The notes under the pieces: model-generated
What the model saw: the letters and a program-made list of their open reading frames with translations, nothing else
Told to the model about the DNA's origin: nothing
Database searches by the model: none
Source: Opitutus sp. GAS368
Lineage (GTDB): Bacteria > Verrucomicrobiota > Verrucomicrobiia > Opitutales > Opitutaceae
Assembly: GCA_945903465.1 (NCBI GenBank)
Contig: CAMDOF010000013.1
Location: 20,927 to 84,926, forward strand
Length of the DNA stretch: 64,000 nucleotides
Direction of reading: 5' to 3'
In this document: piece by piece, positions 1 to 64,000 of the stretch
Position numbering within the stretch: position 1 is the first letter of the stretch
How the letters are laid out: each line of letters starts with the position of its first letter
Translations under genes and position numbers: made by a program

Positions 1-1
1 T

Positions 2-328
2 TTCTGGGCGGAGTACAAACTCTCCAAGGAAGCCACCATCGCCGCGGAGTTTTGCAGCAAGGACGGCGGCACGTTCGCCAAAGGCACCACCTGGCTCGCC
101 TACCTGAACTACGCGATCGATGCGAAGCTCTCGACGGTGTTCCGCATCGGTGGAGAAAACCTCTCGGCTAAAACCAAGGGCAATGACTTCACCCAATACA
201 CCGTCGGACCCGCCATGAAGCTGACCGAAAACCTCAGCGTCCGCGCCGAGTATTCGTACTACAACTACAGCGGCAAGGGTGCCTTGGATAAGAATCTGAT
301 CGGCCTCCAGGCCATCTTCAAATTCTAA
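2..328 (+). CDS. C-terminal fragment of an outer-membrane porin/beta-barrel protein (truncated by window start)
   Basis: Open from base 2 (FWAEYKLSKEATIAAEF...LIGLQAIFKF*); alternating beta-strand pattern and terminal aromatic F typical of OM barrels. Confidence 0.7.
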   Translation, partial: FWAEYKLSKEATIAAEFCSKDGGTFAKGTTWLAYLNYAIDAKLSTVFRIGGENLSAKTKGNDFTQYTVGPAMKLTENLSVRAEYSYYNYSGKGALDKNLIGLQAIFKF

Positions 329-376
329 CCCCCCGCGCGGGCCTCCCCGCGAGCCCGCGTTGGCTGTTCGATTATC

Positions 377-410
377 CGGTGGCCGGCTGTTTAACCGGCC
401 ACCGTTTCTG
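377..410 (+). terminator. Hairpin terminator after porin
   Basis: Perfect 10-bp stem cggtggccgg / ccggccaccg with 8-nt loop followed by a short T-rich stretch. Confidence 0.55.
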
Positions 411-531
411 CCCCGCGCTGAGCGCGGCGCGCCCGGTTCCTTCGTCGTTTTTTAAACTCTTCCCGGTCCTCTTTCCTCCGGCCGAGCTACTGCTTTGCCG
501 GCCAACAAACTAGCGACATCTCCGTCAATCC

Positions 532-1788
532 ATGAAAACGAAAGTCTCCCAGATTCTCAGCCTCGGCGCCCTCGCGCTCAGCGCTAACTTCGGCACCGCC
601 CAAGCGGCGGATGCCACGGTCAAAGTGGGCGTCCTCCACTCCCTCTCCGGCACGATGGCGATCAGCGAAACCTCGCTGCGCGACATCCTCCTTTTTACCT
701 TCGACGAGATCAATGCCCAGGGTGGCGTTCTCGGCAAAAAGATCGAGCCCGTCATCGTCGATGGGGCTTCCAACTGGCCGCTGTTCGCGGAGAAGGCGAA
801 GCAGTTGCTCGAGCAGGACAAAGTCGCCGTCACATTCGGTTGCTGGACGTCCGTCTCCCGCAAATCCGTTCTTCCCGTTTACGAAAAAAATAACGGCCTC
901 CTCTTTTATCCGGTGCAATACGAGGGCGAAGAGGAGTCCCAGAACGTCGCTTACACCGCTGAGGCCGTCAATCAGCAGGCCACGCCTGCCGTCGACTACT
1001 ACCTCGCTGAAGGTAAGAAAAAGTTCTACCTCCTCGGTTCGGACTATGTCTACCCCCAGACGACCAATCTCGTGCTGCTCGAGTACCTCCTCAGCAAGGG
1101 CGTGAAACTGGAGAACATCGGCGGCGGTTTCCGCAAGGACGATTCCGGCAAGATCATCTCCGCCGGCAAGTACACGCCTTTCGGACACACCGACTACCAG
1201 CAGATCGTCGCTGAAATCAAACAATTCGCCGCTTCCGGTAACGCTTGCGTCATCTCGACGCTGAACGGCGACACCAACGTGCCGTTCTTCAAAGAATACG
1301 CCGCTTCCGGTCTCACCGCCGAAACCTGCCCGGTGGTTTCATTCTCAATCTCCGAGGATGAATTCCGCGGTCTGCCCGCCAAGCAACTCGTCGGCCAGCT
1401 TGGCTGCTGGACTTACTTCCAGTCCATCAACACCCCCGCCAATAAGAAGTTCGTCGCAGGCTTCCAAGCCTGGCTCAAGAAGACCAGCGTCCCCGGCGTC
1501 GTCAAAGAGGGCCGCGTCACTTGCTCGCCCATGGTCCTCAGCTACGTCGGGGTCTACCTTTGGAAGGCCGCCGTCGAAAAAGCCGGCTCGTTCGAAATCG
1601 ACAAGGTGCGCGCCGCCTACAAGAGCGGGCTGTCCTTCGATGGTCCCGCCGGCAAGGTCACCACCCAGAAGAATATGCACGTCACGAAGAACGTCTTCAT
1701 CGGCGAGACCAAGGCCGATGGTCAGTTCAAAATCGTGAAGTCCTTCGAAAACGTCTACGGTGAACCTTGGTTGAAGGGTAAGTTCTAA
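532..1788 (+). CDS. urtA: Urea ABC transporter substrate-binding protein
   Basis: 418 aa; signal peptide then [21 protein letters not shown]... typical UrtA; followed by urtBCDE. Confidence 0.95.
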
Positions 1789-1860
1789 CTTAGATTGGCG
1801 CCACCTGCCTCGCGCCGGTGAAAATCGTCCAAAACTAGGGCAAACAACACGATTCACGAC

Positions 1861-1896
1861 CGGGCGGACGCTTAAAAGCGTCCGCCCGTTTTTTTG
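1861..1896 (+). terminator. Rho-independent terminator/attenuator between urtA and urtB
   Basis: cgggcggacgcttaaaagcgtccgcccgttttttt: perfect stem plus T run. Confidence 0.85.
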
Positions 1897-1928
1897 GCAC
1901 GGCTCTAGCATTCATAGAAAGTCTCGGC

Positions 1929-3716
1929 ATGATGAATAACTTAACTAGATGGGTGCGGCTCGCGCTGCGTTTGACCCTCCTGCATGGCTCGATCGCCCTC
2001 GCGGCGGAAACTCCCCGCCAGCTCATCGTCCGCGCCACCCTCGCCGCCGACGCCGCCACGCAACGCGCGGCCCTCGCCGAGCTCATGGGTCAAGCGGACA
2101 CCGCCATCGCCCCTCTCCTCGAAGCTTGGCGCACCGACGCACTCTTCATTTTTACCACACCCGAAGGAATTAAGATCCCCGTTTTAATCAGTGGCGAAAA
2201 GACCGCCGCCGGCACCGCCACCGCCAGCCGCCTGACCGATGGCCTCCCACTCACCGACGCTCAAGGCAACCCGCTCGTCTTGACCGTCGCCGATCTCGCA
2301 CCCGTCGAACACAACGCCTCGCTCCGACGCGCGATGAAAGCCGTTCTCGACCTCGCCGATCTCGCCGCCACCGAACCGGAAAAACGCATCAAGGCGATCT
2401 CTACGATCGGCCTGACCCAAGATGTCGAAAAGCTCCCCGCCTTCCGCGCCCGCCTAAAAATCGAAACCGACGGGGCCGTTAACCGCGCGCTCCGCGAGGC
2501 GATCGCCCTTGCCCAGCTCAAAAATCCCCTACCGGCAGCGCAGCTCGCCGCGCTCAACGAACTCCAGGCGCTGCGCTCTCTCGCGAGCACCGATTTCCTT
2601 AAGCGAGCGCTGAAGGAGTTTGAGGAGGCCAAAGATCCGACCCTCGCAGCCGCGGCCCGGGCCGCTCTCGCCGCCGTCGACGAACATCGCGCGTCGGTTG
2701 ATTTCTTCGGTACGCTTTTCCGCGGCCTCAGCCTCGGCAGTATCCTCCTCGTCGCCGCCCTCGGCCTCGCCATCACCTTCGGCCTGATGCGGGTCATCAA
2801 TATGGCGCACGGTGAGATGATTGCCGTCGGCGCCTACACTACTTACCTCGTGCAGGCGATGTTTGGTTCGGGCCTCACCATTCCATGCTTCGGCTTCAGC
2901 CTGCCGATCTTCGGACTAAACCTCACCGGACCCGCGTACCAAGCCTATTTCATCGCCGCGCTGCCCTGCAGTTTTCTCGCGGCCGCTCTGGTTGGCATCG
3001 CCCTCGAGCGCAGCGTAATTCGCTTTCTCTATCGGCGCCCCCTCGAGAGCCTGCTCGCCACGTGGGGCGTTTCCCTCGTCATGCAGCAGGGGCTCCGGCT
3101 CATGTTTGGCGCCAATAACGTCCAAGTCGCTAGCCCCACTTACCTCAGCGGCAACTGGCTGATCAACGATGTCATCCTCGGCTGGAACCGAGTCTTCGTT
3201 ATCGGCTTTGCCATCGTGATCGTCTTCGGCATGGGCCTCGTGCTCACCAAAACATCGCTCGGCCTCCTCATCCGCGCCTCGATGCAAAACCCCACCATGG
3301 CCGCCTGCATGGGGGTCCGCACACCGCGCGTTAATATGCTCACCTTCGGACTCGGCAGCGGGCTCGCCGGACTTGCCGGTGCTTTTCTCAGCCAGATCGG
3401 CAACGTCGGGCCTTCGCTTGGACAGGGCTATATCATCGACTCCTTCATGGTGGTCGTAGTCGGCGGCGTCGGCAGTATCGGCGGCACCATTTTGAGCGCC
3501 TTCGGGATCGGCGGCATCGATCAGGTCTTGCAACAATATTTACCCTACGTCGCCCCGGGGCTCAACTGGGTGCCCGGCATCGGGGGCTTCCTCCAAAACC
3601 TCGCCCAAGACGCCGCCGTGTTCGGCAAGATTCTCGTCCTCGCTGGCATCATTCTTTTTCTGCAGTGGAAACCCGCCGGCCTCTTCCCCACCCGCAGCCG
3701 CAGCCTCGAGGACTGA
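1929..3716 (+). CDS. urtB: Urea ABC transporter permease UrtB (with N-terminal extension)
   Basis: 595 aa; C-terminal branched-chain-type permease ([22 protein letters not shown]...). Confidence 0.95.
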
Positions 3717-3724
3717 AAACCACG

Positions 3725-4846
3725 ATGACCCCGACCACTTACCGTCGCCTCGAACTCGGCGCACTCACCAGCACCGCCATCCTGCTCGTCGCCATCATCC
3801 CTTGGCTCCATGCCAACGGCACCATCAGCAATTTCACCATCGGCGTCTGGGGCAAATATCTGTGCTACGCGCTCCTCGCCATCTCCGTCGATCTGCTCTG
3901 GGGCTACACCGGGCTGCTCTCTCTTGGCCAAGCCCTGTTCTTCACCCTCGGCGGCTATATGCACGGGATGTACCTCATGCGCATGATCGGCGACCTCGGC
4001 CAATATAAAAAGCCGCTCCCCGACTTTCTCGTTTTCCTCGGCTGGGAGCGCCTCCCCGCCTTTTGGGAGCCTTTCGCCAGCTTCCCATTTGCCCTTTCCA
4101 TGGTGTTTCTCCTCCCCGGCATCATCGCGTACATCTTCGGCTTCCTCGCCTTCCGCTCCCGGATCAAGGGCGTTTACTTCTCCATCCTCACGCAGGCTCT
4201 CACCTACGCCGCGTCCATCATGTTCTTCCGTAATAATCTCCTCCTCGGCGGAAATAACGGCTTCACCGATTTTAAATTCATCCTCGGCTACAACCTCGCC
4301 GCCCCCGCCACCAGCCGCGCCCTCTTCATCGCCACCGCCATGGCCGTCCTCCTCGCCTACGTCTTCTGCCGCTGGCTCAGCCAAACCAAGTTTGGTCTCG
4401 TCCAACAGGCCATCCGCGACGGCGAAAACCGCGTCCTCTTCAGCGGCTACGCCACCGCTCATTTTAAACTCTTCGTCTTCGTCGTCGCCGCACTCATCGC
4501 CGCCGTCGGCGGAGCCCTCTACACTCCTCAGGTCGGCATCATCAACCCGGGAGAAATGCAGGCCGACAAATCACTCGAGGCCGTCGTCTGGGTCGCCGTC
4601 GGCGGCCGCGGCACCCTGCTCGGGCCCATCATCGGAGCCATCACCATCAACGCTCTCAAAAGCTGGGCCACTCGCGCCTACCCCGATCTCTGGCTGATCC
4701 TCCTCGGTGGTCTCTTTATCATCGTCGTGCTTTTCCTCCCCGGCGGGATCGTCAGTCTGCCGACCCGTCTCCGCTCCGCTTGGCAGATATTTCGCGCAGC
4801 GCCCCCTCCTTCGCCAGCCTCCTCGCCCAAGCCACCGTTGACTTAA
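3725..4846 (+). CDS. urtC: Urea ABC transporter permease UrtC
   Basis: [30 protein letters not shown]; internal ATG at 3725 preferred over the 3665 ORF start, which overlaps urtB. Confidence 0.93.
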
Positions 4847-4908
4847 GTTTACCCGCTCTGCCACCCACCCGCCCACGACTCACGTCCACCCTTCCGCCCC
4901 TTTCTCTC

Positions 4909-5685
4909 GTGTCCCACCCGCTGCTCTCCGTCGAGGATGTCTCCAAATCCTACGATGGCTTTAAAGCCATCACCAATCTCACCTTTTACCTCAACGCGGG
5001 TGAACTTCGCACCGTCATCGGCCCCAATGGCGCCGGTAAATCAACCTTCTTCGATCTCATCACCGGTCGCGCGAAACCCGATTGCGGCAAAATCGAATTC
5101 GGCGACACCGCCGCTTCCACCCAAGACCTCACCAGCCTCAACGAATTCGAGATCAACCGCCTCGGCATCGGCCGCAAATTCCAAACTCCGAGCGTCTATT
5201 CCGATCACACCGTTTGGGAAAATCTCCTCCTCTCACTCAAAGGTCCTCGCGGCGTCTTCGCTTCCCTCTTCCATCGCCTCACGTCCACCGACCACGATCG
5301 CCTCCACGAGATCCTCGCCACCGTCCGCCTCGAATCCAAACACGATTGGAAGGCCGGCCTCCTCGCCCACGGCGAAAAACAATGGCTCGAGATCGGTATG
5401 CTCCTCGCGCAGGATCCCAAGGTCCTCCTCGTCGACGAACCCGCCGCCGGCATGACCGACGACGAAACGGACCGCACCGGCGATCTCCTCCTTTCCCTCG
5501 CCGGCAAGCACAGTCTCATCGTCATCGAACACGATATGGCCTTCGTCAAACAAATCGCCCGCCACGGCCAGGTCACCGTCCTCCATCAGGGTTCCGTCCT
5601 CTGCGAGGGGAAATTCGAAGAGGTCCAAGCCAACCCCAAGGTCCGCGAGGTCTACCTCGGCCGCGGTAAACACGGCTCCCGCTAA
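4909..5685 (+). CDS. urtD: Urea ABC transporter ATP-binding protein UrtD
   Basis: Walker A GPNGAGKST, EHDMAFVKQIA; GTG start at 4909 (VSHPLLSVEDVSKSYDGF) chosen; ORF is open from 4780. Confidence 0.93.
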   Translation: MSHPLLSVEDVSKSYDGFKAITNLTFYLNAGELRTVIGPNGAGKSTFFDLITGRAKPDCGKIEFGDTAASTQDLTSLNEFEINRLGIGRKFQTPSVYSDHTVWENLLLSLKGPRGVFASLFHRLTSTDHDRLHEILATVRLESKHDWKAGLLAHGEKQWLEIGMLLAQDPKVLLVDEPAAGMTDDETDRTGDLLLSLAGKHSLIVIEHDMAFVKQIARHGQVTVLHQGSVLCEGKFEEVQANPKVREVYLGRGKHGSR

Positions 5686-5837
5686 ACCCCGCGTCCGCTC
5701 CGTTTGCCGTCCTCTTCCCACCACGCACCTTTCGCCCCGGCTCATTTCCGCTTACGCCCCACCTGCGAACGCCCCACCTGCGAACGTCTCACCACCACCT
5801 CCCCAACGCTCCCACCGGCCGCTCCCTCGCTCCCCCC

Positions 5838-6611
5838 ATGCTCCCTCTCCTCGAACTCAGATCCGTCGAAACCGATATCGGCGGTTCCCGTATCCTCCGC
5901 GGCGTCAACCTCACCATCCGGCTGGGCGAGGTCGTTGCACTCATGGGCCGTAACGGTGTCGGCAAAACCACCACCTTGCGCACCATCACCGGCATCCTCC
6001 CCGTCCGCGCCGGCACCATTCTGTTCAACGGGCAAACGATCGAAAAACTCCCCATCGACGTCCGCGCCCGCGCCGGCATCGGCTACGTTCCCCAGGGTCG
6101 CGAGATCTTCCCTCACCTCACCGTCGAGGAAAACCTTCTCGTCGGTCTCGTGGTCCACGGCCGCCGTGGGCCCGCCGCCAAAGCCGGCCTCGAGCGCGTC
6201 TTCACGTTGTTCCCTGTTCTCAAGGCCATGCTCCACCGCAAGGGCGGCGTTCTTTCCGGCGGTCAACAACAACAACTCGCCATCGGCCGCGCGCTCCTCA
6301 CTAACCCGAAATTACTCATCCTCGACGAACCGACCGAGGGAATTCAACCGTCCATCATCGAGCAAATCGGCGATACCTTGAAAACCCTAAAAACCGAGGG
6401 TTTCATCCAAAATCCCGCCGAGGAGATCCGCCACGCACTCAAGTCACTTAAATCCGACGGCCAACTCGCCATCCTCCTCGTCGAACAATTCGTCGACTTC
6501 TGCCGCGAGTGCGCCGACCGCTTCTACGCTCTGGATCGAGGCTGCGTCGTCGCCGCCGGCCCCATCGCCGATCTCACCGACGAGGTCGTCAAAGAACATC
6601 TCCAAGTCTGA
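5838..6611 (+). CDS. urtE: Urea ABC transporter ATP-binding protein UrtE
   Basis: Walker [37 protein letters not shown]. Confidence 0.95.
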
Positions 6612-6690
6612 AAAAAAACCGTGGCTACCTTGCCTTCGCCACGCTTTCCCCGCTCCCCCTCATAAAAATCACGGCGCCCCCTCCTCTCCC

Positions 6691-6993
6691 ATGCACCTCA
6701 CTCCCCGCGAACGCGAAAAGCTCCTCATCGTCGTCGCTGCCGACCTCGCCCGCCGCCGCCAAGCCCGGGGCGTCAAGCTCAACTACCCCGAAGCCATCGC
6801 TCTCATCACCTACGAAATCATCGAGGGCGCACGCGACGGCAAATCTGTCGCCGAGCTCATGAACTTCGGCACCACCATCCTGCGCCCCTCCGATGTCATG
6901 GAGGGCATCCCCGAAATGATTCATGATGTCCAAGTCGAAGCCACGTTCCCCGATGGTACCAAACTCGTCACCGTCCATCACCCCATCCGCTAA
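6691..6993 (+). CDS. ureA: Urease gamma subunit
   Basis: 100 aa; [39 protein letters not shown]. Confidence 0.98.
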
Positions 6994-7195
6994 AACCCTC
7001 CCCTCGCCACCCCGCGGACCCACTCCCACTCTCTCCGCACCGCCGCCTCGCCAGACCAACGTCCACCTTCTCGCCGACACCCCCTTCTCGCCGCAACGCC
7101 GCTTCGCCTCGCCGCCACCGGCAGTTTCCCCCAACCACGGCCTCCGTCGCTCACAAATTCCGCTAAAATCCACCGACCTCTCGCACGCTGCCACC

Positions 7196-7519
7196 ATGAT
7201 TCCCGGAGAAATTATCCTCGCCCCCGACCCCCACCGCCTCGGCCTCCCCGCTAACGTCGGCCTGCCCACCGTCATCCTTGTTATCACTAACACCGGCGAC
7301 CGCCCCATCCAGGTCGGCTCACATTACCACTTCTTCGAAACCAACGCGGCCCTCCAGTTCGATCGACCCGCCTCCCGTGGCTTCCGCCTCAATATCCCCG
7401 CCGGGACCGCGGTTCGCTTCGAAGCCGGCGATACCAAGCAGGTCGAACTCGTCGCTCTAGCCGGTCTCCGCGAGGTCTACGGCCTCAATGCGAAAATCAA
7501 CGGCCACCTCGACGCCTAG
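7196..7519 (+). CDS. ureB: Urease beta subunit
   Basis: [12 protein letters not shown]...[19 protein letters not shown]; start at internal ATG 7196 of ORF 6923-7519. Confidence 0.97.
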
Positions 7520-7539
7520 TTCACCCCTCCACCCCAGCC

Positions 7540-7715
7540 GCCACCACTCGCCTCCCTTCGCCGCGCCACCACTCGCCTCACTTCGCCGCGCCACCGCTCG
7601 CCGCCCTTCGCCGCGCCACCACTCGCCGCCCTTCGCCGCGCCACCACTCGCCATCCCTTCGCCGCGCCACCACTCGCCTCCCTTCGCCGCGCCACCGCTC
7701 GCCATCCCATCGCCG
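7540..7715. repeat. Tandem repeat, ~7 copies of a 25-26 bp unit (gccaccactcgcctcccttcgccgc)
   Basis: Direct reading of seven consecutive near-identical units between ureB and ureC. Confidence 0.95.
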
Positions 7716-7774
7716 ACCAACGCCATCTCGCCTCCGCTTCACTGTCACCGGCTCCTGCCAACTTCCTTCCGTCC

Positions 7775-9541
7775 ATGCCACTCACACTCACCCGCCGCCA
7801 ATACGCCGAGATGTTCGGGCCCACCGTCGGTGATCGTATCCGACTCGCCGATACCGAGCTCTTCGTCCAGGTCGAACGCGACCTCATTGCCGAGGGCGGG
7901 GGCTACGGTAACGAAATCAAATTCGGCGGCGGTAAGGTCATCCGCGATGGCATGGGCCAATCTCCCACCGCTCTCGACGCCGACTGCCTCGACTTGGTTA
8001 TCACCAACGCCCTCATTCTCGACGCTCGTCTCGGGATCATCAAGGCCGACATCGGCATCAAGCAGGGCCTTATCGTCGGCATCGGGCACGCCGGTAACCC
8101 CGGCATCCAATCTGGGCTCGGCTCCATTTATGTCGATCCACGGACCCAGAAAAAAAATCCGATGATCGTCGGCGCCGCCACCGAGGTCCTCGCCGGCGAG
8201 GGTCACATCGTTACCGCCGGCGGTATCGATAGCCATATTCACTTTATCTGCCCGCAACAGATCGACGAGGCCATCAGCGCCGGCATGACGACCATGCTCG
8301 GCGGCGGCACCGGCCCTGCCACCGGTACCTTCGCCACCACCTGCACTCCCGGTCGCTGGAATCTCCACCGCATGCTCGAGGCCGCCGAAGCCTATCCCAT
8401 GAATCTCGGCTTTCTCGGCAAGGGCAACTGCGGCACCCCCGCACCTCTCCGCGAACAGGTGCTCGCCGGCGCCATCGGCCTCAAGCTCCACGAGGACTGG
8501 GGCACCACTCCCGCCGCCATCGACGTCTGCCTCGGCGTCGCCGACGAGCTCGATGTCCAGGTCGCCATCCACACCGATACACTCAACGAATCCGGTTTCG
8601 TCGACGACTCCATCCGCGCATTTAAGGGCCGGACCATCCATACGTTTCACTCCGAGGGCGCCGGCGGCGGTCACGCTCCCGATATCATCCGCGTCTGCGG
8701 CGAGGCCAATGTCCTCCCTTCCTCCACCAACCCCACTCGTCCTTTCACCGTCAACACCATCGATGAGCACCTCGATATGCTCATGGTTTGCCACCACCTC
8801 GATTCCAAGATCCCCGAGGATGTGGCTTTCGCCGAATCACGCATCCGGCCCGAGACGATTGCCGCCGAGGATTGCCTGCACGACCTCGGGGCCATCTCCA
8901 TGATGTCCTCCGACTCCCAGGCCATGGGTCGCGTCGGCGAGGTCATCATTCGCACGTGGCAGACCGCCCATAAAATGAAGCTGCAGTTCGGTCCTCTTCA
9001 CGGCCCAGTTCATCAGGCGGCCGATAACTTCCGCGCACTCCGCTACCTCGCCAAATACACCATCAATCCGGCCATCGCCCACGGTATCTCCCATATCGTC
9101 GGCTCACTCGAGGTCGGTAAACTCGCCGATATCGTCGTCTTTAAACCCGCTCTCTTCGGCGTAAAACCCGAACTCGTCATCAAGGGTGGCTTCATCGCTT
9201 GGGCCAATATGGGCGATCCCAACGCTTCCATCCCCACCCCTCAGCCCACGTTTTACCGGCCCCAGTTCGGCGCCGCGGGCCGCGCTCTCGCGTCCACCAA
9301 TATCACGTTCGTCAGCGCCGCCTCCCTCCGCGAGGGCCAGCTCCGCGACCTCGGCCTCGCCCGCCGGCTCGAACCTGTCCAAAACTGCCGCAAAATCAGT
9401 AAACGCGATATGGTGCTCAACGACGCCTTGCCCCAGATCGAGGTCGATCCAGAAACCTACACCGTCAAAGCTGATGGCCGCATCCTCACGTGCGAACCCG
9501 CCCGCGTCCTGCCCATGGCTCAACGCTATTTTCTTTTCTAA
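7775..9541 (+). CDS. ureC: Urease alpha subunit
   Basis: 588 aa; KLHEDWG carbamylated-Lys motif, MVCHHLD flap, [12 protein letters not shown]. Confidence 0.98.
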
Positions 9542-9648
9542 CCCACCCCACCCACCGTCACCTTTTCCCACCGCCCCAGCCGGCATCCTCACGCCACCCG
9601 GCCCACTCGCTCCCTGCCCACTTCCCTGCCGGCGTTTTCCTTCGCCCG

Positions 9649-10110
9649 ATGACCATCATCTCCCGCCCTCTCGCCCCCACCCATCACTCCCTCCCCGAGA
9701 TTTTTTTGCAGGTCCCCAGGCTCACTCTCGCCAAACGCCGCTGGCGCGGTCTCGCCGACGACGGCCGCGAATTCGGTTTCGAACTCGATGCCCCCCTCTC
9801 TCCAGGTATCGCCATTTTTCAAAATGACCTCGCGCGCTACACCATCGCCCAAATCCCCGAGCCCGTCCTCACCGTCTCACTCGATCTAGCCCCTTCCGCC
9901 GCCGCCGGCATCGGCTGGGCCATCGGCAATCTCCACCTCGAGCTTTCCGCCGAACCCACCCAACTCGTCGCCGCCGATGAACCCGCCGTTCGCCAATTGC
10001 TCGAGCGACTCAAAATCCCTTTCCTCGCCACCAACGCCGTCTTCCGCCCAGGCCGCTTCGCTCGCGGCCCGCAACCTTCCTCTGAACTCGGGCCCAGCCA
10101 TCGCCATTAA
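9649..10110 (+). CDS. ureE: Urease accessory protein UreE
   Basis: Position between ureC and ureF; LTLAKRRWRGLADDGREFGFELD...; short C-terminal SHRH tail. Confidence 0.85.
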   Translation: MTIISRPLAPTHHSLPEIFLQVPRLTLAKRRWRGLADDGREFGFELDAPLSPGIAIFQNDLARYTIAQIPEPVLTVSLDLAPSAAAGIGWAIGNLHLELSAEPTQLVAADEPAVRQLLERLKIPFLATNAVFRPGRFARGPQPSSELGPSHRH

Positions 10111-10162
10111 AACCCTTGCCCACATCGGCCCTCCCGACCCTCCGACCTCAAGCGCGCCCCTC

Positions 10163-10918
10163 ATGTCCGCCGCCGCCTTCTCCCCGCCGATAACGGTCTC
10201 GCCAACCGCGTCCTCTCCGCCGGGCGCCGCCACGGCGGCTTGGGTCGTCGGTCTCCTTCAGGCCAGCGATTCATTTTACCCGACCGGTAGCTATGCCCAT
10301 TCTTTTGGGCTCGAGGGTCTCGTCCAAGCCGGCGTGATCCGCGATCGCCCTAGCCTCCAACAATTCCTCGAGCTCTCCGCTCTCCCGGCCTTGCGCCACG
10401 TTGAATTGCCTCTCACGGCCCACGCGTGGCGCGCCTTCGCCACCAGCGACTGGCCGCGTCTCGGCGAACTTTGCCACTTAGCCTCCGCCTTGAAATCCGC
10501 GCGCGAGGCCCGGCTCGCCTCCGAAAATATCGGACGCCAACGCGCAGAGCTCACCGCCTCCTTGCACCACGCCCCCATCGCTCAGGAATATCTCCGCCGG
10601 GCCACCGCCCACGCCTGGCCCCACGCCGCCCCCATCTCCGCCGCCCTCGAGGGGCACGTGCTCGGCGCCCCGCTGCCCGCCGTTCTCGCCGGCGTCACCT
10701 ACGCCGCCCTCGCCGCCCTCCTCGCCGCCGCCATGAAAATCCTTCGCCTCGGCCAAAACGCCGCCCAAGCCCTCCTCACCGCCGCACTCGCCAGAACCCC
10801 TTCCCTCATCGCCGCCGCCGAGGAAACCCCTCTCGCTCAAATCGGCTGGTTCAACCCGTGGCTCGATATCGCCGCCGCCCGCCACGAGTCCGCCAATGCG
10901 CGTATGTTCATCTCTTAA
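10163..10918 (+). CDS. ureF: Urease accessory protein UreF
   Basis: [27 protein letters not shown]...; internal ATG at 10163. Confidence 0.93.
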
Positions 10919-10980
10919 GCCTCACCCACTCCCTGCCCGCTTCGCCGCCCTCCCCGCTAAACTCCTCAATCCATTTTCCC

Positions 10981-11604
10981 ATGTCACGTCCTCCCCGTAT
11001 CGGCATCGGTGGCCCCGTCGGCTCCGGCAAGACCATGCTGTGCCTAAAACTCTGCCAACACCTGCGCGCCCGCTACTCCATGGCCGTCGTCACAAACGAT
11101 ATCTACTGCTCCGAAGATGCCCAATTTCTGATCAATCAAAGCGCCCTCCCCGCCGAACGCATCGTCGGGGTCGAGACCGGCGGTTGCCCCCATACCGCCA
11201 TCCGCGACGATACCACCATGAACGAGCAGGCCTGCCAGACCCTCGAAAAAAAGTTCGCGGCCGATCTCCAACTCGTCCTCGTCGAAAGCGGCGGCGATAA
11301 CCTCACCGCCACGTTTTCCCCCGAACTCGTCGACGCCTTCATCTACGTCATCGATGTCGCCGAGGGCGACAAAATCCCCCGCAAGGGCGGCCCCGCCATC
11401 CGCTTCAGCGATCTCCTCATCATCAACAAAATCGACCTCGCTCCTCTCGTCGGCGCCGATCTCGGCGTCATGGATCGCGATGCCCGCCTTCAACGGGGCA
11501 CCAAACCGTTCCTGTTCTGCGATCTCAAACGCGAACACAATCTCGCCGCAGTCATCTCTTGGATCGAGCACCAGGTCCTCTTCACTCAAAACCCCAGAAA
11601 TTGA
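10981..11604 (+). CDS. ureG: Urease accessory GTPase UreG
   Basis: [13 protein letters not shown]-loop, [27 protein letters not shown]. Confidence 0.98.
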
Positions 11605-11730
11605 TCGCCGCATTCTCGGCGTCGGCCCCACCCCTCGCCTCGCTCCAGCATCGCCCGCCCCACCCGTTCCAACCACGTCAAGCCTCGCTTAATCCACCCG
11701 AGCGTAAACCGCGTCGCCCCTCGCCACGCC

Positions 11731-12564
11731 ATGGCTGAATTCTCCGGACATCTCTCCCTCCAGGCCGTCGCCCGCGCCGATCGCCGGACCGTCCTCGCCC
11801 ACCAATCATTCCGCGCGCCCTACCACCTCAGCAAGCCCTACTGGGATGCCGACGCCGGCGTGCTCATTGTCCAGATCGTCAACCCTACGGCCGGCATGCT
11901 CGCCGGCGACCGTCTCGAGTCCACCATCACCGTCGCCGCCGGCGCCAACCTCCTCGTCACCACACCCAGCGCCAGCCGCGTCTTCAAAATGCACTCGGGG
12001 CACGCCGAGTGTCGCCAGCACTTTGCCATCGCCGCCGGCGCTTGGCTGGAGTTCATGCCCGAGCCCCTCGTGCCCCACCGCGGTTCATCCTACCACCAAA
12101 TCACCACCGTGGCGGTCGCCCAGGGCGGCGGTCTTTTCTTCGTCGACCCTTGGTTGTCCGGGCGCGTCGGCCATGGTGAAGCCTGGCTCTGGGATCGCCT
12201 GCAACTCGAGTTGACCCTCCACGTCGCCGACCAACTCACGCTCCGCGAGCGCTTCGACCAAAGCGGCCTCGAGGCCCAGGCCTTGGCCACGTGGAGCGGG
12301 TCCGGACCAAACCCTTGCTTCGCTAACGCCATCCTGATTCCACCCAACGGCAACGAGCACCCGCCTTCACCACCGTGGCGCGAAGCTTTGGCCGACCTTC
12401 ACCGCGATGGCCTTTGGCTCGGCACCAGCGCCCTGCGCGGGGGCGGCTGGAGCCTCAAACTCATCGCCCCCAGCAGCCTGTTGCTCCGCCAAGGCCTCCG
12501 CGATACCCGCAGAATTCTGGGAAATCACTTCCCCCAACTCACCGCCGACCCGCGCAAACTCTGA
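11731..12564 (+). CDS. ureD: Urease accessory protein UreD/UreH
   Basis: NPTAGMLAGDRLEST...TTPSASRVFKMHSG...QHFAIAAGAWLEFMPEPLVPHRGS. Confidence 0.95.
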   Translation: MAEFSGHLSLQAVARADRRTVLAHQSFRAPYHLSKPYWDADAGVLIVQIVNPTAGMLAGDRLESTITVAAGANLLVTTPSASRVFKMHSGHAECRQHFAIAAGAWLEFMPEPLVPHRGSSYHQITTVAVAQGGGLFFVDPWLSGRVGHGEAWLWDRLQLELTLHVADQLTLRERFDQSGLEAQALATWSGSGPNPCFANAILIPPNGNEHPPSPPWREALADLHRDGLWLGTSALRGGGWSLKLIAPSSLLLRQGLRDTRRILGNHFPQLTADPRKL

Positions 12565-12782
12565 GCCCGCGACCTCGCCCGACTCCGCCGCCCCCAGGCG
12601 ACCACCCCCGTCGCCACTATCAGGACCCCGATCGCCCCAGCTGTCGCGCCCGGGTAGGCCGCGAGGTGCGCCAGGTCCCACGTCAACTCATGCCCGTCAT
12701 GGCCAGGATGCGCGGTCACCACCGCCGCCGAAAGGATGAAGCCAACCCCGTGCCCACTTAACCGCGTCAGAGAAGATTTCAT
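12525..12782 (-). CDS. Small His-rich single-TM protein (mature start near HPGHDGHE), convergent with ureD
   Basis: 85 aa: MKSSLTRLSGHGVGFILSAAVVTAHPGHDGHELTWDLAHLAAYPGATAGAIGVLIVATGVVAWGRRSRARS; signal-like N-term and TM segment. Confidence 0.6.
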   Translation of the reverse strand: MKSSLTRLSGHGVGFILSAAVVTAHPGHDGHELTWDLAHLAAYPGATAGAIGVLIVATGVVAWGRRSRARSRAQSLRGSAVSWGK

Positions 12783-12825
12783 GCCAATCCCTTAGCAGGA
12801 GACGCGCCAATCGGCGATGCCGTTC

Positions 12826-12859
12826 AAAAAAAACGCCGCCAGCAATTAAGCCGGCGGCG
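12826..12859 (-). terminator. Rho-independent terminator of rplM-rpsI
   Basis: Minus strand: gccgccggcttaattgctggcggcgtttttttt. Confidence 0.85.
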
Positions 12860-12895
12860 CGAGGAAAATACGCTGTTCGGTAGTCCCGCGGAAGC

Positions 12896-13300
12896 TTAGC
12901 GCTTCGAGAACTGGAAGCGCTTGCGAGCGCCCGGTTGACCGGCTTTCTTACGCTCTTTCTCCCGCGGATCACGCTTCATGTGCCCCGCCTTCTTCAGCTT
13001 TGGGCGGAGCTCCATGCTCATCTTCTGCAAAGCGCGCGCAATGCCGTGAGCGACCGCCCCAGCCTGGCCGGAGACGCCGCCACCGGCGACATTCGCCGTC
13101 ACGTCGATCTTCTCGCGAAGTTCCACCGTGAGCAACGGAGCATAGGCCTGCTTGGAGAAATTCTCGTGGGAAAAGTAACTATCGAACGTACGGCCGTTGA
13201 CGGTCAGCTTGCCGGTGCCCTCAGAGAGGCGCACGCGCGCAGTCGATGTCTTGCGGCGGCCGGTAGCGAGAAAGATGGTGGCGGGAATAACAGCGCTCAT
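12896..13300 (-). CDS. rpsI: 30S ribosomal protein S9
   Basis: ATGRRKTSTARVRL...C-terminal KKAGQPGARKRFQFSKR. Confidence 0.98.
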   Translation of the reverse strand: MSAVIPATIFLATGRRKTSTARVRLSEGTGKLTVNGRTFDSYFSHENFSKQAYAPLLTVELREKIDVTANVAGGGVSGQAGAVAHGIARALQKMSMELRPKLKKAGHMKRDPREKERKKAGQPGARKRFQFSKR

Positions 13301-13320
13301 GGTCAGTCAGTGATCGGGAA

Positions 13321-13749
13321 TCAGGCGGAGATTTTCTGGGGATTGCCAGCTTCGTGGGTGTGTTTCTCACCCGCAAAAACGCGCAACTTGGTCAACATCT
13401 TGGCCGCGATCCGGTTCTTCGGGAGCATACCCTTGACCGCGCGCTCAATGATAAACTCGGGATGACGCTCGCGCATGAGCGAAACCTTGCGGTAGCTCTC
13501 ACCGCCCACAAAGCCCGAGAAGAACATGTATTCGTTCTGCTCCTCTTTGCGGCCGGTCAAAACGACCTTCTCCGCGTTAACCACGATCACAAAATCGCCG
13601 GTGTCGACGCTAGGAGTGTACGAGGGCTTGTTGCGACCACGGATAATGTTGGCAGCTTTGACGGCGAGGCGACCGAGCGGGACCCCAGCGGCATCGATTA
13701 GAAACCACTTTGGTTGCACCGTCTCCTTCTTGGCGAGGAACGTTTTCAT
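13321..13749 (-). CDS. rplM: 50S ribosomal protein L13
   Basis: KWFLIDAAGVPLGRLAVKAANIIRGRNKPSYTPSVDTGDFVIVVNAEKV. Confidence 0.98.
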   Translation of the reverse strand: MKTFLAKKETVQPKWFLIDAAGVPLGRLAVKAANIIRGRNKPSYTPSVDTGDFVIVVNAEKVVLTGRKEEQNEYMFFSGFVGGESYRKVSLMRERHPEFIIERAVKGMLPKNRIAAKMLTKLRVFAGEKHTHEAGNPQKISA

Positions 13750-13887
13750 GCGAAAAGAGGCAATTGCTACGGCTTAAATCGGACCTGTCAACCGAGTTTT
13801 CCAACCCGAGCCAAATTTCTTCTTAAAAAGCTTCCCCACCATCGGCTCCACTCTTGTTTTTAATTCCCCGTCTGCCAGCCTGCCGCC

Positions 13888-14295
13888 ATGTTTCGCCGCT
13901 TGCCTCCGCCCGAACGCCTCCTTCTCGCTGCAGGGCTTTTCGGCCTCACCAGCGTCGCCCTTGGCGCCATCGGGGCTCACTCGTTAAAAGCACCTCTTCT
14001 CGAGCGTGGCATGCTTCAAGCCTGGGAAACCGCCGCACGCTACCACCTGTTCCATGCCATCGCCCTGCTCGGCGCCGCCGCCTGGCTCCGCTCCGCCCAA
14101 ACTCCCCGGACCACTCAACAGTTCCTCTGGGCCGGCCGCTGCTGGAGCCTCGGCATCGTGTTGTTTTCAGGCTCACTCTACTGGCTAGCCTTGGGCGGCC
14201 CTCGCTGGCTGGGGCCCATCACCCCGCTCGGTGGCATCGCATTCCTCGTCGGCTGGCTTCTCCTCATCCTCGCCGCGTTTAACCCTCGCCCCTAA
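13888..14295 (+). CDS. DUF423 family membrane protein
   Basis: GLFGLTSVALGAIGAHSLK...WETAARYHLFHAIALLG...GSLYWLAL..TPLGGIAFLVGWLLL. Confidence 0.9.
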   Translation: MFRRLPPPERLLLAAGLFGLTSVALGAIGAHSLKAPLLERGMLQAWETAARYHLFHAIALLGAAAWLRSAQTPRTTQQFLWAGRCWSLGIVLFSGSLYWLALGGPRWLGPITPLGGIAFLVGWLLLILAAFNPRP

Positions 14296-14303
14296 ACCGT
14301 CCA

Positions 14304-15740
14304 ATGCCGACCTTCCTCGCTATCCCCGAAGATCTTCGCGCGATGCTCGAGGTGGTCCGCCGCAACGGCCGCCCGCGCCTCGTCGGCGGGGGCGTGCGCG
14401 ATTGGCTCCTCGGACTCGCCCCCAATGATTTTGACATCGAAGTCAGTGGGATCGATTTCGAGACCCTCCACCGCACCTTGGCCCCTTTCGGCCCGACCGA
14501 TATCGTCGGCCGCAGCTTCGGCGTGATCAAAGTTCGCAGTCGCGCGACCGGTGAAGACTATGATTTTTCCCTCCCGCGGCGCGAATCCAAGACCGGCGCC
14601 GGCCATCGCGGCTTCATCGTCGCCCCCGACCCCGCGTTGAGCGATGCGGAGGCCTCTGCTCGGCGCGACTTCACCCTCAATGCCATCGCCCTCGATCCTT
14701 TTACCGGCGCGCTGATCGACCCCCACGGTGGCCAACGGGATTTAGCCGCCCGCATCTTGCGACACACCAGCGAGGCGTTTGTCGAAGATCCCTTGCGCGT
14801 GCTCCGCGCTTTTCAACTGGCGGCCCGCTTTGATTTCACCCTCGCGGCCGCTACCGCCAACCTGTGCCGCACCCTTTCGCCCGCATTTACAGAACTCCCC
14901 GTGGAACGGGTGTGGGTGGAATGGGAAAAATGGGCAGCCAAATCCACCAAGCCTTCCCGCGGGCTCGCCGTGCTCGCCGAAACCAGCTGGCTCGCGCACT
15001 TCCCCGCCATCGCCGCCCTTCAAAACACCCCCCAAGAGCCCGCTTGGCACCCCGAGGGCGATGTCTTCACGCATACTCAACATTGCCTCGACGCCTTGGT
15101 CGCTCTCCCCGACTGGCCCTCCAGCGCACCCGCGCGCAAGCAATTGCTCAGCTTCGCCGTGCTCGCGCATGACTTCGGCAAGCCCAGCACCACCGCCCGC
15201 GTCCCAAAAAACGGCGTCCCTCGCTGGACCAGCCCGGGCCACGAGGCCGCCGGTGGTCCCATCGCCGTCGATTTTCTCCGCCGCCTCGGCGCACCCCTGC
15301 GATTCGACGCTCCCGTCAGCGCTCTCGTCGTCAATCATCTCGCCCATCACCACGGCGCCGCCAGCCTTTCCGATGCCGCCGTCCGCCGTCTCGCGCGGCG
15401 CCTCCACCCCACCTCAATCGATGATCTGGCCGCCGTGATGCGCGCCGATGCCAATGGTCGTCCGCCTCTGCAATCTCCAGAAATTTTAGACCGCATCAAC
15501 GAGCTCGTCGCCAAGGCCCGCCACCTCGAACTGGAGCGTCTCGCACCCAAGCCCATCCTCCTCGGCCGCCATCTCATCGCGCTCGGCCGGCCCGCCGGTC
15601 CCCATTTCACAAAAATCATCGCGACCGCTTTCGAAGCACAACTCGATGGCGCGTTTCACGATGAAGCCAGCGGCACCGTCTGGCTCCAAGCCTTCCTCGC
15701 CTCAGACCCACTCACCACGCAAAAATCACCACCCCTCTAA
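14304..15740 (+). CDS. CCA tRNA nucleotidyltransferase/polyA polymerase family with HD domain
   Basis: VGGGVRDWLLGLAPNDFDIEVSG; ARRDFTLNAIALDPFTG; FAVLAHDFGKPSTT. Confidence 0.92.
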   Translation: MPTFLAIPEDLRAMLEVVRRNGRPRLVGGGVRDWLLGLAPNDFDIEVSGIDFETLHRTLAPFGPTDIVGRSFGVIKVRSRATGEDYDFSLPRRESKTGAGHRGFIVAPDPALSDAEASARRDFTLNAIALDPFTGALIDPHGGQRDLAARILRHTSEAFVEDPLRVLRAFQLAARFDFTLAAATANLCRTLSPAFTELPVERVWVEWEKWAAKSTKPSRGLAVLAETSWLAHFPAIAALQNTPQEPAWHPEGDVFTHTQHCLDALVALPDWPSSAPARKQLLSFAVLAHDFGKPSTTARVPKNGVPRWTSPGHEAAGGPIAVDFLRRLGAPLRFDAPVSALVVNHLAHHHGAASLSDAAVRRLARRLHPTSIDDLAAVMRADANGRPPLQSPEILDRINELVAKARHLELERLAPKPILLGRHLIALGRPAGPHFTKIIATAFEAQLDGAFHDEASGTVWLQAFLASDPLTTQKSPPL

Positions 15741-15975
15741 ACGCGCCGGACCCGCCCGTACCCTCGGCTCGGCGCGCCGCGGCCAACCACGCCCCTCCAA
15801 ACCGAAGCGAGCCTTTCCGGCGACCGCGACCGGCCCATGCCAACCAGCGAAGAACGGGGTCTCACCGGCGCCCGCAACTCACCGGCAAACCCCAGACCCT
15901 ATCTTTGGCGCGTTGGCCATCACCCCGCCTTCCCGCCTGCACTCCTCCCCGCCTTCCCGCTCAACGCAACCGCCG

Positions 15976-16506
15976 TCACCACGGTAAGAGGTCCGGCGCG
16001 ATCAAGGCCGTCGGTCCACACCGCAATTCACCGTCAGTTAAAATCTTCGCGCGCAAACCACCCCGACCTTTCAGCCAAGCCTCCGCACCAGGCGCGACCA
16101 CGGTGTTCATCCAGTGACACGGCCGCGCCTCACTGATACCCGCAAACTCCAGTCCTCCGAGCGTAAACCGCGTCGCGACGAGCGCATTGAGCTCGCACCC
16201 TTCCACAATCACGTTTCGACGAAAAACTTCCGCTCCCAATTCCGGCCGATTAAACTCCCGCCTCGCCGCCTCCACCACTTCCCAAGAAAAAAAAGTCACC
16301 TGCCCGTTGTAGTCGGGCCGATAGCCATAAAACCGATCGCCCGCCAGACCCCAGCCCGCCCGACACCATACCGCCGGCAGTCCCGTCATCCCATGCGTGT
16401 TCGCCGCCTGACCGTGCCGCCCAAAGAAATTATGGCCGGCCGAAATAAAAATCTGACGGATGACCGGTGAGGATTTCACGTCGCGCGCTTCAAAATACCC
16501 GCTCAC
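15976..16506 (-). CDS. MOSC domain-containing protein
   Basis: IFISAGHNFFGRHG...GDRFYGYRPDYNGQVTFFSWEVVEAAR...RRNVIVEGCELNALVATRFTLGGLEFAGISEARPCHWM. Confidence 0.85.
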   Translation of the reverse strand: MSGYFEARDVKSSPVIRQIFISAGHNFFGRHGQAANTHGMTGLPAVWCRAGWGLAGDRFYGYRPDYNGQVTFFSWEVVEAARREFNRPELGAEVFRRNVIVEGCELNALVATRFTLGGLEFAGISEARPCHWMNTVVAPGAEAWLKGRGGLRAKILTDGELRCGPTALIAPDLLPW

Positions 16507-17462
16507 GTCACCGCGCCACGCCGGCTGCCACCAGCTTGAGCGGACCGCTTGAAATTCTCGGAGACCCCACCCGTCAGCCGCCGCGCGGAGGCGCCCGCCC
16601 CATCCGCGCGGTCATCAATCCCGAGCAGCCGGTCGCCATTCGCCCGTGGCCGCGCGTTGCGCCCGCTGCCCACGCTCAGGGTAGGCGGCGGCATGAAGCC
16701 GCCGGAGCTCACCGCTCGATTAATCAACGGGCCGAAGCCCGCCCGCACAGGCGACGACAGAGCCAGTGTCGTTGGGCCAGACTTTCCCACCTCATCAGCC
16801 GGGCGCCCCCAGCCCGTCGGGCTAGACGAATCACTCGATGGCAACGTGCGCCCCGCCAGCGAGGTCGGGAAACCGGCAGTTGGCAGGTCGGCACGGCGGC
16901 GGCGGTGATGATCGATCAGGTTGGCGAAGGCCATCCTCGGCGGGCTGGCCACCCGGGAGCACGGCACTGCGGCGAGCCACCGAACGCCGGAGCCCGCCAC
17001 CGCCAAGGTTGCCATTTTCCGGGGAACAACGGGATTTTCACCCTCCGCCGACTTCTTCATTTTTTGAGCCGAGATCTCCCTGCCGGAAAATACGGCGGCC
17101 CAAGGGCAACGGCTCGCCACGAGCGCAGCGTACGAATGATCATGGTTCATAAAGATTACCCAGACGCGGTGACGACATCCTCATAGTTGCGGCCGCGAGG
17201 GGCCTCCTGATCGCAACAAACGCTTCAGGCCACAAGCCTCCGCCGGTTATTTTTTTCATAAGAGCTCCATCACGGCTATCACAACTTAGTTTCAGGGGAA
17301 GGTCGCGCCGCGCGCTCCGCCCTGCTTTTTGATCGCTCAATGATAGATGGGGTTACCTGATACCCGCCCAACCCGTTTACTCATTTTAAATTCGGCCGTC
17401 TTCGCTGCCACGCTCCATTTCCCCTTTTTCCATCACGCCCTTCTGTTGCCCTCCTCCGAAAA

Positions 17463-19691
17463 ATGATCCGAAAATCCGTTTTCGCTTTCAGCGCGCTCAT
17501 CGTCGCGACAACCTTGGGCGCCATCGGCTACTGGATGCTGTTTTCTAGCTTCGCGCCCTGGGACGACGAAGGTTACCTTCTCCTTTCCGCCCGCGAGCAC
17601 TTCGCCCACGGCTCCCTCTACGATCGGACCTACAGCCAATACGGTCCCGCTTTTTATGGGGTGATGGATACATTCCAGCGTGCGCTCGGCGCCCCCGTCG
17701 ATCACACCTCCGCACGATTCCTCACGCTCGCATTCTGGCTCGGGGCATCCGGTCTTAGCGCGTCGTTGGTGTGGCGTGGCACGGCCTCACGCAGCCTCAG
17801 TCTGTTCACCCTAGCCGCCACGTTCCTTTACCTGTATTTCATCATCGACGAGCCTTTTCATCCCGGCTCGTTAATTTTTTTTATGCTGGCTGCGTCACTC
17901 GCCGTCATAACCCGTCAACTGGCCGCGGGCAAAATCGCCGCAGCGGCGGCCGTGGCCGGCGGCACCGCAGCGTTTCTCTTCCTGACTAAGATAAACGTCG
18001 GGGCCCTCTACCTTTCCGCGATGACCGGTTGGGCGATTCTCCACGCGCCCTCAAAATCCCAGCGCCGTATCGTCGGCCCGGCCGTCGCCGGCATTTTCAT
18101 TCTGCTCGCGGGGGCGTTGATGTACGCACTGCTGAACCAGAGCTGGGTGCAGATCTACCTCGCAGTATTTTCCGGAGGAGCCCTCGCCCTCGTCATCACG
18201 ATGAAAAGTGAACCTTTGGTCGGGCGACGCGAAGCTGGATGCTTTCTGGCCGCCGGCTTGGCCGTCGGAGCAGCCCTAATCACCTTCATCCGGCTGCGAG
18301 GCACATCGTGGGCCCACCTGCTGGACGGAGTCCTGCTCGGCCCACTCCGCCATTCCGGTAGTTATTCCTATCCAGTGGACTGGCGGCCCGGCACTCTCCT
18401 CGTCACCGGACTTTCCCTCACCCTGGCCATCGCTCATCCTTGGATCTGCCGGCGCTTTTCGAACGAATCGGGGGATCGGTTGATCGTATTCCTGCGACTG
18501 GTTTTGATGGCCGCGCTGCTGGCGGGATTCGCGGTGCTCATGAATCTCCGCGCGGTGGGCGCAATTTTCAGCTACGTCGCGCCCTTGATTTGGATTTGGG
18601 TGATTCCGCTCACGACAGTGCGGCTGCCACCTTCCGCCCACACTTCGCGCGGCCTGATCGCGACCATTTTGCTGCTCCAGTATCTGCATGCTTATCCCAT
18701 CGGCGGTAGCCAGGAGAGTTGGGCCACCTTCCTTTTCATCCCGCTGGCCGCACTCGGCATGGGCGAGGTCCGGCTTTGGTTGGCGGGCCGTCACTCGGCG
18801 GATGGACCACTCATCGCTCGATGGTCAGGAATTCGCGTGGCGATCATGATCGTGGTAATCGCCAAAGTGGGATTCACCGCGGTGGTGGCGCAGCGCAAAT
18901 ATGCGGCCGGCTCCGCCTTGAATCTGCCAGGGGCAACCCTCCTCCATCTGCCCGAGTCGCAGAGCGCCAGTTACCGTATCCTGGCACTGAACGCCGCCGT
19001 TCACGCGGACACGCTGTTTTCACTCCCTGGCCTGTTCAGTTTCAACCTCTGGACCGATCTGCCAACGCCAACCCGGAAAAACACCACCATCTGGTTTTCC
19101 CTCCTGCATACGGAAGAGCAGAGGGATATCATCAGCGTGCTGGCACAGACCCCACGCGCCTGCCTGATCGTACACCACGGACTCATCGCGCAGATGCAGG
19201 CCAACTCTCTTCCGCTTAAGGGGGAGCTGTGGGACTATATTCACCAAAATTTCCGCACGACGTTCCAGTCGGACAGTTTAGCCTTTTGGGTGCATAAGGG
19301 GCGCGCGATCGCACCGTTCAACGTGGCCACAGTCAGCCAGCGAACTCAACCCGACCCAACTCGCCATCTAGCCGATACCCAGCTGGAGTTTTGCCTTGTT
19401 CACGATGGCACCGCGATCGCTGCGATTGAAATGCGGACCGGGCTGCCCCAGCAACCCGCCACTTACATTCTCAATGCAACTAATGCCGAGGCGAGTATTT
19501 CGGACATCACTAGCTCGGGCCAGATGCTGACGGCGCCGGTGAAGGTCGACTGGCCTCTGCGCAGGAGCGGACTCCTCCGAGTGTTTATTCGTTTCGATGC
19601 CAACGATCGCAACTTGCGGCCTGATTCAACCATACTTTATCTGAAAAATCAGCAGGGTGAAAAGTTGGGAGAAATAAAAATCGGACAATGA
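17463..19691 (+). CDS. Polytopic membrane protein, GT-C/PMT-like glycosyltransferase
   Basis: 742 aa; many TM segments, DDEGYLLLSAREHFAHGSLYDRTYSQYGP near the N-terminus resembling GT-C loop motifs. Confidence 0.6.
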   Translation: MIRKSVFAFSALIVATTLGAIGYWMLFSSFAPWDDEGYLLLSAREHFAHGSLYDRTYSQYGPAFYGVMDTFQRALGAPVDHTSARFLTLAFWLGASGLSASLVWRGTASRSLSLFTLAATFLYLYFIIDEPFHPGSLIFFMLAASLAVITRQLAAGKIAAAAAVAGGTAAFLFLTKINVGALYLSAMTGWAILHAPSKSQRRIVGPAVAGIFILLAGALMYALLNQSWVQIYLAVFSGGALALVITMKSEPLVGRREAGCFLAAGLAVGAALITFIRLRGTSWAHLLDGVLLGPLRHSGSYSYPVDWRPGTLLVTGLSLTLAIAHPWICRRFSNESGDRLIVFLRLVLMAALLAGFAVLMNLRAVGAIFSYVAPLIWIWVIPLTTVRLPPSAHTSRGLIATILLLQYLHAYPIGGSQESWATFLFIPLAALGMGEVRLWLAGRHSADGPLIARWSGIRVAIMIVVIAKVGFTAVVAQRKYAAGSALNLPGATLLHLPESQSASYRILALNAAVHADTLFSLPGLFSFNLWTDLPTPTRKNTTIWFSLLHTEEQRDIISVLAQTPRACLIVHHGLIAQMQANSLPLKGELWDYIHQNFRTTFQSDSLAFWVHKGRAIAPFNVATVSQRTQPDPTRHLADTQLEFCLVHDGTAIAAIEMRTGLPQQPATYILNATNAEASISDITSSGQMLTAPVKVDWPLRRSGLLRVFIRFDANDRNLRPDSTILYLKNQQGEKLGEIKIGQ

Positions 19692-20555
19692 AAATTCCGG
19701 TTAAAATCCAAGCCGCCCACTGGGCAAGCATCGGCGTCCACTTGATCGGGTGGTGAAATTTAAAAGAGATTTCAGCTTATTCCCGCTATTTCCTTCCTGT
19801 TCTGGTCGCCGGCGCGACCCACCGCCACCCTGCCTTCATTCACCCTTGCTTCTGCACCGCAGAGACGGGACCAGCCCGCAGACCGCAGAGGAATCATGTA
19901 ACCATTTTTTAACTACGATCGACCTGGCTATGAGGGGATCGCTCCCGCCATCCATTGATAAAAAACGGCATCCACTTTCACGAAATAGCTCGATGCAGAA
20001 CCCTCCGCCGCCCGCGCCGCCGTCATCGACCCGCGAGACGACTTCGATCAGACTGGCTGCGCATGGCCGCGCGCACCCGTCGATCCCGCGGACGCGCCTG
20101 GGCGAGGAGAGTTGTTTACCGACGACTAATCCCAGCCCAACGCCGCCGCGAGCGAACCGGTCTTCTGGACGGAGCCCACCCGCCCCGTCCGCCCCGACGA
20201 CCAGAGCCACCTCTCCGCCGACCCCGCCCGACCGTCCCGCCGACCCTGCCCAAGCCGCCCCCACCGCTGGCGACGTGCCAGCCGGCGCACCGGAGCCTGC
20301 CTGGAATTTTTTTAAAATGCTCGCGCCTTGACCCCGACCGATCCGGAGGCCTGCATCCGCGCAACCTCCCACCCGCCATGATTGCCCCCAAACGGCAAGC
20401 CGCGCCTCGCTTCGCACCCGCCACCCCCTCCTTCCGCCCCCGCCGTTCCCCGCCCCAAGTCCCCAACATCATCCGAGCCCGCCGCCATCTCAAAATCGAC
20501 TCATTTACCCCTGACTCATCCAAATTCCACCATACCCCCACCCTTAAACCCCTCT

Positions 20556-20587
20556 CGCCCGCAAATCCAGTTTCCTGGCAATAGTAT
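20556..20587. promoter_or_regulatory. Shared motif copy 1 (cgCAAATCCAGTTTCCTGGCAATAGTA)
   Basis: Matches copies at 26066 and 35601; ends 105 nt before the TBDR ATG. Confidence 0.55.
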
Positions 20588-20686
20588 TCTGCCGACCGTG
20601 CCCTCGGCTACGCCAATCCCCGCAACGGACGACTCTCCGCCGGCACCCCGTTCGGATCGACAGACAACTCCTTCCTTTCCTTCCTC

Positions 20687-23600
20687 ATGAACTTTCTCCC
20701 GGCCGTCCCAGGCCTCTCGTGTCGCGTTGCGCCCCAGCCTTCGTTCGCGCCGCTTCGCCTCTTCGCCCTGCTGTGGGTTGGACTTCTGGTGACCGGCCTG
20801 TCGGTTCGCGCGCAGCAACCGGCTGAGACCGGTGTCATTACGGGGCGGATCTTCAATCCGGCCCAGGGCGAATACCTCCGCAACGCCGAGGTGAGAATCG
20901 CCGGCGGGCCCGCAGCCGTGTCGGAGAGCGGCGGCCTTTACCGGCTCTCCGGTGTCACGCCAGGCGAGGTCACCCTCGTCGTCACCTACACCGGCTACCA
21001 AAGCGCGACTGCCGTCGTGCGCGTGTTGCCAGGAGCACCGGTGACGCGCGATTTCGAGCTCACGAGTTCGCTGCAAGGTCTGGCGGCCGGCGGGACGGTG
21101 AGACTCGATGCGTTCGTCGTCTCCAGCCAGCGCGAGGGCAACGCGAAAGCGATCATGGAACAGCGCAACTCGATGAATATTACGAACAGCGTTTCCTCCG
21201 ACGTGTTTGGCGATGTCGCCGAGGGCAATGTCGGTGAGTTCCTCAAGCATCTGCCCGGCGTGAACTACGATTCGACCGACGGCACGGTGCGCTATGTGTC
21301 GTTGCGGGGCATGGGGTCTGAATACGCCGGGGTGACGGTCGACGGCATGAATTTTCCCAGCGCGGACGCGAACGCCTCCGCGGGCCGCGCGTTCAGTTTC
21401 GAACAGGTGTCGCTCAGCGCGATGGAGTCGATCGAGATTTCCAAGACGATCAGCGCCGATGTCGACGCCAGTTCGCCGGCGGGCACGATCAACCTGAAGA
21501 CCAAGCGCGCCTTTGACCGCGCCGGCCGGCGCATCTCGGCCTCGGCCAGCCTCACCGGGCAATCGGACCAGTTCACGCTGCGACGGAACTACGGCCCCGG
21601 CGACGATCGGTCGCGCAAGATTTTTCCCAGCGCCCAATTCGAATACTCCGACCTCTTCCTGAACAAGCGCCTCGGCCTCGTCATCGGCGTGAGCGAGTCG
21701 AATTCCTATCTCCAACGGGCGCCGACCACGATGACGTACAACTACACGCCGACGGCGGCCTCGCCCGATCCGATTGCGCTCACGGCCATCACCGCGCAAC
21801 AAATCCACCAGACGGTGGAGCGCTTTGCCTCGTCCCTGACGGCCGACTTCAAGGCGACGCCGCATCTCGTGCTCTCGTTGAGCGTGATGTACAACCACTC
21901 CGACGTGTGGTCGGGTCAGCGCACGGCGACCTTCAACACCGGGGCGCGCACCACTCAGGTCGCGGGCGCCAATACGCTCACGAATTTCTCGACCACCGCC
22001 AACGGGAGCTTCACGATCGATCCGCAGGGCGTGGCCAAGGTCGGCAACGGCAAATCCTACGTGCCGCGCTTCGAATACACCCGCGGCGACCTGACGGTGG
22101 AAGGGCGCTTCGGCATCTCCGATTCCGTCAGCGGTTACGATCCGATGAAGTATCGCGACTCCGTTTTTTCCCCGGGTGTCCAGACGCTCGCCAACGTGCG
22201 CTTCAGCGCGGTCCGCTCCGCCTTGAACAACGGCGACTGGAAGATCACGCAGACCACCGGCGGGGACTGGAACAACGGCGCCCTCTTCACCTCGCCGGCG
22301 ATCATCGTGAACGACGGCCGTTATGCCGACGACAAACTCTACACCGGCGAAGGCATCGCCACGTTTCGCACCCGCCAAATTCTCCCAGTGATCTGGAAGG
22401 CCGGAGCCAAGTGGAAGCGCGAGGTCCGCGATTTTCAAAACCGGCGCGCGGCGTCGTTCTACAATTATACGGGGCCCGGTGCCGGCGTCGGCGTCTGGCG
22501 CGACGACCGCTCGCGGCTAACCTTGGATTTCAGCGAGCAGAACCTCTTCATCACGTCCAACGGCGGCGGTGGCGTGTTCCTGCCCGACATCATGAAAGTG
22601 GCGGAGACGTTTCGGGCGCACCCGGAATATTTCACGTCGTCGATGACCGGCACCGACTTCTACAACGCCACCGTCGCGAACGCGAAACAGTATCAGGAGG
22701 ACATCCATTCGCTCTACCTGATGGGGACGACAAAGATGGGGAGGTTGAACCTGCGCGCGGGGGTGCGGCGCGAGGAGACCGCCACCGATTCGCTGGAGTT
22801 CGATGCGCGGTCCTCCCGCGAGGTCGCGGCCGCGGGGTTCGCTGTCTCTGCGGGACGCGCGACCACGATCCCGGGTGTGCAATACCAGTTCATGTCGCGG
22901 CCGCGCGTTCATCGTCTCGGAAATTACGACAATCTCTTTCCCAGTGCTTCGGCGAAATACCCTCTCACGCGCACCCTCGACCTGCAGGTCGGGGTGAGCA
23001 AGACGGTCAAGCGGCCGCAGTTTGGCGACGTGGCCGGCGTGTGGGTGATCAACGACGACACGCTCACCATCACCGCGCCCAACGCGAATCTGAAGCCCGA
23101 GACCTCGACCAACACTTCCGTGCGCCTCGCCCAATACTTCGAGCCCGTCGGCCTCGTGGCGGTTAATTTTTTCCAGAACGACATCCAGGGCCTCCACCTC
23201 GCCAACACACGCATCAGCGGCTCTCAGTTCAACGCCGACAACCCGAGCTACGACAATTACACCTTTGTCACCACCGCGCAGAGCGCCAACAACGTCCGCT
23301 TGCGCGGCATGGAGGTGGAGTACAGCCAGAGTCTCTCATTCTTGCCGCTGCCGTTCAAGGGTCTGGGGGTGCGCGCCAGCTACACGCGCAACTACGCCCA
23401 GGTCATCGTCGCCAACATGACGCCCCACTTGGTTTCGGCCGGTCTCACCTATGCCCGCGGTCGTACCAACGTCTACGCCAACATGAACTGGGCCTCGTCG
23501 CGCCCCACCATCGCGAGCGGCACCCAATACCAGCGGCACCGGATCAACATCGACGTCGGCGGCTCGTACCGGCTCACCGCGCGGCTGAACGCATTCTTTT

Positions 23601-23725
23601 CCGTGCGCAACATTCTCAACCAGCCATTCATCCTGATGGAGCACGTCGGCAATAATCCGGACGTCGCGCGGTTCTACCAAAAATTCGGCGTCACCCCGAC
23701 GCTCGGCGTGAAAACCACGTTTTGA
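20687..23725 (+). CDS. TonB-dependent receptor with N-terminal carboxypeptidase-regulatory-like domain
   Basis: 1012 aa; ITGRIFNPAQGEYLRNAEVRI...; plug VGEFLKHLPGVNYD...YVSLRGMGSEYAGVTVDGMN; barrel ending LGVKTTF. Confidence 0.93.
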   Translation: MNFLPAVPGLSCRVAPQPSFAPLRLFALLWVGLLVTGLSVRAQQPAETGVITGRIFNPAQGEYLRNAEVRIAGGPAAVSESGGLYRLSGVTPGEVTLVVTYTGYQSATAVVRVLPGAPVTRDFELTSSLQGLAAGGTVRLDAFVVSSQREGNAKAIMEQRNSMNITNSVSSDVFGDVAEGNVGEFLKHLPGVNYDSTDGTVRYVSLRGMGSEYAGVTVDGMNFPSADANASAGRAFSFEQVSLSAMESIEISKTISADVDASSPAGTINLKTKRAFDRAGRRISASASLTGQSDQFTLRRNYGPGDDRSRKIFPSAQFEYSDLFLNKRLGLVIGVSESNSYLQRAPTTMTYNYTPTAASPDPIALTAITAQQIHQTVERFASSLTADFKATPHLVLSLSVMYNHSDVWSGQRTATFNTGARTTQVAGANTLTNFSTTANGSFTIDPQGVAKVGNGKSYVPRFEYTRGDLTVEGRFGISDSVSGYDPMKYRDSVFSPGVQTLANVRFSAVRSALNNGDWKITQTTGGDWNNGALFTSPAIIVNDGRYADDKLYTGEGIATFRTRQILPVIWKAGAKWKREVRDFQNRRAASFYNYTGPGAGVGVWRDDRSRLTLDFSEQNLFITSNGGGGVFLPDIMKVAETFRAHPEYFTSSMTGTDFYNATVANAKQYQEDIHSLYLMGTTKMGRLNLRAGVRREETATDSLEFDARSSREVAAAGFAVSAGRATTIPGVQYQFMSRPRVHRLGNYDNLFPSASAKYPLTRTLDLQVGVSKTVKRPQFGDVAGVWVINDDTLTITAPNANLKPETSTNTSVRLAQYFEPVGLVAVNFFQNDIQGLHLANTRISGSQFNADNPSYDNYTFVTTAQSANNVRLRGMEVEYSQSLSFLPLPFKGLGVRASYTRNYAQVIVANMTPHLVSAGLTYARGRTNVYANMNWASSRPTIASGTQYQRHRINIDVGGSYRLTARLNAFFSVRNILNQPFILMEHVGNNPDVARFYQKFGVTPTLGVKTTF

Positions 23726-23770
23726 TTGGGGCGGCACCCCCGGCCCGGCAGCGCTTGAAACCCACTCACC

Positions 23771-25111
23771 ATGAAACGTCGCACCTTCATCTCCAGCATC
23801 GGCGCCGTGTCCGCCACCACCGTCTTGCCGGGCGCAGAATCGCCGCCGGTCCTCCGCACGATCGATGCCGACGTGCTCGTCATCGGCGGCGGGACGGCGG
23901 GGACCATCGCGGCCGTCCAGGCGGGCCGGCTCGGGGCGCGCACTGTCCTGGTCGAATCGGGCAGCCAGCTCGGCGGAACCACCACGACGGCGGGCGTTGA
24001 TTTTCCCGGCCTGTTTCACGCCTGGGGCAAACAGGTCATCGCCGGCATCGGCTGGGAACTTGTGACGGAGGCGGTGAAACTGAATAGCGACGATCTGCCG
24101 GATTTTTCCAAACCAACCGGACCCCAGCACTGGCGGCATCAGGTCCGCATCTGTGGCGCTCTCTACGCCGCACTTGCGGAGGAGGCCTGCGGGAAAGCCG
24201 GTGTCCAGCTCCGCTATTATGAGTTTCCCCAGACGGTCACGGCGGCACCGGGCGGCTGGCGCGTGCGATTGGCCGGCAAGGGCACGAGCGTCGACGTGGT
24301 GGCGAAACAAGTGATCGACTGCACCGGCAACGCGTCGGTGATCGGCCTGGCCGGCCTGCCGCGCCAGCGCGAGAAAACGCGGCAGCCGGGCACGCTGATT
24401 TATCGGCTGGGCGGTTATGATCTGGCGACGACGGACATGAACGCGCTGCAGGCGAAACTGACCTCGGCCCGGAAGTCGGGCGCACTGAAGCCGACCGACA
24501 TCAACGGGACCATTGCGGGATTTTTGGCCAAGGGCGGCGAAAGTGGAAATCACATTCCCGGCGCCGACTCGTCGACGTCCGAGACCCACACCGAGACGAA
24601 CATTCGCGGCCGCCAAGCGCTGCTGCGGGTGCTGCGTTTTCTCAAAGCAGAACCGGCGTTCGCCCTGATGAATATCGAGCGCCTGCAAACCGAGGCGGGC
24701 ATCCGCGAGACGTTTCGCATCGAGGGCGAGACGACCGTCATGCATGGCGATTACACGTCCGGCCGGGTGTTCTCGGATGCGGTGGCCCATTCCTTTTATC
24801 CGATCGATCTGCACTACGAGGGCGGCGTGAAACCCAAGCATCTGGACGAGGGCATCGTGCCGACGATTCCGCTGGGCGCGCTGATCCCGAAAAATAGCAA
24901 GAACCTCATGGTCGCCGGCCGCTGCCTCAGCAGCGACCAATTGGCCAACTCAGCGCTGCGCGTGCAGGCCTCGTGTATGGCCATGGGCCAGGCCGCCGGC
25001 GTCACGGCCGCCCTCGCGGCGCGCACGGGCACCACGCCCTTGCAAGTGTCCCTCGGTGACATCCGGCGCGAGTTGCGCCGACACGGCGCGATTGTCCCGA
25101 AAACCGGATAG
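23771..25111 (+). CDS. FAD-dependent oxidoreductase, probably exported
   Basis: MKRRTFISSIGAVSATTVLPGA signal; DVLVIGGGTAGTIAAVQAGRLGARTVLVE dinucleotide-binding motif. Confidence 0.88.
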   Translation: MKRRTFISSIGAVSATTVLPGAESPPVLRTIDADVLVIGGGTAGTIAAVQAGRLGARTVLVESGSQLGGTTTTAGVDFPGLFHAWGKQVIAGIGWELVTEAVKLNSDDLPDFSKPTGPQHWRHQVRICGALYAALAEEACGKAGVQLRYYEFPQTVTAAPGGWRVRLAGKGTSVDVVAKQVIDCTGNASVIGLAGLPRQREKTRQPGTLIYRLGGYDLATTDMNALQAKLTSARKSGALKPTDINGTIAGFLAKGGESGNHIPGADSSTSETHTETNIRGRQALLRVLRFLKAEPAFALMNIERLQTEAGIRETFRIEGETTVMHGDYTSGRVFSDAVAHSFYPIDLHYEGGVKPKHLDEGIVPTIPLGALIPKNSKNLMVAGRCLSSDQLANSALRVQASCMAMGQAAGVTAALAARTGTTPLQVSLGDIRRELRRHGAIVPKTG

Positions 25112-25155
25112 ACGCCGCCGCGGATGGCGGCACGCCACTATCCTGCGACTTCCTC

Positions 25156-25995
25156 TTGACCCGAAACCGTCGTCGCACCCTGCGGATTTCGTTCCCCATT
25201 CTCGCGACTCCGCTGCTTCTCACGATTCTCCTTTCGGTTGCCCTGGCGGGAACCGCGCCCCCTTCCGCGCCGCCGAACCTGGTGATCAACAGGGTCGACG
25301 ACAGGGGCCTGCGGGCGTCAGCTGTTTCCGCAACCCCTCCTTCAAGACCCCGCCCATCGACCGACTCGCCGTCGAGGGCAGGCGGCTCACGGACTTTCAC
25401 TCGTCGGGTGCCGTCTGCTCACCGACCCGAGCCGGGGCGATGACCGGCCGCTATCAACCGCGCGCGGGCATCGAAGCGGTCATCCACCCCGCGAGCACGC
25501 ACACCGAATATCCCGGGTCCGCAAAAAAGTGAGGTCACGTTGGCGGAACAGTCGAAGACCGTCGGGTACGCCACGGGCATCATCCGCCAATAGCATCTCG
25601 GCTATCCCCAGAACTCGGAGGACGATCACCCGCAGAACCACGGCTTCAACGAGTTCATCGGCTATGACCGCGGTAACATCGATTTCGTCAGCCCTGTCGG
25701 CGACCACCTGCCGCACGATTGGTGGCACGGTCGCGTCAACCCACCGGAGGAGAGCGACGCCACCGACCTGATCAACCGTTATGCGGTGGAGTTCATCGAT
25801 CGGCATTACGACCGTCCGTTCTGCCGCTATGTGCCGCATCTCGCGATTCATAATCGGTTCATAATCGGGGGCAGGTGCGGGACGACCCGGCGCAGCGAGC
25901 GGAACAGGCGTGGAAACGCCGCCGGCCGGCCAACGATCAGGAGCGCATCGAAAATTTCGCGGCATGCTGCGGCCGCTCGACGAAGGGGCTGGGTA
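25156..25995 (+). pseudogene. Sulfatase (arylsulfatase family) pseudogene, several frameshifts and an in-frame stop
   Basis: Sulfatase fragments in successive frames: PPNLVINRVDDRG / NPSFKTPPIDRLAVEGRRLTDFHSSGAVCSPTRAGAMTGRYQPR / GYATGIIRQ*HLGYPQNSEDDHPQNHGFNEFIGY / INRYAVEFIDRHYDRPFCRYVPHLAIHN. Confidence 0.92.
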
Positions 25996-26065
25996 AATCC
26001 TCCAAGCGTTGCCAAGGCACGGGATCGACCACCCCCCCTGATGCTTTCCCTCGCGGACACCCTCC

Positions 26066-26094
26066 CCCCGCCAATCCAGTTTCCTAGCAATTAA
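26066..26094. promoter_or_regulatory. Shared motif copy 2 (ccgCCAATCCAGTTTCCTAGCAATTAA)
   Basis: Near-identical to 20556 and 35601 copies. Confidence 0.5.
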
Positions 26095-26177
26095 TAATGG
26101 CAGCGTCTGGGCTTGGGCCACGATCATCCAGTCGCATTCCGCGACGGATGCCTAGATCGCGATCAACCTTAGACGCT

Positions 26178-26220
26178 CACCGAAGCGTCCGTGGTCACCG
26201 AAGCGTCCGTGGTCATCGAA
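26178..26220. repeat. 18-bp tandem repeat (accgaagcgtccgtggtc), ~2.3 copies
   Basis: caccgaagcgtccgtggtcaccgaagcgtccgtggtcatcgaa. Confidence 0.9.
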
Positions 26221-26372
26221 GACTTACGCGGCGCAGGGAGGGGTCAGGGTGAAACTTGCAACCAAATCAACCGGCTTCAGGGATTTGTTTCAGGTTTCAC
26301 GCTGACCCGTCGGCAAATCCCCGTGACCCCGAGGCCTTCCAGCCCGTCGCGCGCTTCGTGGGTTTCGCGGTC

Positions 26373-28532
26373 TCACTTCCGCAGGCGCGCCAGCGCTTCG
26401 CGGGCGACCGAGAGACCGGGATCAAGGCGGAGGGCCTCTTCGTAGTGCGAAGCCGCCTCCACCTTGCGCTCCGCCACGGCTTCGAGTTGCCGCGCAAAGT
26501 TAAGGTGCACCGTCGAATTTCCGGGAAGCAGCCGGACCGCGGCGGCGAAGTGCGCCAGCGCGTCCAAGTGGCGACCGGGCAGCATCCCCAGCAGGACCGC
26601 CAGATTATAGTGCGCCGCCCCGAAATCCGCTCGGATGCGCAGGGCGGCCTCGTAGTGCACCAGCGCCTCGTTGCGCCGCTCCGGCAGCGTGACCAGCAGG
26701 TTGGCGAGATTGTTGTGCGCCTCGGCGTAGTCAGGCTTCACCCGCAACGCCTCGGCGTAATGCGCCAGCGCCTCCAAGTGGCGACCGGGCAGGCGTGCCA
26801 GCATTGCCGCCAGGTTGTTGTGCGCCTCCGCGTGGTCGGGTTTCACCCGGAGCGCCGCGGCATAATGCGCCAGCGCCTCCTCCTCCCGACCGGGCAGCGT
26901 CCCCAGCAAGACCGCCACGTTGTAGTGCGCCGCCGCGAACTCCGGCTGGAGACGCAGGGCCTCGAGGTAATGGGCCAACGCCTCGGCCCGCCCCTCCGGC
27001 CGCACGCCCAGCTGGACAGCCAGGTTGTAGTGCGCGGACGCAAAGTCCGGCTTGATCCGGAGGGCCTCGCGGTAATGCGCGATCGCCTCGTCCAGCCGCC
27101 CGGGCAGCGCCGCCAGCTGGTTCGCGAGGTTGTTGTGCGCATCGGCGTATTCAGGTTTCAACCGCAGCGCTTCCGCATAGTGAGCGATCGCCTCGTCCCG
27201 CCGGTCGAGCCGGTTCACCAGCAGGTTCCCGAGATTATTGTGCGCCTCCGCGTAGTCCGGCTTCACCCGCACCGCCGTGGTGTAATGTGCCAAGGCCTCC
27301 GCCTGCCGGTCGGGCATCTCGGCCAGGATCACGGCGGCATTGTAGTGCGCCGCGGCCAGAGGCGCGCAGTACGCCATCAAACCGTCGACCGGGAGCGCCA
27401 TGTTGCCGATGACGTTGCTCGCCGGCGTCAGGTACGCCGCCAACGCCAGAACCGGCGCCACATAAAACCTCCGCCACCAGGCCGTGCGGGCCGCGATCCT
27501 CCAGCCGAGCGGCACGACCGGAACGAGCAACACCATCGAGCGACTCAGATCGAGGGCGGTGAACAGGCCGACGAGCGCGGTCAAAACCACGCCCGCCGCC
27601 AAGAGCCCCGCCTCCCCGCGCCGCGCCGCGCCGGACCAGCGCCAGGCGCCGAGCACCGCCGCCAAAACGAGGAGCCAACCCGCGCCCAAGCCCTTCCAGG
27701 CGCCGAAGAGCCGCTGGGCGAAAGGAATCTTTTCCGCGAACACAAACTGGTCCAGGTACTGCCCGATCGTCTGCGAACCACCGGAGCCGCCGAGCTTCAA
27801 ACGTAGAAGCGCATACGCGGTGACCAAAAGGAAGGGCCCCAACGCCTGCTCCTTGAGCCAGGTCAGGCGGGGCGTCGCCTCGCCTGAATGCGCCAACCGC
27901 CGGACGCAGAGCGCGAGCGGCAGCCCGATCACAAACCGCTCGTCGATCCACGGCGCCAGCACGCAGGCCAGCAACACGAGCCGGCGGGGCCCGGCGAACG
28001 CCACCGCCAGCAACGCGAGCGCGAGCCACGCATCGTAGTAGCCGAGCCATCCCATCGAAGTGAAAAACGGGGCGCTCGCCCCCGCCACCAGTCCGAGACA
28101 GGCCGCCTCCCACCACGACCGGTCGGACGGCGTTGGCCTGAGCCCAATCGCAACCAAGGCCACGACGAGCCCCAGACAGCCCGCCTGCGCAAGGCCGAGG
28201 AGCAGCCACGACGGGAGCCCCAAGACGTAGCCCAACGCGGGCATCAGCAGCCGCCAGCGCACGATTTTGTGGTTGGCATCACCGATCTCCGTACCGAGGT
28301 CCCGGGCCTGCTCGGTCACAAAATGTCCCCGGGCCACATAATAGGTCGTGGTGAAAGTCCGCTCGACCACGGCCCGCTCCGCCGGACTCACGGCCTGCGC
28401 CCGCGCGGCCGCCGCCCCGCGCTGAAACGTCAGCCAGTTGGGCGTAAACCGCACCGCCAGCAGTCCAAACGCGATCACCCCCCACAGCAGGGCCATCGCC
28501 ACTGGGCGGCGGTTATGCGAAGATAGGTTCAT
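26373..28532 (-). CDS. Polytopic membrane protein with C-terminal TPR array (35-residue period)
   Basis: MNLSSHNRRPVAMALLWGVIAFGLLAVRF start preferred over 28775; ~9 units EALAHYAEALRVKPDYAEAHNNLANLLVTLPERRN. Confidence 0.88.
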   Translation of the reverse strand: MNLSSHNRRPVAMALLWGVIAFGLLAVRFTPNWLTFQRGAAAARAQAVSPAERAVVERTFTTTYYVARGHFVTEQARDLGTEIGDANHKIVRWRLLMPALGYVLGLPSWLLLGLAQAGCLGLVVALVAIGLRPTPSDRSWWEAACLGLVAGASAPFFTSMGWLGYYDAWLALALLAVAFAGPRRLVLLACVLAPWIDERFVIGLPLALCVRRLAHSGEATPRLTWLKEQALGPFLLVTAYALLRLKLGGSGGSQTIGQYLDQFVFAEKIPFAQRLFGAWKGLGAGWLLVLAAVLGAWRWSGAARRGEAGLLAAGVVLTALVGLFTALDLSRSMVLLVPVVPLGWRIAARTAWWRRFYVAPVLALAAYLTPASNVIGNMALPVDGLMAYCAPLAAAHYNAAVILAEMPDRQAEALAHYTTAVRVKPDYAEAHNNLGNLLVNRLDRRDEAIAHYAEALRLKPEYADAHNNLANQLAALPGRLDEAIAHYREALRIKPDFASAHYNLAVQLGVRPEGRAEALAHYLEALRLQPEFAAAHYNVAVLLGTLPGREEEALAHYAAALRVKPDHAEAHNNLAAMLARLPGRHLEALAHYAEALRVKPDYAEAHNNLANLLVTLPERRNEALVHYEAALRIRADFGAAHYNLAVLLGMLPGRHLDALAHFAAAVRLLPGNSTVHLNFARQLEAVAERKVEAASHYEEALRLDPGLSVAREALARLRK

Positions 28533-28631
28533 GCGGTGGTTTTTATACGGACGATTCGTTCCCTCCCGCCGGCGGAACCGGCGAAAACGCGGGCGTTCAT
28601 AATCACCCAATCGCCCTGTGGAAAGTTTAAA

Positions 28632-28675
28632 AAGGCACCCCCGCCTGTCCCGCGCGAGCTGGCGGGGGCATTTTT
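28632..28675 (+). terminator. Orphan hairpin plus T-run in divergent intergenic region
   Basis: cacccccgcctgtcccgcgcgagctggcgggggcattttttc. Confidence 0.6.
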
Positions 28676-28857
28676 TCACTCCGCCGTTTTCCGCCACACC
28701 CCGTTGACCGCGGTGATCGGCGTCGCCGATCTGCGACCCAAACCTAGCAATCAAATAACGAGATTGCACTTTCACACTGGGAACGGCTCAAAGGCGGGTC
28801 TGCCGTCGGAATCGGACGCGATTTCCGATTGCCCCGCTCCGCCCGCCTTATTCCCCC

Positions 28858-31839
28858 ATGAACCGCTTTCTTCGCCTCTCATTCCTCACGCTCACGCTTG
28901 CATTGCTCCCGCGGCCGTCGCTCCACGCCCAAGTCACGGGGGTAATCGTCGGCACCATCCAGAACCGGAGCACACAGAAATTTCTCGAACGTGCGCCGGT
29001 GGCCGTTCAGGGCACAAATCTCTCGGCTGTGACCGACCCCGATGGCTCGTATCGGATCGCGGGCGTCCCGGCCGGGGCCCGGACCGTCGTCGTCGACTAC
29101 GCGGGACTCGACCGGCAGTCGCAGACCGTGTTGGTCACGGCGGGGCAGATCGCGACCGCGGATTTTAGCCTGCAGGCGGATGTTTACACGCTGGACAAAT
29201 TTGTCGTGGCGACCGAGCGCGAGGGCCACGCCGCCGCCATTAACAACCAGAAGCAGGCGGAGAGCTACCGCAACGTCGCGTCGACCGACGCGTTTGGTGA
29301 TATCACCTTCGGCAATCCGGGCGATTTTCTGAAAAGCATGCCCGGGATTCAGATGGACTATGTCGGCTCCGATCCCCGCACGATTACGATTCGCGGCATG
29401 GACCCGTCGCTTTCTGTCATCACGATGGATGGCAACAAGCAGGCGTCGGCGGCCTCGTCGGGTGTCACGCGTGATTTCGAAATCGACCAGACGTCAATCG
29501 GCAGTATCGAAACGGTCGAGGTGCACAAGGCGGCCATTCCCTCGATGCCCGGCAACGCCGTGGGCGGGCTGGTCAATTTTGTCACCAAGAGCGCGTTCGA
29601 GCAGAAAGGGCGGCGCCTGCGACTCACCTTCAATCTCACGGGCTCCTCCGAGCAGCTCGATCTCCGGAGCACGCGCGGACCCAACGAAGAAGACTCCCGC
29701 AAGGTCAAGCTCGGCGGCGCGCTGAGCTACTCCGAATCGTTCCTCAACAATCGCGTCGGCGTCGCCGTCAACCTCACCCGCTCGACCGTCTGGTATCCGA
29801 TTTTCCAGGTCGATAATAGCTTCGTCTACGCGGCGCCGCTGCCGGCGTTTCCGGCCCCATACGGTCCCGATTTGCCGCGCGCGCGCCGCAACGTCTACCA
29901 AGCTTACACCAACCAACAGCACATCACGCGCAACGCCTACTCGGTGAATCTCGACGGTAAGGTGAACGCCGGACTGACCGCGTATCTGCGCACGTCCTTC
30001 ACCGACTACTTCACGATGAACCGCTCCTTTTCGATGCGCCTCCGAGCCAATACCGTCGCACCCGACTTTACGGTGACGGCCATGACTGCGCTGGCCCGCA
30101 CCGGTAACACGACGTCGAACGCCGAGCTGACGAACAGTTTCCACGAGAAGATCAGCCGCACGCTTTCGGTCAGTCCGGGGCTGCGCTACAAGTCCGGGGC
30201 GTGGCGCGGCGATTTGAATCTCGGATACTCCCTCGCGCGAAACCACTACCAGTATCCAGATTTCTTCAACGTGGTGAATATGCTGCTGCCCGAGGTCGGT
30301 TTTCGCGAGGACACGCCGGCGTCCACGGCGGTGCCGACGTCGCTCGTGCAGGTGAGCGGGCCGGACTACCTGAACATCGCCAACTACCGCCCGCAGAATC
30401 CGAACTTCATCAGCAACAACGAACGCAAGTCCAAGGCCAAGGTCTCCTCGGCGCAGCTCAATGCGCGGCGCGATTTCGTGGCGCGGTTTCCCTTCTATGT
30501 GCAGGCCGGTGCCGCCTACCAGCTCGAGGAGCGCTTCAAGGACCAACCGCAGCGCCGCTGGGCTTACGTGGGCCCGGATGGCATTGCTAACAACGCCGAC
30601 GACAACACGAACATGACGCGCTTTGGCGACACGACGGGCGCGACCATCGGGCGGGGGCTGCCGTCGCCGATGTTCGCGAGCCCGTGGCGCGTGTACGATT
30701 ATTTCGTCACGGTGCCGCAGGCTTTCGTCGAAGACATTCCTTACAACACCGAGCAGCAAATTATCGCGCGGCTGCGGTTGAACGAGGCGATCACCGCGGG
30801 CTATGCCATGAGCAAGGTGAGCTTTGGGCGCCTCGACGTGCTGTCCGGGACGCGCGTGGAGCGGACCGACGTGAAGGCGCGTGGCCCGCGGCGACAGGAT
30901 TCCCACGTGCCCGCCGGTGTGAATCCCAATTCCACCGAGGGCATCCTTGCGAAATACACGCGGGTCACGGCGCGGACCAGTTATACTCCGGACCCGTTGA
31001 AATATCTGCATCTCACCTACCGCGGCGCCGAGGGCTGGCAGACGCGCGCAAGCTACACCGAGACGATCGGGCGCCCCGATTTCTCCGCGATTTTCCCGAA
31101 TACGACGGTCAACGACGCCGCGCGGACGGTGGCCCTCAACAACACCGAGCTCCTGCCCCAGCGCTCAAAAAACTACGATCTCGGCTTCGAATATTACTTC
31201 AAGCCGGCCGGCCAGATCACGGTGGCGTGGTTCCACAAGGACATCTCCGACTACATCAGCACCGATTCGCATCCCATTACCACCGCTGATCCGGATGTGG
31301 GCATCGGGCCCGAGCTGATTGGTTATCAATTGAACACGCAGCGCAATCTCGGCGCCGCGACTTGGGAGGGCATCGAGCTCGATGCGCGCCTGCCACTCCG
31401 CCGCTTTGCCGGGATGCCGTCGCAACTGAAAGGCGTGGACCTCTTTGGCAATTACACGCATCTTTACAAGATTGAGGGCGACTTCGGCGGTGCGCGGAAG
31501 ATCACCCAGCTCGCGAACGTCAGTCCGCGGCTCTACAATCTCGGCGCGAGTTTTCGATCGCCCGGCGGACGGTTGTTCCTGCAGTGGAAGACGACCTTCT
31601 CGTCGGCCTTCCTGCTGTCGAACACCGGTGCGACCGCGCAGAGCCGGCAGCAACGCGACGCCGCTTGGCGCAGCGATGCCGAGATGCGGTACCGCTTCTC
31701 GAAACGATGGGAGGCCGTCGTGACCGGACGCAACGTGACGAACGAATATCAGCGCAATTCCGAAGTGGGCGGACGCGTTGCCCGGCATCTCAATGATATC
31801 GGCGCGTGGTATTCGGTGGCGTTGAACGTGGACCTATGA
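28858..31839 (+). CDS. TonB-dependent receptor
   Basis: 993 aa; signal peptide, carboxypeptidase-like domain, plug PGDFLKSMPGIQMDYVGSDPRTITIRGMDPSLSVITMDG, C-terminal VALNVDL. Confidence 0.93.
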   Translation: MNRFLRLSFLTLTLALLPRPSLHAQVTGVIVGTIQNRSTQKFLERAPVAVQGTNLSAVTDPDGSYRIAGVPAGARTVVVDYAGLDRQSQTVLVTAGQIATADFSLQADVYTLDKFVVATEREGHAAAINNQKQAESYRNVASTDAFGDITFGNPGDFLKSMPGIQMDYVGSDPRTITIRGMDPSLSVITMDGNKQASAASSGVTRDFEIDQTSIGSIETVEVHKAAIPSMPGNAVGGLVNFVTKSAFEQKGRRLRLTFNLTGSSEQLDLRSTRGPNEEDSRKVKLGGALSYSESFLNNRVGVAVNLTRSTVWYPIFQVDNSFVYAAPLPAFPAPYGPDLPRARRNVYQAYTNQQHITRNAYSVNLDGKVNAGLTAYLRTSFTDYFTMNRSFSMRLRANTVAPDFTVTAMTALARTGNTTSNAELTNSFHEKISRTLSVSPGLRYKSGAWRGDLNLGYSLARNHYQYPDFFNVVNMLLPEVGFREDTPASTAVPTSLVQVSGPDYLNIANYRPQNPNFISNNERKSKAKVSSAQLNARRDFVARFPFYVQAGAAYQLEERFKDQPQRRWAYVGPDGIANNADDNTNMTRFGDTTGATIGRGLPSPMFASPWRVYDYFVTVPQAFVEDIPYNTEQQIIARLRLNEAITAGYAMSKVSFGRLDVLSGTRVERTDVKARGPRRQDSHVPAGVNPNSTEGILAKYTRVTARTSYTPDPLKYLHLTYRGAEGWQTRASYTETIGRPDFSAIFPNTTVNDAARTVALNNTELLPQRSKNYDLGFEYYFKPAGQITVAWFHKDISDYISTDSHPITTADPDVGIGPELIGYQLNTQRNLGAATWEGIELDARLPLRRFAGMPSQLKGVDLFGNYTHLYKIEGDFGGARKITQLANVSPRLYNLGASFRSPGGRLFLQWKTTFSSAFLLSNTGATAQSRQQRDAAWRSDAEMRYRFSKRWEAVVTGRNVTNEYQRNSEVGGRVARHLNDIGAWYSVALNVDL

Positions 31840-31938
31840 AGCCGCGGCCTCTCTGCACCGATGCGAAACATATTCTGCACCAACTATTGTGTGGCGTTGA
31901 ACGTGGACCGATGAAGCCGCGGCCTCTCTGCACCGATG
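31816..31938. repeat. 48-bp direct duplication (31816-31863 and 31891-31938), offset 75 bp, at a TBDR/hydrolase junction
   Basis: gtggcgttgaacgtggacc(t/g)atgaagccgcggcctctctgcaccgatg occurs twice with one mismatch. Confidence 0.97.
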
Positions 31939-34900
31939 TAATCGGGGGCGCTGACCCCGGTCCGCGGTCGGCGCCCTCGGTCACAACCAACCGCGTCCAC
32001 TCAGTTTGCACCCTGGTCCTTCTGGTGGTCGGACTTCTGGCATCCACGGTTTCGCCGCTCCGCGCCGCGACGGCCCCGTCGATCGCGATCGACTGGCCGC
32101 AGTTCCTCGCTCGCGCGAATCCGCAGTGGAACCGCGTTCCCGCCGCCTGGGATGACGCCGCGTTCCTCGGCAACGGACTCCTCGGCGCGCTCATCCACAC
32201 CAACGACGCCAACGAGCTGGGCTGGGATATTGGCCGGACCGACGTGACCGACCATCGCGACGACCCCAACCCGATGTTTCGCACGCCGCGCCTTCCCATC
32301 GGTCGGATGGTGCTCTTGCCTGTCGGCCGGATCATTGGCGGTTTCGCCCAGCTCGACCTGTGGAATGCCGAGGCGCGGGGCGTGGTCAAAACCGACCGCG
32401 GGGAGATCCGGTGGCGGTCGTTCGTCCACACGGACGAACCGGTGCTCGTGGTCACGCTCGAGACGACGGGTGGTGAAGGCGACGCGCGCTGGGAGTGGCG
32501 GCCGGAAGTTGCGGTTAACCCGCGCAAGGTTTTCCGCCGGTTGCCGATGGGGCCCGCCGACCTGAATCCCGCTCCCGTCCACTCCGAGCGTGGCGACGCC
32601 CGAGCCTGCGTGCAGCCGCTGTCAGGCGGCGGTGAATACGCCACGGCGTGGCGGGAACAGCGGGACACGGGTAACTTGGATCGGCGGACGCTCTGCCTCA
32701 GCGTGGGCAACACCGGGAAAGCGCCGGGGGCAGGAGCCGAGGCGTTGGGCACGGTCGACCGGGCAACGGAGCAAGGCGTCGATGCGCTCCTCTCAACCCA
32801 CCGCGCGTGGTGGCACGCGTACTACCCGCAGAGTTTCCTTTCGCTCCCCGACACGCGGCTCGAAAGTTTTTATTGGATCCAGATGTACAAGCTGGCCTCC
32901 GCCACGCGCGCGGATCGTCCGGCACTCGACACCCTCGGCCCCTGGTGGGCGCCGACGCCCCGGCCGGGCATCTGGTGGGACATGAATATCCAAGTCACCT
33001 ATGCGCCGGTGTACACCGCCAACCGGCTGTCCATCGGCGAGTCCTTCACGCGGCTGATGGATCGTAATCACGACAACTTCATCCGCAATGCGCCCAAGGA
33101 ATTTCAACATGACTCCGCCGCGGTGGGGATCGCGACCGGCCAGGACGCGCGTGACGATGTCGACGCGGATCCGCAGTCCACGATCAGTTGGGCGAAACCC
33201 GGTTATGCAGCCCCCGGCAATCTGGTCTGGGGGTGTCACGGCTACTGGCTCCACTACCGCCACACGATGGACGACACGATGTTGCGCGAGCGGCTCTATC
33301 CTTTGCTCACGCGCGCGGTGAATTTCTACCGGCACCTGCTCACGCGCGGCGCCGACGGCAAATTGCACCTGCCGGCAGCCTGGTCGCCCGAGTATCCCGT
33401 GCGCGCCGCCGACACCAACTACGACCTGGCTCTATTGCGCTGGGGTTGCCAGACGCTGCTCGCCGCCGCGGCGCGGCTGAAGATCGACGATCCGCTGATG
33501 CCGCACTGGCGGGAAATCCTGGCCGATCTAACACCGTATCCGACAAACAACGACGGCCTGATGATCGGACGCGACGTACCCTTCAAAGTTTCGCACCGCC
33601 ACTACTCGCATCTGCTGGCGGTTTATCCGCTGCGGCTGCTCACCGGCGATCAGCGTGCCGAGCGTGATCTGATCGAGCGTTCCCTCAAACACTGGACGGG
33701 CCTACCCGGCGGCCTTGAAGGTTTCGCGCTCGGCGGCGCCGCTGCGATGGCGTCGCACCTGGGGCGGGGCGACGATGCGCTGCGTTACCTGCAGACCCTC
33801 CTAAACCGCTCCATCGAGGCGAACACGCTCTATCGCGAAACCGGCCCCGTGCTGGAGACCCCGCTCCTCGCCGCCGGCGCGATCCAGGAGATGATGGTGC
33901 AGAGCTGGGGCGGCGTGATCCGCGTGTTTCCCGCGGTGCCACGCGACTGGCAGGACGTGGCGTTTCATCAGTTTCGGACCGAGGGAGCCTTTCTCGTCAG
34001 CGCGGTCCGTCGCACGACTGCGACGATGTGGATTCAAGTGACGAGCCTCGCCGGCGAGCCGTGCCGATTGAAGACCGATCTGAAGCCGCCCTATAAGATT
34101 CGGGCCGACCGCGCCTTTTCGCCGCGCACCCTTCCTGGCGGCATCGTCGAACTCGATCTGCGCAAGGGCGAGACCGTGACGCTCTATGCGGAGGATATCG
34201 CCCTCACGTTTCCCGTCGCCCCGGTGGTGGCGGAGTCCTGGCGGACAAACTACTACGGCAGCCGGGCCGCCGCGGACCGGGCCCTTAGGGTGGTAAAGCG
34301 GCAGACGCGTCCGGCCAGTGTGAACCCGGGTGGGGCGGGTGAGCCACCGCGGGCTGTCGCGGATCAAGGCTCGACCAACAAGGCTCAACGAGGAGCGAGC
34401 AAGACGGCGGGTGGGCCACCGCGGGCTGTCGCGGATCAAGGCCGGGCGGCGCTGCACGTGGTGCTGGTAGGGGACTCGACCGTCACCGACGGGGCGGGTT
34501 GGGGCAAGGCGTTCGCCGATCAGCTGCATCCGATCGTGCAATGCACGAACACCTCGCGCGGCGGGCAGAGTACGAAGAGTTTTCTCGACGCGGGACTCTA
34601 CACGGCGGCGCTCGCGCTCAAGCCAACGCATGTATTGATTCAATTTGGACACAATGACATGCCCGGCAAGGGGGCGAACCGGGAGACTGATCCGGCGACC
34701 ACGTACCGGACGAATCTCGTCCGCTACATCGACGAGGCGCATGCCGCCGGGGCGCAGCCGATTCTGGTGTCGTCGGTGGTGCGACGGGGGTTCCGCGACG
34801 GCCAACTGGTCGACGGGCTCGCCCCGTACGCCGAGGCGATGAAGGCGGTCGCGTTCGAGAAAAACGTGCCGCTCGTCGATCTGCATGCGCGGAGCTTTGA

Positions 34901-35084
34901 GGCGGTGCAGCGGCTCGGCCCCGAGGGATCGGCGGAGCTGGGGCCGATGATCCGCACGGGCAATCGCGACGGCACGCACCTCGCGCCGCCTGGCAAATTG
35001 CTGACGGCCAACCTGGTGTTCGATGAGTTGCGCCGCGTCACGCCGGAGTTCGCGCGCGCGATTCTGCGGCCCACGGATAATTAA
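31911..35084 (+). CDS. GH95-like glycoside hydrolase fused to C-terminal SGNH/GDSL (CE12, rhamnogalacturonan acetylesterase-like) domain
   Basis: FLGNGLLGALIHTND; HRHYSHLLAVYPLRLL; C-term VGDSTVTDGAGWG, NTSRGGQSTKSF, IQFGHNDM, DGTHLAPPG. Start uncertain: ORF open from 31806, signal-like segment begins later. Confidence 0.8.
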   Translation: MKPRPLCTDVIGGADPGPRSAPSVTTNRVHSVCTLVLLVVGLLASTVSPLRAATAPSIAIDWPQFLARANPQWNRVPAAWDDAAFLGNGLLGALIHTNDANELGWDIGRTDVTDHRDDPNPMFRTPRLPIGRMVLLPVGRIIGGFAQLDLWNAEARGVVKTDRGEIRWRSFVHTDEPVLVVTLETTGGEGDARWEWRPEVAVNPRKVFRRLPMGPADLNPAPVHSERGDARACVQPLSGGGEYATAWREQRDTGNLDRRTLCLSVGNTGKAPGAGAEALGTVDRATEQGVDALLSTHRAWWHAYYPQSFLSLPDTRLESFYWIQMYKLASATRADRPALDTLGPWWAPTPRPGIWWDMNIQVTYAPVYTANRLSIGESFTRLMDRNHDNFIRNAPKEFQHDSAAVGIATGQDARDDVDADPQSTISWAKPGYAAPGNLVWGCHGYWLHYRHTMDDTMLRERLYPLLTRAVNFYRHLLTRGADGKLHLPAAWSPEYPVRAADTNYDLALLRWGCQTLLAAAARLKIDDPLMPHWREILADLTPYPTNNDGLMIGRDVPFKVSHRHYSHLLAVYPLRLLTGDQRAERDLIERSLKHWTGLPGGLEGFALGGAAAMASHLGRGDDALRYLQTLLNRSIEANTLYRETGPVLETPLLAAGAIQEMMVQSWGGVIRVFPAVPRDWQDVAFHQFRTEGAFLVSAVRRTTATMWIQVTSLAGEPCRLKTDLKPPYKIRADRAFSPRTLPGGIVELDLRKGETVTLYAEDIALTFPVAPVVAESWRTNYYGSRAAADRALRVVKRQTRPASVNPGGAGEPPRAVADQGSTNKAQRGASKTAGGPPRAVADQGRAALHVVLVGDSTVTDGAGWGKAFADQLHPIVQCTNTSRGGQSTKSFLDAGLYTAALALKPTHVLIQFGHNDMPGKGANRETDPATTYRTNLVRYIDEAHAAGAQPILVSSVVRRGFRDGQLVDGLAPYAEAMKAVAFEKNVPLVDLHARSFEAVQRLGPEGSAELGPMIRTGNRDGTHLAPPGKLLTANLVFDELRRVTPEFARAILRPTDN
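34335..34442. repeat. 36-bp in-frame direct duplication in the interdomain linker (34335-34370, 34407-34442)
   Basis: gcgggtg(a/g)gccaccgcgggctgtcgcggatcaaggc twice, offset 72. Confidence 0.97.
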
Positions 35085-35117
35085 CGCGCCGGGGCGTTCA
35101 GACGCTTCGGAGTCGGT

Positions 35118-35157
35118 GAGCGGGCGCGAGTTGGCGCGAGCGGGCGCGAGTTGGCGG
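35118..35157. repeat. 20-bp tandem duplication (gagcgggcgcgagttggcg[c/g])
   Basis: Direct reading. Confidence 0.9.
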
Positions 35158-35233
35158 AGGAGGATTGACCGTGGTTTTACCGCGGCGCCGTTCCACCTGG
35201 AGTGGCGCCGGGGCCCGGGTGGGCCGACTCCAT

Positions 35234-35578
35234 CTACTTGACCGACGCGGCTAGCTTGGCGGCGATTTGACCGGCAGTCGCATGCTTTGACTTTGCGATT
35301 TCCGCCAGTTCCCGCCGGGCGAAATCACTATTTCCGGCCATGGCGTGGAAGGAGAGGAGCTGAGGGCGAAGCGCGAGGGACTGGGTGCGAAGTGCGAGGG
35401 ACTGGGGATTTCTGGCCACTCCTTCCTTCAACAACTTCATGCTCTCAGCGGTCTTGCCGGTTTGATTCAGGATCATCGCACGGAGGCCGAGAGCTTCGTC
35501 ACATGTCGGCCGCCAGGCAAGTGCGCGTGACGCCTTTTCGCGGGCGGCCGGAAGCTTGCGCGGTGGCAGCTCGAGCAT
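35234..35578 (-). pseudogene. C-terminal TPR-protein fragment (truncated remnant)
   Basis: REKASRALAWRPTCDEALGLRAMILNQTGKTAESMKLLKEGVARNPQS; no N-terminal module; internal 21-bp duplication QSLALRT/QSLALRP. Confidence 0.55.
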
Positions 35579-35600
35579 TGCCTGCGCGGCCCCTCCCCCC

Positions 35601-35630
35601 CCGCCCGCAAATCCAGTTTTCTAGCAATCA
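35601..35630. promoter_or_regulatory. Shared motif copy 3 (ccgCCCGCAAATCCAGTTTTCTAGCAATCA)
   Basis: Near-identical to 20556 and 26066 copies; ends 115 nt before proposed TBDR ATG at 35743. Confidence 0.55.
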
Positions 35631-35742
35631 GGCCAAGGAGCACTCCGCGTGGTAGGTGACGATTGCGTGACCCGTACCGGACCGGGCATCTTTGGCGGCG
35701 ATGCGCCGTCTGGAGGGCCTTGGCACCTCTTCACCTACTCGA

Positions 35743-38658
35743 ATGAATCTTTATACACCATGGACTTTGCGGCGTCTTATTCGCTGGAAGGTATTCGCCC
35801 CGATGCTTTTATTTATCCCGTTGGCCGCGCAAACCGTCGGGCCGACGTCCAAGCCGGCCGAGGAGAAAGTGGTCGAGCTGTCGGCGTTTGAGGTTCGGTC
35901 GGATTCGGATGTGGGCTATCAAGCGATGAACACGACCTCGGGCAGCCGTCTGGGCACGAGCCTGAAGGATACGGCCGCCTCGATCTCGCCGTTTACGGCG
36001 GAGTTTCTTTCCGACATCGCCGCGACGAATGTTAACGAGATGCTGGCTTATGCGGCCAACGCCGAACTTAACGCGGGCGACTCCGAAGGCGCGGGTTTCA
36101 ATAATCCCCGCGACTTCAGCTCCGCCGGCGGCGAACCATTCCGGATCCGGGGCATCCCCGGAGGTGTCTCGACCGATTACGTTGAAAACGCCGCGCCCCA
36201 GGATCTCTACAACATCGAGCGAGCCGAAGTCGCCAGCGGGCCGAATTCTATCCTCTTCGGCTCGGGCGACGCTGGCGGGCTGGTCTCACTCACTGGCAAA
36301 AAAGCGCATGTCGGGCGCAACAAATACTCCGCCAGCGCGCAGTTTGGCTCGTGGGCCTACCAGCGCTACACCACCGATCTGAACCAAGTGCTCGTACCCA
36401 GGACGTTGGCGCTGCGCCTCAACGCCCTTTCCAGCGATGCGAAGGCGTGGCGCCGCTATGAGTTCAACGACGCGAAGCGTTACAGCGGCGCCATTACCTA
36501 CAAGCCTTTCAAGCGAACGACCTTCACCGCCAACTACGAGGACGGCATCACGAAGAACAGCGTCGGCCTGAAGTGGAATACGACGGACCAGGTATCGCGC
36601 TGGATCGCCGCCGGCCGGCCGCTCTCCGACGCCACGGTGGCCGACACCACCAAGGGGTTTTCGAGCCAGGGCGCGAACCAGCGCTTCACGTTTTTCACGC
36701 AGGACGGTTTTGTCTCCAATCAGCGCAACGAGCTGCGGTCGAACATCGCGCCCGGCACGGCCGACACGTTGCTCGCGCCGTCGATTTTTCCCTACGACGT
36801 GAACTGGGCGGGACCGCAGACGAAGCTCACGCGCGATTTCAATAACTATCACTTTGCACTGGAGCACCGTTTTACGGATGCGCTGACCGTGCAGGGGATT
36901 TATTTGAAGAACGAGACGAAGGCGAAGGCGCGTTCGTTTGTCTACAACGGCAATACCATGGATTTCATCGGCGACCCGAATCTCACGATTCCGGCGCAGA
37001 GCGGCACGGGCACGATCGCCAACCCACGCGCCGGCCAGCTCTACCTCGAGAGCAATCAACTCGGCGACGCCACTGAAACGGAGAACGAGGTGAAGCGCGT
37101 GACGCTTGCCTACGAATTCAAATTGGGGAAATGGTTTGGCAACCATCGGGTGGCCGCGATGGGCGAGCACGCCGTGCAGCACAAGCACACCGGCGCGCGC
37201 CGCGAGATTTTGGTCGATCAGCTCAACCGCCCGCTGGCGAACGTCGGCGCGCCGGAAAATGCGCAGAATCTTCTCTATCGCCGCACCTATGTGAAGGAAG
37301 GTGATTTCTCCACCTACGCGCTGACCGGACTCTACACGCCACTCGCGCCGTTCACCTCCAACGGTCTCGCGGTGAGTTCGCGCCAGATCAACACCGGCGA
37401 ACTCAGCTCGGTGAAGGACATCGACAGTCTCATGCTCGCGGCGCAGAGCGCTTGGCTCAACGGCCGCGTTGCGACCACGCTCGGCTACCGGCGCGACCAC
37501 ATCGTGTACCTCGACACGACCTCGGGGCGGGTGACGGACGCGGCCGATCCACGTGTCACCTCCGGCCAGATGGTCCTCAACGAAGTCGTCGCGCTGCCCG
37601 GATTCAACCGGAACACCTACGCGGCGGACACGTTGACAGCCGGCGGCGTGGTGCGCCTGCACGAACGTTTCTCGATTTTCTACAACCAATCGACCAACCA
37701 CGGCGCGCCGCGCTTCGACCGCCGCATTTTGCCGAAGGGCGCGATTCCGGAGCCGCCCGAAGGCAAAGGGCGCGATATCGGCTTCATGGTCGACCTGCTC
37801 GGCGACGATCGGTTTTTTGCGCGCGTAACCTATTTCGAGACGAAACAAGTCGGCGATGCGGCGGTTTCGCCCAGCGGGGCCGTGACCAACGCGACGGCGT
37901 TGGGGCGTTCCCAGACGCTCGCCGTGAACGCGGCGTTCGTCGCTGCGGGCAAGATGACGCAGGCGCAGTCCGATGCGGCGGGTTTCAACTGGAACGCGGC
38001 CATCATCGACACGGCGAGCAAGGGGGTCGAACTGGAGCTGATCGCGAACCCGACGAAGCACTGGACGATCCGGGCGAATTACTCGCATTCGGAGCGCGAT
38101 CGGGAAAATTTCTTTGCGGAAGGCTACGCGTTTTTCGCGGTGAAGTCCGGTGAGTGGCGCGCACTCGCCGCGGGCAACCCGGCGCTGCTCGCGACGGTCG
38201 AAACTAATATCGCGGCGATTCAAACCAATGAACTCGACGGACGCGCGGTGGCGCAGGAGCAGGGCTTCGGCTCGATCCCGCACAAGGCAACGCTCACGTC
38301 GCGTTACAAATTTGATGGCAGCGGTCCGTTCGGCGACCGCCTGAAGGGGGCGTTTATTGGCGCGGCGGTGCGCTACCAGTCGAAGGCTTTCAGCCAAACT
38401 GATACGCGGGCGCCGAGCGCCGGCGGCACCGGCAAGGATTACTTTGCCGAGGGCACACTGTTTACGGACGCATTTGTCGGTTATCGTTTTCGCCTGCCCT
38501 GGCAAAAGCTGCCGATGAGCGTGCAACTAAACGGGCGCAATATTTTCAACGCCGACCTCGTGAGCGTCGCGCGCTACAATGCCGATTTCAGCGGCGCCCG
38601 GCGGATTTACCTCCGGGAACCGCGCGCTCTGCGGCTGACGGTGGCGGTCGATTATTGA
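35743..38658 (+). CDS. TonB-dependent receptor
   Basis: MNLYTPWTLRRLIRWKVFAPMLLFIPLAAQ...VVELSAFEVRSDSDVGYQAMNTTSGSRLGTSLKDTAASISPFTAEFLSD; terminal LREPRALRLTVAVDY. Confidence 0.93.
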   Translation: MNLYTPWTLRRLIRWKVFAPMLLFIPLAAQTVGPTSKPAEEKVVELSAFEVRSDSDVGYQAMNTTSGSRLGTSLKDTAASISPFTAEFLSDIAATNVNEMLAYAANAELNAGDSEGAGFNNPRDFSSAGGEPFRIRGIPGGVSTDYVENAAPQDLYNIERAEVASGPNSILFGSGDAGGLVSLTGKKAHVGRNKYSASAQFGSWAYQRYTTDLNQVLVPRTLALRLNALSSDAKAWRRYEFNDAKRYSGAITYKPFKRTTFTANYEDGITKNSVGLKWNTTDQVSRWIAAGRPLSDATVADTTKGFSSQGANQRFTFFTQDGFVSNQRNELRSNIAPGTADTLLAPSIFPYDVNWAGPQTKLTRDFNNYHFALEHRFTDALTVQGIYLKNETKAKARSFVYNGNTMDFIGDPNLTIPAQSGTGTIANPRAGQLYLESNQLGDATETENEVKRVTLAYEFKLGKWFGNHRVAAMGEHAVQHKHTGARREILVDQLNRPLANVGAPENAQNLLYRRTYVKEGDFSTYALTGLYTPLAPFTSNGLAVSSRQINTGELSSVKDIDSLMLAAQSAWLNGRVATTLGYRRDHIVYLDTTSGRVTDAADPRVTSGQMVLNEVVALPGFNRNTYAADTLTAGGVVRLHERFSIFYNQSTNHGAPRFDRRILPKGAIPEPPEGKGRDIGFMVDLLGDDRFFARVTYFETKQVGDAAVSPSGAVTNATALGRSQTLAVNAAFVAAGKMTQAQSDAAGFNWNAAIIDTASKGVELELIANPTKHWTIRANYSHSERDRENFFAEGYAFFAVKSGEWRALAAGNPALLATVETNIAAIQTNELDGRAVAQEQGFGSIPHKATLTSRYKFDGSGPFGDRLKGAFIGAAVRYQSKAFSQTDTRAPSAGGTGKDYFAEGTLFTDAFVGYRFRLPWQKLPMSVQLNGRNIFNADLVSVARYNADFSGARRIYLREPRALRLTVAVDY

Positions 38659-38718
38659 GTGGGAAAATCAGGTCGAAGGCGTTGCGCGAGATGCCTGTTT
38701 TTTTAATTTACGAATTTT

Positions 38719-38769
38719 GGGTAGAAGGATTTTCGGAGAGAATTTTCCTGCCTCTCAATCTTCCTACCC
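38719..38769. repeat. AT-rich imperfect inverted repeat gggtagaaggatt...aatcttcctaccc with nested hairpin
   Basis: Direct reading of the two arms. Confidence 0.7.
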
Positions 38770-38851
38770 CTTTCAGAATTTAACCCAGTGAACCTATCCC
38801 ACCCAATCTCGGATCTTTCGCGCCGGCACCCTCGTCAAGTCGCTTGCGGCG

Positions 38852-39205
38852 GTGGGGGCCTTGGCGACCCGGCCGCGGGGCCTTTCGGCGGAGACGGCGG
38901 GTGGCAACGCCGGGGTGCTAAAGTATCGAGCGTCCCACGCACGACCGGATGGCGGCTACGCGTTTTCAGATCAGCCGCGCTCGCACCTGAGACCGACTTA
39001 CGCGGTGATCGGGGCCTATCAGTTGCTCGGAGAGATGCCGCCAAACCAAGCCAGGCTGACTGAGTATGTGCGCGCGCACCATCCGCGGGAACTCAAGAAA
39101 CTGGAGCAGGCGCGGCGTATCTTCGCGTTTCAACAAGTGCCGGGGCAAGTCCGAGGGGTCGGCCGGTTACCTGAGAACGAATCGACCAACAGCTACCCGC
39201 GCTGA
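38852..39205 (+). pseudogene. Remnant of prenyltransferase/squalene-oxidase-repeat protein
   Basis: SHARPDGGYAFSDQPRSHLRPTYAVIGAYQLLGEMPPNQARLTEYVRAHHPRELKKLEQARRIFAFQQV; no catalytic remainder. Confidence 0.6.
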
Positions 39206-39544
39206 CCACTTACGTTTCCTCGCAACTCAGCCAGCGCGGCATCGCCTATCGCCAACTGATGCGCGCGGATTTATTTGGAGTTCAGCAAGGCGAGGTGACC
39301 CGTGCGGCGCGGGCCGCCTTCAAGGGCAAGCTCATTGGAAATAGGGGTACACTCCCGAGGACGCGGCCCGGGGCTGGTCTCCGCCGGAACGTTGGCGGGC
39401 GTGGCTTTCGGCCATCCCTACGTGAATAATCCGGATCTAGTTGCACGTGTCCGGACGGGCGGCGCGTTCGTCGCGCCTGCCACCCACACTTTCTACACCA
39501 ACGACACTCGCGGCTATCCAGATTACCCGACCCTGGCAGGGTAA
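39203..39544 (+). pseudogene. C-terminal remnant of an Old Yellow Enzyme/NADH:flavin oxidoreductase
   Basis: Frame 1 LTTYVSSQLSQRGIAYRQLMRADLFGVQQGEVTRAARAAFKGKLIGN, then frameshift to VSAGTLAGVAFGHPYVNNPDLVARVRTGGAFVAPATHTFYTNDTRGYPDYPTLAG*. Confidence 0.8.
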
Positions 39545-39872
39545 GTCAGTTCGTTGCCCTTCGAGGCACCGGTTCCGTCTCATGAACGCGCCCGCCATCC
39601 ACCTCGTAACGCCCACCACCAAGTTCAGGGTCGATTTCCACAAACCGGCGGTCGAAATGCACATCGCTCCGAGTGGAGTCACCCTGGCTCTGCACCGGTG
39701 CCTGCATAACCGGATCGATCCATACGCTGGATCTGACCATGCGCGCGTCTCATTGCTCCATTTGCTCCGGCGTCACCCCCTCGCGTGGACGGCTTTCCTC
39801 GATCACGTGCCGAATCGTTAGCCCGAGCTCCGCCGTTCGAAAAAACATGTGGCAGGCTGAGAGTTGCGCGAT

Positions 39873-40262
39873 TCAACCCCCAGGTTTCGGCACTCCCTTT
39901 GCGATTTCGCGCGGGCCCTTCGGCAAGCGCAGGCCGAGGTGGGCGAGCACCTGGGCCGTGGCGGGCTCGGGAGTGGCGACCACGCGCCGCCGCAATTCGG
40001 TGGTAAGCTCGCCGCGTTTAACGGGCAGCAGCATGTCCATACTTTTGATGCCGCCGAGGTTTTTGGGCAGTTGGCGGGCGCAGGTGCCCACGCCCTTGGC
40101 GAGCATCCCTTGTTCGAGGGTGCGCCACAGCCCCGCGCGAGGAAGCCCACCAAAATGTGCGCCGGCACGCGCGCCTCGAGCTGATGATAAATGGGGCTCA
40201 GCCCGAGTTCGCTCTTGGCGGTGCGGAAGGCCGCCTCCGCCGGCACCAGCTGAATATAACAC
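39873..40262 (-). mobile_element. Frameshifted C-terminal fragment of an IS4/IS1634-like transposase
   Basis: [37 protein letters not shown] | LWRTLEQGM...[16 protein letters not shown] across two frames. Confidence 0.75.
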
Positions 40263-40300
40263 CGCCCCAGCCGCTATCGTCCGCTAGGTGAAACCCCGAC

Positions 40301-40350
40301 CAGCGCGATCAACCAGCGCGATCAACCGCGCGATCAACCGCGCGATCAAG
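40301..40350. repeat. 12-13 bp tandem repeat (c[a]gcgcgatcaac), 4 copies
   Basis: cagcgcgatcaaccagcgcgatcaaccgcgcgatcaaccgcgcgatcaag. Confidence 0.95.
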
Positions 40351-40828
40351 CTCGGCGGCGATGTGCCCGGGCGCGAGTACGTCGTGGTGCCGGGCAGGTC
40401 GCCCGGACGGTCACCGCAGCCCGCACCGGCTTTCGCGACGCCAACGTTCATCGCGCGGGTGGCCAAGCAGGTGCAGCCGACCGACGTGATTTTTGGGTCC
40501 CCTTTTTCGCACAATCCCCGTTTTTAAACATGCGCGCAAGGGACTCCGCCGTTTTTTCCCGCCCCGCCCCACCCCACCGCCCCCCCCTCCCGAAACCACC
40601 AGGAAGCCGGCGGCCCACCCGGGCTTTTCGATCGGCCCAGTAAACGCGCAGGCACCCGACCCGCGCTCGGCATTCCTCAAACGACACCCCGGATTCCTCC
40701 GGAGGCCCATGTTGACCTATAATCAGCGGGACCACTTGGGGCCCGGCCATTCAAAATAACGCACTTTGTGCCAAATAGGTCGTTTGAGGCTTTGACGACC
40801 ATGAGGAAAGGCCCCAGCGTCCGCCCGA

Positions 40829-41290
40829 ATGAAATCGGTCAAGGTACCCGCGCTCGAGCTGTTTCTTCACGAGATGATCCCTCTCGCGAAGGCCATGGGC
40901 GTGGGTGTCGAGGTGAGTGACGACCGTTCTCTTGTGCTCCGGGCGCCCAAGGAGCAGAACCGAAATTCTCTCAACACCGCCTTCGGCGGCAGCCTCGTTT
41001 CATTGGCGACTCTCGCCGGTTACGGCGTCGTCTGGGAATTAATGAAGAACGAAAAAGGCTCCGAAAAAACCGAATGGAGCATCGTCGTAAAAGAGAGTCG
41101 CGCCGCGTATCGGCGACCTGTCATCGGCGACCTCCGCGCGATCTGTGAGCGCCCCGCCCAAGCTGCCATCGCCGAGTTTAAAGATGCCCTTACGCGCTAC
41201 GGCAAAGCTAAGCTCTGGCTCAGGGCCTCGATCGTCGAGAACGGGCAAACCGCAGTCGACGTGACCGCGGCTTTTGTGGTCTCACGCTGA
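40829..41290 (+). CDS. Thioesterase (YiiD C-terminal domain-like)
   Basis: NRNSLNTAFGGSLVSLATLAGYGVVWEL hotdog-fold motif. Confidence 0.85.
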   Translation: MKSVKVPALELFLHEMIPLAKAMGVGVEVSDDRSLVLRAPKEQNRNSLNTAFGGSLVSLATLAGYGVVWELMKNEKGSEKTEWSIVVKESRAAYRRPVIGDLRAICERPAQAAIAEFKDALTRYGKAKLWLRASIVENGQTAVDVTAAFVVSR

Positions 41291-41338
41291 ACCCGCCCAA
41301 CGCGGCCCCGACCCGCCCGCGGCTACGGGACCCTCGAT

Positions 41339-41710
41339 TCAAATGTGCTGCGAGTCCGCCTCGTCCTTCTTGACGTAGCCACTTTCCTGACGCTGGTGAT
41401 TCACCGCGTTCTTCTTTAAATAAGCCTGGTAGACATCATCGGCCGTCATGCCAAGGGTCTGCGCGAGCGAAACTAAAAAGTGAAAGAGATCCACGACCTC
41501 GACCTTCGCGTTCTGTTCGTCAAATTTCTGGTATTTCGCCCACCATTTCCACGGCACGCTATCGATGAGTTCGGCCGTCTCCTGCTGCATCGCGCGCGTG
41601 TAGTTCAAAATCCATCGCGCTTTTTCCTCATCCGTGGGCGGCGGCAGGTTCACCCCAATCCGACGGTTGAGCGCATCCTGCATCTGAAAAATTTCTTCTA
41701 ATTTGTCCAT
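41339..41710 (-). CDS. Dimeric dUTPase / MazG-like
   Basis: MDKLEEIFQMQDALNRRIG...QQETAELIDSVPWKWWAK...VEVVDLFHFLVSLAQ; ATG at 41710 preferred. Confidence 0.85.
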   Translation of the reverse strand: MDKLEEIFQMQDALNRRIGVNLPPPTDEEKARWILNYTRAMQQETAELIDSVPWKWWAKYQKFDEQNAKVEVVDLFHFLVSLAQTLGMTADDVYQAYLKKNAVNHQRQESGYVKKDEADSQHI

Positions 41711-42076
41711 CCTGCAACCCTGAGCTAACGCGGGAATCGGTGGCAAGTTTTCGCGGACATAAAAGCAGACACCGCCACCGGGCGCCCTTTCCAGCCATCA
41801 GGAAGAAACCTCTTAATGATCGGGGCCCAAATTTTAAAAGGGCCGCCCCCGACAGCATGGCGAACCCCCAGCCCCCTCCTTTTGCACACCCCCGCAAATC
41901 GACGTCTCTAAATTACAGTTGCCCGCTGAGTACTTTTAACCAAGGTTCCGAGATTCCGTGCGTTCGTTGAGTGCTTCACGCGCTCCGAATGCACTTAACC
42001 AACGGCGCTCCTGCCACCGATAGTCGATTCCTCGACCAACGGTGCTCGGTGAGTCGCCTCTTACACAAAAAAAAAC

Positions 42077-43360
42077 ATGTCAGATCAAGATCAGTCTGGC
42101 GCGCCAGCCTCGGCTTCCGCCGACTCGCCCGCCCCGGCCTCCACGACCCCCGTGGCGCCAGTCAGTGCACCCGCAGCCTTCGGATCGTTCGGTGAGAACC
42201 GCGGTTCTGGATTACTACGCGGCAAACGCCCAGCCGTCGCCTCCGCCTCGGCCAACGCTCCGGCAGCTCCGTCCGGTTACAAACCGTCCGCGCTCGAAGT
42301 CATCACGCCGGCATCGGAATACAAAAACCCGTTCACCGGGGAAATCTCGGTAAGCGCACCACGTGCCAACGAGCCGGTCGCACCGGCCGCTCCCGTCGCC
42401 CCAGCGCCCGTGGCTCCGTCACCCCTGGCCGCCGCTCCCGTCGCCCCAGCGCCCGTGGCAAGGGCTGAACCCGTCCCAGCAGCCACCCATGCTTCGGAAC
42501 GTCCCGCGATCAACCAGACTCCGACGGAGCCTGCCACCAAAGCCGAGCTCAACATTCTGCCGCCCGAAAGCTCCAAGCGTCCCGCCGTTCATTGGGAAGC
42601 ACCCGCCGCAGCCGCGCCCAGCCAAGCCCAGCCAGCGCCGCGGACGGATGATCGCCCGACTTTTCAACCACGAAACCGGAGCGAGGGACGCGACGGCCGC
42701 GATGCTCGCCCATATGAGCCACGCGAGGGCCGCCCATATGAGCCACGCGAGGGCCGCCCATTTGAGCCACGCGAAGGCCGCGGTGATCGCCGTGGCGACG
42801 GGCGCCACGACGGGCGCGGCGAGGGCCGCTATGAAGGTCGGGGTGAGAGCCGCGACCAACGCGGCCGGGGCGAACCCCAGGGCCTCGAACCGCGCGAGCC
42901 ACGCCGTGAAGACCGCAAATTTGAACCGCGCTCGAACCAGCCTTACCGCGATCCACTACCCGCGGCCGAACCCGAGAAAAAATCCGTCGGTTTCTTTGGC
43001 TGGTTCAAAGGACTCTTCCGCCGCAAGAAAAAAGCCGAGGCACCGGACACCAACGCCGCGCCTCCGGCGGCTGATGATTCCCGCCGTGATGGACGCTATG
43101 GCGGCTCCAGTAACGACCGTGGTCGCGGCGGCTATCGCGGTGACCAGCGCGGTCCGCGCGATCCCAATGGCCAACAGCAGGCAGGCCGGGGTGAATCCCG
43201 AGGGGAAGGTCAGTACAACGACGAATTCGGCGGCCCGCGCCGCCGCCGTCGTGGCGGCCGTGGCCGTTCCCGCGGTGAGGGTGGCAGCGAGCGCGGAGGT
43301 GACGGTGGCGGGCCGCGCGCCCCGCGGCCAGAGGGTCAACAAGGCGGCGGTGCCATCTAA
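42077..43360 (+). CDS. Intrinsically disordered Pro/Ala- then RGG/RG-rich protein
   Basis: 427 aa; RDGRDARPYEPREGRPYEPREG...GRGEGRYEGRGESRDQRGRGE...[34 protein letters not shown] patch; own downstream terminator. Confidence 0.75.
   Translation: MSDQDQSGAPASASADSPAPASTTPVAPVSAPAAFGSFGENRGSGLLRGKRPAVASASANAPAAPSGYKPSALEVITPASEYKNPFTGEISVSAPRANEPVAPAAPVAPAPVAPSPLAAAPVAPAPVARAEPVPAATHASERPAINQTPTEPATKAELNILPPESSKRPAVHWEAPAAAAPSQAQPAPRTDDRPTFQPRNRSEGRDGRDARPYEPREGRPYEPREGRPFEPREGRGDRRGDGRHDGRGEGRYEGRGESRDQRGRGEPQGLEPREPRREDRKFEPRSNQPYRDPLPAAEPEKKSVGFFGWFKGLFRRKKKAEAPDTNAAPPAADDSRRDGRYGGSSNDRGRGGYRGDQRGPRDPNGQQQAGRGESRGEGQYNDEFGGPRRRRRGGRGRSRGEGGSERGGDGGGPRAPRPEGQQGGGAI
42708..42779. repeat. 24-bp tandem repeat x3 encoding RPYEPREG
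   Basis: cgcccatatgagccacgcgagggc x3. Confidence 0.95.
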
Positions 43361-43429
43361 GCGCCTGAAAGTTTTCCGAGTCTCCTTTCGTTAAAACTTG
43401 CCGAGCGCGCCGATGAGCGCGCATTTCAA

Positions 43430-43462
43430 AGGCGTCCGCATTGCGCGGGCGCCTTTTTTTGG
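43430..43462 (+). terminator. Rho-independent terminator
   Basis: aggcgtccgcattgcgcgggcgccttttttt. Confidence 0.85.
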
Positions 43463-43500
43463 GTCCCAGCGGAAACCTAAACCACCAAACCTTCACGCGG

Positions 43501-44790
43501 ATGGCCGATCTCATCGTCAACGGCGGTAAGCCCCTTTCCGGGACCCTCACACCCTCGGGTAATAAAAACTCGGTCTTGCCCATTCTTTGCGCGACCTTGC
43601 TCACCGATGAGATCGTGAAGCTGTGCAACGTGCCCGTGATCACGGACGTCGAGAAACTCGTCACTTTCTTTCAGGAGCAAGGCTCCCTCATCACGTGGTC
43701 CAAGGCCGCGGGAACCATGACCATCGACCACGCCCGATTCGATGCTGGCGCGCTCGGGGGTGAACTTCCTTCCGGCATGCGTTCGTCTGTCCTGCTCTTT
43801 GCCCCCCTCTTGCAGCGGATGAAGAAAATCACGCTGCCCAACAACGCCAAGGGCTGCTCGCTCGGTATCCGCGAACTGGATCCCCACCTCGAAATCCTCC
43901 AAAAACTCGGCGCAAAAATTACCCACGACGCTGAGCTCACTCTGCGGTTGAGCGAGAACTTCCGCGGCGCTCGCCATTGGCCCGACTATATGTCCGTGAC
44001 CGCCACCGAGAATTTCGTGATGGCGGCAGCCCTCGCCGACGGTGAGTCCGTGCTGATTAACGCCGCCAGCGAGCCGCATGTGCAGGACTTGTGCACCGTG
44101 CTCATCGCCATGGGCGCAAAAATCACCGGCGTCGGCACCAGTAAGCTCACCGTCGAGGGGGTCGCCCGCCTGCACGGCGGTACGTTTACCATCAACACCG
44201 ACTACCATGAAGTGGTCACGTTCCTCGCCCTCGGCGCCATCACGGGTGGCGAGGTGCGGGTCAACCACTCACTCCCCCACCACTTCGATCTCATGACCCG
44301 CGCCTTCCGTAAGCTTGGCGTCATCATCGAATACGAAGGGGATACCGCCATCGTCCGGAGAAACCAGACCCTCCAAATCGAAACGCCCTTCACCAGCAAC
44401 CTGCTACCGAAAATCGAGGCCGCCCCGTGGCCGTATTTTCCCGTCGATCTCTTGCCTTGCATGATCGCGCTGGCCGTGCGGGCCAAAGGCACCATGCAAT
44501 TTTGGAATAAGGTCTACGAGGGCGGCTTCGCCTGGATGGCCGAACTCTCCAAATTCGGCGCCCACGTCGTCGTCAGTGATCCCCATCGTATCATCGTCTT
44601 TGGCCATCGCCCCCTGAGACCAACCACCGTCGACGCCCCCTACATCATTCGCGCCGCCGTCGGGCTCTACATGGTCGCAGCCAGTATCCCCGGCCAATCA
44701 GTGGTCAAAAACGCGGATACGATCAAACGCGCCCACCCCCATTTCGTTGAAAATCTCCGCAGCCTCGGTGCCGAAGTGGAGTGGAAATAA
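43501..44790 (+). CDS. murA: UDP-N-acetylglucosamine 1-carboxyvinyltransferase
   Basis: SGNKNSVLPILCATLLTDE; KGCSLGIRELDPHLEIL catalytic Cys region. Confidence 0.88.
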   Translation: MADLIVNGGKPLSGTLTPSGNKNSVLPILCATLLTDEIVKLCNVPVITDVEKLVTFFQEQGSLITWSKAAGTMTIDHARFDAGALGGELPSGMRSSVLLFAPLLQRMKKITLPNNAKGCSLGIRELDPHLEILQKLGAKITHDAELTLRLSENFRGARHWPDYMSVTATENFVMAAALADGESVLINAASEPHVQDLCTVLIAMGAKITGVGTSKLTVEGVARLHGGTFTINTDYHEVVTFLALGAITGGEVRVNHSLPHHFDLMTRAFRKLGVIIEYEGDTAIVRRNQTLQIETPFTSNLLPKIEAAPWPYFPVDLLPCMIALAVRAKGTMQFWNKVYEGGFAWMAELSKFGAHVVVSDPHRIIVFGHRPLRPTTVDAPYIIRAAVGLYMVAASIPGQSVVKNADTIKRAHPHFVENLRSLGAEVEWK

Positions 44791-44901
44791 CCCCCCAAGC
44801 TCGCGCCACCCGTCGATCATTTTTCTCGTTCAAAACCCCGCTCCCCCCCCGCCCGCCGCCCGCCCACGATCTCCCTGCCCTCTTGAATCACTCTTCCTAC
44901 C

Positions 44902-45945
44902 GTGCCCGCTCCTGATTCCGCACCCAAGGGTCTTGGCTACATCACCAGCGCACTCACCGCGCCCGTTTCACCCGTTGAGGCCGCGTTGCGCCCTTTGTCC
45001 TTCAGCGACTTCACCGGACAACCAAAAACCGTCGAGCGTTTACAGGTCATGGTGGGCGCCGCCAAACGCCGCGGCGACGCCCTCAACCACATCCTCCTTT
45101 CCGGACCACCCGGGCTCGGCAAGACCACCCTCGCTTTCATCCTCGGCAACGAGCTCGGTAAAAGCGTCCGCGTCACTTCCGGTCCCGTCATCGAAAAGGC
45201 CGGTGATTTAGCCGGGCTCCTCACCAATCTCGAGGAGGGCGATCTCCTCTTCATCGACGAAATCCACCGAATCCCCAAGACGGTCGAGGAATACCTCTAC
45301 TCTGCGATGGAGGATTTCCGGCTCGATATCATGATCGACCAGGGGCCCAACGCTCGCAGCGTCCGCCTCACCTTGCCACGCTTCACCCTCGTCGGCGCCA
45401 CCACCCGCAGCGGCCTCCTCACCGCTCCTTTGCGCTCCCGCTTCACCCTGCAGACCCGCTTGGATTACTACGATCGAGCTACCCTCGAGGGGATTGTCCA
45501 ACGCAGCTGCGGCTTGCTTAAGGTCGCGATCGATGCCGGCGGCGCTCGAGAAATCGCCGCGCGCGCCCGCGGCACTCCGCGCGTCGCCAACAATCTCATC
45601 AATTTTTGCCGCGACTTCGCGCAAGAACGCGCCACCGGCGAAATCACTCAGCCCATCGCCGCCCGCGCCTTGGAGCTGCTCGAAATCGATGCCGCCGGTC
45701 TCGATGAGATGGATAAACGCATGCTGCGGGTCATGGCGGAAAATTATCGGGGCGGACCCGTCGGCATGAGCACCATCGCCATGGCCGTGAGCGAAGAGGC
45801 CGAAACGCTCGAAGAAGTCCACGAGCCATTTCTGATTCAAGAGGGCTATTTACAACGGACCCCGCAGGGTCGCGTGCTCACGGCCAAGGGTTATCACGCC
45901 GTCGGCCTGAAGCCCACCACCGGCGAGCCCGGCCTCCTCTTGTAA
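44902..45945 (+). CDS. ruvB: Holliday junction branch migration helicase RuvB
   Basis: [12 protein letters not shown]...[22 protein letters not shown]...[34 protein letters not shown]. Confidence 0.98.
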
Positions 45946-46038
45946 ACCCCACCGCACCGTCTCCTGCCTGCGCGCTCCGCCGCCTCTTCCGCCCGCCCAC
46001 CCAGCCGCCCGCTCCCGCACGCCACCACTCCCTGCTCG

Positions 46039-46406
46039 CTATCGCGGCGGCAGGTAGCCGGCCCCCGCGAGCACTTCAGAATTTTCACCGCGGCCCCGCC
46101 CCGCGCCTGGCTGGGGACATCTGCTTCCATCAAGGCCAAGATCGCCACCGTCTCCCTCTCCGCCACCGGCGCGACTTTCGTCTGAAAAAAGGCCGCGATG
46201 GCTTTGACCAAGGGCGCCTGGCCGTCGTGTTTCCCCACCCTCGCCCACCTTTGCCCCGCACCGCTTTGCCGCCCCCAACACCTTCGCTCCCGCCATAAAA
46301 TCCTTCGCCGCCGGATCGTATGAAATTTTCGTGAAGGCGACCGCATAACTCGTATCCAATCCCACCCTACCGAGACGACTATCGCCGGACCAGGCGGCAC
46401 CAGCAC
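46039..46406 (-). pseudogene. Decayed coding remnant, possibly Gfo/Idh/MocA-type oxidoreductase C-terminus
   Basis: DTSYAVAFTKISYDPAAKDFMAGAKVLGAAK / APLVKAIAAFFQTKVAPVAERETVAILALMEADVPSQARGGAAVKI in two frames. Confidence 0.3.
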
Positions 46407-46687
46407 TTAAAAGGGTCGCGAGAAATCAGGAGACCAAGGGGTGCTCATCGCCGCCACCATGGGCCCGCCGCCTTCCTCCGCCTCAATCTCAAAAAGCGCA
46501 CCACACCGATACCCTCGCCGGCTTTAAAAAAAACGCCATGCGCCGCTCCCGAAGAAACGTTTCATCCCGCGCACCCGCGTCGCCACATTCCCGGCCGCCC
46601 ACGACCAACCTCCGGCCCCGACCACCCCGAGCGTGATTAAAAAATACGGCTCTTCGTCTTTTCGCCCCCTTGCCACCACTCCGGCGC

Positions 46688-47125
46688 CTATCGCGTGATC
46701 GGGTGGGAAATCCGCAGATCAGCAAAAAAATCCCGCACCTGCCCGCCGTTATGGCCAGAATAAAGCCAACCGTCGGCGTCCCATTCCAAACCGAACGTGT
46801 GCCCCGACCCTTCCGTGAAAATCTCGTAGGCCCGCGTCTCCGAATGGTAGCGCCACACTAGGCGGCCCTCAAAGTAAACCCCCGCCGTTGCCACCTCGAG
46901 CCCAGGTCGCGTGACCCGATTGGAGGTTGGACGACCCTGCCCTCCGTACGGCGAGCCGTCCGGCCCCCAGACCAAGCCGTTTACGACCGAGTGCGTATCC
47001 TCGAGGCCGAAGCCTTGCAGGTGCACCACCGACCGCCCATCCGGGATATCCTCAAAGTTCCGATCGGGATAAAAAGCAGACCGTGCGTATTCATTAACCG
47101 AATACCACTCCGACCCCGCACCGCC
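46688..47125 (-). pseudogene. Remnant of PVC-type membrane-bound dehydrogenase/beta-propeller protein
   Basis: GSEWYSVNEYARSAFYPDRNFEDIPDGRSVVHLQGFGLEDTHSVVNGLVWGPDGSPYGGQG...GHTFGLEWDADGWLYSGHNGGQVRDF. Confidence 0.75.
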
Positions 47126-47169
47126 GCATGGGCCCTATTCAAACCATCCTGAAAAACCGCCTGCCACGT

Positions 47170-50100
47170 TTAGGCCCCGTGGCAATTCTTGAATTTCTTA
47201 CCGCTCTTGCAAGGGCACGGATCATTGCGTCCGACCTTGGGGAGCTCTCGGCGGATGGTCACCTTGGGCAGCACGAGTTCCGGCTCAGCCGGGGCTCCGG
47301 CTGGTACCGGCCCGCTATTCGTCACGGTCGTCGTGATTTGCAGAGGCGGCGCGCTCCGTGCAGCCGGGGCCGGCGCTCCCGCTGGACCCACCGCTTGGGC
47401 CGTACGACTGAGGAGGGACAACATATTCTCGAACGACTCGAGATTTGAAGTGCTGCGGAATAGCCCCGTGCAAATCTGCAGCCGCACGTTCTGCATGAGC
47501 TCTTCGAAATAGTTATAAGCCTCGCTCTTGTACTCCACGAGCGGGTCTTTCTGGCCATAGCTGCGCAGACCGATGGAGCGGCGCAACTCTTCCATCTCGG
47601 TAAGGTGCTCCTGCCAGTGATGGTCGATCGCGTTGATCACCACGTACCGCTCCAGCGAACCCAGCGCCTCCGGAATCTCAATGCCCTCCTTAACCGCATA
47701 GGCCTTCTGAATCCGTGCCGCCAACATCGCGACCAAAGGCTCGGCCCGGTTGCCCGTTAACTCCTCAACCCGAATGCTGATCGGGAAGTGCGCGTTGAGC
47801 CAGCCGACCAAGCCCTCAATCGTGGACTGAGTCGGGCCCACCTTCTCCCCAAAACCAGCCACTTCCAAACGAGTGTGCAGCTCCTCCGAAATCTGCTCGA
47901 AGATGATGTCCTTCGGCCGGTCCGCATGAATGGCGCCATTGCGGATGCCGTAGATCACTTCGCGTTGCTGGTTGAGCACGTCGTCGTACTGCAACAGTCG
48001 TTTGCGAATCGAGTAATTCTGCTGCTCGACTTTCTTTTGCGCGCTCTCAATCGAGCGATTGAGCCAAGGATGCTCGAGCTCCTCCCCGTCTTGCATCGAA
48101 CCTTCCATCAGCTTCGAAGCCAGGTTGCCCTGCAAAAACAAACGCATCAAGTCATCCTCGAGTGAGAGATAAAACTTCGTAAGACCCGGATCGCCCTGAC
48201 GCGAGCAGCGACCGCGCAGCTGCCGGTCAATGCGCCGCGACTCGTGCCGCTCGGTACCGATCACGTATAACCCGCCGGCTTCACGCACGCCTTCACCCAA
48301 CTTAATATCGGTTCCGCGACCGGCCATATTCGTCGCGATCGTGACCGCGCCACGCTGACCCGCCCGCGTGACAATCTCCGCCTCCTGCTGGTGAAATTTC
48401 GCGTTGAGCACGGTGTGAATCACCCCGGTCCGCTTCAACATCCGCGACAACACCTCGGATGATTCCACGCTCACGGTACCCACCAGCACGGGCTGCCCGC
48501 GTTTGTTGGCGATCTCAATTTCCTTGACCACCGCCACGAACTTGTCGCGGCGAGTCTTGAAGATCGAGTCGTTGCGATCAACGCGGATGCAGGGTTGATT
48601 CGTCGGGATCACCTGCACGGAGAGACGATAAATATCATTGAACTCCGTCGCCTCCGTTTCTGCCGTGCCCGTCATGCCGGCGAGCTTATCGTACATCCGG
48701 AAATAGTTCTGAATCGTGATCGTCGCGTAGGTCCGCGTCTCTCGCTCAATCGCGACATTTTCCTTCGCTTCAACCGCCTGGTGCAAACCATCCGACCAAC
48801 GGCGCCCAGGCATCACCCGACCGGTATTTTCATCAACAATCATCACCTTGCCATCCGGCGTGACCACATACTCGACGTCGCGTTCATAGAGCGAATACGC
48901 CCGCAGGAGCTGGGAGATCGCGTGAATTTCCTCCGAGACATCCCCGTAACGTTGTTGCGCGGCGAGCTTCTTCTCCTCGCGCTGTTCCGGCGTCAGCGTG
49001 GTGTCCTTGTCGAGATCGATGAACTCGGTCGCTAAATCCGGCAACATGAACGCGTCGGGATTATCCGGCCGCAACAGGTTGCGCCCGATTTCCGTGAGAT
49101 CAGCTTGGTGCTGCCGCTCGTCGATCACGAAAAGCAACTCTTCCTTTACCTTGTAGAGCTCGTCCTTGTTCAGGTCGGAATTCAGATCCGTTTCAGTCTT
49201 GTCGAGCAGCTTGCGCCAACCACCCGTCTCCATCAACCGAAGGAGCTGCTTGTTCTTGGGATGACCCATTTTAACTTGCAGCATCTTGTGAGCCGCGAGC
49301 GCCTTGTCGTCATCCGTTGCCCCCACTTTCTCGAGGAGTTCTTTCGCTTCCGAAATAATCCTGTTACAGAGCCGCATCTGGTCGTTGACGAGTTTGTCGA
49401 CGGGTGGATTGAGCTTCGTGAAGGGTTGCTCGCGCTCAATCGGTGCAGGCCCCGAGATGATCAAAGGAGTCCGCGCCTCGTCGACGAGGATCGAATCGAT
49501 TTCGTCCACAATACAGAACCAGTAATCCCGTTGGACTTGATCCTCTTTGCGCGTGGCCATGCCGTTGTCGCGGAGATAATCGAAACCAAACTCGCTGGCG
49601 GTACCGTAGGTGATATCGCAACCATACATTTCTCGGCGCAGCTCGGGTGCCATCTGCTGCTGAATACAACCGACACTGACCCCGAGAAACCGGTACAAAT
49701 GGCCCATCCACTCAGAGTCGCGGCGCGCGAGGTAGTCGTTGACCGTTACCAGCTGGGTATTCCGGCCCGAGAGCGCATTGAGATAGAGCGGGAGCGTCGA
49801 GACCAAGGTCTTGCCCTCGCCCGTCGCCATCTCCGCGATTTTACCTTGGTGGATCGCCAAACCACCGATGAGTTGGACGTCAAAGTGCACCATGTCCCAC
49901 GTCAACTCGTGCTCGCAGACGATGACTTTGCGGCCCACCATGCGTCGAGCCGCACTTTTCACCGTCGCAAACGCTTCGGGTAAAATCTCATCGAGCGCCG
50001 CCCGCTTATCCACGGCGGCGGCGATCCGCGCACGAAACTCAACCGTCTTGGCGCGCAAGTCGTCGTCCGACAGAGATTGATAACTCCGTTCGAGGTCGTT

Positions 50101-50184
50101 GATGCGCACGACGGTGGGTCGAGCCTTCTCAAGGAATTTTTTGTAATGACGGCCTGAAAAGCGTTTGAGCAGGAACGAGAACAT
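47170..50184 (-). CDS. secA: Preprotein translocase ATPase SecA
   Basis: 1004 aa; [21 protein letters not shown]-terminal zinc motif [17 protein letters not shown]. Confidence 0.98.
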
Positions 50185-50954
50185 GAGAAGGCTCGATCGT
50201 TAGGCCCCGCACCCATCTTGGCAAACGAAGAATCTGAGGTGCAAAATTTACCCAGCCGTTTTCACGAACGGAACGTGCGCGCGACAAGGGAGGAAATAGC
50301 TCGCCGATCATGGTCCTCGGCCATGGGCGAGGTGAAATCGGTGGTCGTCTGCCGGGGGCGAGAAGGCCCATGAATCAAGCGGGGTTGGCTCGAAGGAGGC
50401 CTGGGCAAGGCGCAAAACTTTCCGGATCAGCTGGGCGGCCTCGTCCGGCAGCAGGAAACCTGACACACATCATTTGCCGTGAGCGGCGGCGCATTTCTGG
50501 GCGAAGCTTTTTTGAAGCAGCGATGCGGCCAGCGCTTTTTCAGCCAGTCGGTCTGGTTTTCCCAGAGCGCTCGGCGGATGGTTTTCGCCCTTACCCTCGT
50601 TGACCAGGCGAAATGGCAGCCCGCTGGCCCAGGCAGCAATGGCCCGTGCCGTGCCGGTCGTCGACGACACGGGTTTCTCCGATGCCGGATACCCAGAAAA
50701 ATCGGCCGCTGATTCTCGCAAACCTTAAAAAGGTTGTAACTGCTCAGGGTGACAAAATCTGACGGTGAACGCGCAAGTTACGCGAAGAAAGCCGAATTTT
50801 ATTCTGAACTCAGAGTGCGGAGAGAGGGTAGCCTTCGCCCCTGGAGGAAAGCAGGGTGATTCAAGGCCGGGAGTTGGGTGGGGGGGAGACCTCGCGTTGA
50901 TCCGGACTTTGCCGACCGAGCCTAGCGAGTGGAGCCGGACGCGGCTGTCGGCGA

Positions 50955-51147
50955 AAGTGGTCCGCACAGTCCCCTGTGCGGAAGGGTCGTCTCCTGACTC
51001 AGAGCCCCACAGTGGACTGTGCGGACCACTTTGGTTACCGTGCGCACGAACGCCGGGGATGTCGGCGTAAGTGGTCACCGCACCGTCCGCTGTGCGGAAG
51101 GGGCGTCTCCTGACTCAGCGCCGCACAGTGGACTGTGCGGACCACTT
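50955..51147. repeat. Two tandem ~78-bp palindromic elements (50955-51031 and 51069-51147)
   Basis: Copy A: aagtggtccgcacagtcc...ggactgtgcggaccactt (18-bp perfect inverted repeat); both share ctgtgcggaagg[g]gcgtctcctgactcag core. Confidence 0.92.
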
Positions 51148-51480
51148 TTGGTCACCGCGCCAGAGGTGACAGGTGCTCGTAATTACCGGGAATCGACCTG
51201 AGCAGTTACGAAAAATTCACGCACCTCCGGAACCGACCCGTCTTTTCCCGAAAATAAAATCTCCGGATAAAACCCAGAAAAATTCCAGAGGCCTTAATTT
51301 CATTTACCCGACCAGGCTGCTAGTCCAACGGCAACCTTGCGCCGGTTCTCATCCACGATTGAGCAGGGAAGCGCCGTGGTCGTTTACCCATTTGCGCCCG
51401 AGCTGCCGCGGTCCATCGACCCGGCACCAACCCCAATGACCATTCTCCGGGCAAAACTTGCCGTGCCCGTTGCCCCGCGC

Positions 51481-52776
51481 TCAGCTCCAAAGAGTTCGCT
51501 GCAGCAACCAATAAAAACCAGCCACCGCGACCACCGCAGACATCGCCGGCACGCCATGCTTCAAAAAGCGATCATTTTTCCGCAACTGCCAAATGATCGG
51601 CAAGACCGCCGAGGCCACGGCAATCTGCCCTAACTCCACCCCCAAGTTAAATGTCAAAAGAGGAATCGCGATACCCTCCCGCGTATTCCCCACCCCCAGA
51701 TCCCTCAGCACGCTGGCAAAACCGAAACCATGGATGAGGCCAAATCCGAACGTCAGCGCCCAACGCCCGCGCGGCTCGGCCCCGCGACGCCAGACATTCT
51801 CAACCCCCACAAATACGATCGAAGCCGCGATCGCTGCCTCCACCCAACGCGAGGGCATGGCCACGACGTCCAACGTCGCCAAAGCCAGCGTAAGCGAATG
51901 AGCCAAAGTGAAGCAGGAAATAATCGCGACAATCGATCGGAAACTCCGGCACACCACCAGCAAGGCGAAGAGAAACAAAAGGTGATCGTAACCCGTCCAG
52001 ATGTGCTCCGCCCCAAGCTCAATAAAACTCCAAAACGTCGGGGCCTCATTCACCGTGCCACCACCCTCAGCGCTCTCAGCCGGCCTCGCCGCCGTCGTTG
52101 CCACGCTACCCGGGTCAGTACGGGCCGCTCCCAGCCGAGGAACTTCCAAGCCAAAATCCCGCGCACTCAGCAGCTTTTTTGCCACCGTCGATCCCCGCTC
52201 ATCCGCGATAATCACAAATTGACGGTGCCCTTCCGGTAACTCGGCGATCTTTACTAACCTCAGCGCCAGTTTGCCGCCAAGCGAAGCCAGGGGAAAAGTA
52301 ACTTCAAAGCTCACATTATCGCCCGCCAGTAACTGCACCCGCGCCGCCCTCGGCGCCAATGCCACCTCGCCGAGACGCGCCTCCCAAAGCTGCGGGGCGA
52401 TCAGCATTAAAGCCCCCCGCACTGCTTCAAAATCACTCAGGTTCCACGTTTCACCACTCCGCGCCTCGGGCGGTAACAAATGCTGTACATCCAATGGGGC
52501 GAAGCCGGTCGTCAGCACCAGCGCATCAGACCGGAGCTCCCCCTGCGCCGTACTAATCCCGGGATCATGCGCGCGAGCCGCGCTCCCGCCCAGCCACCCT
52601 AAAAACCCGCTCAAAACGACCACCCGCGCGCACAGAAAAATTCTGACCCAGCGGCGACTCACTCGGGCGGCACCACGGTCCCGGCGCGCGTGGGCACAGA
52701 TCGCAGTTTCGATAAAAATCATCAGAGTTAAATTGAGCCAAAAAAAACCGGCCAGACGCAAGACGTTCCGCCCCAC
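51481..52776 (-). CDS. HupE/UreJ family membrane protein (putative Ni/Co permease-type)
   Basis: ELGAEHIWTGYDHLLFLFALL...CFTLAHSLTLALATL...ENVWRRG...FGFGLIHGFGFASVL. Confidence 0.88.
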   Translation of the reverse strand: MGRNVLRLAGFFWLNLTLMIFIETAICAHARRDRGAARVSRRWVRIFLCARVVVLSGFLGWLGGSAARAHDPGISTAQGELRSDALVLTTGFAPLDVQHLLPPEARSGETWNLSDFEAVRGALMLIAPQLWEARLGEVALAPRAARVQLLAGDNVSFEVTFPLASLGGKLALRLVKIAELPEGHRQFVIIADERGSTVAKKLLSARDFGLEVPRLGAARTDPGSVATTAARPAESAEGGGTVNEAPTFWSFIELGAEHIWTGYDHLLFLFALLVVCRSFRSIVAIISCFTLAHSLTLALATLDVVAMPSRWVEAAIAASIVFVGVENVWRRGAEPRGRWALTFGFGLIHGFGFASVLRDLGVGNTREGIAIPLLTFNLGVELGQIAVASAVLPIIWQLRKNDRFLKHGVPAMSAVVAVAGFYWLLQRTLWS

Positions 52777-52858
52777 GTAGCCGTCTTACCCAAACCTCCG
52801 ACCTCATAAGACCTCCGAAAACCGAGCGAGCAATCCGCGTTTTGGAAGCTTGTTTCGA

Positions 52859-53673
52859 TTATTTCACCTCAACGAAGAGGCTCACCGTCGCGCTCTCCCA
52901 GCCTTCCGCTGCCGCCGTCGAACGTCGCAACTGCGTGCCTCGGACCAACCAAGACCCCACCACGGCGAGCGGCGCAGCGGCGGAGCGGCGCGACCCCATT
53001 CATCCGTGACCACCCCATGCTCGCGCGTTTCACCCCAAGAGACATCGTCGATGACAAACTCCCGCCGCGGCCGGCCCTCCGCCCACACGCGCACCTCCAG
53101 GATGTCGCCGACCCGGGGCACCGTCGGGTCACGCTCGGGAATAATTTTTAAGCCATGCCCACCGCCGACCCGCCAGCTCTGATCCGACGAGTCCGGCTCG
53201 CCAACCCGAACAAATGCGAGCGCCCGTCTCACTTCCTTCTCCGGCCAGCGCCGCGTCCCACCCTGCGCCTTCCCCTCGGCCCGGAGGGCCCCGCTCGCCG
53301 CGACTTCCCGCCAGCGACGCTCCCCCTGCTCTGGCGGCCAATCCCGCACGGGCAGCACCCCATCTACCGCCAAGAGGACGAAGCCCGGCCGCAGCACCGT
53401 GACGCTAAAAGGCTCACCGCCCACGCTCGGCCCAACCTGAACGGCGAATAAATCTTTCCCGCTACGAGCCCACCCACGCGCGGCCGTTCCTCCGTTGGCC
53501 AGAGAGCCTTCAACCGAAAAAACCGCCACACGCTGACGCGAGAAGGTCAACTTCGCCCCCGGAGTCACCGCCAACCGCTCCGGCACGAGCCACCCCTCCT
53601 CGGCTTGGAGCCCACCAGCACCGCCCCACCGCCAAGCCATGACGTAAACGAGGCGCGTGATCGCACAGTCCAT
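52859..53673 (-). pseudogene. DUF4198-like protein with a C-terminal frameshift
   Basis: Main frame ...EHGVVTDEWGRAAPPLRR then garbage; shifted frame gives PLAVVGSWLVRGTQLRRSTAAAEGWESATVSLFVEVK* (family-like ending). Confidence 0.65.
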
Positions 53674-54366
53674 GGAGTCCCAGAACCGATGGGACGAAGA
53701 AGCCGGGCAAAATTATTCGCATTCTCTTACTTTAAACTAACGACTTTAAAAACGGCGCCTTCATCCCGCGGCGAGATCGGTTTCCAATCAGGCCGGCGAA
53801 TGGGAATTCTTTGTGGGGAGAACCCCGCTCCCCGATTACGCGCGCCTGCGGATGCCAGCGCCACCGAGACTTCGGCTCGGCCCGAAACCATCCGCGGAAA
53901 TTTTGGGAGGGGGACTTGGTTGGCAGGAAGATTGTTCGGACGATAACCAAACCCCGACTCCGCAACGCGGATCGTGCACCTGCACCCGGGCCGCCCTGCG
54001 CCGCGGCACACGGAACGAACCGCCGTCGGGAAAAATCGAGATCTTTTTCCGCAGCTTGAAATCTTCTTACCAAAAGAATCGTCCGACCCTTCATCCGACA
54101 ACGCTTGGTCGTGCAAGCATTGGACCCTGCCACGAGGCGCCTGAAGTGGCGTCAGGATTGCGACCACCCCAGTCCCGCGCGCCGGCCAACCTGCCATCCG
54201 CCCACGCGCCCCCGGCCCGGGCAACCAGACGGACCGCGTTCGGGCAACCAGACTGGGCCGCGTTCGGGCTCTCGCGCCGGTGGCTCTCGCGCGATCACCG
54301 CCGGCGACGCCCGCTTTTTTGAAACCTTGTGCGTACGCCGCGAGTCTGCGATGACACCGCTCTTTC

Positions 54367-55515
54367 GTGAACCTTCTCGATCGCCACCTCTTCACCAGCG
54401 TGCTCTTCACCTGCGCAGCGGCGGTAGGACTTTTCGCCTTTGTCGTCGCGCTGCCCAACGTCGTGCGCGAGTTGCTCGGGCCTTGGCTCGCCGGCCAGTT
54501 CAGTTTCGAAACCTTCGCCCGGCTCGTTGGGCTGCTCATACCGTTCGCCATCTCCTTCGCCCTGCCGATGGGCATCCTCACCGGAGTGCTTCTCACGCTC
54601 GGCCGACTCTCGGCCGATAGCGAAATCACCGCGATGCGGGCCGCGGGCATCAGCATCGGGCGGATCGCCCTGCCCGTCTTTGTTCTCGGACTGTCGGGAG
54701 CCGCCGCCGCTTTGTACGTCAACTTCCAGTCGATGCCTTGGGCGCGAGTGCAATACCACCGCGAATTCGCCGCAGCCGTGCGCGCGAATCCACTGCGAAT
54801 CATCGTCCCCAAGACCTTCATCCGCGAATTCTCGCGCCGCGTCCTCTACGTCGGCGAGAAGGACGGGGCCGTCCTCCGCGATATCTGGCTCTGGGAGTTG
54901 GACGACCAATCGCGGGTGAAGCGCTTGATCCGCGCTGAGTCAGGCCGGATCGATTTTGACGAGTCCACCAACAGCCTCGTCCCGACCCTCGTCCAAGTTA
55001 AAATCGAGGAACGAGACTCGGAGGATCCCGAAGATTTCCGCAAATCACCCAAAGCCGCCTCGATCGAAAAAGCTGAGGAAGTCAGAATCTCACTCGATAA
55101 CTATTTCGGCCGCGATTTGGACAAGATGAAACCTGATTGGCTCACTTACAATCAACTCCGCGCCGAGCAGGCCAGAGTAGCCGCGCTGCCACCACCGCCA
55201 CCCGAGACTGCCCGTGAGAGCGCTCGGCAGCAGATGAAGCTCGCGCTGATTCTCCAGGACAAATTCAACCTCTCGCTCGCAGTTTTTTCCTTTGCTCTGA
55301 TCGGCGTGCCCCTCGGCATCAAAGTTTCTCGGCGCGAAACTTCCGCCAACCTCGGCCTCGCACTTGCCCTCGTGCTAGGCTATTACCTTCTCACCGTGAT
55401 GATCAAATGGCTCGACCGTCACCCCGAGTATCGCCCCGACCTCTTGCTGTGGTTACCCAACCTGCTTTTTATCGGCGTCGGCCTGTGGCTCTTCACGCGC
55501 ATTGATCGCAAGTAA
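54367..55515 (+). CDS. LptF/LptG (YjgP/YjgQ) family permease
   Basis: GTG start; MNLLDRHLFTSVLFTCAAAVGLFAFVVALPNVVRELLG...MRAAGISIGRIALPV. Confidence 0.93.
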   Translation: MNLLDRHLFTSVLFTCAAAVGLFAFVVALPNVVRELLGPWLAGQFSFETFARLVGLLIPFAISFALPMGILTGVLLTLGRLSADSEITAMRAAGISIGRIALPVFVLGLSGAAAALYVNFQSMPWARVQYHREFAAAVRANPLRIIVPKTFIREFSRRVLYVGEKDGAVLRDIWLWELDDQSRVKRLIRAESGRIDFDESTNSLVPTLVQVKIEERDSEDPEDFRKSPKAASIEKAEEVRISLDNYFGRDLDKMKPDWLTYNQLRAEQARVAALPPPPPETARESARQQMKLALILQDKFNLSLAVFSFALIGVPLGIKVSRRETSANLGLALALVLGYYLLTVMIKWLDRHPEYRPDLLLWLPNLLFIGVGLWLFTRIDRK

Positions 55516-56291
55516 GCAAACCGGATTATACTCGCCCGCGGATGGCTCCGCGGAGGCTGACTCTCGCCGATCGGCGGTTCGCTTCAGGGCCTGCCATTTA
55601 ATCTGGATTTTCTGCAAAGCTGGAGCCGGCGCTTTCCGCGATCGTTTGGGTCCGATCGCTACGCTTTCGGTGCCGTCGCCGGCTGGCTCGCCCGCGCGCG
55701 ACGGTTGGTTGGGAATACCCGGAGGTCCCCCGGATCCCGCAGCGTGAACCGTCACGACTGAGCAGGCTTCATGAATCGCCCGTCTAGCCGACTCCCGGCC
55801 GGAGTTTGGATATCGATCGACTCGCGCTCACCGGAGAATTTGCTCAACTCCAGCCCGCCCCCGAACGATTTCGTCCCAGTTTACCGCAATCCGAGCTTTC
55901 GGGTCGACCGGTTTCACCCACCGGTCCAACTACCGCCGCCTGAGTGATGCTTGCGGCTAAAGATCAGGCTCTTTCTGCCAAGCTACTCAACCCGCCGATC
56001 GTTTCCCAGCAACTGCAGGACAAAGCGACCGAGCTTGCATCGAAGAAGACGGATGGGCTGCATCAAGAGGTCCCGACAGGCTGGATCTTCACGGTTAGGA
56101 CGCAGCGTCCTTGCCGATACGATCCAGTGAAGCTGGCGATTGCTCCCGGTTGCGTTCAATGCCGCGACCCGCGCGATTGTGCCAAGACGGAGGCGGGTGT
56201 CACAACTCGGCGTCATAATAGTCATATTACGATGACCGCACGTTGAGCACTTGAACCGCGCACCCGCGGTGCCCATCACCGCCGCTCGTCT

Positions 56292-58725
56292 ATGAACTTA
56301 TCCGCCCGATCTCTCGTCGCCGCCCTCGCCGCAATTGGAACGTTTCCGTCCGCCGTCTGCCTTGCCGCCGACGTCGTCAAAACAGCGGCAACCAGGGGAA
56401 GCCGTCACCCTGCAATCTCTCGTCGTCACGGGCACCCGCCGGCTCGATCGCTCGGCGGCCGAATCGATGGTGCCCGTCGATATCATCGGCGCCGAAACCA
56501 TCCGCTCCTACGTTTCCTCTGAGTTGACCGACGTGCTGGTACAGACCGTCCCGTCCTACAACGTTCAGCGCCTCACCATTGGCGAAGGTCTCGCATTTGT
56601 CCGCCCCGCGCGCCTCCGCGGCCTCTCGCCCGACCAGACTCTCGTGCTCGTCAACGGCAAGCGCCAACACCGCTCCGCCCTGATCAGCCCCAGCGGATAT
56701 CAGGCCGTCGACCTCGCCCAAATCCCCGGCTCCGGTCTCCAGCGCATCGAAGTTCTGCGCGACGGCGCCTCCGCCCAATACGGCTCCGATGCCATCGCCG
56801 GCGTCATCAACGTCGTCCTCAAGGACCGCATCGGCTTCGAGAGCTTCGCCCAGGTGGCGCAGTATTTTGGCGGCGATGGGCGCAATCGCCAGGCCGGCCT
56901 CGACTTCGGCACCGGGCTCGCCGGCAAGGGATGCTTCCATCTCGCGCTCGAATACACCGACGCTGGCCGCACCTCGCGTTCTATCCAGCGCGCCGATGCG
57001 CTCGCTTACATCGCCGCCCACCCCGATCGCAAAGCCTCGGTCCTCTCTCCCGTGCAGCGCTGGGGTCAGCCCGAACGCGAAGCGTCCCGCCTGATGTTTA
57101 ACACTCACTATCGCCTCACCCCCGCCGTCACGGTCTACGCCTTCGGCCTCTTCGGCCAAGGCGAAGGCGTCGACGATTTCAACTGGCGGAACCCCGACAC
57201 CAACGCCGCCTTCCGCCGCTCTTCTTTCCAAAACGCCCCAACTTCGCTTTTCCCCACGTTCAATCTCGTCGACAAATTTCCCGGCGGCTTCGCCCCGTTT
57301 TTCGGCACGCAGGACGCCGACTATTCGCTCTTCGCCGGACTCAAGGGCGATGCCGGTTCTGAATTCCGCTGGGACGTGAGCGCCTCTCTCGGCCGCAGCC
57401 GGATTGACTATTCCCTCACCAATACCGTCAACGCATCCTTCGGTCCCGAGTCGCCCACGAGCTTTGACGCCGGCGGTCTCCGCCAGCGCGAGCGCAACTT
57501 CAATGCCGATCTCGTCTACACGCCGCAGGCATTCGCCCTCGCCAAGCCCACGACGCTCGCGCTCGGATCGGAACACCGCAACGAGGCCTTCACCATCCGC
57601 CAGGGCGACCGTTTCTCCTGGGACGTGGGTAAGTTCTCCGACCTCGCCGTCGGCTCCAACGGCTTCCCCGGCTGGAGCCCGCAACAGGTGGTCGACGTCG
57701 ACCGGGACAGCTGGGCCGCCTACGCCGATGCCGAAGCCCACCCGCTAGAAACCGTTAGCGTCGAAGCCGCCGGCCGTTACGAGCGTTTCTCGGATTTCGG
57801 TTCGAAATCCACCGGCAAACTCGCCACCCGCTGGCAGGCCACCCGCGAACTCGCCGTGCGCGGCGCCCTCAGCACCGGGTTCCATGCCCCTACGCCCGGC
57901 CTCTCCAACTACACGCGCACCAGCCAAGGTCTCCTCGCCGGCACCTCCACGCTTTTCACCTCCGGCCAAATCGGAGTGACGAATCCCGTCGCCGTCTTCC
58001 TCGGAGCCAAGGCCCTGCGCCCCGAAACGGCCACCAATTCCAGCCTCGGCCTCGTATTCACGCCTTCCGCTGCGTTCACGGTCACGCTCGACGCCTACCG
58101 CATCGACGTGCGCGACCGCCTCAACATCTCGCAAGGCTTCACACTCACCGCCGCCCAACGCACCCAACTCGTCGCCTCCGGCGTCACCGATGCGGCCAAT
58201 CTGAATTCCGTCAATTTTCTCACCAATGCCTTCGACACCCGCACCTCCGGCCTGGATCTCGTCGGCGCCTACCGGTGGAAACTGTCCGCCAACTCCAAAC
58301 TCACCCTGACCGCCGCCGCCAATCGCACGCTCACCCGTGCCACGCGCTACGACCCGCGCATCGTCTCGAACGACGGACGCATCAACCTCGAGCGCCGTCT
58401 CCCCCGCAACGCCGGCAATGTCTCGCTCGCCTACGACGTCGGTCCCTGGGGTTTCCTGACCCGCACCCGCTACTACGGCGAATGGACTGACGCCCAATCC
58501 AACTCCACGATCGTCCAGGAGTTCGGTGCGCAGACCCTCGTCGATTTTTCCACCAGCTATCGCTTGACCAAATCCGCCCAGATCGTCCTCGGCGTGGAAA
58601 ATGGCTTCAACCGCTACCCGAACAAAGCCCTCTTCAACGCCGCCAACGGCCTGCTCTACTCGCGCAACTCGCCCTACGACGCCGACGGTGGCCGTTGGTA
58701 TGCCCGCCTGAATACGTCGTTCTAA
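56292..58725 (+). pseudogene. TonB-dependent receptor whose signal peptide and mature part lie in different frames
   Basis: Frame 56292: MNLSARSLVAALAAIGTFPSAVCLAADVVKTAAT; frame 56335: GEAVTLQSLVVTGTRRLDRSAAESMVPVDIIGAETI...LNTSF. Confidence 0.85.
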
Positions 58726-58739
58726 ACGCACTCCGCGCC

Positions 58740-60038
58740 ATGCCCCTGCTCGGTCGCCGGGAATTTCTCAGTCGGGCCGCGCTGGCCGGCTCGCTCCCCT
58801 TCATCGCGGGAGCGACCGCACCCGCGGCCCTCCCACCATCCGGTGCCCTCCTCGATCGCTCCCGCCCGCCCAGCGAGGTCGCGGCCGACGAGTCCGCGTG
58901 GGGAAAGGTGCAAGCCGCGTGGTCCGTCGACCGCTCAATCATCAACCTCGAAAACGGTGGCGTGCAGCCGTCACCCGATCGCGTCCACGCCGCCTTCGCC
59001 GAACTCGCACGGCACGCCCACCGCGCTCCCCCGATCACCCTCAATCGCGAGCAACTCCCGCAACTCGAAGACGTCCGTAAGCGCCTCGCCGCCGCCTTTG
59101 GCTGCGACGCCAATGAACTCGCCCTCACGCGTAACACCACCGAGGGGACCGAGACGGTTTTGCTCGGCTGCGAATTCCGGCCCGGCGACCGCGTCCTCAC
59201 CACCACGCAAGACTACTGGCGTTTTCTCAACACCCTCAAACAACGGGCCGCCCGCGACGGCATCGAAATCGATACGCTCAAGCTCCCTGCCCCCGACGCC
59301 AGCGACGCGACGGTCGTCGCTACTTTCGCGGCCGCCCTCACGCCGCGCACCCGCCTCGTCCTTTTTTCCCAACTCATCAATCTAACCGGTCGCATTCTAC
59401 CGGCCCGTGCGCTCGTTGAGCTCTGCCACAGTCGCCACATCCCGGTCGTGGTCGACGGCGCCCACGGTTTCGCGCACATCCCGGCCCACCGCGACGATTT
59501 GGGCTGCGACTACTACGCCACCTCGCTCTACAAATGGCTCGGGGCCCCACACGGAACGGGCTTCCTCTACGTGCGGCGAGACCGTATCGGCTCGCTCTGG
59601 CCACACTTCCCCGCCCCCGCCGAACTGCGCGAGAACATCCGCAAATTCGAGAGCATCGGCACCTTTTCCGCCGCCCCGTTCCTCGCGATCCGCACCGCGT
59701 TGGACTTCTACGGAGAAATCGGCGCAGACCACAAATGGGCCCGCCTCCGCTCGCTGCGCGAACGCTGGCTGGAGCCCCTCGCCGAACACCCCGGAGTGAT
59801 CGTGCACCTCGACCGCCGCGAGTCGTCCTCCGGCGCGCTGGCCACAGTCACCCTCCCGGGGCTCCCGGCCCAGCCACTGGCAAAATGGCTCTGGGAGCGC
59901 CACCGCATCGTGGTCCGCCCCGTCGAGCACCCGGAATTTTCCGGCATCCGCGTCACCCCAAACCTCTCCACGACATCGGGAGAAATCGACACCCTCTCCG
60001 CCGCGCTGCGCACAGCACTGAACCAAGGGCTAGATTAG
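58740..60038 (+). CDS. PLP-dependent class V aminotransferase (isopenicillin-N-epimerase-like) with Tat-type signal
   Basis: RREFLSRAALAGSLPFIAGA; LTRNTTEGTETVLLG; VVDGAHGFAHIP...CDYYATSLYKWLGAPHGTGFLYV. Confidence 0.9.
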   Translation: MPLLGRREFLSRAALAGSLPFIAGATAPAALPPSGALLDRSRPPSEVAADESAWGKVQAAWSVDRSIINLENGGVQPSPDRVHAAFAELARHAHRAPPITLNREQLPQLEDVRKRLAAAFGCDANELALTRNTTEGTETVLLGCEFRPGDRVLTTTQDYWRFLNTLKQRAARDGIEIDTLKLPAPDASDATVVATFAAALTPRTRLVLFSQLINLTGRILPARALVELCHSRHIPVVVDGAHGFAHIPAHRDDLGCDYYATSLYKWLGAPHGTGFLYVRRDRIGSLWPHFPAPAELRENIRKFESIGTFSAAPFLAIRTALDFYGEIGADHKWARLRSLRERWLEPLAEHPGVIVHLDRRESSSGALATVTLPGLPAQPLAKWLWERHRIVVRPVEHPEFSGIRVTPNLSTTSGEIDTLSAALRTALNQGLD

Positions 60039-60151
60039 CTTTCAGTTAACCATTCGGTGACTGGCCAGCGCCCCCGGGAACGACGCACCCTTTCACTCAA
60101 AGACCCGCTGAGAGGCCGGTTTTTCTTTCGTCTCAACCTGATAAGCCCACG

Positions 60152-61073
60152 ATGTCTTTCGCCAATCGCATCTTCGCCCCGCGCCTCGCATCGGCCGCCT
60201 TGGCCGTGATGACGATCTTGGGCGCGAACGCGACGGCCCAGACCCCACCCGCGGCCTGCGGGTTAACGAACGCCTCCGTCCGAACCTCGCTGGCCAACGG
60301 CCAGACGCTGCTCGTCGGCGGAGTGGTTTCGGGCGGAACCAAGTTGATCCTCGTGCGGGCGACCGGCCCCGCGCTCAACGCCTCCAGCTCGGCGGGCTTG
60401 GCCAATCCCCAGCTGGAACTTTACCGCACGGGAACCTCGCCGGCCGCCACCAACGACGACTGAGGCTCAAGTCTCGCGGCGATATTTTCGTCCGCCGGCG
60501 CGTTTCCTTTTTTCCCGGGGCGCCAAGGACGCGGCATTATTATCCGGCCGTGAGTGGATCTTTCACGGCTCAGGCGAAGGGCCCGCGCAGCGGCGTGGTT
60601 CTGATGGAGGTTTACGATCCAGCCCCGGGCGGCGCGGCCCGGTTGATTAATCGCTCGGCCCGCAACCCGGTGGGCACTGGGCAGAATATCTTAATCGCGG
60701 GGTTCACGTTGAGTGGCAGCGGCACGGCGCAGATTGGCATTCGTGCCGGCGGACCTGGGCTCGCTCAAGTCGGCGTCACCGGTGGGTTGGCCAATCCGAA
60801 ACTTGAGATCTTTGCGGGGAATATCGCACCCCCATCGCCACCAACGACGGCTGGCGCGATGCTGTGAGCGAGGCGAGCATATTATTCAGCCCGGCATGCC
60901 CCCATCGCCACCAACGACGGCTGGCGCGATGCCGTGGCGTCCGTCTTTCCCCTCGACGGAGCGGCGCCGATCGCCGCGGGCTCGAAGGACGCGGCGGCCA
61001 TCGTCACGGTCAGAGCGGGTACAGGCTATACGGCCCCGGTGTCGGGCAGCACCGGGGGCACGGGTTTCCGTTG
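60152..61073 (+). pseudogene. Decayed Opitutaceae-type surface/immunoglobulin-like repeat protein
   Basis: LTNASVRTSLANGQTLLVGGVVSGGTKLILVRATGPALNA...NDD* (TGA), continuing NPVGTGQNILIAGFTLSGSGTAQIGIRAGGPGLAQVGVTGG; internal 36-bp duplication at 60831/60899. Confidence 0.75.
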
Positions 61074-61547
61074 AGCCGGGTCCGGTCGACCTTCTCCGAA
61101 AGGGTTGATCCCTGAGCCGCTCAAAACACGGCCAGTGATTTCACGTCCGGCGCAGCCGGAGCACACTTCTGGAGCACCCTTCTGCAGCACACTTCTGGGG
61201 CACCCTTTGGCTTGCGCGCACCCATTCCGCGACCACCCTGATACCTTCGGCTCGGAACATGCTCGATTCCCGAGTCCGGGTGGGCCTAACGGATAGATAA
61301 AACCCCAACCCATGAAATCCTCCCACGCCTTGCACGCTATCGTTATTGGCTGGCTCGCCGCCTCGGTCGTAGTCGACCTCCCCGCCCACTGCCGTCTCAA
61401 CTGTCGCTGGCTCTTCGGTCTCCGCGTAGACAATTGCCGCAACCGAGACTCTTTTCATCTTCCCAGCCTTTCCCTCACCGCACGACGGTCCTTAACGTGA
61501 AATTTAATTTCTAAAAAGAGGCTTTTTGCTACTCACTGATTTCTAAT

Positions 61548-61907
61548 ATGAAAATCCCGGCCCGCGCTCTCCGCACCGCGCTCGTTTTTACCGCCACCGC
61601 ACTCGCGCCCATGACCGTCGGCGCGGCGGCGACCCCACCCACCACCGCCGCGCCCGCCCCCGGCACCCCGAAACGGCACACTCTTCGCGGTATTATCACA
61701 GCCGTTATCTCGGAAAAATCCGCCTTCGTGGTGAAGCACGAGGACATTCCTGGAGTGATGCGCGCGATGACGATGATGTTTCAAGTGGACGCCGCCACCC
61801 TCAAAGCATTCAAGACCGGCGACACCATCACCGGCCTCATGTCGCGCCAAGGCAACGCGTGGGTCCTCGAAGAGGTGAAACCGGCCTCGGCCGAATCGAA
61901 AAAGTAA
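61548..61907 (+). CDS. CusF-like copper-binding periplasmic protein
   Basis: Signal peptide; HEDIPGVMRAMTMMFQVDAATLKAFKTGDTITGLMSRQG. Confidence 0.85.
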   Translation: MKIPARALRTALVFTATALAPMTVGAAATPPTTAAPAPGTPKRHTLRGIITAVISEKSAFVVKHEDIPGVMRAMTMMFQVDAATLKAFKTGDTITGLMSRQGNAWVLEEVKPASAESKK

Positions 61908-62009
61908 CCGGCGCCCAGCGTTACGTGGTCGGTTCCAGCCCGCGAGCTCGCCGGCGGCTGCGCCGCACTCAACGCCCTTCCCCACCCGCGTGCTCAGCCA
62001 CTTTTTATC

Positions 62010-62822
62010 GTGCGTCGCCTCTTAATTTATCTGGGGGTTTCCGTGGCCTCGACGTTCGCCGTGGAAATCAAGAAGGCGCCGCCGCTCCGGGAAAATCCGG
62101 CCGTCGTTATCGCCGCTGCCAGCGATCTCATTTACTGCCTGCCCGCCTTGCACGCGGCTTTTACGACGACCGCGCCCCGCACGGTCCTCACCGTCACCAG
62201 CGGCTCCTCCGGAAACTTATGCGCCCAAATCTCCCACGGCGCGCCCTACGATGTCTTTCTCTCCGCCGATCTCAGCTACCCGCACGCTCTCATCGCGACC
62301 CAACACGCCGACGCCGCTTCCCTCACCCCGTACGCGCTCGGCCGGCTCGTCCTCTGGACCACGCGCCAAGATCTTAATCTCAACGATCCTCGCACCGTCA
62401 TTCAGCACACCCTCGTAAAAAAATTCGCGATCGCGAACCCCGCGCACGCCCCTTACGGCCGCGCCGCGCAGCAGGTCCTCACGCACCTCGGCCTCTGGAC
62501 CACGGTTCAACCCAAGCTCGTCTTCGGGGAAAATATCACGCAGACCGCCCAATTTATCCAAACCGAACACGCCGACGCCGGGCTCATCGCACTCTCTCTA
62601 GTCATCTCCGGCCCTCTCCGCGCCATCGGTCGTTGGCAGGAAATCCCCACGGCTTTCCACGAGCCCCTTTTACAAACCGCCGTCCTCACCGCCCGAGGCC
62701 AAGCCAACCCTGCCGCCGTCCGCTACCTCGACTTTCTCCGCTCGCCCGCGGCCCGCACCGTTTTTGAACATTATGGTTTTATCCTGCCCGACGCGCCCAA
62801 GCCCGACGCGCCCAAGCGTTGA
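62010..62822 (+). CDS. modA: Molybdate ABC transporter substrate-binding protein
   Basis: VIAAASDLIYCLPALHAAF...TVTSGSSGNLCAQISHGAPYDVFLSADLSYP...YGRAAQQVLTHLGLW. Confidence 0.93.
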   Translation: MRRLLIYLGVSVASTFAVEIKKAPPLRENPAVVIAAASDLIYCLPALHAAFTTTAPRTVLTVTSGSSGNLCAQISHGAPYDVFLSADLSYPHALIATQHADAASLTPYALGRLVLWTTRQDLNLNDPRTVIQHTLVKKFAIANPAHAPYGRAAQQVLTHLGLWTTVQPKLVFGENITQTAQFIQTEHADAGLIALSLVISGPLRAIGRWQEIPTAFHEPLLQTAVLTARGQANPAAVRYLDFLRSPAARTVFEHYGFILPDAPKPDAPKR

Positions 62823-63040
62823 CCCGTCCCGTCGAGTCTGTCCTCAAAAACCCCGCCCTCGCCTTCAGCATCAGCGCCCCGCACCCACTCGAATACCAGC
62901 AATTGATTTTTACGTTTATCGTAAATCACCCCACGCAATTTTCCGCCACCCTCCGCGGCGAGTCCGCCTTCGTACACATGCATTTCCCGCCGGCTGGGCC
63001 AGTCGCACCGCCAGGCCCGAGATTTTTGGTTTTTAACTGA
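62819..63040 (+). CDS. Small hypothetical ORF between modA and modB, start overlapping modA stop
   Basis: 73 aa, TTG start; no recognised domain. Confidence 0.25.
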   Translation: MTRPVESVLKNPALAFSISAPHPLEYQQLIFTFIVNHPTQFSATLRGESAFVHMHFPPAGPVAPPGPRFLVFN

Positions 63041-63105
63041 CCTCTTCACGCCACCGTTCACCTTGAGATTGCGAGCCGGCGCTTAAAAATCCACGTTCCT
63101 CCGCC

Positions 63106-63801
63106 TTGCCTGATCTCGTCTCCAGTTTCCTCGGCCTGCCCGCCCCGCTCTGGCAATCCCTCGGGCTCACCCTCCGCCTCGCCACTATCACGACCCTCAT
63201 TCTCGGCACCTGCGGACTCCCCCTCGCCCACTGGCTCAACACGACCCGCTCCCGCCTCGCTCCTTTCATCGAAACACTCGTCGCCCTCCCCGTGGTTCTC
63301 CCTCCGACCGTCATCGGCTTCTATCTGCTCGTCGTCTTTTCACCCCAGCACCCGCCCGGAAGCTGGTGGCGCGATGCGACCGGCGCCTCGCTCGCTTTTT
63401 CCTTCACCGGCCTTGTCATCGCCTCGGTGTTCTACTCGCTACCCTTCGCCGTACAACCTTTTCAAGCCGCCCTGCGCTCGGTCCCCCGCGAACTGCTCGA
63501 TGCGGGCACGGCGCTCGGCGCCACCCCCACACGCGTCTTCCTCCGCATCCATACTCCCCTGGCTTGGCGCGGCCTGACGGCGGGGCTCACCCTCGCCTTC
63601 GCTCATACCCTGGGCGAATTCGGTGTCGTCCTGATGATTGGCGGATCCATCCCAGGCGTCACCAAGGTCGCCAGCATCGCCCTCTACGATGAGGTCCAAT
63701 CGCTCGCGTATCCCCAAGCCCACACCTTCGCCGCCACCCTGCTCGCCTTGTCATTTACGCTGCTGCTCGCGGTCACGTTCCTGCAACGCCGCCGCTCTTA
63801 A
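63106..63801 (+). CDS. modB: Molybdate ABC transporter permease
   Basis: LGLTLRLATITTLILGTCGLPLAHWL...VALPVVLPPTVIGFYLL...GEFGVVLMIGGSIPGVT. Confidence 0.93.
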   Translation: MPDLVSSFLGLPAPLWQSLGLTLRLATITTLILGTCGLPLAHWLNTTRSRLAPFIETLVALPVVLPPTVIGFYLLVVFSPQHPPGSWWRDATGASLAFSFTGLVIASVFYSLPFAVQPFQAALRSVPRELLDAGTALGATPTRVFLRIHTPLAWRGLTAGLTLAFAHTLGEFGVVLMIGGSIPGVTKVASIALYDEVQSLAYPQAHTFAATLLALSFTLLLAVTFLQRRRS

Positions 63802-63815
63802 AATCATCTGCCCTC

Positions 63816-64000
63816 ATGAAGTCACCCAACTCCTCCCCAAAGCCACAGGCCACCACCACCCGCACCGCTCTGCCCCCCGGAACCCTCGGGATCGCCGGCG
63901 CCTGCGTGCTCCTCTTCGCTACGTATCCAACTCAGACCTACGCCGCTTCTCCGCCCTACTCCCCGGCCAAGCCCGCCGCCGCCGCCGCCGCCGCCACCGC
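63816..64000 (+). CDS. Partial exported protein with poly-Ala tract (runs off window)
   Basis: MKSPNSSPKPQATTTRTALPPGTLGIAGACVLLFATYPTQTYAASPPYSPAKPAAAAAAATA. Confidence 0.45.
   Translation, partial: MKSPNSSPKPQATTTRTALPPGTLGIAGACVLLFATYPTQTYAASPPYSPAKPAAAAAAAT

Follow-up and report, generated by a model that had tools for sequence, protein, structure and literature searches.

The two palindromes found upstream of secA in the window (the whole 64,000-nucleotide stretch of Opitutus sp. GAS368 DNA that was analysed) sit mid-way in a 474-bp non-autonomous element, at positions 50736-51209. Almost certainly, this element is a MITE, an internally deleted derivative of an IS66-type IS that carried a DruA-domain ORF and tnpC. 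It is identified as a member of a MITE family because it is multi-copy, has perfect terminal inverted repeats (TIRs), is flanked in sibling copies by 8-bp target duplications and has an identifiable type of parent IS. The ends of the element, the target duplications of its siblings, the type of its parent, the deletion junctions and the copy number could each be demonstrated. The original prediction, which had described the palindromes as MITE-like DNA and possibly a new family, was therefore right in substance.

The hairpin pair and the limits of the element

Hairpin A contains a perfect 19-nt inverted repeat, AAAGTGGTCCGCACAGTCC (50954-50972) and GGACTGTGCGGACCACTTT (51014-51032), within 28-nt arms that are 93% complementary and enclose a 23-nt loop. 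Hairpin B matches A at 93% across 71 nt. The left bases of the two hairpins are ∼114 bp apart and their cores 116 bp apart, B having a 2-nt insertion, and the core itself (GTCTCCTGACTCAG) occurs exactly twice within the window. Both fold very stably, with z scores of about −6.2 to −7.7 for A and −5.1 to −6.2 for B, and in each case none of 200 dinucleotide shuffles folded as well. Hairpin A begins 770 bp upstream of the start of secA (50184, minus strand). In these respects, i.e. an inverted-repeat palindrome, a diverged second copy ∼114 bp downstream, a core kept in both and a position ∼770 bp upstream of secA, the original prediction was accurate. It also placed the hairpins correctly, but its coordinates were incomplete, as genomic homology spans 50736-51209.

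These limits were defined by comparing 20 fetched genomic regions with the window. Copy after copy, the shared sequence begins at 50736 and stops at 51209/51210, and exactly at these points lie 13-bp perfect TIRs, GTAACTGCTCAGG and CCTGAGCAGTTAC. The organization of the window copy is as follows.

50728..50735, plus strand: left flank AAAAGGTT, the expected position of the target duplication, matching 51210-51217 (GAAAAATT) at 5 of 8 positions
50736..51209, plus strand: complete non-autonomous IS66-type element (MITE), 474 bp, delimited by the homology limits of dozens of copies, with TIRs at both ends
50736..50748, plus strand: left TIR GTAACTGCTCAGG, perfectly inverted at 51197-51209 and unchanged in the complete IS L110
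50765..50949, plus strand: remnant of the left end of the parent IS with the start of a DruA-domain (DUF4338) gene, frameshifted, matching L110
50939..50953, plus strand: internal-deletion junction (GCTGTCGGCG), where the first part of the druA-like gene meets the last part of tnpC, the commonest junction type in the genome
50954..51032, no strand assigned: hairpin A, 28-bp near-perfect arms and 23-nt loop; left arm formed by tnpC tail codons, loop with the TGA stop
51033..51068, plus strand: linker with tnpC 3′ codons (GCACGAACGCCGGGGATGTCGGCG) that recur in the tandem unit, in-frame tnpC before the hairpin in L073 and L094
51069..51148 (approximate), no strand assigned: hairpin B, tandemly duplicated from A, its left arm longer by a 2-nt insertion
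51149..51196, plus strand: right-end non-coding region of the IS, common to dozens of copies
51197..51209, minus strand: right TIR, GTAACTGCTCAGG on the minus strand (CCTGAGCAGTTAC), a perfect inverted repeat of the left TIR

Among the fetched loci, both ends are present in ∼21 copies, and the right-end module (51149-51196) has 48 matches covering at least 90% of its length. The target-site duplications that had been proposed as a check were found. Indeed, seven of the two-ended sibling copies display perfect 8-bp duplications (GAGATCTC, TTTAAATG, GATTATTT with an offset of one base, GTTTCCTC, AGATAAAA, TATTTTTT, and AAAATCAG), and an additional copy, L047, matches at 7 of 8 positions. For the window copy, whose flanks agree at 5 of 8 positions, a duplication is not demonstrable. 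Mean pairwise identity is 91-94%, about equal for the left end, the right end and the linker. The element transposes as a unit. The IS66 family is characterized by inverted repeats starting with GTAA and by 8-bp direct repeats (PMC11946415); both GTAACTGCTCAGG ends of the window copy begin with GTAA, and 8-bp duplications are found in the siblings and in L110.

The element is overlapped by two ORFs, one of 117 aa at 50725-51078 (minus strand) and one of 101 aa at 50765-51070 (plus strand), which recur over other copies (e.g. L038). They are element remnants, which could be misannotated as hypothetical proteins. In many copies (L045, L051, L054, L055, L057, L058, L060, L061, and L063), the right end is followed by the same sequence, GCGATTTCTTGAGAGCCTGA, which shows that tandem duplication has also affected a larger unit of ∼315 bp, consisting of linker, hairpins and right end.

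The source genome that was searched comprises 8.16 Mb in 343 contigs and is about 93% complete. For the 79-bp hairpin it gave at least 145 full or partial matches on the two strands together, and for the 15-bp arm at least 143 matches with no more than one mismatch. The 13-bp TIR occurs 47 times among the genome matches listed, and once across 26 other genomes of the genus together. The original prediction had looked to further copies in the genome and to conservation in relatives; the former abound, but sequence-similarity searches, which strongly diverged forms could escape, found no hairpin copy in 94 relatives and no whole element in 251 other genomes of the family. As judged from these searches, the family is apparently restricted to one species. 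The position of many copies at contig ends (e.g. in C277, C280, C261, C159, C92, and C211) suggests that these copies interrupt the assembly and that their true number is higher.

The parent IS and its internal deletions

In several longer copies, codons of an IS66 transposase (TnpC, PF03050) directly precede the hairpin, and such TnpC remnants adjoin it in C190, C60, C9, and C37. The clearest TnpC-bearing copy is L073, a 703-bp unit that consists of the left end, TnpC codons, one hairpin and the right end, and is flanked by the duplication AGATAAAA. No intact tnpC was found in the genome, a 343-contig draft in which many copies lie at contig ends, but only fragments.

A scan of GTDB genomes identified a relative in an Opitutaceae MAG, L110, with a TnpC that is 70% identical; over the 117 aa of TnpC in L073, identity with L110 is 66%. 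L110 is a complete IS of 2606 bp with the same 13-bp TIRs and an 8-bp duplication (TCCTGGAA). It encodes a DruA-domain ORF (PF14236, E value 4.9e-40) and an IS66 tnpC (PF03050, E value 7.3e-53; NF033517, E value 1.4e-90), and has no hairpin. The DruA-domain (DUF4338) ORF (L110:723-1697; PLTZ01000067.1) lies upstream of tnpC, where it replaces the usual tnpA/tnpB. Among 15 fetched DruA loci in relatives, one (L130) has a relative of tnpC nearby and 14 do not, so we do not propose a DruA-IS66 association in general.

The left 200 bp of the window element match the left end of L110 and the start of its DruA-domain gene. The 185-bp remnant shares 66% DNA identity with the L110 left end, and a tblastn comparison aligned window GGDLALIRTLPTEPSEWSRTRLSAKV with L110 GADLDLIRRLQVEHREWGRTRLSEEL (E value 1.6e-6). 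The window element therefore consists of the 5′ end of such an IS, with its left end and the first part of the DruA-like gene, fused to the last part of tnpC. TnpC (PF03050) is found between the ends in the longer siblings and in L110, and has been deleted in the window copy.

At least five types of internal-deletion junction exist among the copies in the genome (L073, L046, L052, and L078 serve for comparison), and the window type is the commonest. Copies without a hairpin also exist, namely L063 and the first units of L045 and L070, in which the base of the left arm meets the right end at a short GGTC-like word common to both. This is the pattern expected of palindrome deletion.

In the scenario that we favor, the insertion of the element between hupE and secA would be the work of an IS66-type TnpC that acted in trans on its GTAA ends, and would have generated an 8-bp duplication that has since decayed in the window copy.

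Origin and possible roles of the hairpin

In the longer copies, the last codons of tnpC make up the left arm of the hairpin (e.g. ...TARKNAGDVGESGPHSPLCGRGVS, then the stop), and the conserved loop core GTCTCCTGACTCAG holds the TGA stop codon. The tail of TnpC differs in L110 and in more distant relatives, which have no such hairpin, so the hairpin was gained in the local lineage. Because the TnpC-bearing copies have it as well, this gain preceded the formation of the MITEs, and by then the palindrome would already have lain at the end of tnpC in the local IS lineage, with the TnpC tail as its left arm and TGA in its loop. The number of hairpins per copy is 0, 1, 2, 3 or more. The tandem unit of ∼114 bp includes tnpC codons, which argues for local duplication and points to a spread of the hairpin inside the element by tandem duplication. 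Multiplication by such duplication and loss by palindrome-prone deletion, both during replication, could account for hairpins accumulating or vanishing inside elements.

In short arrays inside elements (L044:2506-2650, L045:3998-4209, L057:3988-4455, and L077:1900-2340), spacers of 34-38 bp separate copies of a 35-bp inner palindromic repeat, GTGCGGAAGGGGCGTCTCCTGACTCRGAGCCGCAC. A CRISPR-like reading of this 35-bp repeat and its ∼36-bp spacers was rejected, as spacers are shared by different loci and repeated within one array, and the observed arrays lie within IS66-type elements.

We consider the hairpin mostly a passenger, which may at most provide a weak structured 3′ end that blocks tnpC read-through. 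The most serious competing view, unlikely but with some substance, is that it is a regulatory structure of the IS, a terminator or anti-read-through device at the tnpC stop, retained in the MITEs by selection for this function. Its location exactly over the tnpC stop codon in the longer copies, its very stable fold and its retention in most copies across different deletion types are what one would look for in such a structure. However, compensatory changes affect one pair versus 2.3 expected from shuffles (24 hairpins), which is no excess and provides no evidence of selection on pairing, no terminator-like T-tail was found at the hairpins, the related complete IS L110 does without a hairpin, and so do the hairpin-less copies. 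The case for a strongly constrained RNA or terminator function is weak because both compensatory change and a T-tail are lacking. Both an intrinsic terminator and a selected RNA structure were therefore rejected as candidates, the former since no terminator-like match occurs at the hairpins, and the latter since compensatory changes are fewer than in shuffles. An Rfam search found no family above the gathering score, only sub-threshold matches to miRNA hairpins.

Somewhat less probable is that the hairpin is a second, nested mobile element of another kind, which inserted in the 3′ end of the ancestral IS66 tnpC and replaced its last codons. The TnpC tail does depart from those of L110 and a second relative (G068) just where the palindrome starts, and the copy number within arrays varies. 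On the other hand, no hairpin was clearly seen outside an IS66-type context, and the 114-bp tandem unit holds tnpC codons, which makes the arrays duplications of local sequence. We regard it as improbable that the hairpin and the 35-bp inner repeat are, instead of a passenger, an actively evolving structured module that aids the spread of the element or controls tnpC expression.

Least of all do we expect the palindromes to be REP/BIME sequences mobilized by a RAYT (Y1 transposase) with incidental IS66 ends: the hairpins do occur in tandem pairs and arrays like BIMEs, and the genome has 12 matches to PF01797 (Y1/RAYT-like; including C5:102939, C65:5878, and C100:16111), but homology reaches far past the hairpin to fixed TIRs, and most contigs with the core also carry element ends. 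Only one PF01797 match, that in C100, is near a hairpin copy (∼350 bp), and this copy is unremarkable, its IS66 ends being flanked by a separate perfect 8-bp duplication, GAGATCTC, as befits an independent IS66-type insertion, so the search for a cognate RAYT that the original prediction had proposed turned up none. In addition, REP palindromes carry a GTAG or CGTC tag at one end (PMC3733652); the bases of the hairpin read AAAGTGG/CCACTTT, and neither tag is present there in the aligned copies. The REP/BIME-type assignment that had been put forward was thus not upheld, the palindromes being internal modules of a larger transposing unit.

Relation to known systems

Taken together, these findings define a new MITE family, which goes back to an IS66-type IS that carried DruA and in which an internal palindrome multiplies inside the element. 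We found no description of an IS66-derived MITE, or of an IS66 element with DUF4338, in the open-access literature, most subscription journals being outside this scope. The family documents clearly how several independent internal deletions can reduce an IS66-type element to a MITE. It illustrates how a palindrome that terminates a transposase gene can spread genome-wide and then pass for a family of REP sequences or sRNAs. Moreover, it serves as a warning that small ORFs called over the copies, and contig breaks at the copies, are artefacts of the element.

With the IS66 family, the element shares inverted repeats starting with GTAA, 8-bp duplications and, in the longer copies as in L110, a TnpC with PF03050. 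It differs in that the window copy encodes no transposase and that L110 has a DruA-domain ORF instead of the usual tnpA/tnpB; the local copies in turn differ from L110 by their hairpin at the end of tnpC. The resemblance to REP/BIME sequences associated with RAYT is limited to short intergenic palindromes that are often paired, whereas here the palindrome lies inside a TIR-bounded element with 8-bp duplications and has neither a GTAG/CGTC tag nor a cognate RAYT. The closest parallel is with bacterial MITEs derived from IS, such as MITEPsy1 (PMC3189936) and MITECca01 (PMC9769881). Like these, the element is short (474 bp), non-coding and without a transposase gene, exists in dozens of copies, has the TIRs of its autonomous parent (identical in L110), and is presumably mobilized in trans by the parent transposase. 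Unlike these two, it derives from IS66 and contains variable internal tandem palindromes (0 to 3 or more). Mobile DNA of this kind is ordinary, but the repeating hairpin that it contains here is unusual.
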